In this document: positions 1 to 64,000 of the stretch, piece after piece
Layout of the letters: each line of letters opens with the position of its first letter
Position numbering within the stretch: the first letter of the stretch is position 1
Origin: Heliocidaris erythrogramma
Lineage: Eukaryota > Echinodermata > Echinoidea > Camarodonta > Echinometridae
Direction of reading: 5' to 3'
NCBI GenBank assembly: GCA_025617745.1
Contig: CM046871.1
Span: 28,846,433-28,910,432, forward strand
DNA: 64,000 nt
Translations under genes and position numbers: made by a program
Notes under the pieces: model-generated
What the model saw: only the letters and a program-made list of their open reading frames with translations
What the model was told of the DNA's origin: nothing
The model's database searches: none

Positions 1-1948
1 CCTCTCACTTCACTTATTCAATATTCATTGTCCCTTATTAGTTTAGTTTACCAAATGTCCTGGCTGGACGAAGAAGAAAAAATTACATCAAAGTGCCACA
101 CCCTAAACACAACCCTATTTATTTATAAAGCACAGGACTCTTGTGCAGTTGTTTTACCAGATATCAGAATGATATCAATGAAGCATTTTATTCCCCTTTG
201 ACGATGATTTTTCTATTACTCCTTTCTCTTTCTCTACTCCTAAACGTGCATAATATACAGGGACTGCATTGTAATGATAAGCGCCATAAAAATTTATTAT
301 TTATCATTTTCACTACATTGTAAAAGTACTTCCCTTTAACTGATGGAATTTGAGCCACAAGACACTGTCTGGCAGTGTTCAGAAACACATTAGCCTCTGC
401 GCTCTACACTGATGAAGCAAAATTTACACGTTAAATAAACTCTTGATTTGGAAAGTGGCAACTCATGCTTGGGAGCTAGGACTGTGATATTGTAGCTGAA
501 AGGGGGACAGGTAATGTTCCAACTGGAACATGCTGATATTTGTACTAGAAAATTTAGAAATCAATTTTATTTCAATAAGTTACAACAGGACAGGTCAAAG
601 AGTGTTATTTGAAAAGCAAATTAAGTCAAAGAAAGTTGTGTGAATTTACTTGTGTGAATACTATCACTAGATTGAGCAATTCTTATGACTTCTTCTGCCA
701 GCTTCGCTCCACTGGCTTAGAGTACAATTATACAAACTTTCACTTTACATTTTTCTCAAAGAATAAATGAACCAAAATAGGTCTCTATCCTCAGTCAGTT
801 ACACGTTCACGTTCTTATGGATATTCTCGATGAATTTTATTGTGAACAAATTCTGTTAGAAAAGAAATCATTGAGTAGCAATTATGGGAAATGATTTTCA
901 AGAGTTTTACAATTCACATGTCATACATCATGTATGATGGGGAGCCCTATGTCTGCGCACCTAAGATTTTGACCTGAAAATGAACAAGAATTTCTTTAAT
1001 ATTCCTCTAAAGCTTAATTTCATATGAGTCCTGATAATCTAAAGTGTAAGTTTGCAAAAAATCTCATCAAAATTAGAGCAAGAACAATGCCATTTTCACA
1101 AGAAACGTCAGCCGTGTCATTTTAACATTGAAAAAACAATGGTGCCCATGTCTGCGCACTCATTCATTTTACACGCATTTCGGGAGTTTTGACGTGAAAG
1201 ACAACATTTTGAGGCTTGTGAATAAAATGTCTGAAATAAGACCCTTTTTTCCAATATTTTGACTTGTTTTTCCATGAATAGTTGAATACCTATCGCTAGA
1301 TGAAAAGATGAAAAGTTTGTGTTCGTTGCGTGTTTTGTTTCATCAGAATCGCGCAGTTACGCGTGTGCGCAGACTTGGGCACTCGAGCCATACTACCTAC
1401 ATGTACTTCCTAATTTCTTAGAATCTTAAACAATTTTTCTTTTTAACCAAGAAACTACAGATATTGCTAAAAAAAAAAGAAAAAAATAAGAGCAGTGAAA
1501 AAATCTCATGACATCATCATCAGTACTCTAACTTATAAGAACTTGTCTGGAAAATCAGTTTGGACTTGGTTCCTTTGGGAGATCCTTCATGTCCTTTTAA
1601 TACTTTCCATAATCTTCCTACCAAGAAGTTAAAAAATATCATAGATGACAAACTGCAAAAGCAAAATGTCACTCAAACTAAGTTTTTGTGGAGTCAAAGT
1701 CTCGAGTGAAACACAATTTACACAGGCAGTTTTGAGTTTAGCCAATTCTTTGTTGGACTCTGGCATTTCTGGACTGAAGACTGTCTTGCCTCAGAACTGC
1801 AGAAATTCAATTGAAATTTGAATATTAGAATAGAAAGACTGAAGCTTCCGGTAAGCATGTGAAGCCCGTCTTCTACTGCCATTGATACAAAGCACCAATA
1901 CATTATTTGCCGTTTAACTTGATTATGTTGATCAACCATACAACTCAC
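1..1948 (-). other. Part of AMMECR1 intron 1
   Basis: This lies downstream of the AMMECR1 exon 1 donor on the minus strand. I see no second AMMECR1 exon in any minus frame, so the intron extends past the window. It is AT-rich and contains the inverted-repeat element at 942-1384, but no other recognisable coding sequence. Confidence 0.6.
942..1384. mobile_element. Small inverted-repeat (MITE-like) element
   Basis: The left end reads GAGCCCTATGTCTGCGCAC. The right end, reverse-complemented, reads GAGTGCCCAAGTCTGCGCAC, giving imperfect ~20-bp terminal inverted repeats. A third internal copy of the terminal motif (GTGCCCATGTCTGCGCACTC) lies near 1142. No ORF is present. It sits in the AMMECR1 intron. 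The target duplication is not clear. Confidence 0.5.
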
Positions 1949-2235
1949 AAAGGTTTATCGGTGAATTTGGGCGATGGTGCAGGAGCTTCGTTGTGCAGAT
2001 GCCTGTACAAAGTTTCGAAGCAAAAATAGCACATCTCATCACACACTATACGGGCTAGGCTAGAATTCAGTCCGTTGCTAAGGCCATTTGGTCGAGGTAT
2101 AACAACCGAACCGTTCCTTGGAGACGGAATATAATCTCTAGTTGAACATGACGTTGAAGATCCATGTTGATTCCCTTCATTTTCGGGAGGAGCAGAAACT
2201 TTCTGTCGCTTGACTCCACAGCAGCCGGTCGCCAT
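1949..2235 (-). CDS. AMMECR1: AMMECR1 orthologue, first coding exon
   Basis: The minus-strand ORF starts MATGCCGVKRQK and contains EMCYFCFETLYRHL followed by PKFTDKP. This matches the start of animal AMMECR1 proteins (MxxGCCGVKxQK, EMCxFCFxxLYxHL, then PxFTxxPYPLF). The ATG at 2235 is chosen because the MATGCCG start is conserved. The low-complexity Ser/Asn/Pro linker between the two motifs is much shorter than in human AMMECR1. The exon ends at 1949 on a perfect GTGAGT donor (complement of 1943-1948), leaving two bases (TT) of a split codon; the next family residues are aromatic or Pro-Leu-Phe, which fits. The rest of the AMMECR1 domain must lie beyond the left edge. The biochemical role of the family is poorly defined, so only orthology is claimed. 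Confidence 0.87.
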
Positions 2236-2716
2236 TTTCCTACTAGTCTATTGAGTTATTATGAAAGATTGTTCTACAAGAACGATACCACATTCATTGT
2301 GACCCTCGCCTTGTATGTGTAGAGATGGGTTACCAGTCTGCAGTTCAGCTGATGGCCAGTGCAGTGTTCTTTTGTATTTTTTATAAATTTATGTAGCGTT
2401 AGCGAGAATGGTCTGATTGTTTATTTGTGAAGAATGAGGTCATCGCCGTATCGACCTTCAATGTCACATAGCCTTACTTTATTAGACCTGGAGGCCAATT
2501 CGAAAGATAATTCGGGAAAATATTACGGGTTCACCAATTCAGACAAGTTTTTTATTAAACTACTGTAATTGGTTCCGTGAAAGCCTTTTAAAAAATATGA
2601 ACATTGGGGTGCAACAGAAGCACCCGAGATTTGTGGGGCACTTAGGCCTACGTACGTCTCCCCCCACCCCACCCCAGGAACCACTCTCGGTCCTACGCCA
2701 CTTCTACAAATAATTT
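2236..2716. promoter_or_regulatory. Presumed 5' UTR and promoter side of AMMECR1
   Basis: This stretch is immediately upstream of the AMMECR1 ATG on the minus strand, so the 5' UTR and core promoter are expected here. I see no convincing TATA box or CpG island, and the transcription start cannot be placed from sequence alone. Confidence 0.3.
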
Positions 2717-2730
2717 GTGAAGATGAATCC

Positions 2731-2983
2731 AAACAGACGATTGGTACTACAAAACTTAAAGATAACATTTAACAAATTCATAGTGACGAAGCTTTTCGAC
2801 CTGCACTCATCGGGTCACAACGCAGGAATGAGAGAATACAAGAAAATACAAAAGTCAAGGAAGGGTCGCTATACACACCCTTCCTTGACTTTTGTATTTT
2901 CTTGTATTCTCTCATTCCTGCGTTGTGACCCGATGAGTGCAGGTCGAAAAGCTTCGTCACTATGAATTTGTTAAATGTTATCT
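2731..2983. mobile_element. Perfect hairpin insertion with 14-bp direct repeats
   Basis: The arms 2759-2865 and 2878-2984 are perfect reverse complements over 107 bp, with a 12-nt loop (2866-2877). The unit is bracketed by the direct repeat TGAAGATGAATCCA at 2717-2730 and 2984-2997, which looks like a target-site duplication. Two ORFs, one on each strand, read through the arms and encode the same peptide, as any palindrome forces; they are not genes. The lack of arm divergence implies a young insertion or ongoing arm correction. Confidence 0.75.
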
Positions 2984-2997
2984 TGAAGATGAATCCA

Positions 2998-3913
2998 TTA
3001 TGAAAAATACCTACCATCACAATGGCAATTAGAAGTGAGCAAATTTTACAGATATCAAAAGGCCCATATAATATGGAAATGTAGAAAATGTCATTTTTAT
3101 ATCCATTCGTCACTTTGCTCTTTCTTGTATGTTTTTTTAAAGACTTTTTTTCTAAAAATTCGAGCCTCTTAAATCCTTCATCGAAAAAGAAATGTATCGA
3201 AGATGATTATTTTTAATCAATCGTTTAGCCTAATCTAAAGAGAAATATGATAGTGAAATTTAGTGTCCCGTTTTCAATTCAAACTACTGTTGAAATTTGC
3301 TCTTTTGCCCATATGTCTCTATAGGATTTTCTTTGATTTCAGGACTTCTGTAACAAGGAAAAAGTGTAATTTTTAATTGTAAAGGGTATTTACACTCTTT
3401 TTTCAACATTTGGTCGCTTAATTGACTCGACTGAAGTCTTCAGGATCAGTGCCCGTTGCAGAGGCTTCGGAACGTCGGGCTCGGACAATGGATGGGGGGA
3501 TATTTTGTCCGCCAGAGAAAAGTCCCCCCCCCCCCCCCCCCGACGCCTCTGCTTAATATTCCCACAATCTAGATACACTGGTAAAAGAAAGAAAAGGAAG
3601 GGAGAAGTGGAAAACTTGGACGAGAAATGAAGACGATATGACCCCTCCAGCACTCCCCCTAATCACTAATGAAGTCTCATTTCATTCTCCGGCTCCGAGT
3701 AAGATGATATCTATATAAAATCTACCACGATGACCGATATATACAAAAATATTCAAATATAGCCTACCACTCCCACTGAGCTCCATCCTGATAACCTGTA
3801 ACGCCATGCATATTATTATTAATAATAACAAAAATAATAACAATACTACTACTACTAATAATAATAACAATAATAATAAAAATAAATGAAGAAGCTTAAT
3901 GGGAGGAATTTTA
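2998..3913. other. Intergenic, no gene seen
   Basis: This is AT-rich sequence with a run of 18 C near 3524-3541 and an AAT/ACT microsatellite at 3817-3892. The ORFs here are short, low-complexity and unlike any family I know. Confidence 0.6.
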
Positions 3914-4124
3914 ATTTGTAAACAAATTTTTAGGCTTTTACTCCCAGTGTTATAGATCGTATGCTCGATCTGTAATGAAAATCACTAGTCAGAAAAAAAT
4001 GGAACCAGCGGGATTCGAACCTGTCATCTACTGCTGTGCCGGGCAGCGACTTGTGATTTTCATTACAGATCGAGCATACGATCTATAACACTGGGAGTAA
4101 AAGCCTAAAAATTTGTTTACAAAT
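3914..4124. mobile_element. Inverted-repeat element enclosing a tRNA-like loop
   Basis: The arms 3914-3985 and 4053-4124 are perfect reverse complements (72 bp). The 67-nt loop, read on the minus strand, contains GGTTCGAATCCCGC, a canonical Pol III B box/T-arm, then a CTGGTTCCA acceptor-like end and a T7 run resembling a Pol III terminator. Only the 3' half of a tRNA is evident, so this is not a functional tRNA gene. The element is followed directly by an ATA microsatellite (4125-4196). Confidence 0.7.
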
Positions 4125-4148
4125 AATGATAATAATAATTAATATAAC

Positions 4149-4197
<49 letters not shown>

Positions 4198-4294
4198 GCA
4201 CGATTCGAAATGGGAAAACTGGTAAAAGCACATGTAGGCAATAAGCCAGTTCATAATTAGTCGTAGTAATACATGGTACAAATGACCCTGAAAT

Positions 4295-4597
4295 CCCGGG
4301 GGGGGGGGGGCACTCAGATATATGGGTGTATAGGTTTTATACTTGGATGAAAAAAGACCCCTAAACGAGGATTTCATTTGCGCGGTTTTTCATCATCCAA
4401 CCCCCCTAAACAGGTTTGACTTCGGCCAGATTAGTCAAAAGCACCCCTTTTTGTTGAAAATCAGCGTTTTTGGACCCCTTAACGCGTAACACGCGTTACG
4501 CGTTCCACCTGATAAAAGGACCCCTTTTACGCGTTTTCTTGGACGCGCATGTGTACACCCATATATCTGAGTGGCCCCCCCCCCCCCCCCCCCCGGG
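4295..4597. mobile_element. hAT-like nonautonomous element with poly-G/poly-C ends
   Basis: The exact 8-bp direct repeat CCTGAAAT at 4287-4294 and 4598-4605 flanks a 303-bp unit. Its ends are inverted: CCCGGG followed by a G run and CACTCAGATATATGGGTGTA on the left, with the complement on the right ending in a C run and CCCGGG. An 8-bp target duplication is the hAT superfamily signature. The homopolymer lies inside the terminal repeat rather than at random. No ORF is present. Confidence 0.7.
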
Positions 4598-4605
4598 CCT
4601 GAAAT

Positions 4606-5092
4606 GACCCCAATTTGTACGCGCACGCGCATCTGTTTTGGTGGACGCGCTTAATGTTTAACATGTAAAATCATACTGGCGCGCGCATCATAGTGCGCAC
4701 ATGATTTCAACATTAATAAACTTATCAAAATTTTGTAGCATCATAATGAATAAGTTCAAACAATAAAGGACAACGTATTCTAATAACATTTGGGAAGATG
4801 AATTTATGTATATATTACTTTTGGAAATTTATTTCCTGTGCCAAAATTTAGTATCAAAAATTCTACTTTCACTTTCACTTCCTATCATTGTTAATATTTT
4901 CCCTTTAATCGGTGCCTTTGCCATTGCAATTCCAGCTATTCAATCCAAGTCGATGTATCTAATTATCCGCCTGATCATTTCTTTGCACATTTTTTTTTTG
5001 TTTTGTTGTTGTTTACAGTTATATTTGTTTTCATTTATTTAAATAATTTATGTAATCATTTATTTATCACTATAATATGATTAGTGATAATG

Positions 5093-5130
<38 letters not shown>

Positions 5131-5679
5131 TATTCTTATTATCATCATCATTATTATTATATTATCATTTTCTTTTTTATTATTATTAATATCATTATTA
5201 CTATCATTATCATTATTATAATTAGGCCTACTATTATAATAATAATTATTATTATTGTTGTTGTTATCATCACCATCATTATTATTATTTGATGTATATA
5301 TGTTATCTATTTATTTACTCGTTATTTTCTTCTCTCTCGTTCTCTTTCCTTTTCTTTTTCTTTTTCATCAATTTGCACACTTTATGTAATATTTATATTT
5401 CTTATCTCATTATTCTGTAAATAACTTATTGTAAATACCTTGTAAATACACTAACTTTATTGTGAAATGATATTGTATATGGTACGTTCTATGATTAGTG
5501 TCCCCAATACCCAAACGAGGGTGACATGGGTCCAATAAAATCATCATTGTCATTGTCATTGTCATTATCATTGTCACAGCGTACTGAGACCTCTATCTGC
5601 ACATGCGCAAATTGTAATTACGAACTGGCTTGTTAATTAATACAGAGGATCGGAACGCGTATAATACATGCTTATAGAT
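4606..5679. other. Intergenic with microsatellites, no gene seen
   Basis: It contains a long ATT/ATC microsatellite at 5085-5290 and a CATTGT-type hexamer array at 5541-5577. The Tyr- and Ile-rich ORFs are translations of the microsatellite. Confidence 0.6.
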
Positions 5680-6987
5680 CAGCGTTGCCAGGTGTACGAT
5701 AATTATCGTATTTGTACGATAATTTGGCCCTCTGTACGATGTAATTCCAAAAAAGGTCAAATGTACGATAATTTTACATTTTGCTAGGCGTACTAGTGGG
5801 CCCTATTTTGATCCTTTTTGGTACCCATTTTCTCTTTTAAAAACCCATTTCCAAACACATAGGAATCGTACATTTTTTGCCTTTCTTGTAATTTTCACCC
5901 ACGGGGTTGTAGTTTCACGCCATACGTCGAGTACGATCCGGACAACTTTTCATGCAAATTGTCACAAATCTTTCACAGGATAGGTTGAAAATCATGTGAA
6001 TTGCAAATATTCACTGGTTTTAGTGTTACTTGATGCACGCTTTGCGCAAAATCTGACGGCAAATTTGACAGGCTATTTTTTTGTTAAGTGTCCGGAAATG
6101 CAACCCCCCATCCTACAGTGGCTATCTACGGGGGGGGGGGGCAGAGGGGACACGTGCTCCGGGTGGCACTTGAAGGGCCCGGGGCGCAAAAACTATGCTT
6201 TATATAGTTTGAAATGCGAAAATTTTCTAAAGCTGAGTCGCTTTGCTTTCTCGCATAATTATGTTCAAGATCTAGCCATTTCGCGCCACCAATGGCGTTT
6301 TTAACCATTAATTGACTCTAGTTGATTTGCCCTCCCCCCCCCCCCCGCATAAGGCAGGAGCTTGTTTAATTTTGCGCGCCCCCCCCCCCCCCCCCCCGAT
6401 CGGATATAAGTGCATAAAAAGCACTTTCAATGTACATGTATAGTATACATTCGATATAAATCATGAATTTGCCTTAATTGCAATTGCCTTCAAATTCCTC
6501 TCATTTCTTCTGGGTTAAAATAACAAAACATATTGCTAGGTCGCTGTATTCCATTGAATATTTTTTTGCAAGTTGCTCCCTCGCTTATACTCATCAAATT
6601 TGGGCTAACATTCAACTCTGGGTTATGTGCATCAAAACTCATTTTCACGTAGCGCCATCACTTCTAAATTAAAAACGCTCATTAATCTGAGTTTGGGCAT
6701 TGGGGGGGGGGGGCGAATATTTTAATGTTTGCCCCCGCCGCGGGCGCCAGAATACCTAGATACGCCACTATACTAGTATGGTTTGCTAATCGTGAATTTT
6801 GCGGGATCGTATCTTGCCTTCAGTTCGGACATTTTTTTTCTTCATATGGGTGTATAGGTCTACAGTTGGTACTTCCTGATTTTCCTGTGAGATACATAGT
6901 CAGCTATAATTATGTAAGATAATTTTCTCTGAAAAACGAAACGAGCCTCGGATACGATAATTTAACATTTTGAACCTGGTAACGCTG
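5680..6987. mobile_element. hAT-like nonautonomous element
   Basis: The left end CAGCGTTGCCAGGT is mirrored at the right end (the complement reads CAGCGTTACCAGGT), and both are followed by ACGATAAT-type subterminal motifs. CAG...CTG ends with a GTTGCC core are typical of hAT elements. The flanks TTATAGAT and CTACAGAT agree at 6 of 8 positions, compatible with a decayed 8-bp target duplication. The interior carries repeated GTACGATAATT motifs and three long poly-G/poly-C runs (about 6129, 6336 and 6368-6397), suggesting other repeats have landed inside. No transposase ORF is visible. Confidence 0.6.
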
Positions 6988-7930
6988 CTACAGATCGATG
7001 ATCACTGTTCAGCGATGAAGAATAGCATCCTCTATAGTTTGGGGGATCTATCAATGCAATACCCAGTTTGAACATTTAATTCAACCATCGACTGTGCACA
7101 TTTCACCCATCGATAAATTAAATAGTGATTTCACCCAGTCCATGTATTATAATAGACATTCGGAATGACCGTATTATAAGATGAAAATTGATTGCCACCT
7201 CTCTACAATAACATCACGCCTCCATGCCTCATAAGGAAAACATAAGAAATCTTCGTTGGTTGAGGCATACATCCCCTGTCAATAATTTATTGTCCTCTTG
7301 TACAGCTTTCAAAACCAATTACAGAACTACATAGATGCCATTACGAAATAATATACGGCTATTACATGTTTGATCTGGACCAACTCGCGATCGGTATAGT
7401 GCATGCATGGGTATAACAGTCCTTTCACAGGAAGCTTGTTACACATAACATTATTACAAAAATGTTCTTTTTTTTAGTCATGCATAAACAGCAGGATAAA
7501 CATACATGTACATACAAATTGATAAATCATACATGTACATATAGATCGTGAAATCAACATCAGAAAAAATACACGGCTTCGATGATCATAGGAGACAAAT
7601 TAAAGATTTCAAATTCTTGGCTATTTTAATACTAGGTGTAAAAAAAAAAAGATATTTGACACGTTTGATTGTTAATAACTCAAAAGTTTGGTAAAGTTGA
7701 AGGATGTCATATTCATTTGGAGTAAGTTTTCATGAAATTTCTTTTATTACTATATGCTCTGATCACTAAATTAAATTTTCACATTTTGAAAAGTCAAGGC
7801 TGCAAAATCTGCGTGTATAACAGTAATTAATTCAGAGCACAACAATGTGCATGGCAGCTGAAATTCCAGCACCTCTTTTTAACCCAGAGGCACGAATCAT
7901 TACTGACGATGATGATGATGATGACAGACG
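6988..7930. other. Intergenic, no gene seen
   Basis: AT-rich sequence without a credible ORF. An ATGATG run at 7909-7923 leads into the purine-rich array. Confidence 0.5.
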
Positions 7931-7975
7931 CGGATTCAGGGGGGCCCCGCCCCCCTCCCCCCCCCCCCCCCCCCG

Positions 7976-8990
7976 GCCAAAAAAAGGGGAAAGAGAGAAA
8001 GAGAGAAGGAAAAGAAGGGAAAGGGAGAGAAGAGAGAAAAGGAAAGGAAGAAGAAGAAGAAGGAGAAGAAAATTTGAAAAGGGGAAGAAAGAGGCCGGGG
8101 GCCGAAAGGGCCTTGCTTCCCCCCGCGCCCAAATAGAGTGAAGGAAGGGGGGGGGGGAGGGGGAGAAAAAAAAGAAGGCAAAAAAGTGGAAGGAGTCCGG
8201 GGCCGAAAGGGCCTTACCTCCCAGGGTGTAGTGTTGCCTGTTGCCTCCCCCCCCCCCCCCCCCCCCCATAAAAAGAGAGAGAGAGCAGGAAGGAAAGTAG
8301 AAAGAAGAAAAAAGAGGGAAAGAGAGAAGGAAAAGAAGAGAAAGGGAGGGAGGAGAGAAAAGTGAAAAAGGAAGAAATAAATAAAGGAGGAAGAAACGCG
8401 GAGGCCGGGGGGCCGAAAGGACCTTGCCTCTCCGTTCTCCCTCCCCCTCCCCCTCCCCGGCCAAAAAGAGGGAAGGGAGGGGAAGGGAAAGAGGAGAGAA
8501 TGGGAAAAAATGAAATGAAAGAGGAAGCAAAATGGGGAGAGTCCAGGGACCGAAAGGGCCTTGTCTCCCAGAGAGAGAGAGAGAGGAAGAGAGCGAGCAG
8601 GAAGGAAATAAGAAAGAACAAAGAGGGAAAGAGAGAAGGAAAAGAAGGGAAAGGGGGAGAGGAGAGAAAAGAAAAAAAATAGGAAGACAAAGTGAAAATG
8701 GAAAGAAGGATGCCAGGCGCCAAAAGGGCCTTCCACGGTTCCACCCCCCCCCCCCCCCTCCATAAAAAAAAAGGGAGAAGGGAGGAAAAGGGATAGATGA
8801 GAGAAAGGGGAAAAAAGAGGGAGAAGAAAAAGGAAAAGGGGGAAGGGGGAAGGAGGCCGGAGGCCGAAAGGGCCTTGCTCCCACGTTGTCTCATCTCCCC
8901 ATCTCCAAGAAAAAAAAAACAGAGCAGGGTGAAAGGGAAAAAAAAAGAGGATATAAAGGGAAGGAAAACGCGGAGGAATAAGAAAAGAAA
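7976..8990 (+). repeat. One-kilobase polypurine array
   Basis: The plus strand is almost all A and G. It is built from degenerate units of roughly 100-200 bp, each carrying a conserved boundary block (GGCCGAAAGGGCCTT or close variants at about 8103, 8207, 8411, 8550, 8725 and 8866), often next to a C run. The long apparent ORFs on both strands (Arg/Lys/Glu-rich on plus, Pro/Ser/Phe/Leu-rich on minus) overlap in several frames and follow from the composition. They are not genes. Confidence 0.8.
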
Positions 8991-10197
8991 TGAACAGAAG
9001 GGATGTAAGTTTCCTGGGGAAAAAAAAGCTTACTATCAATAAAGTAATTTAAATGCTTATCAAAGGCATTATACATTGTGAATATCTATATGTTAAAATT
9101 TAAGAATAACAATTTCATCTCATTTGATAACAGATGGGTGAACATAATTTTGCTGTAAACTAGTTTTGCTATATGTGCTGTATAATTAAAATGGTTTGTT
9201 TGTTAATTCTATTATGTGCAGTATTTTGTTGTTATTAATGTGTTTATAAAGTATTGCAAAGTCAAAAGCAATATGTAATAAAGATATTTCTATAAGGGGA
9301 AAAAAAATCGGGCCTTTTCAGATACATAACTGTTTGATATCTTCGCCGACTGTCGCCGAGGAGTAATGATTTGCCACAGTAATGAGCCCTTAGTACGGCT
9401 CCTGGCTTCCTGCAAGAGCCGACGCATGCTAATAAGGATTCACGAAACTCAGTGTTTAGGGCGGATTTCGAGGAAGTTAGCGTACATGACCATATCATTG
9501 GCGAATCCGCCAATGATTATGGAAGAGAAGTTTTGCCCCCCCCCCCCTCCCGGATCCGCCAATGATTATGGAAGAGAAGTTTTTTTTTTTTTTTTTTTTT
9601 GCTTGTCAGGGAATTGTGGTGTGGAAGTGGACCCCCATAACCCCCTACTGAGCGATATTTTTTTTTTTGTCCCCCCCCCCCCCCCCCCGCCACCTGAGTT
9701 TCGAGAAGCTGGCGATACCCAAAAAATACGGGTCTACCTTTTGACAAACTTTCATTTTTGTGCCCCTTCTTTTACTCAATCCTGGATCCGCCCCTGCCAT
9801 AATGACACCATTAGAAACAGACGTTAGTTATTACCGAACAAAAGATGAATAAGTAGCCCCTCGAAATCATAGGTGTCAAATTGTAAATATTTTCTTTCGG
9901 AATTTAGGAACTTTATTCATTATAATATGATCTGTATGGATTTCAGAATGTTCTTCCGGCGGGAGTGAAAGCACTTTATATGCTTTTGCACCCCTCCCCC
10001 CGAGATCGAGCGTCAGATACGCCATTTGTCATCATTATTGTAGCAATATGTAGCTCACATGATTTAAAATTTGAGCCCCCCACCCCTAAGAAATACTGGA
10101 TCCGCGATAGACCGTTCTTGTATAGCGCATATCCCGTCATGATATAACGTCCCTATATGGGCTTCTAAAAGTTTTGGAGTATTATCACCCCGGCCTT
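8991..10197. other. Intergenic with poly-C element remnants
   Basis: Around 9490-9800 there are pieces of the dispersed 'GTGGCGGATCC' poly-C repeat: two near copies of CCGCCAATGATTATGG, C runs at 9537 and 9670, a T run at 9581-9600, and a TCCTGGATCCGCCCCTG end at 9779-9795. No gene is seen. Confidence 0.5.
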
Positions 10198-10398
10198 AGC
10201 TCTGGCAGCCGTAAAGTCAGCGCACCGTGCATTTTAAGGAACGAATTCTGCCAGGGGCCCATTTAACACCTGGGTGGAGAGTGGCAAACGTGATTAATGT
10301 CTTGCCAAAGACGCTAGTGCCGGGCTGAGATGCGAACCCTCAACCTTGGATTGAGAGTCAAGTGAATGAACCACTAGCTGTACTACGACACCTCCACA
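10198..10398 (-). repeat. tRNA-derived SINE, minus strand
   Basis: Read on the minus strand, a tRNA-like head begins near 10398 (GTGTCGTAGTACAGCTAGTG) with a B-box-like GGGTTCGCATCTC near 10326-10340. It is followed by a body containing TTGGCAAGACATTAATCACG and CCACCCAGGTGTTAAATGGG. The same body occurs at 60480-60545 and 11230-11300, so this is one SINE family. The 3' tail is missing here. Confidence 0.65.
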
Positions 10399-11214
10399 TT
10401 AATGACACTGGTTATGCAAAAAGGATGGCAGAATGACAGACACAATGGTGATGTATGTTCTTAATTAAATGCTGTCAACCAAGAGTTTGTAGCATCAATT
10501 TTTCAAAAACTGAAAATCTAATTAAATATTCAAAGCATTATTTTAAGAATATTAATGAAGGCAATGTCACAAAACTTACTCACAATAAATAAATATGACA
10601 TCCGCTTCACACTGTGACATATTGATACGTTTTGTCTCATTGACCAACGCCCCCTAGCGTCCGAGCAAAAAGTGCAACGTTGTAGACGTACCCAATCAAA
10701 AATAAGTCTTCACGTCCCTGTACTATATAGTCAATGGGGATTCTACAACCTCCGAAATTAAGTTAAATTGAAATAAAAACAGTATGAAGTAACAAATAAG
10801 GAAGGAAATAAATAGAAATATTTGCTGATATTAGTTGCGTTCAGATTCGGCTTCATGACTTCAACCCTCTGTCAATAGTGAACTCGCCCACGCTACATCC
10901 TGAATATTCATAGCTTATACTTTGGCTTGTTAAAAACATGCTCTTCTTTGATAGGACAGGTATGGGGGGGGGTTGGAAGAAATGGGCGTGACTAGCCAAT
11001 TAGGACTGATGTACGATAATGGTGGCATTCGATCCTGGCTTAAGCACGTGCCCCCTGCCTCTAGACACCACTGAGCGAAGAGACCGAGCGGGGGTGAGAG
11101 GGAGTATCCCCCTCCTACATCAGGGGATTTTTCAAAAATCTGTCTATAAAACTTACATTTTAGAACATCCCAAAATGGTTTTTAATGAAAAGAAGAAAAG
11201 AAGAATCCCGCCGC
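10399..11214. other. Intergenic, no gene seen
   Basis: Between two SINE pieces. One 67-codon ORF (11019-11222) has no recognisable family features. Confidence 0.5.
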
Positions 11215-11218
11215 AGCG

Positions 11219-11440
11219 CTAATGTCCTTTGGCAAGACAGTCATTTAAATTTGTCACTCTCCACCCAGGTGAAGTAAATGGGTACCGGTAGGAAGAAATT
11301 TCTTGAATGCCTTAATTAGCGCCTATCATGGCGGCTTGGCTAATTTGATACTTTGTATTAACGGCAGTAGAGTATATTTGTATAGTAGTTGCGCTATATA
11401 AATGGACATACATGTATATTATTATAATTATAATGACTGA
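11219..11440 (+). repeat. SINE 3' body and tail
   Basis: It matches the body of the SINE at 60411-60675 (TTGGCAAGACA, CTCCACCCAGGTG, AAATGGGTACCGGTAGGAA) and ends in the typical tail GCGCTATATAAAT followed by ATT repeats. The tRNA-like head is absent, so the copy is 5'-truncated. Confidence 0.6.
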
Positions 11441-13815
11441 ACATAAGTTTAAATTTCTTCAATCTTACCCACCCCCTCCCCATGTCAAATCTTATAGTCA
11501 CATGCAGCCATTTTTTATAGTAGCTCATTATTGTGAGGAGGTCTTCATCTTCTATGTGGCCTAGTGAGATTACAGGGCCCCCTAATGATATAAGACAAGC
11601 ACTGCCACTGCCACTTGGCCTCTCCTTTATTAAATCTGCTCGCAGTGTATAACAAACTAATAATAATCTTAATACCTGATTCCTTGAATTTGTGCTAATT
11701 AAATTATTATTTTATTATTGAAATTCTACTGAGAAAATCCATACTATTCAACACTTCGTTTGACTTAAAACTATAGAATTAGATTTCTATGTGTGTTTCT
11801 CCTCCCCCTTTTTATAGTTAGATTTATAATACTAGTAACATGCAAAATACATGTACCAACCTAAAAGGAGATGGATCATTTAATTTAGATTTCTTAGAAC
11901 TGTCAACATTATCTTTGTTTTTAGGAGTAAACTTGTTGTCATTGGTGTGTTTTGAACATTGAACTTAGATGGTCATTTATATCTTTTAATTATCATTTCT
12001 TTTTTTGTGGGGTGTAGTGGGTAAATAATCTTTAAATTGTAATTCAAATAATTTACTTCTTGGAAAGGGATTGAAATTAATAACGTATGATTAATTTGGA
12101 TTGAAATTAATTTTTTTTTAATGCATGTACATATTTGTACTATACTCTCAAGAAGAGAATATTACATGTATTTGACCTTGACAAGTCGGCTGTGATGGAA
12201 GTATATTGTATTGCAGTATATGAAAAAAGGGTGTATGACTGCAGATAAATTATATAAATTATGTTGGGGTTTTTAAAGGAGAAGAAGTAAACGTATATTT
12301 AAGAAGTAAGACAATGTCTAAACTTCATTTTCTAAAAACTATCCTCAATTCTGTGTGCAAGAAAATATTCATTAAAAAGTGAGAAAATATAAATGTATTT
12401 CTGAATCGACATTGTGTAAACTAATGTACCTTATATTTCGATTGTAAGAATTATTCTGTGAACATGTTAAAGGTCCTTTCACGTAATATATCAATGAAAT
12501 GAACCATACGGGGAGGGGGTGAAATGAACCAGGACGTGTGATCGAGGTGTATGTATGAGAGAGAGAGAGAGGGAAGGAAAAAAAGATGAGAAAAGGCGAA
12601 ATTGAGAAGATTTGGTGAAAAGGAAAGAGAGAAGGGGTTGGGGTGAGAGAGAGAGAGAAAGTGAAGAATAAAGGTGAAGTATATTAAATCATGCAGTTCA
12701 GGTCAATTAAAATGGCCGAATTTTCAAGGTTCATAATTCTCTTTGAAAGGTATGACTATAAGATTCACAAACTTGGCAGCAATGAGAAAGTTGCCGCTTA
12801 AGAAAACCTAAGGATACCTCTTCCCCTACACCTAATATTTTATTCTTACTTTTGCTAGCTTCCATCATACACCCGCCCCCTTTTTTTTTACTTCTTTATC
12901 CTACTCGTCTCGTCAAAGAGAGTAAATTTATTAATTTCTTTAAAAACTTATTTTGAATGCATAAGTTTTTCTCTTAATTCGTGAGATGTGATAAATATGA
13001 ACAACATGTATTTATCTTCTTTATAACTACGGTAGACAACTCGACCCTTTTGTATTAGTAATCACATGTTGGGTCCTAATTATAAAGATTCAATGACGCC
13101 CATTCGTCAATCGATGCGCCGTCATTAGCGAAGTGATGAATACATTACCATACATGAATAAATTAAGCGGATTTGACCTTTCTTAGTGCACATGCGTGAC
13201 ACTGATCCACGTTTTTATTTCAGTTGCGTGTAAAGCATACTACACGGTAAGGGAGCATCTTACAAAATGAATAATAGGGGCTTCGGGTGCGTTCAAATCG
13301 TGCCCAAATGTTACAGCGTAACCGCCCCACCTCACGTGTGATATCCACACCGATCATTTCGTGGCTTGCTACGGTCGGTGGTATCACGCTATCTAGAATT
13401 GGAATCTATACTGGATGCTAATACTAATAGATATAGTCGAGTAGAACATGGTGATACTTTTTCGGTAAGTATTTTCCTTATTTTACACCGTTTTGAGTGG
13501 GCCTATATGCTTTATGGACAACGGGTTTTTAATTAACTCAGAATTTGCTTTTCATTTAGTATCCAAACAGTTCTGTCTATATGTCGTCTAATTATTTATT
13601 GATGCAATGCTGTGCATACTTATAACCTCCTCTCTTAAGCCAAAATAATGTATCTATTTCTTGATATTTTTGTTATATATACTCGCTTATCCCATACCCT
13701 ATCAAACCGCCAATTTCCATATTCTTGGACTAAACATGACAAACTGGATTGGTTTACGAAACAGCGATGGACATTTTCAGAGACGATTTTATATATACAC
13801 ACACAGAATCGGATA
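11441..13815. other. Intergenic, no gene seen
   Basis: AT-rich. GA-rich simple tracts lie at 12560-12660. No ORF of note and no splice-bounded exon that I can recognise. Confidence 0.5.
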
Positions 13816-14274
13816 CTGTATAAGCTGATATTTTCGCGTACAGATATTTTCGCGAATGGCGACCTCTGCCACATATTCGCGTGTTGTTAAATTCGCGTTC
13901 ACCACCACACAACAGATCTAGGGAAAGTCATGAAGGAATAAATAACCTAAACAGAGTTGATATTCCCCATCTGAAAGTGGAAAAAGCGAATACATTTACA
14001 CATCGCGGGCGCGGGAATTGTAATGGGGCCAAAAAAATCTGAGCAAGCAATTGTTAGGGCTAGCTAGCTAGGCATGCTAGGGGATCGCGAAGCGACAACG
14101 CATGGTTTGTACTACTAATAGTACAGCACTGTATTGTTCGCCTTGTAAAAATGTGCTCTCGTAATGTTGCATGTTCATATGAGAATATTTTCGCGTGTTG
14201 TTAAATTCGCGGGTGATCTTTCATTCGCGAAATTCGCGAAAATAAAACCCTCGCGAAAATAACAGCTTATACAG
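13816..14274. mobile_element. TA-flanked MITE with TTTTCGCG subterminal repeats
   Basis: The ends CTGTATAAGCTGATATTTTC and the mirrored GAAAATAACAGCTTATACAG are inverted repeats, flanked by TA on both sides (13814-13815 and 14275-14276). The motif TTCGCG/CGCGAA recurs many times inside. TA duplication fits Tc1/mariner-like or other TA-targeting nonautonomous elements. No ORF is present. Confidence 0.7.
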
Positions 14275-14639
14275 TAGCTGATCTGCCACTAATCCAACAC
14301 TAATCATAATGATTATAATTAATCCTCACTATCATACTGGAATGGATTTACAGGCATGCACAGGCATACTGAATGATTGTCATTTCCATGTGATATATGG
14401 GAAGCATATAGCTCTTGATCCAGGAAATTGTTTGATCTCAAATAATGTGCGGGTAGGCGGGAGAGGGGGGGGGGGTGGTGATGAAAAAGGGAAAATGATC
14501 ATGAAGAAGGAAAAGGAATGAGGAGACAGTATATAGGAAGGAGAGGTGGAAAATGAAGGGGGTTCGGAACGCGTAGGATACAGTATATGCCATAAAATGG
14601 GAGGATAATTTACTGAAGAAGGGCACCCTTGTAAAAAAA

Positions 14640-14940
14640 AAACATGGTTCCCATGGTACGGTAAAACCCATGGTTCCCATGGTACGGTAAATTGGACGGA
14701 CATACCATGGATTTACCATGGTTTAACCATGGATTTACCGTGGTTTAACCATGGATTTACCGTGGTTTTACCGTGGTTTAAAACCATGGTTTTACAACCA
14801 AAACCGCTGTATAACCATGGTTTTACAATCAAATCCATTGTAGAACCATGGCTTTTACAACCAAAACCACGGTATAACAATCAAAACCATGGTTTAACAA
14901 TGGTTTTTTAACCATGGTAAAACCGTGGATTCTATAACTA
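14640..14940. repeat. CCATGG-rich palindromic minisatellite
   Basis: About twenty copies of ACCATGGTTT, ACCGTGGTTT and close variants follow one another in both orientations. Many units are self-complementary around CCATGG, so the region can fold in many registers. No coding sense. Confidence 0.75.
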
Positions 14941-15640
14941 TAACCAGACAAAGAGTGGGGGATACAGAGACAGAAACATAAACAGACGGGCATGCAGGCC
15001 GGTAGACATGATAGAAAGATAATATAGACAGTCATGTAGATACAGCGTAAACAGTAGGCAGGCAAAGAGACAAAGAAACAGACATACAGATCGTCAGAAA
15101 TAGCAGAAAAGTCAGAAAAGGCACAATGTGGCTGGAATATGTATCAACAAATTCGCGACGTAGAATCAGATTGGATACAAAATTGATTGATGTATTTCGC
15201 CCTAACTTTTGATGAAAGCCATGAATTAATTTTCTTTACACGAATAACATAATTATTCAGCATCTAGACAGTTACACTTGATATTTCTATATATGCAAGG
15301 AAACGACATGAAAGACAATTTTGTTAGTCTTAGTTAGAGCCGTGTGTACTCGTACTCCATACTATAGTAATATAAAATGATCTAAAAGCACCATGAAGGC
15401 AATACAATATCTTATTGAATTGCTAAAATTGCTGAAAGCGTCCAAAACGGGGAAAATCATTTTGGCACCATTAATATTCGCACTTGTAACCAGCAGTGAT
15501 GCAAATGGTTTGCGGACTATAGGTTAACTTTTTCCATACCGGGCAGCCTGGCCAGATGCACCTGCTATGTGATATATATGTTTTCCCTGGAATTGCTTTT
15601 ACTCATGTTTGCTATAATTATGTGGCTTGAATTTTGTCGA
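14941..15640. other. Intergenic, no gene seen
   Basis: It starts with imperfect AGACAGA-type repeats (14950-15080). Nothing else is recognised. Confidence 0.5.
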
Positions 15641-15644
15641 ATAA

Positions 15645-15645
<1 letters not shown>

Positions 15646-15723
<78 letters not shown>

Positions 15724-15757
15724 TAATTATTATTATTATTATTATTACTATTATTAA

Positions 15758-15824
<67 letters not shown>

Positions 15825-15825
15825 A
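15646..15825. repeat. AAT/ATT compound microsatellite
   Basis: A run of AAT triplets switches to ATT triplets near 15725, making a long near-palindrome able to form a hairpin. Confidence 0.9.
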
Positions 15826-15827
15826 CT

Positions 15828-15966
15828 CTAACTGCGACTTAAGGCGAAACCTTTTATCTCATCCTATTGTTAGGATTCGACCTAACCCACGTTCGTTTCG
15901 CCCTAACGTCGAATTTCTATTGTGACGGAATAAACCTATTGTTAGGTTTCGCCTTAAGTCGCAGAT
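15828..15966. mobile_element. Short inverted-repeat element
   Basis: CTGCGACTTAAGGCGAAACC near 15830 is exactly mirrored near 15945-15964, and additional inner CCTATTGTTAGG motifs are repeated. The unit is about 137 bp, sits at the edge of the ATT microsatellite and has no ORF. Confidence 0.6.
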
Positions 15967-16097
15967 AGGTAAATAATAATTATAATAACTGCAATGATGG
16001 CATGTGACAGGTAATGTAATGTAAACATGCACAATATTTACTCAGCCCGTAACATAAGTCCAATTTAATGCTTATCTCTTTGTCAAACTCCTATTAA

Positions 16098-16700
16098 AGG
16101 GGTACTCCGGCCTAAAAATAATATCAATTGAATGAATAGAGTAAAATTAAACAAGCAAAACACTGAAAATTTCATTGAAATCCGATAAAAAATAACGAAG
16201 TTATTGAATTTTTAAGTTTTGCATTATTTTGGGAAACAGTTCTATGCATGTCATCATGAATATGTAAATGAGTGAGCTGATGATGTCACGTCCCCACTTT
16301 CCTTTTTTAACTATATTACATGAAATCTTCATTATTTCATTTTTTCATACATGTCTATAAAAAATATCTCCCTTGTAACAATATAAGTTACAGCAATGAT
16401 AAACTTACACATTAAATAAGGAGTCAGTCCTTTTAGTTATAGGCTTGGAACAGAAAATTTGAATAATTGCAATTTCATATAATAAAATACAAAAGAAAAA
16501 GTGGGGATATGACATCATCAGCCCACTCACTGCATATTCATGACGACGTGCATATCACTGTTTTACCAAAATAATGCAAAACTTAAAAATTCCATAACTT
16601 CATTATTTTTCATCCGATTTCGATGAAATTTTCAGTGATTTGTTTGTTTAATTTTACTCTATTTATTCAATTCATATTAATTTCAGGCCGGAGTACTCCT
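16098..16700. mobile_element. TTAA-flanked inverted-repeat element A
   Basis: TTAA at 16094-16097 and 16701-16704 flanks a 603-bp unit starting AGGGGTACTCCGGCCT and ending with its mirror. Homology between the two arms extends for over 200 bp (for example TGATGTCACGTCCCCAC against the mirrored GTGGGGATATGACATCA). TTAA targets are used by piggyBac and Kolobok transposons; AGGGG ends without CCC fit Kolobok better, but this is inferred. No transposase. Confidence 0.7.
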
Positions 16701-16704
16701 TTAA

Positions 16705-17607
16705 AGGAGAATTAACCCCTGAGTACAAATTTACTTATATTGAAAGGTGTAGTATATTCCTACTTATTGGCCTAAATCATTTTCCAATAAGATATCAGAA
16801 AAGGTATAATAAAGATATTCCAACACCCGGTATCGTCTACTACTCATTTACATGGGGGCTGCCATTTTCTTGCTGATTTGGATTTGTACATGAACCATTG
16901 AGAAATGTTCCGGTCAGGAAGATATTTTGAATCCAAGACCTAAATTGATTTTCTTCATTACCTAAAATCCCATATGTGACGAAAAATATAAAGTGGGTGT
17001 TTACATGATTTATAAAAATTAAATCTTTATAATGATACTTTTAAATTGTCTGGTTTTGCTTAACAAAAATCTATTTTCTTGGGTTTGCCAAACAGAGCAG
17101 TGCATAATATATGCAGCATGCATTCTGACTTTTCAAGTCCCATTATCCGAAAGCAGGTGAATGCATAGTTTGCCGCTATAGATGCTCAGGGAAGAAGCAT
17201 CCATAAAATTTGAATTAATTTGCTCCGTCCATTGCGTCACAGTATCTAGAAAATAGATTTATATTAAGCGAATATCGATTTTCAACAGAAATATATAAGG
17301 AAATCTTCAGTTTAAAAATAAATTGACATATCTATTCTATATTTTAAATCTCAAATGGGTTTTTAATTTTGAAAAAGGCAATTGGGCATTTGGATTAAAA
17401 AAATCTTCTTGTACACATAAAAAAAATGGCAGCCCCCATGTATTGCTAGCAGACGATACATATTGCTAGCAGATGATAAATTTTGCTCAGAAAATCTTGA
17501 TTCGTATCGATCTCGTATATTTTGACGCGAAGCCATATAGTCTAACAAGTAGGAATAAATAACACCTTTGAACACTATCGTCTTTATTGTTTGAGGTTAA
17601 TTCTCCT
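16705..17607. mobile_element. TTAA-flanked inverted-repeat element B
   Basis: It directly abuts element A and shares its right TTAA (16701-16704); its own right TTAA is 17608-17611. The ends are AGGAGAATTAACC and mirrored GGTTAATTCTCCT. The arms remain alignable for about 300 bp, for example around ACATGGGGGCTGCCATTTT on the left and its mirror on the right. A related inverse copy lies at about 45300-45603. No ORF of substance. Confidence 0.72.
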
Positions 17608-17611
17608 TTAA

Positions 17612-17953
17612 TGAACTATTGCATTCACCCGTTACAAGTCATTGTATTTCAATAGTCAGAATGCAGATTACATAAATAAATGTTGCTAGGTTGGGAAAGC
17701 CAAAATGTTTGTCCAACCTAATAACGCCTATATACATGCAATTCACTGCTCTGATCAGACTGACTATATTGAAAAAGAATAGCACTTTTACAGGTGAATG
17801 TAATAGTTCGTTACTGGGCAATACATCTGAGCACATAACGAAAATGGCCTATATTGAATGAACATTGTGAAAGTATAGAAAATCGCAATATTTCGGAATT
17901 AACTCCACGTCCCAAAATGCACTCGGGGACTCTGTGTGTCCTTTGACCTGCAA
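17612..17953. other. Intergenic, no gene seen
   Basis: Unique-looking AT-rich sequence, nothing recognised. Confidence 0.5.
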
Positions 17954-18308
17954 TTCACACTCAGAAATAAAGGTACAATTTTGCACCTTTCAAATGCAAC
18001 ACTGGCAGCACCTTTTTGGGTGCAACTTTGCACCCTAAGAAGCTTTTTGCACTATTAAGGGTGCAGTTAGCTACAATTTGCACCCTTAGAGGGTGCAGAG
18101 TTGTACCCTTTATAAAAGGTACAAATCTGCACCCTTTTGGATGCAAACGTTTCTGCACCCTTAAAGGTGCAAAGTTGCACCTTTTACGGTGCAAACGGGC
18201 ATTAAAGGGTGCAAACAAGAACAAAAAGGTGCATTTTTGCACCCTTTTCATGTAGGGTGCAAGATTGCATTTAGGGTGCAAACCTGAACCTTTAATTCTA
18301 AGTGTGAA
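17954..18308. mobile_element. MITE with internal TGCACC repeats
   Basis: The ends TTCACACTCAGAAATAAAGG and the mirrored form (reverse complement TTCACACTTAGAATTAAAGG) are inverted repeats. Inside, TGCACC and its complement GGTGCA alternate some twenty times in both orientations. The overlapping ORFs on both strands are products of these repeats. Confidence 0.65.
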
Positions 18309-18426
18309 CGGCATACCCAACATTGGTGTAGCCGGCGTACACACGCCCCTATAATATGAAAACCTAAGAAAATAATAAATACAACATGCAATGTGCATAA
18401 TATACGGCATATGGTGATGCCGGGAT

Positions 18427-18484
18427 GACCCCCCCCCCCCCCCCCCCCCCCCCCGACGGGCAGGATTTCTGGGTACGCCACTGA
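18427..18484 (-). repeat. 'CAGTGGCGTA' poly-C repeat fragment
   Basis: Minus strand: CAGTGGCGTACCCAGAAATC followed by a long G run. The same phrase (CAGTGGCGTAGCCAGGATTT plus G run) occurs at 43010-43050, showing a dispersed family whose left end precedes a homopolymer. Confidence 0.55.
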
Positions 18485-19759
18485 GCTATGAATATAGGAA
18501 GTCTCAGGTTATGAAAGACTTTGATAACACTTTGATAACGGTTGATAAATTTGTTTACGTAGGTGAAAATCAACAATCATTGACCTTAATTCTGACCATA
18601 GAATCTTTTAGATCATTTTCATGATTATAAATAACATTGAAGAAAAAGGGAATTGTATCCCGAAGAGATAATTGGTACCGTAAAACGGAGTGAATAGGAA
18701 CAGTTTGGACATATTTTGCCTTAGAATATCTTCATCTCATCGTTGGTGGATAATGCTTCAGCACCATAAGGTGTCCATTAATGTATTAGGTTTATTGGTA
18801 TAGGAAATTGGTATAGGAAAGTGAATACATCTTCAATGCTGACATAACGCCTACACCCTTTATTTTATGGATTGGGTATCACGTTTTCGCTTTTTTTTTT
18901 AAAAATAGCCAAGACCTATATTCAGATCGTACTTTTGCGATTGTTCTTTTATCAATATCTGACCTGCTGTTGGTCATGTACTTAAATATGTTCTTGTGTA
19001 TTTCTCTTACTTATCGATTTCAGATTATTTTGGTTTTTACTCCGAACAGGTAATTGGTCTGATGCTGTTGACCTAATTCATGTTCAAACTACCCACCCAT
19101 TTGTTGGAGCCTATATAAAATACACAGTTTGTGCAACAGTTTTTATGCAGGTTCATAAATGCTTGTGGAACAGAATATTTCTCCTTTTTTCCCACTATAT
19201 GACAATATTAAAAATATGGAAAAGCTTTATAATATGTTTTTTTTTCACTTCTGTGCAAACATTTGCACTATTTTTTTCCTTTCCAAAAAGATACACCACA
19301 TGTATTGATTCTGCTCACTTGTATCAAAATCTGTAATTGATTCGAGTACTGTGCAAGACACATCTCTTTTTTCCTCACCTTTTTCCCCCATCTGTAAATG
19401 TTGTTTATTTACGTTTGTGTTCCTCCAACCATGTCAAGCTCTGAATTAACATTCTCAATAACCAAGCTGGTACTATTTCAATTATGCCGTAACAACGCAA
19501 TGTCTTTAATCGGGAATGAATTCAGTCATGACGATTAAGCTCGATGGTTGGATAGACACACATTATGACCTTGTAACAAGTTCGACATTTTTTTTCCTTG
19601 ATTGTATTATGTTGTCTAGTAGGTCTTTTGTCCATTCTTTGATCAAGGGTTATTTGGATTAATGGAACCGACAGTGTTGTGTTTACACTTCACCCATTAC
19701 CGGGGCCTGTTAATTTACACTCGGTTTGTAGTTATTTACCTACCTTGAATGATTTTCCA
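18485..19759. other. Intergenic, no gene seen
   Basis: AT-rich sequence with T runs. No supported exon. Confidence 0.5.
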
Positions 19760-20300
19760 TCCATCTTTAGAAATGCTTATGAGACATGTTGGTTTTCTTT
19801 ATGACAATTTTTGAAAAAAAATAAAGAAATGCTTTCTGTAAGGCCAACTGATGACTATTATATGGGGTCGGTATTGTATTCGTATCATTCGGAATGTAAA
19901 CATGTTTCGGACTGATTTATAACACATTTTATTTCCTCTATTTACTTTCGGTGTATGTATTAATGTATAGAACACAAACGGTAGTAATTTGGAATTGATT
20001 CTGGTACCGTGCAAGACACTTTTGTCCCCCTCAGTTTTTTAATTGCTTATATGAAACTTGATGGTTTTCTTTATTAATTTTCGAGAAAAAAAAACAATTT
20101 AAACACTGTCTTTATGCCAACTTTGATGACTACAGTGTATAGGGTCGGCATTTTCACCTGTATCTGAATCCTGAAATTTATCATGATTCAAACACAGCAC
20201 GTCCCCTTGTTTTTTTCAATGGATGCTTACGTGTCCAATTAATTTAGGCCTGTAATATATCTTATTCGTTACATTTGTGTAAACATACCGTTATCTTTGT
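19760..20300. repeat. Divergent ~270-bp tandem pair
   Basis: Motifs repeat in the same order: ATGCTTATGAGACATGTTGG / TTGCTTATATGAAACTTGATGG, TTTTCTTTAT, GCCAACT..TGATGACTA, and GGGTCGG..TT..TATT. The first copy begins near 19770 and the second near 20041. Confidence 0.5.
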
Positions 20301-20461
20301 ACTGCATGTACTGGTCGATATTGTGCCATTTTGCTTTTTTTTTCTTTTCCTTTGTAAAGTTGTTTCACACAACTATACCCAAAATGGAGACTTCATTTAT
20401 GACATGCTGAACTGGCTCGGCATGCTTTCTCCCTTTTTTGTATACAGTGATATACAGTTAA

Positions 20462-20915
20462 AGGGGAGGTTCACCCTGAGGAGAATTTGGTTTTGATTAT
20501 AGCTGAAAGGGTATTGAGAGTGCTGGTGAGGGTTTGACGGGGGTCCGTTACTAGTTGGGGGTTGTGGGTTTTCAGAGTTTTTGTTTTGTGGCGTCACCTG
20601 CGGGCGGCTGCCCCATGACATTGTGTCGTGTGATATAGGTTCCATAGATTCCCATTTTTTAATGGACTATGATGACTGAAAATATTTTTTTTTAATGCAC
20701 AGGTAAAATAATTTTCAATTTCTTGAAAAAATATAATTTTATTGAATTTGTAGTGCATGAGTTGTGGGGGGCTGCTCGCTGGTGGCGTCACGGGCTCGAG
20801 ACTTTACTTAGCTCGCTTATTCTTTGGCGGATTTTTGTCGGACCTTCATCGGTATGTTCCTTTTGTTTTTCTGCTTTTTTGTCAGAACGAACTTTACGTC
20901 AGGGTGAACTTCCAT
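20462..20915. mobile_element. TTAA-flanked inverted-repeat element C
   Basis: TTAA at 20458-20461 and 20916-20919 flanks AGGGGAGGTTCACCCTGA on the left and the mirrored TCAGGGTGAACTTCCAT on the right. Inner segments around GGCGGCTGCCCCATGAC and its mirror near 20755-20790 show a long foldback. The end and target type resemble elements A and B. Confidence 0.65.
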
Positions 20916-20919
20916 TTAA

Positions 20920-21598
20920 ATCTCTGTTGTCATCTGTATCTCGCGAGTGAACTGTTTTTTCCCCCTCTCTTTTTTATGAAATGTTGTTAATATGACTCTA
21001 TCCAGTTAGAGTCTTCGGTATTCATGTCTCTCTGGGGATCTTGGTTACGGCACCTGTTAGCTTTGGTCCATTGAATAATGCACATGTCACGTTTTTTTTT
21101 TTTTTTTTTTTTTCTGTCCGTGATCCGAGTAACATCCATATTCCATATCCTCATTTTGTGTACCTTTTGATGTAAAAAAAAACAAGAAAACACATCAGGA
21201 GAGACGGATACATAATGGATTTTTGTTTGTTAAAAAGAAAATCATTTTTGTATACCTATTTTCTATTTTTTACTTTTTTGTAATTTTTGTTAAATAAGTA
21301 TTATTACCAATCCTTAATTGATTTGTTAGTTTATTTCTAATCTTTCTATCCTATTTAATTTAGTTTGTATAATTTCCTGACCCTTCCCCCTTTTGATTTT
21401 TTGGGGCTGTGTGTTTGTTTATTTTCTTGCACTGATTTTTTTTTTCTTTAATAATGTCTGCCTTTTTTTATTTTCCCCTTTATCACTTCTGTCTTTCTCC
21501 TGTAATCTATCTTCTTCTCTTGCACAGACACATGAGCAGGAACATGGTATCGTGTATTCTCGTTAGGCGTTACAATTTTATTTCCTCCTCCTCCTCCT
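20920..21598 (+). other. Probable 5' UTR region of the downstream LINE
   Basis: T-rich sequence leading into the retrotransposon ORF at 21599. I found no ORF1-like protein here and cannot place the 5' end of the element. A T run lies at 21091-21113. Confidence 0.4.
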
Positions 21599-24500
21599 AT
21601 GGCCGATTTATCTGAGTTTCCTTTCAGCTCGCTCAATCATGACGACCTGTTGTCTCTCTCATCACAGCATGCAGCTACCTTTATGCGAGAAAATTCCCAT
21701 TATGATTCATATATAAAGAATTACTTTAACGATAACACTGCCGATCTAAATTTTAACTTTGATCCAAATGACCCATGTGGGCAGCTCATCACTTCACAAT
21801 ATTTTACAGAACAAAATTTTAAATCTTTCATTAAATCTAGCAATTCTGAAGATGACATTTTTCTCCTTCATCTAAACATTAGAAGTGCCAATAAAAATTT
21901 CGATAAACTCAAATTATTCCTGGATAACAACATGTTTCCGAAATCTTCAATTATTGCTTTAACAGAAACGTGGTTTTCGGAAAACCCATGTTCCCTTTTT
22001 TTACTCACTGGTTTCAATTTGATTGTTAATAACAGAACTCGTAGACCGGGTGGCGGTGTTGCGCTTTACATACCGCAACAATATGAATATACTCTTATAG
22101 GTAACATGACTATATCCAACGATATTTTGGAATCCCTTTTTGTCGAAATCAGAAACCCCAAAGGAAAAAACGTAATACTGGGTGTTTTGTACCGACCTCC
22201 ACAATCGAATACTCAAAATTTTATGGACACCCTGAATGAACTTTTACTAAATCCTCTGTTGAAAAATAAAGATTGTTTTTTTATGGGGGATTTCAACTTT
22301 AACTTAGCTAATTAGCTAATTAGCTTAGCTTCGCAAGAGTTTCTTGAAATATTTTTATCTAATTCTTTCTTACCACTTATCACTAAACCAACGAGAGTAA
22401 CAGATAACTCTGCCACTATTATTGATAATATTTTCAGTAATATAACTTCTCCGACCCCAAAAGCTGGTGTTATCCTTAGTGACCTTTCTGATCACTTTCC
22501 AATTTTTGTTAAGTTTCGTACAAACAAACTTGTTAGTAAAGAAACGTTTAATACTCCATATCGTAAAATAAATGACGAAAACATTACCCATCTAATCAAT
22601 GATTTGGGGAGTACAGATTGGTCGACTGTTTTTGACTCCTCAGATGTTGATGTAGCTTATGACTCTTTTATCGCCAAATTGACCTTTTCTTTAGATACAC
22701 ATATTCCCCTTATCACCAACCGGAAATCAAATTATAAAAAGATTCCAATTCACCCTTGGATTACAAAATCGCTTTTGAGATCTATCAACAGAAAGAACAA
22801 TCTTTATTATAGATATATCTCCAAACCAAGTGATGTCTCTCGTTCTAAATACACCTCTTATAAAAACACCCTCACCTCTTTGTTGCGTATTGCAAAAAAA
22901 GAATACTACACTTCTCAACTTAATATGTACAAAAATGATACCAAGAACACATGGAAAATTATTAATGGTGCATTGAATAAAAAGAAAAAGAGTTCTTCAA
23001 TCACAAAAATAAAAACAAGCAATACCTTAACCGATGACAATAACATTATCGCAGGAAAGTTTAATTCATATTTTTCACAAGTTGGTAACAATCTGGCGAA
23101 GGAAGTGCCGCAAGCTAATAAATCTTTCAATGATTTCCTTGACAACCCTAACCCTAATTCCATGTTTTTCAATCCTACAAATACGAGTGAAATCATCAAT
23201 ATTGTCAGCAATCTGCAGAATAAGAAAAGTCCTGGGTTTGACGGCATTCCTAATTTCCTTTTAAAGAAAATTATCATAGCTATCGTTGATCCCTTAGTGC
23301 ACATCTTTAATATTTCTCTTCACACAGGACGAGTCCCTAATAAAATGAAAATTGCAAAAGTTATTCCCCTTTTCAAAAAAGGTGACAGTCAACTTGTTTC
23401 TAACCATCATCCAATATCCCTACTAACCTCGCTATCTAAGATTCTTGAAAAAATTGTCCATACAAGAACAACACATTTTTTCAAACAACACAACATTTTC
23501 TCAAACTCCCAATTTGGGTTTCGGGAAAACCATAGTACCTCTCATGCAATTTTGTCATTTATTGATAAAGTCACCACTTCTATTGATAAAGGTTGTCACA
23601 CTGTTGGTATCTTCCTGGACTTCTCCAAGGCCTTCGATACCATAAACCATGATATTCTTCTACATAAACTTTGTCATTATGGAGTTAGAGGGAAGGCCTT
23701 GGAGTGGTTCAGGAGTTACCTCACTAATAGGACTCAATTTGTATCGGTTAACAATTGCAATTCTTCTACTCTTCCAATTACTTGTGGCGTGCCGCAGGGT
23801 AGACTACTTGGCCCTCTACTTTTCATTACGTACATTAATGATATACAAAAATCTTCTAATTTACTGTCATTCATACTCTTTGCTGATGACTCAAATATTT
23901 TCTTTTCTCATGCTGATGTTAATCAACTTATTACAATTGTAAATTCTGAATTGACATATGTGACCGATTGGATCAAGTCAAACAAACTTTCACTTAATCT
24001 CCAGAAAACAAATTACATGTTATTTAGTAATAAAATCAATAGTTTACCGGGCAGTATACATTTCGATAACCATGTTCTTGATAATGTTTCTATAACAAGA
24101 TTTTTAGGAGTTCTTATTGACAACAAATTATCATGGAAACCTCATATCGACAGCACATGCCAAACAATTTCTAGAAATATCGGAATCATTAATAAACTCA
24201 AACATTTTCTTCCTTCTCGAACATTGCTGACACTTTATTTCACATTGATCTTTCCATATATTAATTATGGAATTATAGCTTGGGGATGTGCAATAAAAAC
24301 ACAATTAAACCGGATATTACTTTTGCAGAAAAAGGCTCTAAGAATATTTCAGACGCAATTTAGATCACATACCGATATATTATTCTTTGAAAACAATATT
24401 CTGAAAGTAAATGACATATATCTTTTCCAACTCGGCCAATTCATGTACAAATTAAGTAAAGACTATCTCCCCGCAATTTTTTCTGATTATGTTCCGCAAG

Positions 24501-24704
24501 AATACTTCTATACATAACTACCCAACTAGACAACGAAACTACTATCATCTACCATTAACAAGAACTTTATTTGCAAAGAACTCATTTGTTTACTCTGGAT
24601 CTGCATACTGGAATTCTCTGCCTCATGATTTTAAAGAATCCCCTAGTATTAATGCTTTTAAACGTATGCTTAAAAAAATGTTAATCTGTCAATACTCACA
24701 GTAA
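21599..24704 (+). pseudogene. Non-LTR retrotransposon endonuclease-RT ORF, broken twice
   Basis: One reading frame runs from ATG 21599 to 24517 with a single in-frame TAG at 22313-22315. The N-terminal part is an APE-type endonuclease: TETW, RRPGGGVALY, YRPPQ, GDFNFNL before the stop and SDHFP after it (about 22487-22500), so the stop splits one domain. The RT follows: LDFSKAFDTINHD, CGVPQGRLLGPLLF, LFADDSNIFF, FLGVLID. Near 24490-24515 the frame shifts by one; the C-terminal tail (NYPTRQ, SGSAYWNSLP, SINAFKRML) continues in the next frame to TAA at 24704. Motifs place it in the Jockey/L2/CR1 group; the exact clade is uncertain. Relatively light damage suggests a fairly young copy. Confidence 0.88.
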
Positions 24705-25230
24705 CAGGTCAAGTCAATACACAATTAACTATAACATATCCATACCTATATTATACCTTCGTATAACATTTTCTTAAAAACTGAAATCATATAAGCATGC
24801 CTAACGACCTGACGTTCCATACACGTACCTCTGCAGTCTGTCTTTTCATAATTACCTGCACCTTCTCTTTCTGCCCCCTGTTATTATATTTGTTATTAGT
24901 TATACTTTTATAACTTCTTATATCTTGTATATATTATGTGTTCATTATACATTTTTTCATTTTTCCCCTGGATTAAAACGTATTGAAACTAAGTTCAGGG
25001 GCTTGCCTCTTGTACAAGCTTTGCTTCTTTCTGGCAAGTCCCTCCGTTTTACACTTATTATAAGCTAAAGTGTTGTTATGTTGCTGATCCTTTTTCAAGA
25101 ATTGTGATATTTTCATGTATTCTATATGACACATGTTCGAACAACTTTGCTGTATTATATTTATTATGTAATTTTTCTTTATATTTTGTTTATGTGAAAC
25201 GGAAAAAGAATTAAAAAAAAAAAAAAAAAA
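24705..25230 (+). repeat. LINE 3' UTR and A-rich tail
   Basis: AT-rich sequence after the end of the retrotransposon reading frame, closing with an 18-A run at about 25213-25230 that probably marks the 3' end of the insertion. No further coding sequence. Confidence 0.55.
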
Positions 25231-26206
25231 TTGTATCAATATTATATTTAATATACAGTATGCTTCAGAAAAAAACAAACTCTATGAAGCAAAGGGTTAT
25301 AGTGACCAAACTAAGTTGCATTATTTATTTTACATAAAGTAGAAGTGCTTATTATGCTTTCAAATTATATCATCCATCTGCTTTATCGAGCAGCATCGTT
25401 TGAAAATGTCATATACGGATGCCGTTCAGTTCCCAGGCTTACTATGGGGATCCACCGTGCACCATCGAGCTATATATATCTTTTTAACATTTTTTTTTTC
25501 TTGTAATGCCTGAAGTGTCTTCTTAACGAATGTTTATGTTCCATTGCCAAATCGTGTCCTATGGGGTTCCAAAATCGGCCATTTTGGCGGCCATCTTGGA
25601 TTTTTGATGAAATTTCGTATTTAGCATCTTTAGAAAGACATCATGCAAGAAATAACAAAACAGCTTTTCTGAATAAAATATATGTATAAAGAATCGAGAT
25701 AGAGAGTTATTTCTGTGATTCGAGTAACCTGGATTCCACAGAATATCAACAAAGTGTGAAAAAGGGTGTTAAAATTTGTTTTTTTAAGCATTATAGGAAC
25801 CAAAACGACCTTCTAATTTTTGATGAAATATGTAGAGAGTTGTATAATTGTGATTTCCATGCATAAATTTGCTAATATATCGTAAAAGTGTACCATGCAG
25901 TGTGGTCAGCTTATATAGTGACACCCCTCAGATTAGGAATTTACGCTTTTTTCATTCACAATCGAGGCCCATCGGCTATTGTGTGCGAAACCCCATAGGC
26001 CTAGAAGCGGCACAGTTCTACAAACATGATTGGCAATTAAAGATTTATTTTTTATTTATTTATTTTAATTTTATTTCAACACGGTAATAAACATGTTTCA
26101 GCCAATGGCTGTTGTTCGACATGTCCGTGCATATATACAATTAAAAAGCATTGCACGATACAACAATTTAATATAGAAATACATACAAACATATGAAATC
26201 ATCAAA
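25231..26206. other. Intergenic, no gene seen
   Basis: AT-rich. The block at 26050-26200 (TTTATTTATTTATTTT, then CACGGTAATAAACATGTTTC) looks like the end of a retroposed repeat in minus orientation. Nothing coding. Confidence 0.4.
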
Positions 26207-26783
26207 ATAGTAATATAAATAAATATATAAACAAAATTACGATTAAAAACACAACAAATTATCATACAAATGGTAAATCAAAACAGTAGACAAAATAAAT
26301 AGATTATAGGTTCTGCTATCGGTCTATACATGTATATATAAATTTATAGATTTCTTTGCTCTCTGTGATGGTCAGGCTTGACTCCCCTTCTTAACTATCT
26401 AGGGTGCTCCATTTACATCTCAAGAAGTATAGGGGGATGCAGTCTATCATGTGGACAAAGTGTAGAGTTCAGATGAAGAAGGGGCTGCTGGTACCTTACA
26501 AAGTATACATTAATCAAGAAGTTGTCTAAAGGACAAAGGGAGATTATAAACAAAAGGGAGATTATGAACAATTGGTGTATTATGACGAAGAATTAAATAA
26601 CATCATAAAATATGGGAGTGTGGGAACGGGAGTTGGAGGGGGCTTGTATTGAAAACTATTACATAACAATATATATATATTTAGATAGAGTACCCGGCCT
26701 GGGACCTAAAATCATACAATGGCAACGAGCACTACGTGTATAAAACATATATATGTTGTAGCACAAGCGACACACACGCTTAC

Positions 26784-27512
26784 TGTACTATCACACCGGG
26801 CTTCCCGACCGTGCCACGACAGTCCCGACTCAAAAATATGGAAAATCGGGTGAAAAGTCGTGGCCAAGTCGGGAAGGTCGTGGCGTGATCGGGGTTAGTC
26901 GTGGCATGTTCGTGAGGGTCGGGAACGGTCGGGAGGGCTGTCACGACTTTTTAGGTCGGAGCTTAATAATCGGGAAACTCTCACGATTCTAAGAAATCGT
27001 GGCTATAACGTCGTGAGGACGTGGCGCGGTCGGGATAGTCGGGGCACAGTCTTGGCTCAGTCGTGGTGCAGTCGGATTGGTCGTGGCCCAGTCAAAATGA
27101 AAGTGAGGTCTGCTTGCAAATCGGCTGTATTTATAGGTCTTGGCGCGGACGTGGTAGAGAAGGTGATAGATCGGGGCTGTGGCGTGGCTCAGTCGTGGCG
27201 CAATCGGATAGATCGTGGCGCTGTCTTGGCGAGAACGTGGCACAAACGGGTACTGTCGGGACTCAGTCGTGAGAGTCGTGGGTATAATCGGGGTGCTGTC
27301 GTGGCTGGTACATGGCTGGATCGAGACTGTCGGGAATCAGTCGTGGCACAATCGGGGAGAGTCGTGGCAGCAACGGGAATGCATAATTTTTTAACCGGGA
27401 TTCGGGTATTTTTACACGATTGTACCCCGACTCATACAAATGTTTCAAAAATTATAGAATCGGCGTTGTCGGGACGGTCGTAGCAGTCGTGGAGTTTGGT
27501 GTGATAGGGGCT
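26784..27512. mobile_element. 729-bp insert with TIRs and GTCGTGGC repeats
   Basis: It is absent from duplicate copy 2, where CGCTTAC runs straight into TTCCAGCG (29211-29220). Near the ends CTATCACACC and GGTGTGATAG form inverted repeats. TTAC is present on both sides (26780-26783, 27513-27516), read as a 4-bp target duplication, though 3 bp (TTA) is also possible. The interior is an irregular array of TCGTGGC and GTCGGGA motifs. ORFs in both directions are repeat-derived. Superfamily unknown. Confidence 0.75.
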
Positions 27513-28367
27513 TTACTTCCAGCGAAGCGCAGAGCTTGATGTTCGGGGAGCCCGCCGTCAGGATTGAAGGGTCCTATATAGCGTATAGCACATTGTTTTC
27601 TTTCAAATATTTAAACTAAATTTCACCAGAAATCATGGATGAAATATCAAATAATCATGACTGTTCTACAGACCACCTGTATAGTTGTACTTGTTCAACT
27701 TTAGTTATTATCAGTATTATCATTATTATTACTACTATTATTAGTTTATTATTATTATCATTATTAGTAGTAGTATTATCATTATTATTACTAGTATTAT
27801 CATTATTATTATTATTATTATTATCATCATTATCATCATCATTATTATTATTATTACTTATTAATATCGAGAGAGATTGCAGAAGACCTATATAGCATCA
27901 TTATGGTAGATGAGAGATGTATTACATGTACTAGTCTTGAGCTAGCAAGTGCTGTAATCGAAGTAAACCACAAGGGATATAATAATTTCAAACAAGCAGA
28001 GCACATTAAATTATGTGCAACGTATCCAAGCATTTCGCTCTCCTAAATTACATTGAATAATTAATAGCCAGGAAATCATATTAGAGTAGATTTGGGCTGA
28101 TACTATTGTTATATACAGCGTATGGTCTCAGAGTCCATTGTAGTTGCTCTCGATACATTACAATCATACGGCCGCGTTAATTGACTCAGACAAGTGAAAT
28201 GTTCATTTCGCTCGAGTTACACATTCTCAAAATTCGGTCACAACCAATGAAAGCTTTAAGGTACGGTATTTAATCCTAATGCCTTTTGTTTGTTAAATAT
28301 GAATTAGGCATCTCCATTAGTTGCCCTCGATACATTACAATCATAAGAGTTCATTTATTCAAATTAA

Positions 28368-28412
<45 letters not shown>

Positions 28413-28415
<3 letters not shown>

Positions 28416-28627
28416 TGGCGGATCCAGGGCCCGTACCCCCCCCCCCCCCCCTATTGAAGAAAAGTATGCATTTGGGCCATAAAGGACCCGCCCTTTTGTC
28501 GACTGTGCCCCCTCCCCTTTTTTTTTTGCTTGTCAGAGAATTATGGAGGGAAACTGGACCCCCATAACCCCCCCCCCCCCCCCCCCCCCCCCCCACTGAG
28601 CGAATTTCGGAGGTCTGGCGAAAAAAA
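28413..28627 (+). repeat. 'GTGGCGGATCC' poly-C element in duplication copy 1
   Basis: It starts CAGTGGCGGATCCAGGGCCC directly after a TA microsatellite. It includes GAAGAAAAGTATGCATTTGG, GGACCGCCCTTTTGTCGAC and two long C runs, and breaks off at the duplication junction. Family relatives lie at 30119, 40286 and 53688. Confidence 0.7.
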
Positions 28628-28639
28628 AAATGTTGACAT

Positions 28640-30073
28640 ATAGTAATATAAATAAATATATAAACAAAATTACGATTAAAAACACAACAAATTATCATAC
28701 AAATGGTAAATCAAAACAGTAGACAAAATAAATAGATTATAGGTTCTGCTATCGGTCTATACATGTATATATAAATTTATAGATTTCTTTGCTCTCTGTG
28801 ATGGTCAGGCTTGACTCCCCTTCTTAACTATCTAGGGTGCTCCATTTACATCTCAAGAAGTATAGGGGGATGCAGTCTATCATGTGGACAAAGTGTAGAG
28901 TTCAGATGAAGAAGGGGCTGCTGGTACCTTACAAAGTATACATTAATCAAGAAGTTGTCTAAAGGACAAAGGGAGATTATAAACAAAAGGGAGATTATGA
29001 ACAATTGGTGTATTATGACGAAGAATTAAATAACATCATAAAATATGGGAGTGTGGGAACGGGAGTTGGAGGGGGCTTGTATTGAAAACTATTACATAAC
29101 AATATATATATATTTAGATAGAGTACCCGGCCTGGGACCTAAAATCATACAATGGCAACGAGCACTACGTGTATAAAACATATATATGTTGTAGCACAAG
29201 CGACACACACGCTTACTTCCAGCGAAGCGCAGAGCTTGATGTTCGGGGAGCCCGCCGTCGGGATTGAAGGGTCCTATATAGCGTATAGCACATTGTTTTC
29301 TTTCAAATATTTAAACTAAATTTCACCAGAAATCATGGATGAAATATCAAATAATCATGACTGTTCTACAGACCACCTGTATAGTTGTACTTGTTCAACT
29401 TTAGTTATTATCAGTATTATCATTATTATTACTACTATTATTAGTTTATTATTATTATCATTATTAGTAGTAGTATTATCATTATTATTATTACTAGTAT
29501 TATCATTATTATTATTATTATTATTATTATCATCATTATCATCATCATTATTATTATTATTACTTATTAATATCGAGAGAGATTGCAGAAGACCTATATA
29601 GCATCATTATGGTAGATGAGAGATGTATTACATGTACTAGTCTTGAGCTAGCAAGTGCGGTAATCGAAGTAAACCACAAGGGATATAATAATTTCAAACA
29701 AGCAGAGCACATTAAATTATGTGCAACGTATCCAAGCATTTCGCTCTCCTAAATTACATTGAATAATTAATAGCCAGGAAATCATATTAGAGTAGATTTG
29801 GGCTGATACTATTGTTATATACAGCGTATGGTCTCAGAGTCCATTGTAGTTGCTCTCGATACATTACAATCATACGGCCGCGTTAATTGACTCAGACAAG
29901 TGAAATGTTCATTTCGCTCGAGTTACACATTCTCAAAATTCGGTCACAACCAATGAAAGCTTTAAGGTACGGTATTTAATCCTAATGCCTTTTGTTTGTT
30001 AAATATGAATTAGGCATCTCCATTAGTTGCCCTCGATACATTACAATCATAAGAGTTCATTTATTCAAATGAA

Positions 30074-30121
<48 letters not shown>

Positions 30122-30340
30122 TGGCGGATCCAGGGCCCGTACCCCCCCCCCCCCCCTATTGAAGAAAAGTATGCATTTGGGCCATAAAGGACCCGCCCTT
30201 TTGTCGACTGTGCCCCCTCCCCTTTTTTTTTTTTTGCTTGTCAGAGAATTATGGAGGGAAACTGGACCCCCATAACCCCCCCCCCCCCCCCCCACTGAGC
30301 GACTTTTCGAGAAACTGGCAAGACCAAAAATATACGGGTC
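28640..30340 (+). repeat. Tandem duplication, copy 2 (empty site)
   Basis: The second copy of the 1.7-kb unit, joined to copy 1 inside the poly-C element. It lacks the 729-bp insert and so records the pre-insertion sequence. The microsatellites are slightly different in length from copy 1. Confidence 0.88.
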
Positions 30341-30424
30341 TACCTTTTCCAAAAGTTGACAAACCTGCATTTGTGTGCCCCCCCCCCCCCCCCCCCTTAT
30401 ACTATAACCTGGATATCCCTGGCA
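30119..30424 (+). repeat. 'GTGGCGGATCC' poly-C element, fuller copy
   Basis: The same start as 28413, but it continues through ACTGAGCGACTTTTCGAGAA, TACGGGTCTACCTTTTCC and GTTGACAAACCTGCATTTG to a third C run. It ends against the inverted-repeat element that starts at 30432. Confidence 0.65.
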
Positions 30425-30831
30425 GGATGGACCCTGATAGCAGAAAGTGTTAAAAATGACGTGATATTTACGTCGTGGTTTTCGTCTTTTTTACGTCCTG
30501 TAATTACGTCAATAAGACGACAACTTGCACCAACGGAAGACGTCAAGAGGACGTCTTATTTTGACGTCATCTCTACGTCTTGTACACTGTAAAAACTAAA
30601 GTGCTACTTTTAGGGGAATGTATAGTGACTGCACCTGAAATTCTGTTTATAGCACTTGTAGTGTGCTAATTTACCAGCAAAAAATAATGTGACCGTGGCG
30701 AGCCCCGAACCAGGCTCCGCTGATTGAGAGGCGCTGACGTTACCGATGGACTAACGAATGCTTCTTGCAATCCAGTTTAGTCATGGGAGTCAAGTAGATA
30801 ACATGAACTATGTGGTGTCGTAAATTCACTA

Positions 30832-33103
30832 ACTAGAAAGGCCGTCAAAGCTAAGGCGGCAGACCCACGCCTTTAATAGCGGCGCTATTATTCTCGAAAC
30901 TGCAGAAATAAATATATTTTTACTGGTTGGTTCCCCTGTCATGTATAAAAAAAAGTAAACCCAATATAGGTTTTGTTTTGTTGCGATTATTTTTGTAAGC
31001 AGTAGCCATTCAAAGGGGATAACAAGAGGCACATCTCCCCCCCCCCCCCCCCCCTCAAATAAATTTTGCCATATCCAGGTCATAACTTTGTGTGTCCCCA
31101 CCCTTGAAAACATTCTTCTGAAAAAGATATATTATTGAAACATCCCTCCCCTAAAAGTAATTGATTAGACATGTCAGAGAGCGTGGCGTGGTGAGGAAAA
31201 AAAATGTTAGCAATTTGTATTCAGTGTTCAGTCATGTCAGTGTTAGTAAATGTATTCATGTTCTATCTTTACATTGCAATTGGGGTTGTTGTTGTTTTTT
31301 CATCGGGCTTGGATAAAATAAATATGACGACAAAATAAGTTGGATCTCGACTTCAAAATGACATGCATGCGAGGCACAGAGCTTACTCACTCAGCTCATT
31401 AGTCACCACCCATCAACAAAGTCAAAGTGTATACTGGCGTACATTCGGGGAACCTCAGCCACCAAATTTTGCAAATCCACACGAATTAAAAAAAAAAATA
31501 CATACAGTTTTTGTATATATTTTACAACTACGAAATCCACTCAAACATTTATGAGTTATAAAAACAAACTCAAATCTCAAATGACAGGACCGTAATAACC
31601 CAAAGAAAAACGTTCAATCCTACTACACAGCCACAGGCACTGTACTCCCTAGACCGAATATTCTGTCTCCAGTACGTTAGCCTCTTATTTGGGTAGGGTC
31701 GGCTACTACTTGGAGACAGAAGCCGGCCTATCACTTTGCTGTGCAAAATTTGTCTATGGCGTTGTGACGTTCTAGTCTTGTACAAGGCAAAATGATTATG
31801 AAGGAAAAAATACGATAAATTCATTACGAACTCGTGCACATTGATTTCAAAACGGTTATTTCTTTAACACTAAATATGTTTTTTTAGGAGCATTAAATGG
31901 ATCATAAAGTCAAATTGGTATGTTGAACAGATTAAGTATATGAATTAGAGCCTAGGCCTTATGATTATTTTTAAAAAAATACAGAGAAAAAATGATTTTT
32001 TCCTACTGTTCCAGCAGGCACAACGCCATAGACAAATTTTGCACAGCAAAGTGATAGGCCGGCTTCTGTCTCCAAGTAGTAGCCGACCCTACCCAAATAA
32101 GAGGCTAACGTACTGGAGACAGAATATTCGGTCTATGTACTCCCTAGCCCGACCAGACGCCGTCGCTTCGCGACAGCGCTGTGTATATATAGCCTACCGT
32201 ACTCTCACAACCACACAGCCCATTCACAGCACACGCGAACACTCGCGAGTGCGATAGACTCACTCATGTCGAACGAACTCACCAGATTTTCACCGAAAAC
32301 AATTAAAATCATGTACTACACGTCCACCAGGATAAAATAAATCACAAAAACTTCCACAACAAAGTGGAAAAACCAGGGAAAATAAACAGAAATGCACAGA
32401 AGATAAGAAATAGAGGAGAAATTAGACGTGCTAGGCCTAGGGTAGCCTGAATCTAAATGAAGTTGTAGATAATAAAAGGTATCGCGCGCGATAGCCGCTT
32501 TCGATTTCGCAGTACAGTTCAAGCGCGCGAAAAATCCCTTGTTGCTGGGATACGTTGGCAGGGAACAATAGATATGAATATTCATTGCAGGCTCGTACGG
32601 ATTTGAAGTGAAATGGCAAATAATGGGTCTTCTAAAATTCATAAACCTGAAATAGATTTTTGGTGAGACGAAGTAATGAGTGTTTTGATTGGCCAAAATA
32701 TTTCTGCATCGGCAGGCGAAGTTTGGGGTCATCAAACTTTCTAGTTTCTTTCCTGTCACTATCCGAACTGAAGTTCCTATACTTTACTACAGGGTCAAAA
32801 CTTCAAGGTCACACAGAATTTGCAGGGGTCAACCAATCATTACCAAAATCTAATCGATTCTTTCCTGTCACTTTCTGAACATTCCCTGAAAATTTGGTGC
32901 AAATCCGTTCAACCGTTCTCTCGTTATCTTGTATACACAAACAAACACACAAACAAACAAACAAACAAACAAACATACGGAGCCCTTTACATAACCCTGC
33001 CGATTTCATCGGCGTGATGGGTAAATACGGAGCCCTTTACATAACCCTGCCGATTTCATCGGCGTGATGGGTAATAACCCTGCCGATTTCATCGGCGTGA
33101 TGG
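30832..33103. mobile_element. Composite insertion in copy 1, ending in an RTE-like tail
   Basis: This is the sequence between TTCACTA (30831) and GTAACAATATG (33104), which are contiguous at 42329-42341 in the intact copy. It contains the hairpin element at 31653-32135 and ends with an RTE-LINE-like 3' end. Whether it arrived in one step is not clear, and the left boundary family is unknown. Confidence 0.5.
31653..32135. mobile_element. Hairpin element with 117-bp perfect arms
   Basis: 31650-31766 and 32019-32135 are perfect reverse complements separated by about 250 bp. The direct repeat TGTACTCCCTAG lies at 31641-31652 and 32136-32147, a probable 12-bp target duplication. The arm start TAGACCGAATATTCTGTCTC recurs in the small hairpin at 34334-34398, so this is a family. 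The spacer has no gene. Confidence 0.75.
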
Positions 33104-33106
33104 GTA
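32700..33106 (+). repeat. RTE-like LINE 3' end with tandem tail units
   Basis: AAAATTTGGTGCAAATCCG, TTCAACCGTTCTCTCGTTAT and an ACAAACAAAC array, then three tail units containing ATAACCCTGCCGATTTCATC and GGCGTGATGGGTAA (two of about 49 bp and one shorter, 32975-33106). RTE-clade LINEs commonly end in a TTYA..GTT..ACAAAC block with short tandem tails. The element is severely 5'-truncated. Confidence 0.6.
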
Positions 33107-34333
33107 ACAATATGATCTGCTCTAAATCGTACAATGTGAGTTAAGGCGGATTCACACCGAACACGACAAACGACAAACGACACGACACCACGATATGAAC
33201 GATTTTCTGAAAAATCGCTCTAATGCAAACCCTATGGCACCGTGCACACTGTCACGTCATCTTTCGAAACGTCGTACACGACGTTTTTAGGGGTTTTTAG
33301 TCGTTTCAGAAAATCGCTCAGCGAGCGATTTTCCCAGCACGACAAAACGACATTTTGGCCACCAACCAATTAGCGTGGAGGATTCGAAGTGACGTCACAT
33401 TTATCCCCAGCTAGTTGATTTATAGCAGAAACTTTTCATTTCTGCAGATCAAATCTCTATAGGGTTTTACGTGTAAATTAGTTTATCGCACCGCACAAAA
33501 AGTACCATAGAGCTATAGGCCTACACAAAATTGCCTGCATGATTAATCTTTGGCTTTGCATGGTTGAAAGGTTGCTGAAATTTTTTTTTATCTACGGTAA
33601 GTAAGACTAATACTATTAATTATTATAATTAGATGAGAGGTTCTATAGATTTAATGTTTGACCAACTTAACAAAGGCCAATGTTTGACCAACTTTACAAA
33701 GTCAAGACCAAAACTAACGTTAACATAATATAATAACTGTACTGCGGACTGAATGATGGCTAAACCTAACTTTTATACTTAGCCCTAGCCTAGGCTACGG
33801 TTATGAGCAACTTAAATATGACTTAGTATAGCTAGATCCCTGACCCTGGCTCCAGATCCGGAGGGGGGGGGGACTCATTTTTTTTGTTCAGACGGGGGTG
33901 TGGCGCAGCCGCCCTCGAAACGGGTGTCTGTTAAGTATTAAGGAACGGAATTAAACTTAAAGGGCAAAATACAGTGTGGCCAGCGAAAAAATACTATTCT
34001 GCTAGGCCTAGGCCTAGGGAAAATCAAAATATTTTACTCAAAAATTTGGGGGGTGTATTCCTAGTATCTTACTCAAACATTCTCTGACAAGCAAAAAAAA
34101 AAACCACAAAAACAACAAAACACCAGAATTATGCTAGATTTTTTTAAATTATGCCTAGCATAAAATGCTAGATGCTAAAGCTTTCAAAATTCTGCCAGAA
34201 AGCAGAACTCTGCTAACCATACACAGCGCTGTCGCACGCGGCGTCTGGTCGGGCTAAATTCTGCCAGTCTGGCAACCTTGAAAATACAGAGTGTTGGGAA
34301 CTACGGAACCAGGTCCAGGCCCACTAACTTTGT

Positions 34334-34398
34334 TAGACCGAACATTCTGTCTCTCGTTCGTTAGCTCTCGAAGAACGAGAGACAGAATTTTCGGTCTA
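34334..34398. repeat. Mini-hairpin of the TAGACCGAA family
   Basis: TAGACCGAACATTCTGTCTC and its mirror (one mismatch), about 28-bp arms with a short loop. The motif CAGGCCCAC lies on both sides, possibly a 9-bp duplication. Confidence 0.55.
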
Positions 34399-34532
34399 CA
34401 GGCCCACCAGCCGAGTGAAAAATTTGGTCTTGGGAACTGCATAGAAATTGCAATGTCTTGGGAACTGACAACCTTTATTTTAGGTCGTCCGTATGAGTAC
34501 TACTATAGTAAGTTACAGCGGGTCGTCAAAGC

Positions 34533-34606
34533 GGCACATAGCTATAGGGTCTACCCGTCTGTCTAGTATATTGAGTCCCCCCCCCCCCCCCCCCATGATC
34601 TAGATC
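34533..34606 (+). repeat. Poly-C block also found inside the CR1 LINE
   Basis: GCACATAGCTATAGGGTCTA followed by CCCGTCTGTCT, a C17 run and ATGATCTAGATCT. The same ~75-bp block, with few changes, occurs at 35641-35720. Confidence 0.7.
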
Positions 34607-35541
34607 TAACTTAAATCTACTTAACTAGATCTAACGTAGATCTGTTAGATGTAACTGTCTATCGTTTAGGCCTAGACCTAGATCTAATTTCTAACAACAG
34701 GTAAACTCCAGCCTGGTCCGATCGAGGACCAGTCCAGGTCCAGGAGTCCAGACAGTGTATCTGGCTGGCCTGGCAAGCGGAGGTGGCATGGTCTGGATAT
34801 GACTATCATGACTAGTTCTAGTGTCTATAGACAGAGAGAGAGGGGCTCCCCCTCCCCCAAACAAAAACAAAAACAAAAAACAAAAAACACTGCGCTGGCT
34901 GCAAATTTTGAACCTGTCACTGACTTTTTTTTAGAGTCTAGAGCCTAGCCCTAGACCATCTACTTTACATTAACTTTAGCCTATTGTTTATGTTAGTTCT
35001 TTATAATGAAGAGCCTAATTTTTTTATTTTTTTTGGGGGGGGGCGGGCTTGTAAGCTGGCAATACGATTCTGATACGATTCTGACCCCAAATCTTGAATT
35101 ACAATCCAGAGATCAGACAAGAGGACATACTAGTAGTAGAAAATTGTTTTCTGGTGCAGGCGATTCGTAATCGTACGCTTAATGGGCTCATTTTTCCAGC
35201 ACCTATCCAAAGCTAGGCATACTTCAAAACTGTGCACACTTGGGGCAGTAATGGTGTCGTTGGAAAGATTATTCCATGGTTTACGTATTCGTACATAGAA
35301 TTTTTTTTTGTATCTCTGAGTTTTAAACTTAGAGACATTTCTCTTATTTGTACTACCTAGGGATACCTAGCCCTAGGGAAGATACTGAACATTTCCCAAA
35401 GCATGTATATGTTTCTTAAGGTGGGGGCTCCACACAGCATGAGCGTACGTATTTGGGGACGAACAAGCGATTTGTACAAGACTGAGTGAAAAATTATCCT
35501 TATCTAAATAAACAAAGGTTCGTCTGATTAAATTCATTAGT

Positions 35542-35822
35542 CTATTTGCCTTATTGATATTTGTATGTAAATATTCTTCAAAGTTTAGCTTATCATCAAT
35601 CACCACTCCCAAATCTCTCTCAGATGACACTTGCTTAAGGGCACATAGCTATAGGGTCTACCCGTCTGTCTGGTATATTGAGTCGCCCCCCCCCCCCCCC
35701 CCCCCCCCATGATCCAGATCTATTTGCCTTATTGATCTTTGTATGTAAATATTCTTCAAAGTTTAGCTTATCATCAATCACCACTCCCAAATCTCTCTCA
35801 GATGACACTTGCTTAAGGGCAC
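35542..35822. repeat. 100-bp direct duplication bracketing a copied poly-C block
   Basis: LINE sequence from CTATTTGCCTTATTGAT to CACTTGCTTAAGGGCAC occurs twice (about 35542-35644 and 35720-35822). Between the copies is the block that also exists at 34533-34606. Confidence 0.75.
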
Positions 35823-36084
35823 TTTGCGAATTATCACTGGTCATATTAGCCTATACACATATGGACTTGCCAGGGCAGACTTGGGGTTACCAATGGCGAG
35901 AACAGTACATTTCTTAGGGTTGAATCTAAGCAACCATTTGTCAGACCAGCATTTGAGCCTATCAAGATCCCTCTGATCTGAAGGGCAATACAATCATTCT
36001 CATCTGTTGTGGACTTGAAAATCTTTGTGTCATCAGCAAATAGATATACACTACTCTCAGAAATCGTGTCAGGTAGATCATTTA

Positions 36085-37779
36085 CACTGTTGGTCATAAT
36101 GGTAGCATAATTCGTTTTTTCATGGTCATCCGTTGATTTAATCATATTTAAAAGCCTAAATAGATAATATTGACCAGGTTCATTGATTACATAATGATTT
36201 TGTATTGTCGAGGTAAAATTCGCTCAAGTGAAACATTCCATCACGTGGCCTATCTTATTGTTTGGTGCTATGAAAGGCAGAGTCTCCTTTCTGCTGTTGT
36301 TTTGCTGTCCATTTCGTGCAGAAAGCCTACGTGTGTTAACAGCCCGTTTTCAGAGTTAGCTTGATCAATTCCTACCACATTTGGTACACTGATTCCTTAC
36401 ACTATGCCTCGCCCAACGGCACTTCCAATTCGCCAGAGGGTCCTTGCGCTGCGACGGACTGGACGGACACAGGCCCAGATTGCAAATATTCTTGGACTAT
36501 AGCAGAGTTGTGTGTGCCGCATCCTCAGAAGACATCGAGAGGCGGATACTTTGAGTCCAGAGAGATCTATAGGTCGACCACGAAGAACATCCGCACGGGA
36601 TGACCGTCAACTGCTGAACATGTGCCGTAGGAACCGGAGAATGCCAGCGAGTCGTCTTTGCCACTTGTGGAGGAGGCACTTCGGAGTGAACGTTTCACGG
36701 GAAACTGTAAACAGGAGACTTGTCCAACATGGCTACAGAGCTCGGCGAATGACCAAGGTTCCATGTCTCACTGTTCGCCACCGGGTTGCTCGACTCCAGT
36801 GGGCTAGTAGGCACAGGAGATGGCAGCTTGGTCACTGGCGCCATGTAATCTTCACTGATGAAAGCCGGTACATCCTTGACCGCACCGATGGGAGGCAGAG
36901 GGTTCGACGATTGCGGGGCGAGAACCTCCGTAATGACTGTGTCCAGGAAACCAATCAAGTAGGTGGAGGCTCAGTGATGGTATGGGCCGGAATACATTAT
37001 GGCGGAAAACGCCATTGGCTGCACCTGAAGGAGACATCAACGCCGTCGTGTACCGCGATATCCTGGAACGCCATTGTCTTCCATACGCGAGAAGAGTATA
37101 TGGCAATAACTTTCAGCTCCAAGACGACAGCGCTCGACCACATAGGGCACGTCTGGTGAGGGAATTCCTTGAGGCAGAGGACGTGCAGCAGATGCCTTGG
37201 CCTGCCTGTTCCCCCGACATGAACCCCATTGAGCACGCCTGGGATGCATTGGGCCGTGCCATCAATGAGAAAAACAATCATCCTCAAAATGTGCAGGAGT
37301 TAGCCCAGGCACTGACCGAAGAGTGGGATGCACTGCCCTTGAACACCATCAACAACCTTGTGGACAGTATGCCACGGCGTGTGGAGGCACTGGTGCGTGC
37401 CAGAGGTGGCCATACCCGGTACTAAGTGACCCAACAAGATTAAAAAGAGGAACACTTCACTTCAATAATCAAAAGATCCCAAGATTTTATTTTTCACGAT
37501 AAACTTATCATGGTTAAACATTTACCAAAAACGATACATTGTTTCAAGGAATTCAAGGTCTTGCATGATTGTGTTTGTCAAAAGTGGTTTAAGCCAGTGT
37601 AAACCAGTTTGTATGAATTAATTTTTGTCTTATATTTTTTATTTCATATGTTGAGAACAGATTTATCGATACAATCGGTGAAGATATATGCTTTATTTTG
37701 CAAAGAAATGACTCGTATTGTTGCCAATAGTGTACGAAAGGTAGGAAAAAAAATTATGCTACCATTATGACCAACAGTG
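36085..37779 (+). mobile_element. Tc1/mariner transposon, 1695 bp
   Basis: Perfect 28-bp terminal inverted repeats (CACTGTTGGTCATAATGGTA at the start; mirror ends at 37779) lie between TA duplications at 36083-36084 and 37780-37781. Removing the element and one TA joins the two halves of the CR1 RT in frame at its conserved LYIND motif, which independently proves the boundaries. It encodes the damaged transposase at 36404-37425. Confidence 0.93.
36404..37425 (+). pseudogene. Tc1-like DD34E transposase, one stop and one frameshift
   Basis: ATG 36404 opens MPRPTALPIRQRVLALRRTG, a helix-turn-helix DNA-binding start, but TAG at 36500-36502 interrupts IANILGL/QSCVCRIL. The frame continues with the GRPRRT hinge, HVIFTDESRY (first catalytic Asp) and GGGSVMVWAGIHYGG. 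A one-base loss in an A run near 37010 shifts the frame; then FQLQDDSARPHRAR (second Asp) and SPDMNPIEHAWDALG (Glu) follow, ending in GGHTRY at 37425. Counting from the Asp aligned with the family's QDNARPH motif gives 34 residues before the Glu, so DD34E. All catalytic residues survive but the protein cannot be made intact. Confidence 0.9.
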
Positions 37780-38229
37780 TATATACAACACAAACAACAA
37801 GGGCCCAAGAACACTACCTTGTGGAATTCCACTTGCAACAAGACCCCAACTGGAATATTCTCCATTCACACATACACGCTGTCTTCTCCCAACTAGAAAT
37901 GCTTCAATCCAATTAACCACCAACTCACTTATTCCATAGGTTCTAATCTTGGCAAGCAGCCGACGGTGGGGCACCTTATCGAAGGCCTTCATGAAATGTA
38001 AATAAATCACATCAATTGAACCATTTTCCTCCAGAGTGTTAGACCATTCATCAACTACGTTTATCAGCTGGAGCATTGTTGAACGACTAGGCAAGAAACC
38101 ATACTGCTTGACACTAAACAATTTGTTTATAGTCATATGATCCAGAATCTCATCACGAATTATTGATCTAGATCTAACTGTTAGTTTTTTTTCTTTGTCA
38201 TTGTTGAGTGACAGAATGATGGGGGTCCG

Positions 38230-38880
38230 CTCGATAGTCATAAGGACCGCTAATCGCTATTCATAAAAAATATAAGGACCACTATTCATGATAATACATA
38301 AGGTCGCTATTCACAATACGGAAAGAGGGTCGCTAGTCATAATACCAAATCAGGGTCGTTTATCATAAGGGTCGCTATTCATAATCGAAGAAGAGGGTCA
38401 CAATCCATGAAGAAGAGGGTCGCTGATCATAATCAGAGAAAAAGGTCGCTATTCATAATTGAGGAAGAGGGTCACTATTCATAATCAAAGAAGAGGGTCG
38501 CCATTCACAATCTAAGAAGAGTGTCGCTATTCATAATCGAAGAAAAGGGTCGCTATTCATAATCAAAGAAGAGGGTCGCTATTCATAATCGAAGAAGAGG
38601 GACGCTATTCAAAATCAGAGAAAAGGGTCGCTATTCATAATCGAAGAAGAAGGTCGCAATTCATAATCGAAAAAGAGGGTCGCTATTCATAATCGAAGAA
38701 GTGGGTTGCTATTCATAATTGAAGAAAAGAGTTGCTATTCATAATCGAAGCAGGTCGCTATTCGTAATCGAAGAAGAGGGTCGCTATTCATAATCGGAGA
38801 AGAGGGTAACTATTCATAATCGAAGAAGAGGGTCGCTATTCATAATCGAAGAGGGTCACTATTCAGATTTGAAAAAGGAA
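38230..38880. repeat. 26-bp minisatellite
   Basis: About 24 copies of GGGTCGCTATTCATAATCGA plus AGAAGA, with occasional shortened units. There are no unique spacers, so it is not a CRISPR array. Confidence 0.9.
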
Positions 38881-40285
38881 GAATTGTCAATAGGGGAAAA
38901 GGGCAAGGGGGAGACATTTGTCAGAAGTAAAAAACAAAAACAAAAGGGCATCCATAAGGTTTTAAAAAGGGCACTTGTCAAAATGGGAAATGGGCATTTC
39001 TAAGAAAGGGAAATTGTCACTTATTCAGAAGGAAAGAAGGGGCGCTCATCAGATTTGAAAAAGGGCACTTAAAAAGTGGCAAAAGGGGGACTTAATTGAA
39101 AGGAAAAGGGGAAATTACCAGAAGTAAATATAAGCACTCATCAGATTTGAACAGGAGAACTTGATAGGATGGGGAAAGGGTGTTCTTATGGAAAGAAAAA
39201 AAATACACATATCAGAGGGGGAAAAGAGCACTTTATGGGTCCTTGGAAATTGGGTGGAGGTGCTGTGCCCCCGCCCCCCCCCCCCCCCTCCCCTCCAGGG
39301 TCGCCTCTGGGGAAAAGGGGCATGTTTGTATCAGTACATATTGTTAGGCTGTCCTGTGTTTCATCATTTCCTCCCCGTGGGTCGTCGGTCTCATAAGATT
39401 ATCCCAGCATATTTTTCTATAATAGGTACGAAGCTATATTTGAGAAGTCGCAATGGTTTTGGGGTACAATTCAGTTATAGACGGGAACTTCTCCAAACTT
39501 AGTGACTTTTTAAATTTATTAGGATATGTATCATATGTGTATTGTTTTATGCCATTTATGACCATACATTTCTGTGTTGATACATTTATGGCAACTGCCG
39601 TTTTTTAACAAGGAACAATGTCGATTAAAAAGTACAGTGAACTCATGCCTGCGTGGAAGAGGGATTTCGAAAAAACATATTGCAGTTCCTGGTTCTCTTG
39701 TTTTTTCAACATTGAAATGTTGGATTTTACATTGTTGATGTGTGACCTCCAGATTCACAATATAGTACAGGTATAAATCAATAGATGATTCTATAAAGAG
39801 AATGTATTTTCACTAATAATCATGGTATTTGAAGAACTGTTGTTTGAAGTAACAAAGAAATACGATGTTTAAAAAGTACACGCAAAATATGGGAGGTACT
39901 TGCTTCGCTTGCTGGATCGCTTGCTTTCAACATTGAAATGTTGAATAGAATAGAACAATGTTTTTTTTTATTTCTAATATTAAAAAAAAAAAGAATACAA
40001 TGAAGCCATATCTGTGTGGGAGGGGGAATTCCAAAAAAAAATGTTTCTGGTTCTTTTTTTAACAACATTATTGTTGGATTTTGCATTGTTGCAAAATTCA
40101 CGGTATGTCAGGTATAATCAAAGGATGTTTTTAAAAAGGCAGTGTATCTTGACTCATGATCAAGATGGTCCTGGTATTGAATATATTGTTCTGATAATGA
40201 GTGGATTTAATGAAACATGCAGTCTAGACATATTCAATCCAGGCGTCCATTGACAATGAACATGATCTTTCTGAATTGTTCGTGT
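38881..40285. other. Degenerate repeats and intergenic sequence
   Basis: 38880-39200 holds irregular units around GGGCACTCATCAGATTTGAA. A C run lies at 39276-39289. From about 39540 a pair of diverged copies shares 'GTACA(G/A)TGAA.TCATG', 'TTCGAAAAAACAT' and 'TTGGATTTTACATTGTTG' (39590-39760 and 39960-40130). No gene. Confidence 0.5.
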
Positions 40286-40506
40286 CAGTGGCGGATCCAG
40301 GGGGGGGGCACGGAAGTCCCCCCCCCCCCCCCTTTGGAAGAAAAGTATGCATTTTGACCATAAAGGACCGCCCCCATCCCCCACCCCACCCCCGCTGAGC
40401 GACTTTTCGAGAAGCTGGCCAAAAAAATACGGGTCTACCTTTTCCAAAAGTTGACAAACCTGCATTAGTATGCCCCTCTCATACTAAATGCTTGATCCGC
40501 CCCTGG
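40286..40506 (+). repeat. 'GTGGCGGATCC' poly-C element with both ends
   Basis: It starts CAGTGGCGGATCCAGG plus a G run and ends CTTGATCCGCCCCTG, i.e. short inverted ends. GTTCGT flanks on both sides suggest a ~6-bp target duplication. Internal order is as in the other copies: AAGAAAAGTATGCATTTTGA, C run, GCTGAGCGACTTTTCGAGAA, TACGGGTCTACC. The inverted ends favour a MITE-like rather than SINE-like identity. Confidence 0.65.
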
Positions 40507-40990
40507 TTCGTATGATTTTTGTTGTAAAATGATACCAGAGACGTACTCAGCATAACCCTGACAGACCCCAACTGATTTCCACAACAGCCCTGTCAGCATT
40601 TATTATGCACATTAATCTATTTTTAAAGATTGACATGCAGATAAAAGAATACAATCCTTTGTAGAAAATACTACCAAAGAATTAAATTATATTACCTATA
40701 CACAAAATCCAGATTTGAATACAACTAAGAATTAGATTGAAGAAAAGTGTGTTTTCCAAACTGTAATTTAAAGTCTTTAAATCAACTATTAATTAGGGTT
40801 ATTCAGTGACAACTTAAAAGCATTCAACGACCGACTATTTCTTTGATTCACACTAAGGCTGTTCCATCGTGTACATCCCATGTATTCAAAAGTAAGGGGG
40901 AGAACAAGATAAAATCATACAGAAAGTAGGACTCGCTAAAGAGAGAGAAGAAAGCTTGAGAGTGAAGGGAATTACTTTGTAAAAGTGCCT

Positions 40991-41212
40991 CTTCCCCTTT
41001 TGATCTCTGATAAGCGCCCTGTTCATTTTGTGACGTGCCCATTTTCAGTCGACAGTTTCCCAACTTCCTTTGAATTAAGTGTCCATTTCTCTTATAAAGT
41101 TCTTCCCCTTTTGATCTCTGATAAGCGCCCTGTTCATTTTGTGACGTGCCCATTTTCAGTCGACAGTTTCCCAACTTCCTTTGAATTAAGTGTCCATTTC
41201 TCTTATAAAGTG
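40991..41212 (+). repeat. Exact 111-bp tandem duplication
   Basis: CTTCCCCTTTTGATCTCTGA through TCTCTTATAAAGT occurs twice head to tail with no differences that I can see. Confidence 0.9.
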
Positions 41213-41920
41213 CCCTGTTTTCTTGGCGCCCCTCCTCCACTTTGGAAGTCACTCAGTCGCCCCTGAAGACAAGACTAGACTACAAGCAAACCACCTCGGC
41301 CCCCAGAAAAGATGATAATATAAATGTCTGACATGTTAATGTCAGAGTCGTCACTCAATATTAGTAGGCCAGGGAAGGGAAGTGTCAATTCATATGTATA
41401 ATGCTGTATTTTTCTTCTCTAATATGTATATTGTTTCATAACAATTCACGTCAGGCTTGCCCCTCGTTTGTTTCGTTCCCTTCATTGTATTTTTTTAAAA
41501 ATTGGTTCAGCTAAAGTCGGCCAAGTCTACTTTATTATTTATCATTCGTGCGTGAACCTACATATCCCGCATCCAAAAGTAAAAACACAAATTTCTCACG
41601 GAATTAGTGTCACTTTTAGTTTATTGCATTATAGGCCTTATCACACACCCCCCCCCCCCCCCCTATATCCATCACCACCACCACCACCTGAACCTCCAAC
41701 AAAAAAAGAGTAATTGTTTGGTTCACGGGGACCGGGGGCTGCAGACCCCACAATTTCGCCCAACAACCTCCCCCCCCCCCCCCCCCCCCCCCCCCCCGCC
41801 CTAGTAAAAAAAATATGTATATAATTGTTAGTTGCTCATTTCACAGGCTTGCAAAACCATAAATTTACAATTAGAAAGAAAGGAGAAAATTGGAGGGTAT
41901 TCGGTTGTGATTGACATATT
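41213..41920. other. Intergenic, poly-C rich, no gene seen
   Basis: C runs at 41648-41663 and 41770-41797 surround a CAC-repeat tract. No supported ORF. Confidence 0.5.
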
Positions 41921-42724
41921 CCCTGATAGCAGAAAGTGTTAAAAAATGACGTGATATTTACGTCGTGGTTTTCGTCTTTTTTACGTCCTGTAATTACGTC
42001 AATAAGACGACAACTTGCACCAACGCAAGACGTCAAGAGGACGTCTTATTTTGACGTCATCTCTACGTCTTGTACACTGTAAAAACTAAAGTGCTACTTT
42101 TAGGGGCATGTATAGTGACTGCACCTGAAATGCTGTTTATAGCACGTGTAGTGTGCTAATTTACCAGCAAAAAACAAAATGTGACCGTGGCGAGCCTCGA
42201 ACCAGGTTCCGCTGATTGAGAGGCACTGACGTTACCGATGGACTAACTAATGCTTCTTGCATTCCAGTTTTGTCATGGAAGTCAAGTAGACAACATGAAC
42301 TATGTGGTGTCGTAAATTCACTATGTAACAATATGATCTGCTCTAAATCGTACAATGTGAGTTAGTCTAGCGGTAATGCCAGCAATTCTCGATCAGTGGA
42401 CCCTGGTTCGAAGCTCGCCCAAATCATTTTTTTTAATGAATGTTTAGCAGTTTAAGGAGCCGGTCCAGCTCCCGTGAAAGTGCTGAAATAGCACGCTGTG
42501 TGCATTCAATAGCACTTTGAGTGCAGTCCCTATGCATGCCCTCAAAAAGTGCTATATACAGCACTTCAGTTTTTACAGTGTACATATGACGTCAAAATAA
42601 GACGTCCTCTTGGCGTCTTGCGTTGGTACAAGTTGTCGTCTTATTGACGTAATTACAGGACGTAAAAAAGACGAAAACCACGACGTAAATATCACGTAAT
42701 TTTTACCACTTTCTGCTATCAGGG
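41921..42724. mobile_element. Intact inverted-repeat element with divergent tRNA-like modules (copy 2)
   Basis: Outer arms of about 150 bp start CCCTGATAGCAGAAAGTG and end with the mirror. They share GTCGTCTTATTGACGTAATT-type sequence rich in ACGTC. Inside lie GTACACTGTAAAAACT (left) and its mirror (right), then a tRNA-like block on each side of the centre pointing outward. The right block has A box TAGTCTAGCGG (42363-42373), B box GGTTCGAAGC (42405-42414) and a T8 run (42427-42434). The left block (minus strand, about 42265-42180) has B box GGTTCGAGGC and T runs. No protein is encoded. Confidence 0.78.
42363..42434 (+). promoter_or_regulatory. tRNA-like Pol III promoter and terminator
   Basis: TAGTCTAGCGG fits the A-box consensus TRGYNNARNNG at every position. 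GGTTCGAAGC fits the B box (GWTCRANNC). Box spacing is about 42 nt, and a T8 terminator-like run follows. The cloverleaf does not close well (no matching acceptor stem seen), so it is called tRNA-derived and not a tRNA gene. Confidence 0.6.
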
Positions 42725-43162
42725 TTATTGCAGGTATATTGGTATTGAAGTAAGTATACTTGATAGATTGTGAAGTATAAGACCAGTTAGAAGGAGAGGG
42801 TGCGTGAGGGGTCCTATCATTTCACAACTTTCCCCTTGGCCATTTATTTCAACCCCCTCCCCCCCCCCCCCCCCCTTCAGTGGCTGCACCAAATCGTAGA
42901 GAGAATAATATTTTTTTTTATAGGTTTCGGAAAATGTGCATATAATGTCACAGAGGTCAGATTTAATGCCAGGGAGACCATCATCGGTTGTGTTGTGTCA
43001 TGGACAATCAGTGGCGTAGCCAGGATTTTTCAGTTGGGGGGGGGGGGCAGACGCGTAAACAGGATTTAATTTAAGGGCGGTTTTATTGGGTGGTGTAGGG
43101 GGATTTCTTCCCGCCCAAAGCTCTGACGTTTTATAGCAAATTTTTGAGAAAGATAACGGCTT

Positions 43163-43283
43163 CCCTGATAGCAGAAAGTGGTAAAAATTACGTGATATTT
43201 ACGTCGTGGTTTTCGTCTTTTTTACGTCCTGTAATTACGTCAATAAGACGACAACTTGCACCAACGTAAGACGTCAAGAGGAC
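43163..43283 (+). repeat. Solo left arm of the CCCTGATAGCAG element
   Basis: CCCTGATAGCAGAAAGTGGT through ACGTCAAGAGGAC matches the outer left arm of copies 1 and 2, then switches to unrelated sequence. It lies just inside the right end of the 10.4-kb element. Confidence 0.7.
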
Positions 43284-43900
43284 ATGAACAATTTAACAAC
43301 TTTTAGAAAATCCAAATCAAGAATAAATGATTTCAAAATTTAAAAATATAAACTTCCGTCTCATCTTTGTAATTATTTTGATGACTGCAATGATGAATTT
43401 CAAATAAATTCTATCACGACATTCTCATCATCAAAGACGACATCACCCTCTCTCCAGCACGACTTTTTAGCGAATGTCGTGTGCGGTGTGCACTGATTTT
43501 TTGCCGTTTGTCGTGTAGCCTGTCGTGTTGTCGTGTCGTGTGTCGTGTGTCGTGTTCGGTGTGAATCCGCCTTTAGTCTAGCGGTAATGCCAGCAATTCT
43601 CGATCAGCGGACCCTGGTTCGAAGCTCGCCCAAATCATTTTTTTATGAATGTTTAGCAGTTTAAGGAGCCGGTCCAGCTCCCGTGAAAGTGCTGAAATAG
43701 CACGCTGTGTGCATTCAATAGCACTCTGAGTGCAGTCCCTATGCATGCCCTCAAAAAGTGCTATATACAGCACTTCAGTTTTTACAGTGTACATATGACG
43801 TCAAAATAAGACGTCTTGCGTTGGTGCAAGTTGTCGTCTTATTGACGTAATTACAGGACGTAAAAAAGACGAAAATTTTTAACACTTTCTGCTATCAGGG

Positions 43901-45299
43901 GAGCGTTTTTATGCCACTTTGGGTTTTTTCACATGTAGGCCTATATATCAGACGGCCCCTAAAAGTTGTGACATATTTTTCCGCATAAGGCCCATGGACC
44001 AAATTTTGTCAGAAGGAAGAGTTTTTAGTGTACATTACACAAATATAAAAACTGAAGAGAAAAAATTCCATCGGGAAGGGGGTGTAATACGCCCCTGAAA
44101 ATAACCCACCAAAGTGCCCCTAAACCAAGCTTTGCTACCCAAAATGCTCTGGATATAGAGAAAAACATTTTTGACCTTACAACCTTAATAACTCCTAAGT
44201 GTCTCATTCAATTCATGTCAAATTTACATTGTACACTTAACTTTGCATAAGTCTAATCTGTTGGGACCACCCAAAATAGTTCGACTTATGTAAACTTCGA
44301 CTTAGGAAAATGTAAATAACATAATTATATTTTGCATAGTAAAAAAATTGGTTTGACTGAGGGAAAGTTCGACTTATGCGACTTTGAGTTATTCAAGGTT
44401 AACTGTACAATTTTTAGTGTATATTGTAGCTTTGATGGGGTCCAATTTTGTGTCAAATGATCATTTCAATAATAAGTAATTCAACTGTGAAAATTGTATT
44501 GCTTTTTCAAAGTAGTCACATGATATTATGTAAACACACCGATTGTCCATCTGCACCTGTTTTACAATACATGTCGGAGGAGCTTGCTAAGTATCTCGGC
44601 TATGTGGCTGCCTTGCTGAAATATACTACTCCTGCATGTGTTAATTGCACAAATACCTTGCAAGCTAGCGGCCGGCGGCCATCTTGGACCCCATTTTGAA
44701 AATAACCACTTTCCGGATCGGAGGTCCGATTTTATAAGATGTTTAGGATGATATTCCTGATGTCAAATACTACCAAAAATATTGAAAGACCTATTGGTGC
44801 AATTTGGGGAGGGGGCTGGGGTACTTTTCCCCCACAAGTTTACCCGCCTGTTGGGGAAGTTCAATGAAGGAGTTATCACAGATGTGATAACTCCTTGGTT
44901 CAATTAGCGAAGGGAAATTACAGTACGGGGACAGAGCAAAGGTAGAAAGCGTTTCAAATGAACGGTAATACTGTAAATTACATTGGCGTCTAAATGATAC
45001 ATAAACACAGCAGTGATGTATAATATACTTCCATATGGAACTAAAAGTAATGAGAGAGCACATACATAACTTCTCATATCAAATCTTAGCCTTCTTTTTA
45101 CTGCTTTAGTGCTCATAAGGTGCTTTAAATATGGTTTATCTTATGCTAGATGTAGAGTGTTTTGGCCGAAAGAAAATCCTTTTTTGTATGACTGAATACA
45201 AAAAATAAGGTAAAAAACTGATACTCCATTGCTTGTTAATATGCAACAGAATGACTATTTATTGAGTTTATCCCCTAGTCCGACAACAATGGACATATT
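43901..45299. other. Intergenic, no gene seen
   Basis: It contains repeated TTCGACTTATG motifs (44270-44390) that look like a decayed MITE and a perfect small hairpin AAGGAGTTATCACA / mirror at 44867-44896. An 83-codon ORF at 44448 has no recognisable features. Confidence 0.5.
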
Positions 45300-45603
45300 T
45301 TCGTTTTATTCCTGATAGTTTAATGCGGATGAATGATATACTACCAGGGAAGAGAAGCAATTTAGCTCTAGGATTAAAAATATCTTCCTGACCGGAACGA
45401 TTTCCAAAGGTTCATGTACAACTCCATATCATCAAGAAAATGGCATCCCCCATGTAAAGTGTTAGCAGATGATACTGTGTGCTAGAATGTCTTGATTTAA
45501 ACCATTTTCTTATATTTTATTTCTAAAGTGATACAGGCCAATGATTACGAATATATTACACATTTGAACATAAGTACATTTATATTCTGGCGTTAATTCT
45601 CTT
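45300..45603 (-). mobile_element. Partial inverse copy of TTAA element B
   Basis: Read on the minus strand from 45603 it follows the element B arm: AATTAACG, ATTGGCCTGTATCAC, TATCATCTGCTAACAC, ACATGGGGGATGCCATTTTC, then GGTCAGGAAGATATTTTTAA. TTAA is at 45604-45607. The far end is not defined. Confidence 0.6.
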
Positions 45604-45607
45604 TTAA

Positions 45608-46080
45608 GACCAGGGTGATGTGGGATACTGGTAAATCATCTTGCTGCAGAGTACTGAATTACGTGGAGTTTATTTAACTGGGAATCTGACATATCATCAT
45701 ACAGCAAACTATTAGTCTAAATGACGTGTCACAAGAAACACTGCTGTTTACTCAATCTACACATCACAAACAGACAATTTCTACGCCTCAGTAAAAACTC
45801 CGTTATAGCAGAGACTTATAGTCGAGTAAAAGAAGCATCTAGCAATATAATCAAAGTTTCAAACATAACCATAAGCGCAGAAAATGCATGCACTGTGTTC
45901 GGATATATAAGAACGTTTAATAATGTCCCTACGTTGTTCGTTAAAGATAAAGTTAAGTTCTGGTCACGCAAATATTTGTTGAAAGAAACATTCTCAAAAC
46001 AATTGGGAAAGGTGAATCATCAAGTCTATACATAAGAAATGGTGTATACTGTGAGGTTTAGGAATCATCGAAATGATGAA
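45608..46080. other. Intergenic with one unexplained 104-codon ORF
   Basis: The ORF 45721-46035 (plus) is not low-complexity but shows no domain, signal peptide or splice context that I recognise. It may be chance. Confidence 0.3.
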
Positions 46081-47141
46081 ATTGACCCATTCTCGCTGAA
46101 AAGCACATGCACTACACACAGAAATGGGTAGGACTATATTGGACTGCACACACATGATGTATGAATGAACAGCCCCCAAAACAAAAACCCCCCAATAAAA
46201 GGTATCAGTAGGTGGGGAATCGTTCTAGAAGAAAAATACCACATTTGCCCAAATTGCCAAGATTTTCGTATTCTTGTGAAGCAATCATGTTGAAGCTTTA
46301 ATCCTTTAATCCTTTAACTTCTTTAACCCTCTGCGCCTCTAGATCGATGGCGCATTATAAATGCTGTGATTATTATTATTATTAAGCTCCACTGGCAGTG
46401 CTCCTTGCAGAAAATAACATACCATTGTGCAGTTTCAGGAATGGTATTATGATGATGACGACGACATCCAAATCAAATGAAGAGCTGCCGTCATGAAATA
46501 GATTTATGTCATCATCAATTAGTTTTGTGGAATGTAATTTGACATGCCCTTCTGGCGTTCCATATGGACAAGCTGTAGTAAACATCGGATTGAACACAAA
46601 CACTCTGCACACATTATTATGAAGAGTCTGCATGTTTATGTGAATAGATTTGTAGAAGTTCAGTATGTTCATTGTCAAAGTGGTGATTACATGATAATCC
46701 AAGGCAAGACGAATTGTTTAAAACGCAGTTTCGTTAATACTGGACAATTTTTAACTCCTACCTTGCGTCACACATATTATGCTCCTTCAAACAAACACCC
46801 CTTTTCCAAATTTGTCAATCTTGGTATCATTTTTCACGTTTCTCAAAGATTCTCCTTATGACCCCACATATTTGGAATTATGCTTGTCCGTGTGTTGTTT
46901 TTTGGCCACCCTGTATGTGCTATTACACCTATACTTCCTGCATGGGATAATATAATCATGTCGGGAAGTTTTAAAAATCATTATTAAAGTAATCCAACCC
47001 GCTCCATATAAGCAGAACGCACTTGGGAATGCATTCATGCATTGAAATGCAATGTTTACGGCTCAATGGAATTCTTTGTTTTTGCTATTTAGACAGGATG
47101 ACTCATTATCATTATTTTCCATGAGGCCCTTTTAACAATGA

Positions 47142-47183
<42 letters not shown>

Positions 47184-47255
47184 GTATTAAATTTTGAATA
47201 GATATAAAGCCTTGGGCGAGGTGTATGTCCATGCTTGTGTCTCATGCCTCAGTGG
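46081..47255 (+). repeat. Tandem duplication II, copy 1
   Basis: The unit starts ATTGACCCATTCTCGCTGAA and ends near CTCATGCCTCAGTGG, with a G run at 47163-47184. The partner copy is 47256-50209. It includes a SINE-like tail (GCGCATTATAAATGCTGTGA, then ATT) near 46345-46385. Confidence 0.85.
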
Positions 47256-47774
47256 ATTGACCCATTCTCGCTGAAAAGCACATGCACTACACACAGAAAT
47301 GGGTAGGACTATATTGGACTGCACACACATGATGTATGAATGAACAGCCCCCCCCCCAAAAAAAAAAAAAAAAGAAAAAAAAAAGAAAAGAAAAAAGAAA
47401 AAAAAAAGGGATCAGTAGGTGGGGAATCGTTCTAGAAGAAAAATACCAAATTTGCCCAAATTGCCAAGATTTTCGTATTCTTGTGAAGCAATCATGTTGA
47501 AGCTTTAATCCTTTAATCCTTTAACTTCTTTATCCCTCTGCGCCTCTAGATCGATGGAGCATTATAAATGCTGTGATTATTATTAATATTAAGCTCCACA
47601 GCTGGCAGTGCTCCTTGCAGAAAATAACATACCATTGTGCAGTTTCAGGAATGGTATTATGATGATGACGACGACATCCAAATCAAATGAAAAGCTGCCA
47701 TCATGAAATAGATTTATTTCATCATCAATTAGTTTTGTGGAATGTAATTTGACCGCACTTCTGGCGTTCCATAT

Positions 47775-49218
47775 AATAGTTATGTTCACACGTAGTACAT
47801 AGCATCGATGCTATGTAAGTTTCAAAAATATTTCCAGTACGTTCAGACAGCCGTGATCGACTTGCTTTTATCACTCACTCGTGACTATTCATCGCTCACC
47901 CGCTGCCAAAACAATAATTACTGCGCCACACAAAGTGACCCGAGTATAATTGATATGCATGGTCAAACGCGCGGAAGTTTTCATATGTCTTCATAAATCA
48001 ACATAATAACACAATAACAATTCATTTGTAATATCGATAATACAATCAAGTAGCATATACCTGTTATACATGTTATAATACTTAATTTTAAATAAACCTT
48101 GTAGGCCTACATGTCAAAATTGACTGAACTCCAATCTTATTCCAAAATAAAACACATGCATGCACGCTATATTCTCTGGTAAGCACATGTAAATCAATAT
48201 CTAAAGACCACATCATACTTTAGTTAAGGTCTGATTCTGAAAGAGCAGATTCTCAGCTTTAAAATGATATATAACTCATTGGATGTTCATAACTCAATGT
48301 ACATGCAAAGAGAAGAATGCACAGTCCCTCATAATACTTCTTAATAAGGGTTTAAAGTTTGCAGTCTATTGAAGCACTCTGACTTGCAAAGTGTTGTTTA
48401 CTCCGGGAGATTTATGGGAGATTAAAATGAGACAAGTATTCAGGGTCGTGAAAAAGAAAAGTAATACAACAAAATCCAGAGAAGACACACATAAGTCTGA
48501 TAAAAAGCTGGCAAAAATACCACTTCTAGATTGTTTGGTGCCTCCACATTTTAGATTACTTAGAAAAAAGTATACTCTTTCAGGAAATACCCACAACTAA
48601 AATTTGACCATGCATGCCAACCAAAACACATTGATTGATCTCTATACTAACTGAAAATCACGCAGTGCGACTTTTGGGTGGTTTTGTGGTGCCTGGTCAC
48701 ATATATAAAAAAGAAAAAGATAAAAAGAAGGACCCCCCCCCCCCCCAAACCCCCCCCCCCTTCCTTACCACACAGTATACACATTACCCTACTATACCCC
48801 TATGTACATCACATGAATACATACATTATATTACAGTACCAGATGAAACAGACAGAATGATAATAGAAAAAAAAGTAGGGAAGAGGGTACATCACATGAA
48901 TACATACATTGCATTATATTATAGCACCACATTAAACCGATAGAATTATAATAGCAGCGAGTGAAGATAGCAGCGATTGCGCTCACACGACAAATAGTCA
49001 CAAGCGCGGTGGGTGGTCTACCGCAAAGCGTCGATGCTTTGTCGCTGAATCCTGAGATTTACTCCTGCTAAACTCGCTGCAAGAATAGTTTGGAAACTCG
49101 CTTCTATCTCGTGACTATCTGCGTTCAGACAGCGTTTGGTCTCGACACTATCTGGTCTTCAACAAAATAGCATCGACACCTCGATAGCGTCGATGCTATC
49201 GCTCTACGTGTGAACGTA
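47775..49218. mobile_element. 1444-bp nonautonomous DNA transposon
   Basis: It is absent from duplication copy 1, where CCATATGGACAAGC is uninterrupted. The ends carry TTATGTTCACACGTAG and mirrored CTACGTGTGAACGTA, then AGCATCGATGCTAT-type subterminal palindromes. ATAT flanks both sides (47771-47774, 49219-49222). The ORFs inside (for example 48391-48600) are short and unrecognised. Confidence 0.78.
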
Positions 49219-49378
49219 ATATGAACAAGCTGTAATAAACATCGGATTGAACACAAACACTCTGCACACATTATTATGAAGAGCCTGCCTGTTTATGTGA
49301 TTAGATTTGTAGAAGTTCAGTATGTTCATTGTGAAAGTGGCGATTACATGATAATCCAAGGCAAGACGAATTGTTTAA

Positions 49379-49620
49379 CCCTTTCAAGGCCGACGGGACT
49401 TTTCAGTCCCAGATCAGACTAAGCTTGCTTGTAAAAAAATGCCATGCATTCTTCACCCCTTTCCTGTCTGATGGGACTTTTGAGTCCCTATTCAGTGATT
49501 TAATTAACACTACATTTTTTCCACTTTTTAAAAAATTCTGTCATATTTAGTATGAAAATAGTGCAGAAAAAATCACAGAACATATCTGAACATTTCACCA
49601 TAATTTGGGATTGAAAAGGG
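49379..49620. mobile_element. piggyBac-like MITE, 242 bp
   Basis: TTAA at 49375-49378 and 49621-49624 flanks CCCTTTCAAGG...TTGAAAAGGG inverted ends. Copy 1 (46716-46730) has the empty site with a single TTAA. CCC/GGG ends with a TTAA duplication are the piggyBac pattern. Inside, GACGGGACTTTTCAGTCCC and GATGGGACTTTTGAGTCCC are repeated foldback motifs. Confidence 0.8.
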
Positions 49621-50259
49621 TTAAAACGCAGTTTCGTTAATACTGGACAAGTTTTAACTCCTACCTTGCGTCACACATAATTATTATGCTCCTTCAAACA
49701 AACACCCCTCTTCCAAATTTGTCAATCTTGGTATCATTTTTCATGACTCCACATATTTGGAATTATGCTTGTCCGTGTGTTGTTGTTTTTTGGCCACCCT
49801 GTATAGCTCCGTTTATTATGTGCTATTACACCTACACTTCCTGCATGGGATAATATAACCATGTTGGGAATTTTTTAAAATCGTTATTAAAGTAATCCAA
49901 CCCGCTCCATAAGGCAATTGGGAATACATGCATGCATGCATTGAATTACGGTCAATTACGGTCAATACGGTCAAGGAATTCTTCCTTTCTGCTATTTACA
50001 CAGGGCGACTCACTATCACCAATATCAGTGGTCTCCCATGAGGCCCTTTTAACAATGATATTTAATTATGGGGGGTTTATTAAATTTTGTCTCGTCTTTC
50101 CGTTGACGCCGATATCGAGGAGTTCACAATATTATTATTGTGAGACTTTTGAATAGATATAAAACCTTGGGCGAGGTGTCTTTCCATTTTGTGTCTCATG
50201 CCTCAATGGCTGTGAAAAATGGCTGGTTCTCTAAATGACGTCCTCTTTGTCTCCCTCTT

Positions 50260-50437
50260 CCTTGTCTCTCTCTCCCTCTCTCTCTCCCTCTCTCTCTCTC
50301 CCTCTCTATCTCTCTCTCTTTCTTTCTTTTTCTCTCTCTCCACCCCCTCTTCCCCCTCTCTCTCTCCTCTCTCCACCCCTTCCTCTCTCTATCTCTCCCT
50401 CTCTCCCTCTCTCCCTCTCACCCTCTCTCCCTCTCAG
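50260..50437 (+). repeat. CT-rich tract ending in the exon 1 acceptor
   Basis: About 175 bp of CTCT/CCCT leads into CTCTCAG at 50431-50437. It acts as an exceptionally long polypyrimidine tract for the splice acceptor of the exon at 50438, if an upstream exon exists. Confidence 0.7.
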
Positions 50438-50628
50438 AGGCTATCGGGACTCAAGGAGGAGATGCTTGGTAGGGATGATGGCCTGTTTCGTGGTCCTCAT
50501 TCTCTCTACCAGCCATCATTGGACCAAACCGCCGAAGAACATGCTGTTATCCCAGATCTCGAACGAGGAGGAGACGCCTAATCTCAGAGAGGTCGATAAA
50601 CACGCTAAAACTGGTGGGCCTTCTACAA
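50438..50628 (+). CDS. B4GALT-like exon 1: cytoplasmic tail, signal anchor, stem
   Basis: The frame reads DSRRRC then a hydrophobic segment (LVGMMACFVVLILSTS), then a hydrophilic stem (NEEETPNLREVDKHAK). Positive charges followed by a short hydrophobic run is the type II Golgi anchor layout. The donor CAA|GTGAGT ends the exon at 50628 in phase 1, and exon 2 begins at codon position 2; the joined codon is Lys. ATGs in frame are at 50475 and 50478. If either is used the cytoplasmic tail is nearly absent, so an upstream initiating exon is plausible. This exon is assigned to the gene by phase, topology and length, not by motif. Confidence 0.7.
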
Positions 50629-53001
50629 GTGAGTTTAGGGAGGCAGTGGTGTCGCTATTTAAACGGCAGGGTAGTTTAGTTCTGGACGTTTTTAATTATT
50701 TTGTCCGTAAAACCATGAAGCTATTAAAACCCCGTGTGTGTACACCCAGCGTAGAACGGTGCTTTGTCCACTGGGAGAATGAATACAGAACTAGACTAGC
50801 GGCAGGGGGCACGTGTCCCATATTGAATGGCGATATAAAACAGAGTAGGTATGTTACAAAAAAAATGAAAGTCAATATAAGTGTATATTGTTGGTGTCAT
50901 CATTTAGAGCTCAACAAGACCTTTCATTTGATGCCTCACCCATCCACAGAGTCCTAATAATAAAAAAGTTATGCCAATTTTCATCCGCCAAAAATGGCTG
51001 ATTTAATTCTTATGTTATCCTTTGTTTTAAAAGACAAAAGCTGTGATCGTAACTGTGACCAAAGTACACTTTTTTGGAACGAAAAATAACATAACTTCCT
51101 CAAAAGATAAGATTTTTACATGGAACTTTCAGGAATTATGGAAAGGTATATGTTGAGTAAAAAACAACCCATTTTATCAAGTGCACTAATACAGAGAACA
51201 TCAGAAAACATTAATTAATTAATACATAATAATGCCCTCATAACTTTCACTGGAATTAAGGGAACTGATGCAACTTTCAGGGCAAAAAAAGGGATACGAG
51301 AACCTCATTCATTGCAAAGATATCATTCTGGCAGATTAATTATATATCAACTTCGCAATCATTTACATAGTAAGTAAACAGTTAATTAATTAATTAGTAA
51401 TTAATTATGGTTGAGTTCACGAGATGCCGCTATTTAACATTGGGAATTCCTGATGTATAAAAAATTACATACATTATTTCTAATATAAGATGTTACTGTA
51501 TCAACAGCCATTTAACAACATAATTAACCCAATTGTAACAAGTTAATTAATTGGTAATTAATTAACTAATTATGGTTGAGTTCACGAGCTTCCGAGACAT
51601 CGGGAATTCCTGATGTATGAAAAATTACTTAGTCATTATTTCTAATTTCAGATGTTTCTGTATCAACAGCTAATTGATAACATAATCAATCCATGTTGAT
51701 ATACAGTGGAACCTCATTAACCAAATATGAAGTTGAAATGGAAAAAGAGAGGACACAAAAATAACAAAAACAGCCAAATAACATAAAAATTAAGTAGACT
51801 TTTATCACATGCCTCTTAATTTCATTGTAAAGTTTGAAATCGCAGTTACAGATGATTACAAACACAACAGATTCCAGAAACAAGAAGCAAATTTGGACGC
51901 AAAAAAATGACAGTAAAGAGTCTGAAATACCCGAGACTACGCTCATCTTCCCGGAAATGCGATCACGAAAAGAATAATAACATAGTCTTCATATCACACA
52001 TCAATACCGGAGTTCATGATTATACAGCCTCAAAAACAGTAGAATAACAAATTATTTATCAATATTTTGATAATTTATAAGCACAAATATAGTTCCCGAT
52101 ATGAAAAATTTACATCGACTACTACAAATTTGGATACGATCACGAGAGACGCATCAGTTTTTTTTACCGCCTGACTCAGCTCAGCTCAGCTCAGTGACTG
52201 AATCTCGCACACGGTCATGCACCGCACGTTACGCCCTAGCGAGCGGCCAGTGAAGCTAGTGCAGTGAGACCCGAGAGTGAGACTCGCTGTGCAACACGCG
52301 GTGTGACTAGACTGCTGCTGAAAGTGCGATGTTTTCGAACTGACGTCCAACATTTCGGAGCATAAAATTCCTACTTCTCATGATCAGATTTTTTAGAAAA
52401 CTCGTACTAATGAAGGTGAGATTATGATTCAAGGGTAGATATACCTTTTATTTGGGTAGATAACTTGCAATGTGAAGTAAATGGGCTCCAAATTTGGGGT
52501 CGATAATAGGTACGTATTACGGAGAAACAAATCATTTCGGTTATTTTTTTTTCTTGCACAGGGCTCGAAAGCCACTTCCAAATAAGGTAAATTATGATGA
52601 CGTAAACTGGAAAACACGATTCTAACCAATCAAAAACCCTTTTTTCTGGGGAAGCCCCTCTGACGCTCAGTACATTGATAACACTCGCCCTGACACCGAG
52701 TGAGCGTGCGATGCGCCCCGTATTGTAACATGCCTAAACAGAGATAAGATAGAGAGAGGGAGAGAGAGATAGAAGGAGAGTGAAACGAAGATTATGCGAC
52801 TACTCCTGCAACCTGTCCCATCCCTGGAGAATATGAAGATCATGGGGTACGTGCCCCCTCGCCCTCCGCCATCAAATGACGAAAACGAAACCAAAAAAAA
52901 AAGAGGAGAAAGGTGAAAAATGGGAGAGGAAATTAAATGGAGAGGTAGGACAGAACGGGAAAAGAAGATTTATAGACACCCCCCCCCCAAAAAAAAAAAA
53001 A

Positions 53002-53037
<36 letters not shown>

Positions 53038-56000
53038 AATAACACATTTTTTTTTAAATTAAAAATTAAAAAAAAAAAAAAAAATGCCAGGGCTCCTAAA
53101 TGGGTGGACCCTGAACTCTGATAGATTATTAGGCCTATTTAAAGTCAAATAAAATATCATTTAAAAATCATCACTTTGTCTCTGCGACTCTAATAGAGTA
53201 GTTTGCGAATCAAAGAATACATCATTTAAAAAATGATCACTTTGGCAGTGTTTACCAGCTCAGTATTTCCTGGTTTCATTTCGTTTGGGGCAAACATTTT
53301 AATAATTTTTCATTTGATTTATTAAAAACAAGTATACTAGACAATAATATTGTTACAAAAACACTACAATTTGACTGTACATTCGCTTATAGATAAAGCT
53401 GGAAACTGGTAACTGTGGGATTACATTGTATACGAAAGCTTCTAGAATTTCCTTGGAAAGGTTCGGTTATGTATATAGTAAAAAAAATATATGTTGTATT
53501 GTAAGATTTTGAAATTATGAAAATGACTCAATCTCGCTGAAAATTATATACTAGTAATAACTATAAAGAAAAGCACCCGGCACACAGATTTCGTTGTGCG
53601 GGACTATACACACTCGTGTGGCATCAACATTTGGTCCAAGGTTTGAAACTCTTTCAAAAAGCAGTTCTTTTCATGGGACATTGTCACCAGTGGCGGATTT
53701 AGGGGGAGACTTCCTTCCTGTGCCCCCTTGAAAGAAAAGTGTATATTGTGTCCCCCTTTTCGTATAGATAATGTGACCTTTTTATCTTTTGCTTGTCAGA
53801 GAATTTTGGAGGAAAAGTGACGATATTTGTTTTAGTTTTCCTTGTCAAAAAATTATATGAGATTTGTGCCCCCCCCCCCCCCCCCAATTTGTTTTTATAA
53901 TTATTCCTGGATCCGCCTCTGACTGCTGTTATATTTTCCATACTTGGATTTAAAAAAAACAAAAGAGAGAGCCCATAGACCATTTTCAGCTTTATACCAA
54001 ACTCAACCTTCTCTTAAACAAATTGATTGACATTATCGTCTAAATATCTACAAATTATTGTGGAGAGGCATGTTATAAGCTGCATCTGTATTTTTGAGAA
54101 TTCCCTCGAACGCGGGCCCGAGTGTCATTTTTTTTTCTTCAATTAGTTTATCTAATTTTCCCACCGACAATGGACTGCTTTGAGTTGACTGCATATAAAG
54201 TAGGTGAAGCATAAAACTAACAATGGGTGAAGCGAGGTTCACGTTTTAGAGAAGACGGCAAAACCATGTTTGACGCGTTCTCGATCTGACTAGTGGACAG
54301 GGAGAGGCCAGTGGACGGGGTGGGCCGTTCTTGAACAAAGCGCGGTATGCAGCTGACATAAAGCAGTCCATTGCAGCTGGGAAAATCTGGGACGGCGTTC
54401 AAGTCCACATATTCGAAAGCTCACTATTAAAGTAGAACTCTGATGATTTTAAATATTGGCTTAATACTTATTATTGCATAGATGGCATAAATTAAACAAG
54501 GTTATCCAAATTCAACGCTTGGAAACATTTGAAGTAATGATTATTATCAATTATAAAACGGTAAAATACAGCCCCGATATAGCAGCTGAAGAGCTCCTCG
54601 AACGCTGCTGAGATATGTGACGACACACCATGGACCAGTCCTGTCTAAGCAGACGATGTCCCATAACATCTTACACATTTTTCAGAGCCTATTTTGTCAT
54701 CTCCTCTTCACTTATTTCTCTTCCTTCACTAGCGTCAGTCTTAATGTTAGTCTGTTGCCTCACTCTTAACTTCGTGTATGGTATTATTTTGATGAAAAAT
54801 GCAGCGTTAAAAAAATAAAGGAATCAGTCACTTGTAAACAAAATAAGACGCCATTGTATTTTCAGCTGCTTGCACCGGGGCATGTTCGGCGTTTCAAGAG
54901 GGAACGAATACCATCCTGCTATTATTCGGAAGGCTTTTCAATTTGAAAGTGGGGTTTATTTTATTGATCATTGACCCTTCTCCTGTGTATTTACAATCAA
55001 ACGGTTTTAGCTATCAGAATCCGTTTCACTTTCCCTTTATAATGGTGTGAAATAAGGTCATGTTTAAATACATCAAACTCTTTATAATTTGATAAATAAT
55101 TGCATTGCAATTACGTTCATTCATTATAGGACGTCGTCTGCTTAAGCAGGATAGATCCCGAGTGTGACGACATCAAAACATCGCTATATTTCTGGCGAAT
55201 CCTCGGATATTCCAGATGCTGAGAAGAGCTTTTATTTGTGTTGTTTTTATAATCATCAGATACGCAGTTGACATAAAACTTATACGATTGCCATCTGTAA
55301 GCTTCCCAGTTTCTAGTGATACATTATTTGCCATATTTGTGATTTTCTTTGAATATCTACTTTAATGATAATAATGATATTATGTTTAAAAGCGCATAAG
55401 CAAAAGTAAAAATAATACATACCACTTTAATACTAAATTACAGTGTAAGGGAAAATACAAAGATAAACATGTAAATTGTTTTAGAGCTGTCATGGTACTC
55501 CGATGTTTATAATGTATATCACATACCCTTTATAACAATATTTCTCTTCCCGGCCCTTTCTCCCACTTTACCAAAACACTTTCTTGTATATACATGCTCT
55601 TTTTGCCAATATTTACAGGGTTCTTTTACTGATTATTGTAAGACCTTATTTTTAGAGCTGCCATGGTTTTCCGATGTTTATACTGTATATCACATACCCT
55701 TTATAACAATATTTCTCGTCACTTTTCTCCCACTTAAAACACTCTCAAACATGAAACTATCTAATTGCACTCTACTTGTTTGCGTTTCCTTATAATTTCT
55801 TTAGTTTCACCCAGGATGCATACTAATACGTGTGTAATTCCATCAATAAAGGGTAAGTAAATAGCAATATTCCAAATGAGTCATCATGTTTACAATAATA
55901 CTCATTTGTAATGCATTATTCGTTAATCACTAAACGCATGCAACGCTGATAGCTTTTATCAATTTTATAGTCAACTGATTTGTTTCTAAATATATATATA

Positions 56001-57023
56001 TATATTTTTTTCATTGTTATATTTTATTTCATTCAATTTACTCTGATTTTGTTTAACCTTGTTCCGCTTGATGACAATTGAGAAAATTACGTTAACGAAC
56101 CGACTTTATTTAATTGATAAACTATTTTAAAGGTCCCCTACAACTGAAATGCAAGTTGATTCATGTTGATGTGCATACAACTTATATTTTGTTATTCAAA
56201 CATCTAAATGTGTTTCATAAATTTTTAAAATATTTAAAAATCATTTTCTCAAACAGGCTAAGTTTCACCCCAAAAATGCCCCAGATCTCATTCCTACAAT
56301 GACATCATCTGTCATTTCATTAGTGAGCTAAGGAGAGACAGCGGTATGTAGCTTTGTCAGAGATGACCATCTGTTCTAATAGACCATACAATGCCTACAT
56401 ACATGTAGGAGTTGGTATGTCAGCTGTAGCATCACCAGGAAAAGCATGGTATTGACGTATTATTTGAAAGCATGCAATTCTATTGTGAGCACGTGCTAAG
56501 CGTGGGGGAAGTTAGATTCCACTGTTTATTGTAGAATGTTAGTGTAGCTGACTGATGATTGACAGATGATGTCATTGCAGGAATGAGATCTGGAGCATTT
56601 TTTTAGGGTGGAGCTTAGGAGGTTGGGAAAAATATTTCAAAAAACATTTAAAAATCTATAAAACATATCTAGATGTTTGAATAACAGAATATTAATTATA
56701 TGCATCCCTGCACATTAACATGAAAAAAACTTGCATTTGGGTTGCGTTTGGGTTGCAGGGGCCTTTTAAAAAAAAGTGAAATATTAACAACAGAATTGCA
56801 GAAGAAATCCTATGATTTGTAAATTATCTTAGTGGGCTCTATTCACATCTTGTAATGAAATGGGGGAGAAATTTCACTCATAACATAATGACCCCATCTA
56901 TTTTCCTCTGATAGATGGAGGCACATGCACCGCAATCCGTTTAATCCGAAATCACTTTCTATTTGTCTCTTTTCTTTCTTCCATTTCCTCTGTCTCCGTT
57001 TCTTGTGTGGGTAGAAATAAAAC

Positions 57024-57055
<32 letters not shown>

Positions 57056-57954
57056 TAATAATAAAGAAAATTTCGTACAAAAACATGAGGTGGTCTCCAA
57101 TTAAAGTACAGGGCTTTCTCTCTTTATATACATTTAGCTTCCTCTCTTTATATCATCATTATTATTACTATTACTATCTTTATAATTATTATTACTATCA
57201 CTATTATCATTATCATTATTATCATCATCATCACCATCATAATCATTATTATAATCGTTGTTTTTGTTGTTGTTGTCGTTGTGTTGGGGTTATTGTTTTT
57301 ATTATCATTCTTATCATTATCATTATCATATTATCTTCCTCTCTCAGAATTACATTCCACTTACGAAGCCAACATAAGCTCCATCGCATTTGACGTCCTT
57401 GAACAACAACTATTCGAGTCATCTTACAAAGAAGTGCTCTCCCTTGTTAAACGCAAAAATGTCCTTCTTGCAGAAAAGCTCAAGTACCTATCAAGAAATG
57501 ATGAGAAAAATTACACCTCCGAGAAGCAGTTTTTCGACAGAGATTTATTGAAAATAGGCAGTTATTACTATATAGCTGGCGGACGGTGGCGCCCTTCTGA
57601 TTGTAATCCAAAGTGGAAAGTAAGTATTAAGAAAATAATAATTTCACTTTTTGAGAGAAATTCAGACATGTTCAGAGTTCTAAGCGCAGAATTCGATTGG
57701 TATCTCCTTCCTTTTCTCCTTCTTCTTTACCATCTTTTTCGTCTTCTTCTTCTTCTTTTCTTTTTATTCTTCTTTTCCCTCTTCTTCTTCATCTTGTTCG
57801 TATTATACATTATTTAATTTATTTTGATTTTGAGTTCTGTTCTCTTTTTTAAATTTTTGACTAAAAAGCACCTGAAAATGTGGAAACCTTATTGTTATTA
57901 TCATTATCACTATTATTATTATTGTTGTTGGTGTTGTTGATGTCGTTATTATTA

Positions 57955-58003
<49 letters not shown>

Positions 58004-61000
58004 TATCATTATCCTATATTGATGTTATCTTTAATCCCCATCCCCCAGCTTAATTGTTTATAATCTCCTCTTATCCCTTCCTCTCAGACCACTTCCTGAT
58101 TAATGTAAACATTTCCAGATACCAGCACCTTTACCAATAAATCAGCCCCCTACCCTGTATACTCCCAAATCTTGCCACATGGCATTGTTGACCCAATAGG
58201 CCACAACCCCATAAATGTATCCATGCCTAGTACTTTGGGTCAGGATAGACAATTGAAACAGAGTATTCCGGACGTCATAGAGTTAGTCACCACTAGACTT
58301 GTCCTCATATTTGTAATATTCATTTACGTCTTCAGTATATGAATAAATGCAATGCTCTTTGAACTGAAAGTGACTTCGTCACTGCATCATCATAACTGTG
58401 GTATGAGACTCTCTATACTCAAGAGACCTAAATCTGTAACCTATACGATCCCAACACGACATTATCAATATCATTATCATTATTATCATTTCATTATTAT
58501 TTTTTCGTTCACTTGCTTGCTTGTCAGAAATTTCTCGGCATTCCCCCTCCCCAATTTTCAGACTCCTTGGTCCGCCCAAGGCCTGGAGATGATGTCCTTT
58601 CTTTCTTCTTTTTCCCCCTTTTTAGGTCGCTATTGTCATTCCCTTCAGAGATCGTAATGTCCATCTGGCAATGCTTATACACAACTTGATTCCATTTCTT
58701 AAAAATCAAAAGTTAGAATTCGGATTCTTCGTCGGAGAACAGGTGAGCAATATCACTTTGTATCAAATGGATAGATATTGAAATAGTTGAATAGTTAGAT
58801 ATTGAAACTATAGTTAAATAGCTAAACTGTTACAGTTAAAATGTTAATTTACAAGGTAGTCAAATAGTTGAACAATTAACTTAAATATATTTAGATAGTA
58901 AGATAATGAAATGTTCGGACATTTCAAATGTATTAAATTGTTAAATAATCAAGCAATGACCAAATAAAAATCGCAGCCCCCCCCCCCCCCCTGAATCGCC
59001 TACTGCATTTCGTAGTATATACATATATATATATATATATAGGCACTATTAAAAATTTGCCTTCTCTATATAACTCTTGTAAATACACAATAGAATCTTT
59101 GCCAAATGAATGTAATACCGATTATTTTACGTTATGCGAGTGTGTGTACCAACCGAGGGAGAAAATTATTAATATTTGAAAGGTGAAACTTCAAATGCAC
59201 TCTAGATCTTCAGAGCCCAAACAGGGTGTTCTACCTTTAATAAATTATAAGAACTTGTGGCATAAAAAAAACAAAAAAAAACCAAATTGTCTCCCCGGGA
59301 TTACCGCCCCTACATAAGGATTACAGGTACGCCCGTCCAGTAAAAACGAAGTTGAATAACCTTTATGGGGGGGGGGGGCATTTATTTTGACACATACTTG
59401 CCTGTGAACGTAAAACATCGTGGATGCATATCTGATTGGGCCATCTTTTATGATTATATTCAATCCAGATGTGTTCTTCGCAGTTGCATACAAAATGTAC
59501 AATTTATGTCTATTTTTGCAGTATAATAACTTGGATTTCAACCGTGGTTTAATGAAGAACGTTGGATACCTAGGGGCGACTACATTCGGGGACTGGGATT
59601 GTGTTATTTTTCATGACATTGACTTGATTCCTATGAAAGTAGAAAACTACTACGGATGCGATCACTTCCCTAGGCATCTCGCAGCTTACACAGAACAATT
59701 TAAGTATCGGTAAGAACTTTGATATGTATATATATATTTTTTTTTTAAAATAAATGAATGCTGCCTATTTTCTTTAAGCAGTCTTTGGTGGTGTCATTGT
59801 ACACGTATGTCACCTCACACGTCTCACAATAGTATAATGCAATATATTCACCTTGTCATTCAGACAATCATATCCTCAAATGCCTAACCTTTTTCTCATT
59901 TTTCTCCAGCTACTGCATGTATTTGCTTTCCTGCAATCAATCCTTTATTTCAGATGCGAGAAACGATAATGTTCTTTATTTGTTATGGGTGTTCCCAACA
60001 CAAACTTTGCTTTCCGGGTTTTCGCCTCTTATTTTTTTTTTACTGGAATAGTCACTATACGTTTATCACCAGGGACGGACTGGTCATCGGGAGTTTGGGG
60101 AGTTTGATTAAGAAATTTCATAAAACTTGGTTGTAATTTAAAATATAAAAATAACTTTAAAAAAAGAAATAGGTGGAGGAGACTATTAAAATTGATACAT
60201 GGCTTGTATTTTCACCGACCTCTCATCATCTTTTGTTACAATTACTCTATATAAATAAATAACATAAGGAGGAACGTGCTTACTTTAACACTACTAAGAT
60301 GTAATTGAAAATATAATGATGACTTATATATAATTGTGGTAGGAAATGAACATGTAATGAAATCATATGAAATCAAACTGGTGCCAAACAACTCTGTGAG
60401 TTTTTGCAACGTGTGCGGTAGTCGATTGGTTTAAACGCAGGAGATGCGTAGGTCGTGGGTTCGAACCCCGACACACGATCCTAGTGTCACTTGGCAGGAC
60501 ATTAATCTACATTTGCCACTGCTCGCCCAGGTGTTAAATGGTCCGGTAGGAAAGAATTCCCCGACAGCCACCGGCACCGAAAGCGGGAGAGCCTATAACT
60601 CGGAGCCGGGGTAATATTGAAGCGCTTCCAGCACCTGTCGTGGTGGATAAAAGCGCTATAAACAATATCCAATATTATTGTTATTATTGTTTCTTTCTCT
60701 TTGTTCTTTTGACGAAAGTTTGCCGTATGAGGACATTTTCGGCGGAGTGGTTGGACTGACGGCCGAGCAGGTCCGCCAGAGTAACGGCTACTCCAACGCC
60801 TACTGGGGGTGGGGCGGCGAAGACGATGAGCTTTTCAGGAGGTTGGATCGCAAGGGGTTTAAAGTCTCCCGCGAGAAAGTGTACGGTTACTACAGATCAC
60901 TTCAGCACAAGCCGAAAGTAAAATCACAAATATGCCCAGAAGTGTAAGTTTTTGTTCCAAACGTCATAGTAGATTGTTTGTGATGTGGTAAAATGGTTGG

Positions 61001-62310
61001 TTGTTAATGTTTTGAATTGAATTGAATTTATTTATTGTCATGCACCAACATTAACAGATAACTTAAGAACATAAATTTAAGAGATAACGTATGCTGAGAG
61101 GGCGTTACCTCATATCTTAACACACAGCTATCACCCCTCTGGCTCCCAACGGACGATAAATGTATATATTTCATAATTATGTACATGAAAACAAGCAGGG
61201 ACATACAATACAACTAAAGCACAGTCTAACATTACAAGAACAAAATCAGAATCAAGGATAATAATTGCTTGGGTATACAGCACAGATCACATATTTTAAA
61301 TAAAAATATGACAGTCCTTAGATTATTATTGTCTTGTTTTCAAAGTTCTGGTTAACCCGTAGAAATTGCACTGTTATTTACATGTAATTGGTAATTCTGA
61401 TTTGAAAGTTACATTAAATGTTAAATGTTGCATCTCCTAATCTTCCTAATCAAGTCGCCGGATCAAGTCCGTATTATTTTCATGAAAGACTTCGCTTTAA
61501 CAAATACACCAAGTATTTCAAGTGCAACTTTATATAATTATGTCCGAGTGTTTTTATCAGTCTGGCTGTGCCCAAGATATAGCTGGCTTCTGAAGGTCGT
61601 GTATACGAGGATGAGGAGAGATCTTGGTGATGCAGGCTTCCATTCCTTTTTTTCCATTCCTGTGTGTCCGATGATGATTGGAGGCTTTTCGGAGCAACCT
61701 CCGCTTTGACGTTCCACTATCTCTATCGTATCATGAGGTCTTGATACTTGAGGCGTTTGTCTCTTTCCTTGACGGTGATGTTAATGTCACGAGGAACAGA
61801 AACCTCGATGATATTAACCGTGTTTCTGTCCCTTACGACAATGTCTGGCTTGTTGCAGTTAATGGTTATATCCGTTAGTATGCTGCAATTCCAGTATAAT
61901 TATGGTGCTTTCATTGGTCAGGGTAATCGTTTGCGGTTGGTGTTCCCATGGGTGATTGCATGTCGTATACCCATGATCCTTCAGCAATTATTATTATTAT
62001 TATTATTATTGTTATTATTGTTATCATTATTATTGTTGCTGTTGTTTTTGTTAGTTTTTGTTTATATTACTATTACTATAATTAATATTATCTTCGCTTT
62101 CTTTCCCCAAACCGTCACAGTGATTGCCTGTACAACAACTTTAAGATGCGAGCCGATTGGGAGGGCATCAACAATATGACGTACTCGAGAGATATGGAAC
62201 TATTCCCTCTTTACACCAAAATCTCAGTGGATATTCAAAAGGAAATATGGAATAGTAATATGCCACCATGCCAGAATTTTACAAACCACCGTCATGCTGA
62301 TCATGCTTGA
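50475..62310 (+). CDS. Beta-1,4-galactosyltransferase, B4GALT5/6-like (six-exon gene)
   Basis: Exons 50438-50628, 57348-57619, 58626-58742, 59522-59709, 60719-60943 and 62121-62310 join in one frame with GT..AG introns (phases 1, 0, 0, 2, 2). From the ATG at 50475 this gives 381 residues, near the family's usual ~380-400. Expected role: a type II Golgi enzyme transferring galactose from UDP-galactose, metal-dependent, to glycan or glycolipid acceptors. GGRWRPSDCNPKWKVAI, DWDCVIFHDIDLIP, YYGCDHFPRH and SNAYWGWGGEDDE resemble vertebrate B4GALT5/6 (lactosylceramide synthases) more than B4GALT1 or 7. Acceptor specificity cannot be read from sequence. The true start may lie in an upstream exon, because the RRR before the membrane segment is upstream of this ATG. 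Confidence 0.85.
51381..51692 (+). repeat. Two-copy ~155-bp tandem repeat in intron 1
   Basis: Both copies contain TTAATTATGGTTGAGTTCAC, GGGAATTCCTGATGTAT and TTTCTAAT..AGATGTT.CTGTA in the same order, with moderate divergence. Confidence 0.75.
53688..53922 (+). repeat. 'GTGGCGGATTT' poly-C element in intron 1
   Basis: CAGTGGCGGATTTAGGG at the left and CCTGGATCCGCCTCTG at the right are inverted ends. Inside are GAAAGAAAAGTGTATATTG, CTTGTCAGAGAATTTTGG and a C run (53868-53885), as in the other family members. Confidence 0.65.
55483..55790 (+). repeat. Two-copy ~170-bp tandem repeat in intron 1
   Basis: TAGAGCTGTCATGG/TAGAGCTGCCATGG, CCGATGTTTATA, GTATATCACATACCCTTTAT and TCTCCCACTT occur twice in the same order. 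Confidence 0.75.
57348..57619 (+). CDS. B4GALT-like exon 2: stem and start of catalytic domain
   Basis: It encodes the stem region (TYEANISSIAFDVLEQQLFE) and ends with SYYYIAGGRWRPSDCNPKWK. GGRWRPxDCxPxWK is the block immediately before the nucleotide-binding fold in B4GALT5/6 and includes a conserved Cys. The exon ends at AAA|GTAAGT in phase 0. N-glycosylation sequons NIS and NYT are present. Confidence 0.9.
57620..58625 (+). other. B4GALT-like intron 2
   Basis: CTT-rich and ATT-rich simple repeats (57710-57800, 57890-58010, 58460-58500) with no other exon seen. Confidence 0.7.
58626..58742 (+). CDS. B4GALT-like exon 3: VAIVIPFRDR block
   Basis: 39 codons starting VAIVIPFRDRNVHLAMLI and ending EFGFFVGEQ. 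VAIxIPFRxR is the family's first beta strand and UDP-galactose-binding loop. The acceptor is TTTTTAG, the donor CAG|GTGAGC, phase 0 at both ends. A 117-bp exon at this position is consistent with animal B4GALT structure. Confidence 0.93.
58743..59521 (+). other. B4GALT-like intron 3
   Basis: A C run at 58977-58991, a TA repeat at 59023-59040 and a G run at 59369-59378. Nothing coding. Confidence 0.7.
59522..59709 (+). CDS. B4GALT-like exon 4: FNRG and DxD motifs
   Basis: It encodes YNNLDFNRGLMKNVGY, then DWDCVIFHDIDLIPMKVENY and YYGCDHFPRHLAAYTEQFKY. FNR is the conserved substrate-site motif, and DID is the metal-binding DxD. The acceptor TTTTTGCAG and donor CG|GTAAGA split an Arg codon completed by exon 5. 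Confidence 0.94.
59710..60718 (+). other. B4GALT-like intron 4, carries a SINE
   Basis: Non-coding apart from the SINE at 60411-60675 close to the 3' splice site. Confidence 0.7.
60411..60675 (+). repeat. tRNA-derived SINE, near full length
   Basis: tRNA-like head with an A-box-like TAGTCGATTGG (60420-60430) and a perfect B box GGTTCGAACCCC (about 60459-60470). The body has CACTTGGCAGGACATTAATC and CGCCCAGGTGTTAAATGGTC, and the tail is AAGCGCTATAAACAATATCC followed by ATT repeats. The same body is present at 10198-10398 (minus) and 11219-11440. Confidence 0.8.
60719..60943 (+). CDS. B4GALT-like exon 5: GGVVGLT and WGWGGEDD motifs
   Basis: It encodes LPYEDIFGGVVGLTAEQVRQ, then YSNAYWGWGGEDDELFRRLD and VSREKVYGYYRSLQHKPK. 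FGGVxxLT and WGWGGEDD are hallmark acceptor- and donor-site motifs. The His in SLQH occupies the metal-ligand His position; the Met ligand of B4GALT1 is replaced by Ser, as in B4GALT5/6 (S-I-P-H). Donor GT|GTAAGT, phase 2. Confidence 0.95.
60944..62120 (+). other. B4GALT-like intron 5
   Basis: 61015-61240 looks like a retroposed repeat end (GAATTGAATTTATTTATTGT). ATT repeats lie at 61988-62030. The ORFs at 61425-61880 (about 94 and 66 codons) may be remnants of a mobile-element protein but show no motif I can name. Confidence 0.55.
62121..62310 (+). CDS. B4GALT-like exon 6: C-terminus and stop
   Basis: The acceptor ACCGTCACAG precedes T that completes a Val codon, then DCLYNNFKMRADWEGINNMT, YSRDMELFPLYTKISVDI and TGA at 62308-62310. 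WEGINNMTY aligns with the family's DGLNNLNY, and LYTKISVDI with LYKNITVNL. A C-terminal extension rich in Asn/His/Cys (PPCQNFTNHRHADHA) is longer than I expect for the family. Confidence 0.9.
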
Positions 62311-62376
62311 CAAAGTTACGCCCTGGATGTTAGTCTCTTCGTGGGTACGCAAGTCTTTAGAATCTTTATAAGGCGG

Positions 62377-62680
62377 CCAACTCGGGACAGACGCTGGTAA
62401 CTCGGTGGAAACGTGTGTACTTCGGGACAAAAGAGGGCATTTCGGGACGGACGCGGTAACTCGAAAGAAAAGTGGGAATTAAATTTGGGACAAACGAGGG
62501 TAATGCAGGACAAACGAGGGCATTTCGGGACGGACGCGGTAACTCGAGAGAAACGTGGGTAACCCAGGACAAATGAGGGTACTTCGGGACAAACGAGGGT
62601 AATTCGGGACGGACGCGGCAACTCTGGAGAAACGTGGGTAACTAGGGATAAATGCGGCTAATTCGGGACAGACGACCTCC
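62377..62680. repeat. 20-bp minisatellite in the 3' flank
   Basis: About 15 units built on TTCGGGACGGACGCGGTAAC and variants (ACAAACGAGGG, GAGAAACGTGGG), starting 66 bp after the stop codon. It probably lies in the 3' UTR of the galactosyltransferase transcript. The stacked minus-strand ORFs here are repeat translations. Confidence 0.85.
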
Positions 62681-63375
62681 ACTGGGTATGACAAAACAAC
62701 CTATTGGAAAAAAAAATCGAAACTCATTCACTCACATAGCGTGACCTCTTTGAAACGAGTCTGTGTCTTTGACTGTGTGAAGAGATATTTTACGCAACTT
62801 CTTTTCCTCCTCATCATCATTATCGTCATCATCGTCATCATCACTATCATTATCGTCATCAACAGCAGCATCATTATTTATCATCATTGTTAAAGTCATC
62901 ATTATCATCATCATTGTTAAAGTCATCATTATCATCATCATTGTTAAAGTCATCATTATCATCATCATCATCATTATCGTCGTCGTCATTACATGATCAT
63001 GGGGGTGGGGGCGGCAGTAGAAATATAAGACGGATAGAATGTGACAGAACAAGTCAATATAGTGAGATGGTGTGGGACGTGCTCGTTCTCCCCCCCCCCC
63101 CCCCCTTTTTTTTCTGTAATAATAGATGGATAAATAATGATGATAATAATAATCATCATTTTGATAATGATAATAATAATAATAATATGATAAAAATGAT
63201 AATAATGATGATAATAACAAAAATAATAATAATATTAATATCAAGAATGACAATATTGACAATGATATGTATGTGACCTTGTTTATAATAATCATTATCA
63301 TCATAATATTAATTATTATTATTTGTTATTATAACAATGATCACAATAATAGACGTCATAATAATATTAATAATG

Positions 63376-63415
<40 letters not shown>

Positions 63416-63503
63416 TATTGAGAATGATAATATTGACAATAATAAATATAATGGCCTTGTTCACCCATGGTAGCGTCATCAGCTGCACTGATACTGCTCT
63501 CCG
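62681..63503. repeat. ATC/ATT compound microsatellites, no gene
   Basis: TCATCATTATC-type repeats at 62805-63000, including four copies of an ~30-bp unit with ATTGTTAAAGTCATCATTAT. C run at 63091-63104. AAT/GAT repeats at 63120-63420. The Asn/Ile/Asp-rich ORFs are translations of these repeats. Confidence 0.8.
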
Positions 63504-63641
63504 GGGGAGCGTTTTATCAAGCGTTTAGTCAGTGCTTTTTACCAACAACTGTTATAAGCTACTGAAATCCTTGCATCTGATTGGCTGAGAGCAAATATGT
63601 CAGTAAAAATCACTGACAGAACGCTTGACGAAACGCTCCCC
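63504..63641. mobile_element. 138-bp MITE
   Basis: GGGGAGCGTTTTATCAAGCG on the left is mirrored as CGCTTGACGAAACGCTCCCC on the right, and the inversion continues through GTCAGTG..TTTTTA with its mirror. No ORF. Confidence 0.65.
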
Positions 63642-64000
63642 TGATACCCATATGGTACACCAAGGTCGATAGGGACAAAAGTGGGTAAAACATCTTGTCA
63701 AATGATGTAAACATCGAACAAGGATCGGACCAAGGACCTCTCGTACGGTCAAAAGCCTTCACCGATATACCACAGTGCTCCCAGTGAGGATACAGAGGGG
63801 AGGGGGGGGGGGTTGGAGAGACAGAGAGAGAGAGAGAGAGATAGTGATAGAGGGGGAGGAGGGGTGGGAGGGTGGGAGAGACAGAGAGACAGAGAGAGAG
63901 AGTGCGAAGAGGGAGGAGGGGTGGAGGGGTGAGGGAGACAGAGAGAGAGGGGGACGATGGGGTGGAGAAAATGTATTCAGTGATATGCATTAAGTATTTT
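63642..64000. repeat. Intergenic with GA-rich tract
   Basis: 63795-63965 is GAGA/GGGAGG repeat on the plus strand with a G run at 63801-63810. The overlapping ORFs on both strands are compositional. Confidence 0.7.

Follow-up and report, generated by a model that had tools for sequence, protein, structure and literature searches.

An 804-bp inverted-repeat sequence at positions 41921-42724 of the window (the whole 64,000-nt stretch of Heliocidaris erythrogramma DNA analyzed here) probably represents a young, high-identity, MITE-like family of non-autonomous cut-and-paste DNA transposons, built as an inverted duplication with one tRNA-like block in each arm. The near-full-length copies in the genome, the boxes that these copies carry, and the 2-bp target-site duplications (TSDs) at their ends together indicate a non-autonomous DNA transposon of the cut-and-paste type. 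Potential use of the blocks by Pol III is a separate question, and is graded separately below.

Structure of the element

Sequence inspection and self-alignment defined 41921-42724 as a single inverted-repeat element of 804 bp. Its terminal inverted repeats (TIRs), arms, center, boxes, and flanks are as follows.

41919..41920, no strand: left TSD, TT, with TT on either flank
41921..42087, + strand: left TIR with the CCCTGATAGCAG end and 11 ACGTC/GACGT motifs in its first 151 nt (arm alignment, motif count)
42088..42168, + strand: left inner arm, the stretch from TIR to block, which aligns to the right inner arm with many gaps
42176..42179, - strand: left T-run, terminator-like, T4 in this copy (T-run of at least 4 in 30/30 copies)
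42193..42203, - strand: left B box GGTTCGAGGCT, 1 mismatch (box scan)
42235..42245, - strand: left A box TAGTCCATCGG, 1 mismatch (box scan)
42248..42359, no strand: center, where the arms have no homology (half-versus-half alignment)
42363..42373, + strand: right A box TAGTCTAGCGG, 0 mismatches to TRGYNNARNGG (box scan; perfect in 27/30 copies)
42405..42415, + strand: right B box GGTTCGAAGCT, 1 mismatch to GGTTCGANNCC (box scan)
42427..42434, + strand: right T-run, terminator-like, T8 (T-run of at least 4 in 30/30 copies)
42438..42567, + strand: right inner arm (half-versus-half alignment)
42568..42724, - strand: right TIR (arm alignment, 30-copy consensus)
42725..42726, no strand: right TSD, TT (flank comparison)

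The first-pass annotation had reported an outer and an inner inverted repeat, and both were located: the outer repeat CCCTGATAGCAG lies at 41921-41932 with its reverse complement at 42713-42724, and the inner repeat GTACACTGTAAAAACT lies at 42072-42087 with its complement at 42568-42583. They are parts of one arm with a 9-nt side-to-side difference, not two distinct repeats. In the arm alignment, identity was 96% between 41942-42066 and 42580-42704 (125 nt), and it was also 96% for the two 25-nt segments at the arm ends and in the inner stretch; the two sides are offset by one 9-nt and one 1-nt shift. In a 30-copy consensus, the left and right terminal arms agreed at 154 of 157 aligned positions. 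The ACGTC/GACGT motif occurred 11 times per 151-nt arm, whereas the count averaged 0.22 and never exceeded 4 in 20,000 shuffles, and dense motif arrays of this kind are often transposase-binding sites. No stop-to-stop ORF of at least 130 aa overlapped 41921-42724.

The two outward-pointing tRNA-like blocks of the first-pass annotation, each with a B box and a T-run and the right one with a perfect A box, were recovered by the box scan near the middle of the element, the left block on the - strand and the right block on the + strand. The scan used the strings TRGYNNARNGG and GGTTCGANNCC, which we take to be the consensus sequences of the A box and B box, respectively. The starts of the two boxes are 42 nt apart in both the left and right blocks. 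The left T-run of this copy lies 13 nt beyond its B box, and this run is T7-T11 in 25 of the 30 copies compared. A scan of both strands, requiring a perfect A box and a B box with at most 1 mismatch at a distance of 38-70 nt, returned 1 match among twelve 64-kb Markov sequences (mean 0.08) and 2 matches in the window, both in the family of this element.

A cloverleaf was not the best fold of either block (fold z-scores of -0.40 and +0.58), ARAGORN called no tRNA either across the window or across the 20 copy loci scanned (of 30), and Rfam gave no match at the gathering score in the window or at E ≤ 10 for the element. The term "tRNA-like" therefore refers here to promoter boxes at tRNA spacing, not to a tRNA, and true tRNA genes were rejected on the same grounds. 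Exact-pattern scans of the viral_contigs and genome_contigs collections, which consist of viral and prokaryotic sequences, returned 0 matches.

Genomic copies and target sites

A search of the genome (1.06 Gb, 26 contigs) gave 524 first-look candidates for the element. Among these, all 40 copies that were scored, including the window copy, were near full length with 95-100% identity, and they were spread over 20 of the 26 contigs. The 30 best-scoring copies were retrieved for comparison, with L001 denoting the window copy at 41921-42724.

Identical 2-bp flanks were present just outside the CCCTGATAGCAG ends in 27 of the 30 best-scoring copies, whereas permutation of the right flanks (20,000 trials) gave a mean of 4.1 and a maximum of 13 matching copies of 30. 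The dinucleotides of these 27 copies were TT (6), AT (6), GT (4), TA (3), AG (2), and TG (2), with GA, GG, CA, and TC seen once each, or ten kinds altogether; the GG of L005 falls in a G-run. Such variety indicates a 2-bp TSD and not a fixed or TA-specific site. The copies without a TSD were L012, L020 (ends decayed), and L023. Flanks of 3 bp matched in only 2 of the 30 copies, namely L005, in its G-run, and L013, as judged by eye.

The 30 copies were 0.6-2.75% away from their consensus, and their tree was star-like, with 2 of 27 inner branches well supported; judged by these best-scoring copies, this suggests that the family expanded in a recent burst. Two forms were distinguished among them. 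Form A is 804 bp long (11/30 copies), and form B, the commoner among the fetched copies, is about 960 bp long (19/30; L002, L005, L008-L011, L013-L015, L017, L019, L021, L022, and L024-L029). Form B consists of a whole form A preceded by an additional left arm (positions 1-151) and a ~10-bp linker, mostly CATTCCTCTT. The TSD was found in all 19 form B copies, outside the extra arm, and in 8 of the 11 form A copies. In the clade of L008, L013, L015, and L028, the inner left end is altered and the TSD is still at the outer end, indicating that the outer end was used there. On the tree, which is weakly resolved, the two forms were partly intermingled, with 6 changes needed compared with a shuffled mean of 9.1; this would fit repeated switching between ends, although so weak a tree cannot prove it. 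The oriented L014 locus also contains, at 852-1052, a truncated form B copy in the opposite orientation with two tandem left ends, located 288 bp from the full copy.

Second copy and nested insertions in the window

The window contains a second, interrupted copy of the element, together with a terminal fragment of a further copy.

30432..30831, + strand: second copy part 1, with the left TIR, left block, and most of the center (alignment)
33104..33143, + strand: second copy part 2, with the remaining center, ending where the right A box starts (alignment)
43163..43283, + strand: further copy, terminal fragment, element positions 1-122 (self-comparison)
43573..43900, + strand: second copy part 3, with the right block, inner arm, and right TIR, with small deletions (alignment)

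When its parts were joined, the second copy showed 96% identity to 41921-42724 over 757 columns, with GA / GA as its outer flanks. Both blocks are present in it; its left B box has two mismatches, and a later insert splits its right A box. The interruptions are a 2.27-kb insert and a 10.4-kb element. The 2.27-kb insert (30832-33103) lies in the center of the second copy and terminates in three units with ACCCTGCCGATTTCATCGGCGTGATGGGTAA. The 10.4-kb insert (33144-43572) interrupts the second copy where its right A box begins. This insert has TIRs of its own (AGGCGGATTCACACCG... / AGGCGGATTCACACCGAACACGACA, 47/50 matching at the termini) as well as a TTA duplication. The copy at 41921-42724 is nested within this 10.4-kb insert. 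L003, on contig C4, has the same surroundings as this first copy, with the similarity ending 10 bp before the end of the 10.4-kb element, and these shared surroundings indicate that the first copy was probably carried along at least once.

Several other repeats were seen in the window. A Tc1/Tc3-type helix-turn-helix transposase piece (PF01498) lies within the 10.4-kb insert at 36506-37156, and overlapping direct repeats of about 71-81% identity were found by self-comparison at 38254-38886. Pieces of a non-LTR retrotransposon occur at 21539-24514, where two open stretches contain an endonuclease (PF03372) and a reverse transcriptase (PF00078).

Homology between the two halves

The left half of the element was aligned to the reverse complement of the right half, segment by segment, and the scores were compared with those of shuffled sequences. 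The TIR segment scored 293 (shuffled maximum 13.5), the inner arm 36.5 with many gaps (shuffled maximum 11.5), and the block 82 (shuffled maximum 10.5), whereas the center scored -12.0 (shuffled mean -5.9, maximum 11.5). When gaps were counted, left-right identity was 74.7% in the block and 48.1% in the inner arm; without gaps, the values were 83.8% and 85.3%, respectively. The stronger retention of the block over the inner arm when gaps are counted would be consistent with the block being used, although it does not test this.

The homology of the arms runs from the element end through the block, which argues for one inverted duplication and not for two SINE captures. On the plain reading of these alignments, a unit of TIR, inner arm, and block would have been inverted and duplicated once, after which the interior diverged and the TIRs stayed alike. 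The earlier suggestion that a MITE had captured a pair of SINEs is not supported as stated, since the two blocks are homologous to each other within a single long inverted duplication. The single ancestral block may ultimately have come from a SINE head.

In a small sample of 150,162 bp outside the elements, the only block matches at E ≤ 1e-3 were those of the second copy in the window. Two tRNA-headed SINE-like repeats were noticed in the window, at 60419-60680 (+) and 10385-10120 (-), and their 3' parts share CCAGGTGTTAAATGG and GCGCTATA. Neither of these repeats matched the blocks of the element at E ≤ 1e-3.

Conservation of the blocks among copies

A block was scored as present when its A box had at most 1 mismatch and its B box at most 2, with the two boxes spaced 42 nt apart, and this cut-off was applied to the 30 best-scoring copies, L001 included. 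The right block was present in all 30 copies, with a perfect A box in 27, and the left block was present in 28, the exceptions being L010 and L029, which have two A-box mismatches. The left A box was off consensus in all 30 copies and perfect in none. A T-run of at least 4 was found on both sides in every one of these copies. On the right this run begins 11 nt past the B box, and on the left 12-15 nt past it. The first-pass annotation had raised the prospect that most genomic copies lack one or both blocks, and this did not hold among the 30 best-scoring copies (right block 30/30, left block 28/30). An accident of nesting was rejected, as the best-scoring fetched copies and the second copy in the window carry both blocks.

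Across the 30 copies, changed cells numbered 11 of 1,320 within the four boxes, compared with 330 of 22,663 elsewhere. Counted as distinct changes, there were 10 in the 44 box sites and 219 in the other 757, or slightly fewer per site in the boxes. There is no clear sign of box-specific selective constraint in these copies, and the family is too young to tell.

Comparison with known elements

The element resembles MITEs and other non-autonomous TIR DNA transposons in its TIRs, its short TSD of fixed length (27/30 copies), its lack of coding capacity (no ORF of at least 130 aa), and its many near-identical copies (40/40 scored of 524 candidates). It differs from MITEs in that its arms extend into Pol III-type boxes that are paired, divergent, and followed by T-runs, and its 804 bp are long for this class. 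The first-pass description of a DNA-transposon-like shell with divergent Pol III promoters therefore stands for the anatomy (TIRs, TSDs in 27/30 copies, right block in 30/30, and left block in 28/30), and its promoter part is kept here as a prediction.

Superfamilies of DNA transposons differ in their TSDs, which are 3 bp in Harbinger, the 4-bp TTAA in piggyBac, and 8 bp in hAT. Neither the length nor the sequence of these TSDs agrees with the flanks observed here, of which 3 bp matched in only 2 of 30 copies, and all three were rejected. Tc1/mariner was likewise rejected, because it requires a TA TSD and the element shows ten dinucleotides, with TA in 3 of 27 copies. EnSpm/CACTA elements have a CACTA/CACTG terminus and a TSD of 2-3 bp; the CCCTGATAGCAG terminus rules them out, although the TSD length alone would fit.

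In a tRNA-derived SINE, the Pol III start marks the 5' end, a tail lies at the 3' side, and the TSD is longer and of variable length; the element has no such end, tail, or long TSD. What the two have in common is a head with A and B boxes at tRNA spacing, a likeness confined to the boxes and their spacing. In contrast to these SINEs, the element has two outward heads, each with a T-run, as well as TIRs, a 2-bp TSD, and ends that lie beyond the predicted transcripts. SINE-type movement was rejected given the 2-bp TSDs, the TIRs, and the T-runs behind the B boxes.

The PHIS group (Harbinger, ISL2EU, Spy, and their kin) is described as having TSDs that are absent or 1-4 bp long (PMC10045372). The 2-bp TSD of the element falls within this range, which makes the PHIS / ISL2EU group a candidate affiliation. 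The CMITE elements of Acropora corals are MITEs described as ~100 bp long, with CCC...GGG ends and a piggyBac-like TTAA TSD; they also occur in tandem arrays and have a conserved internal region of 75 bases whose origin is unknown (PMC2872659). CMITE and the element are alike in having a conserved interior and tandem forms, but they differ in the TSD. The main text of the CMITE paper contains 0 mentions of tRNA or Pol III (PMC2872659). Among the open-licence matches listed, no report of a MITE or TIR element with Pol III boxes was recognizable by its title or the start of its abstract, which leaves absence from print unproven. A study by Unsal and Morgan (1995), cited in the CMITE paper, reportedly concerns, to go by its title, inverted-repeat SINEs of Xenopus with DNA-mediated transposition, and may be relevant.

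Discussion

In the proposed mechanism, a transposase supplied in trans would mobilize the element as DNA, binding the ACGTC-rich arms and the CCCTGATAGCAG ends and leaving the 2-bp TSD. TFIIIC and Pol III would recognize the blocks, giving two short outward RNAs of ~80-95 nt that end at the T-runs. This predicted recognition, with its two RNAs, stands outside the confidence that we place in the transposon itself, and the chances for and against it are about equal. Because the T-runs begin 11-15 nt behind the B boxes, the predicted RNAs would miss the TIRs, which argues against SINE-type spread, and RNAs of this kind, without the TIRs, could not be a full-length transposition intermediate. If the boxes matter, TFIIIC/Pol III occupancy or a short RNA is more likely to be the reason than an RNA intermediate. 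A more elaborate version, in which the blocks are putative working divergent Pol III promoters and TFIIIC/Pol III opens the element or pairs its ends for the transposase, thereby aiding its spread, appears unlikely.

The blocks may instead be passive, that is, tRNA or SINE descendants or chance likenesses that were amplified with the transposon without meaningful Pol III transcription, and we give this account somewhat less than an even chance. It competes only with the Pol III part of the main explanation. It agrees with the lack of a cloverleaf and of an Rfam or ARAGORN tRNA, with the deviating left A box in 30/30 copies, and with box-specific constraint that is not clear in so young a family. 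It sits less easily with the arms, which are about 75% alike over the block and have both kept the 42-nt spacing, the B-box core, and the T-run. The box arrangement is also rare by chance in Markov sequences, and between the arms the block is better retained than the adjoining inner arm (74.7% versus 48.1%, gaps counted).

The origin of the blocks could also be sought in two tRNA-headed SINEs captured separately, head to head, inside an older MITE. The head-to-head tRNA-like blocks with their T-runs are what such captures would look like, and the genome does have tRNA-headed SINE-like repeats (those beginning at 60419 and 10385 of the window). Nevertheless, we regard separate captures as quite improbable: the homology spans the TIR, the gapped inner arm, and the block, as one inverted duplication predicts; no SINE tail was seen next to the blocks on reading; and, bar the second copy, the 150,162-bp sample, which is small, held no solo block. 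Movement through a Pol III transcript, with the element as an unusual SINE whose ends are inverted by happenstance, is strongly disfavored and hardly credible. The internal Pol III boxes are the only feature in its favor, whereas the T-runs are expected to stop transcripts far short of both ends in all 30 copies, the TIRs and 2-bp TSDs speak for DNA-level movement, and no A-rich tail was seen on reading.

The inverted duplication carrying one tRNA-like block per arm joins features of two kinds of repeats. SINEs have Pol III promoters and move by way of RNA; MITEs depend on a transposase and move as DNA. A recent and successful MITE-like family with two apparently intact Pol III modules bridges this divide anatomically, if not mechanistically. 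Such a family would scatter paired potential TFIIIC sites or sources of short RNAs throughout the genome, at 40 scored and up to 524 candidate loci. If the boxes are silent, the family would still be a clean case of promoter-like sequence hitch-hiking in a palindromic transposon.
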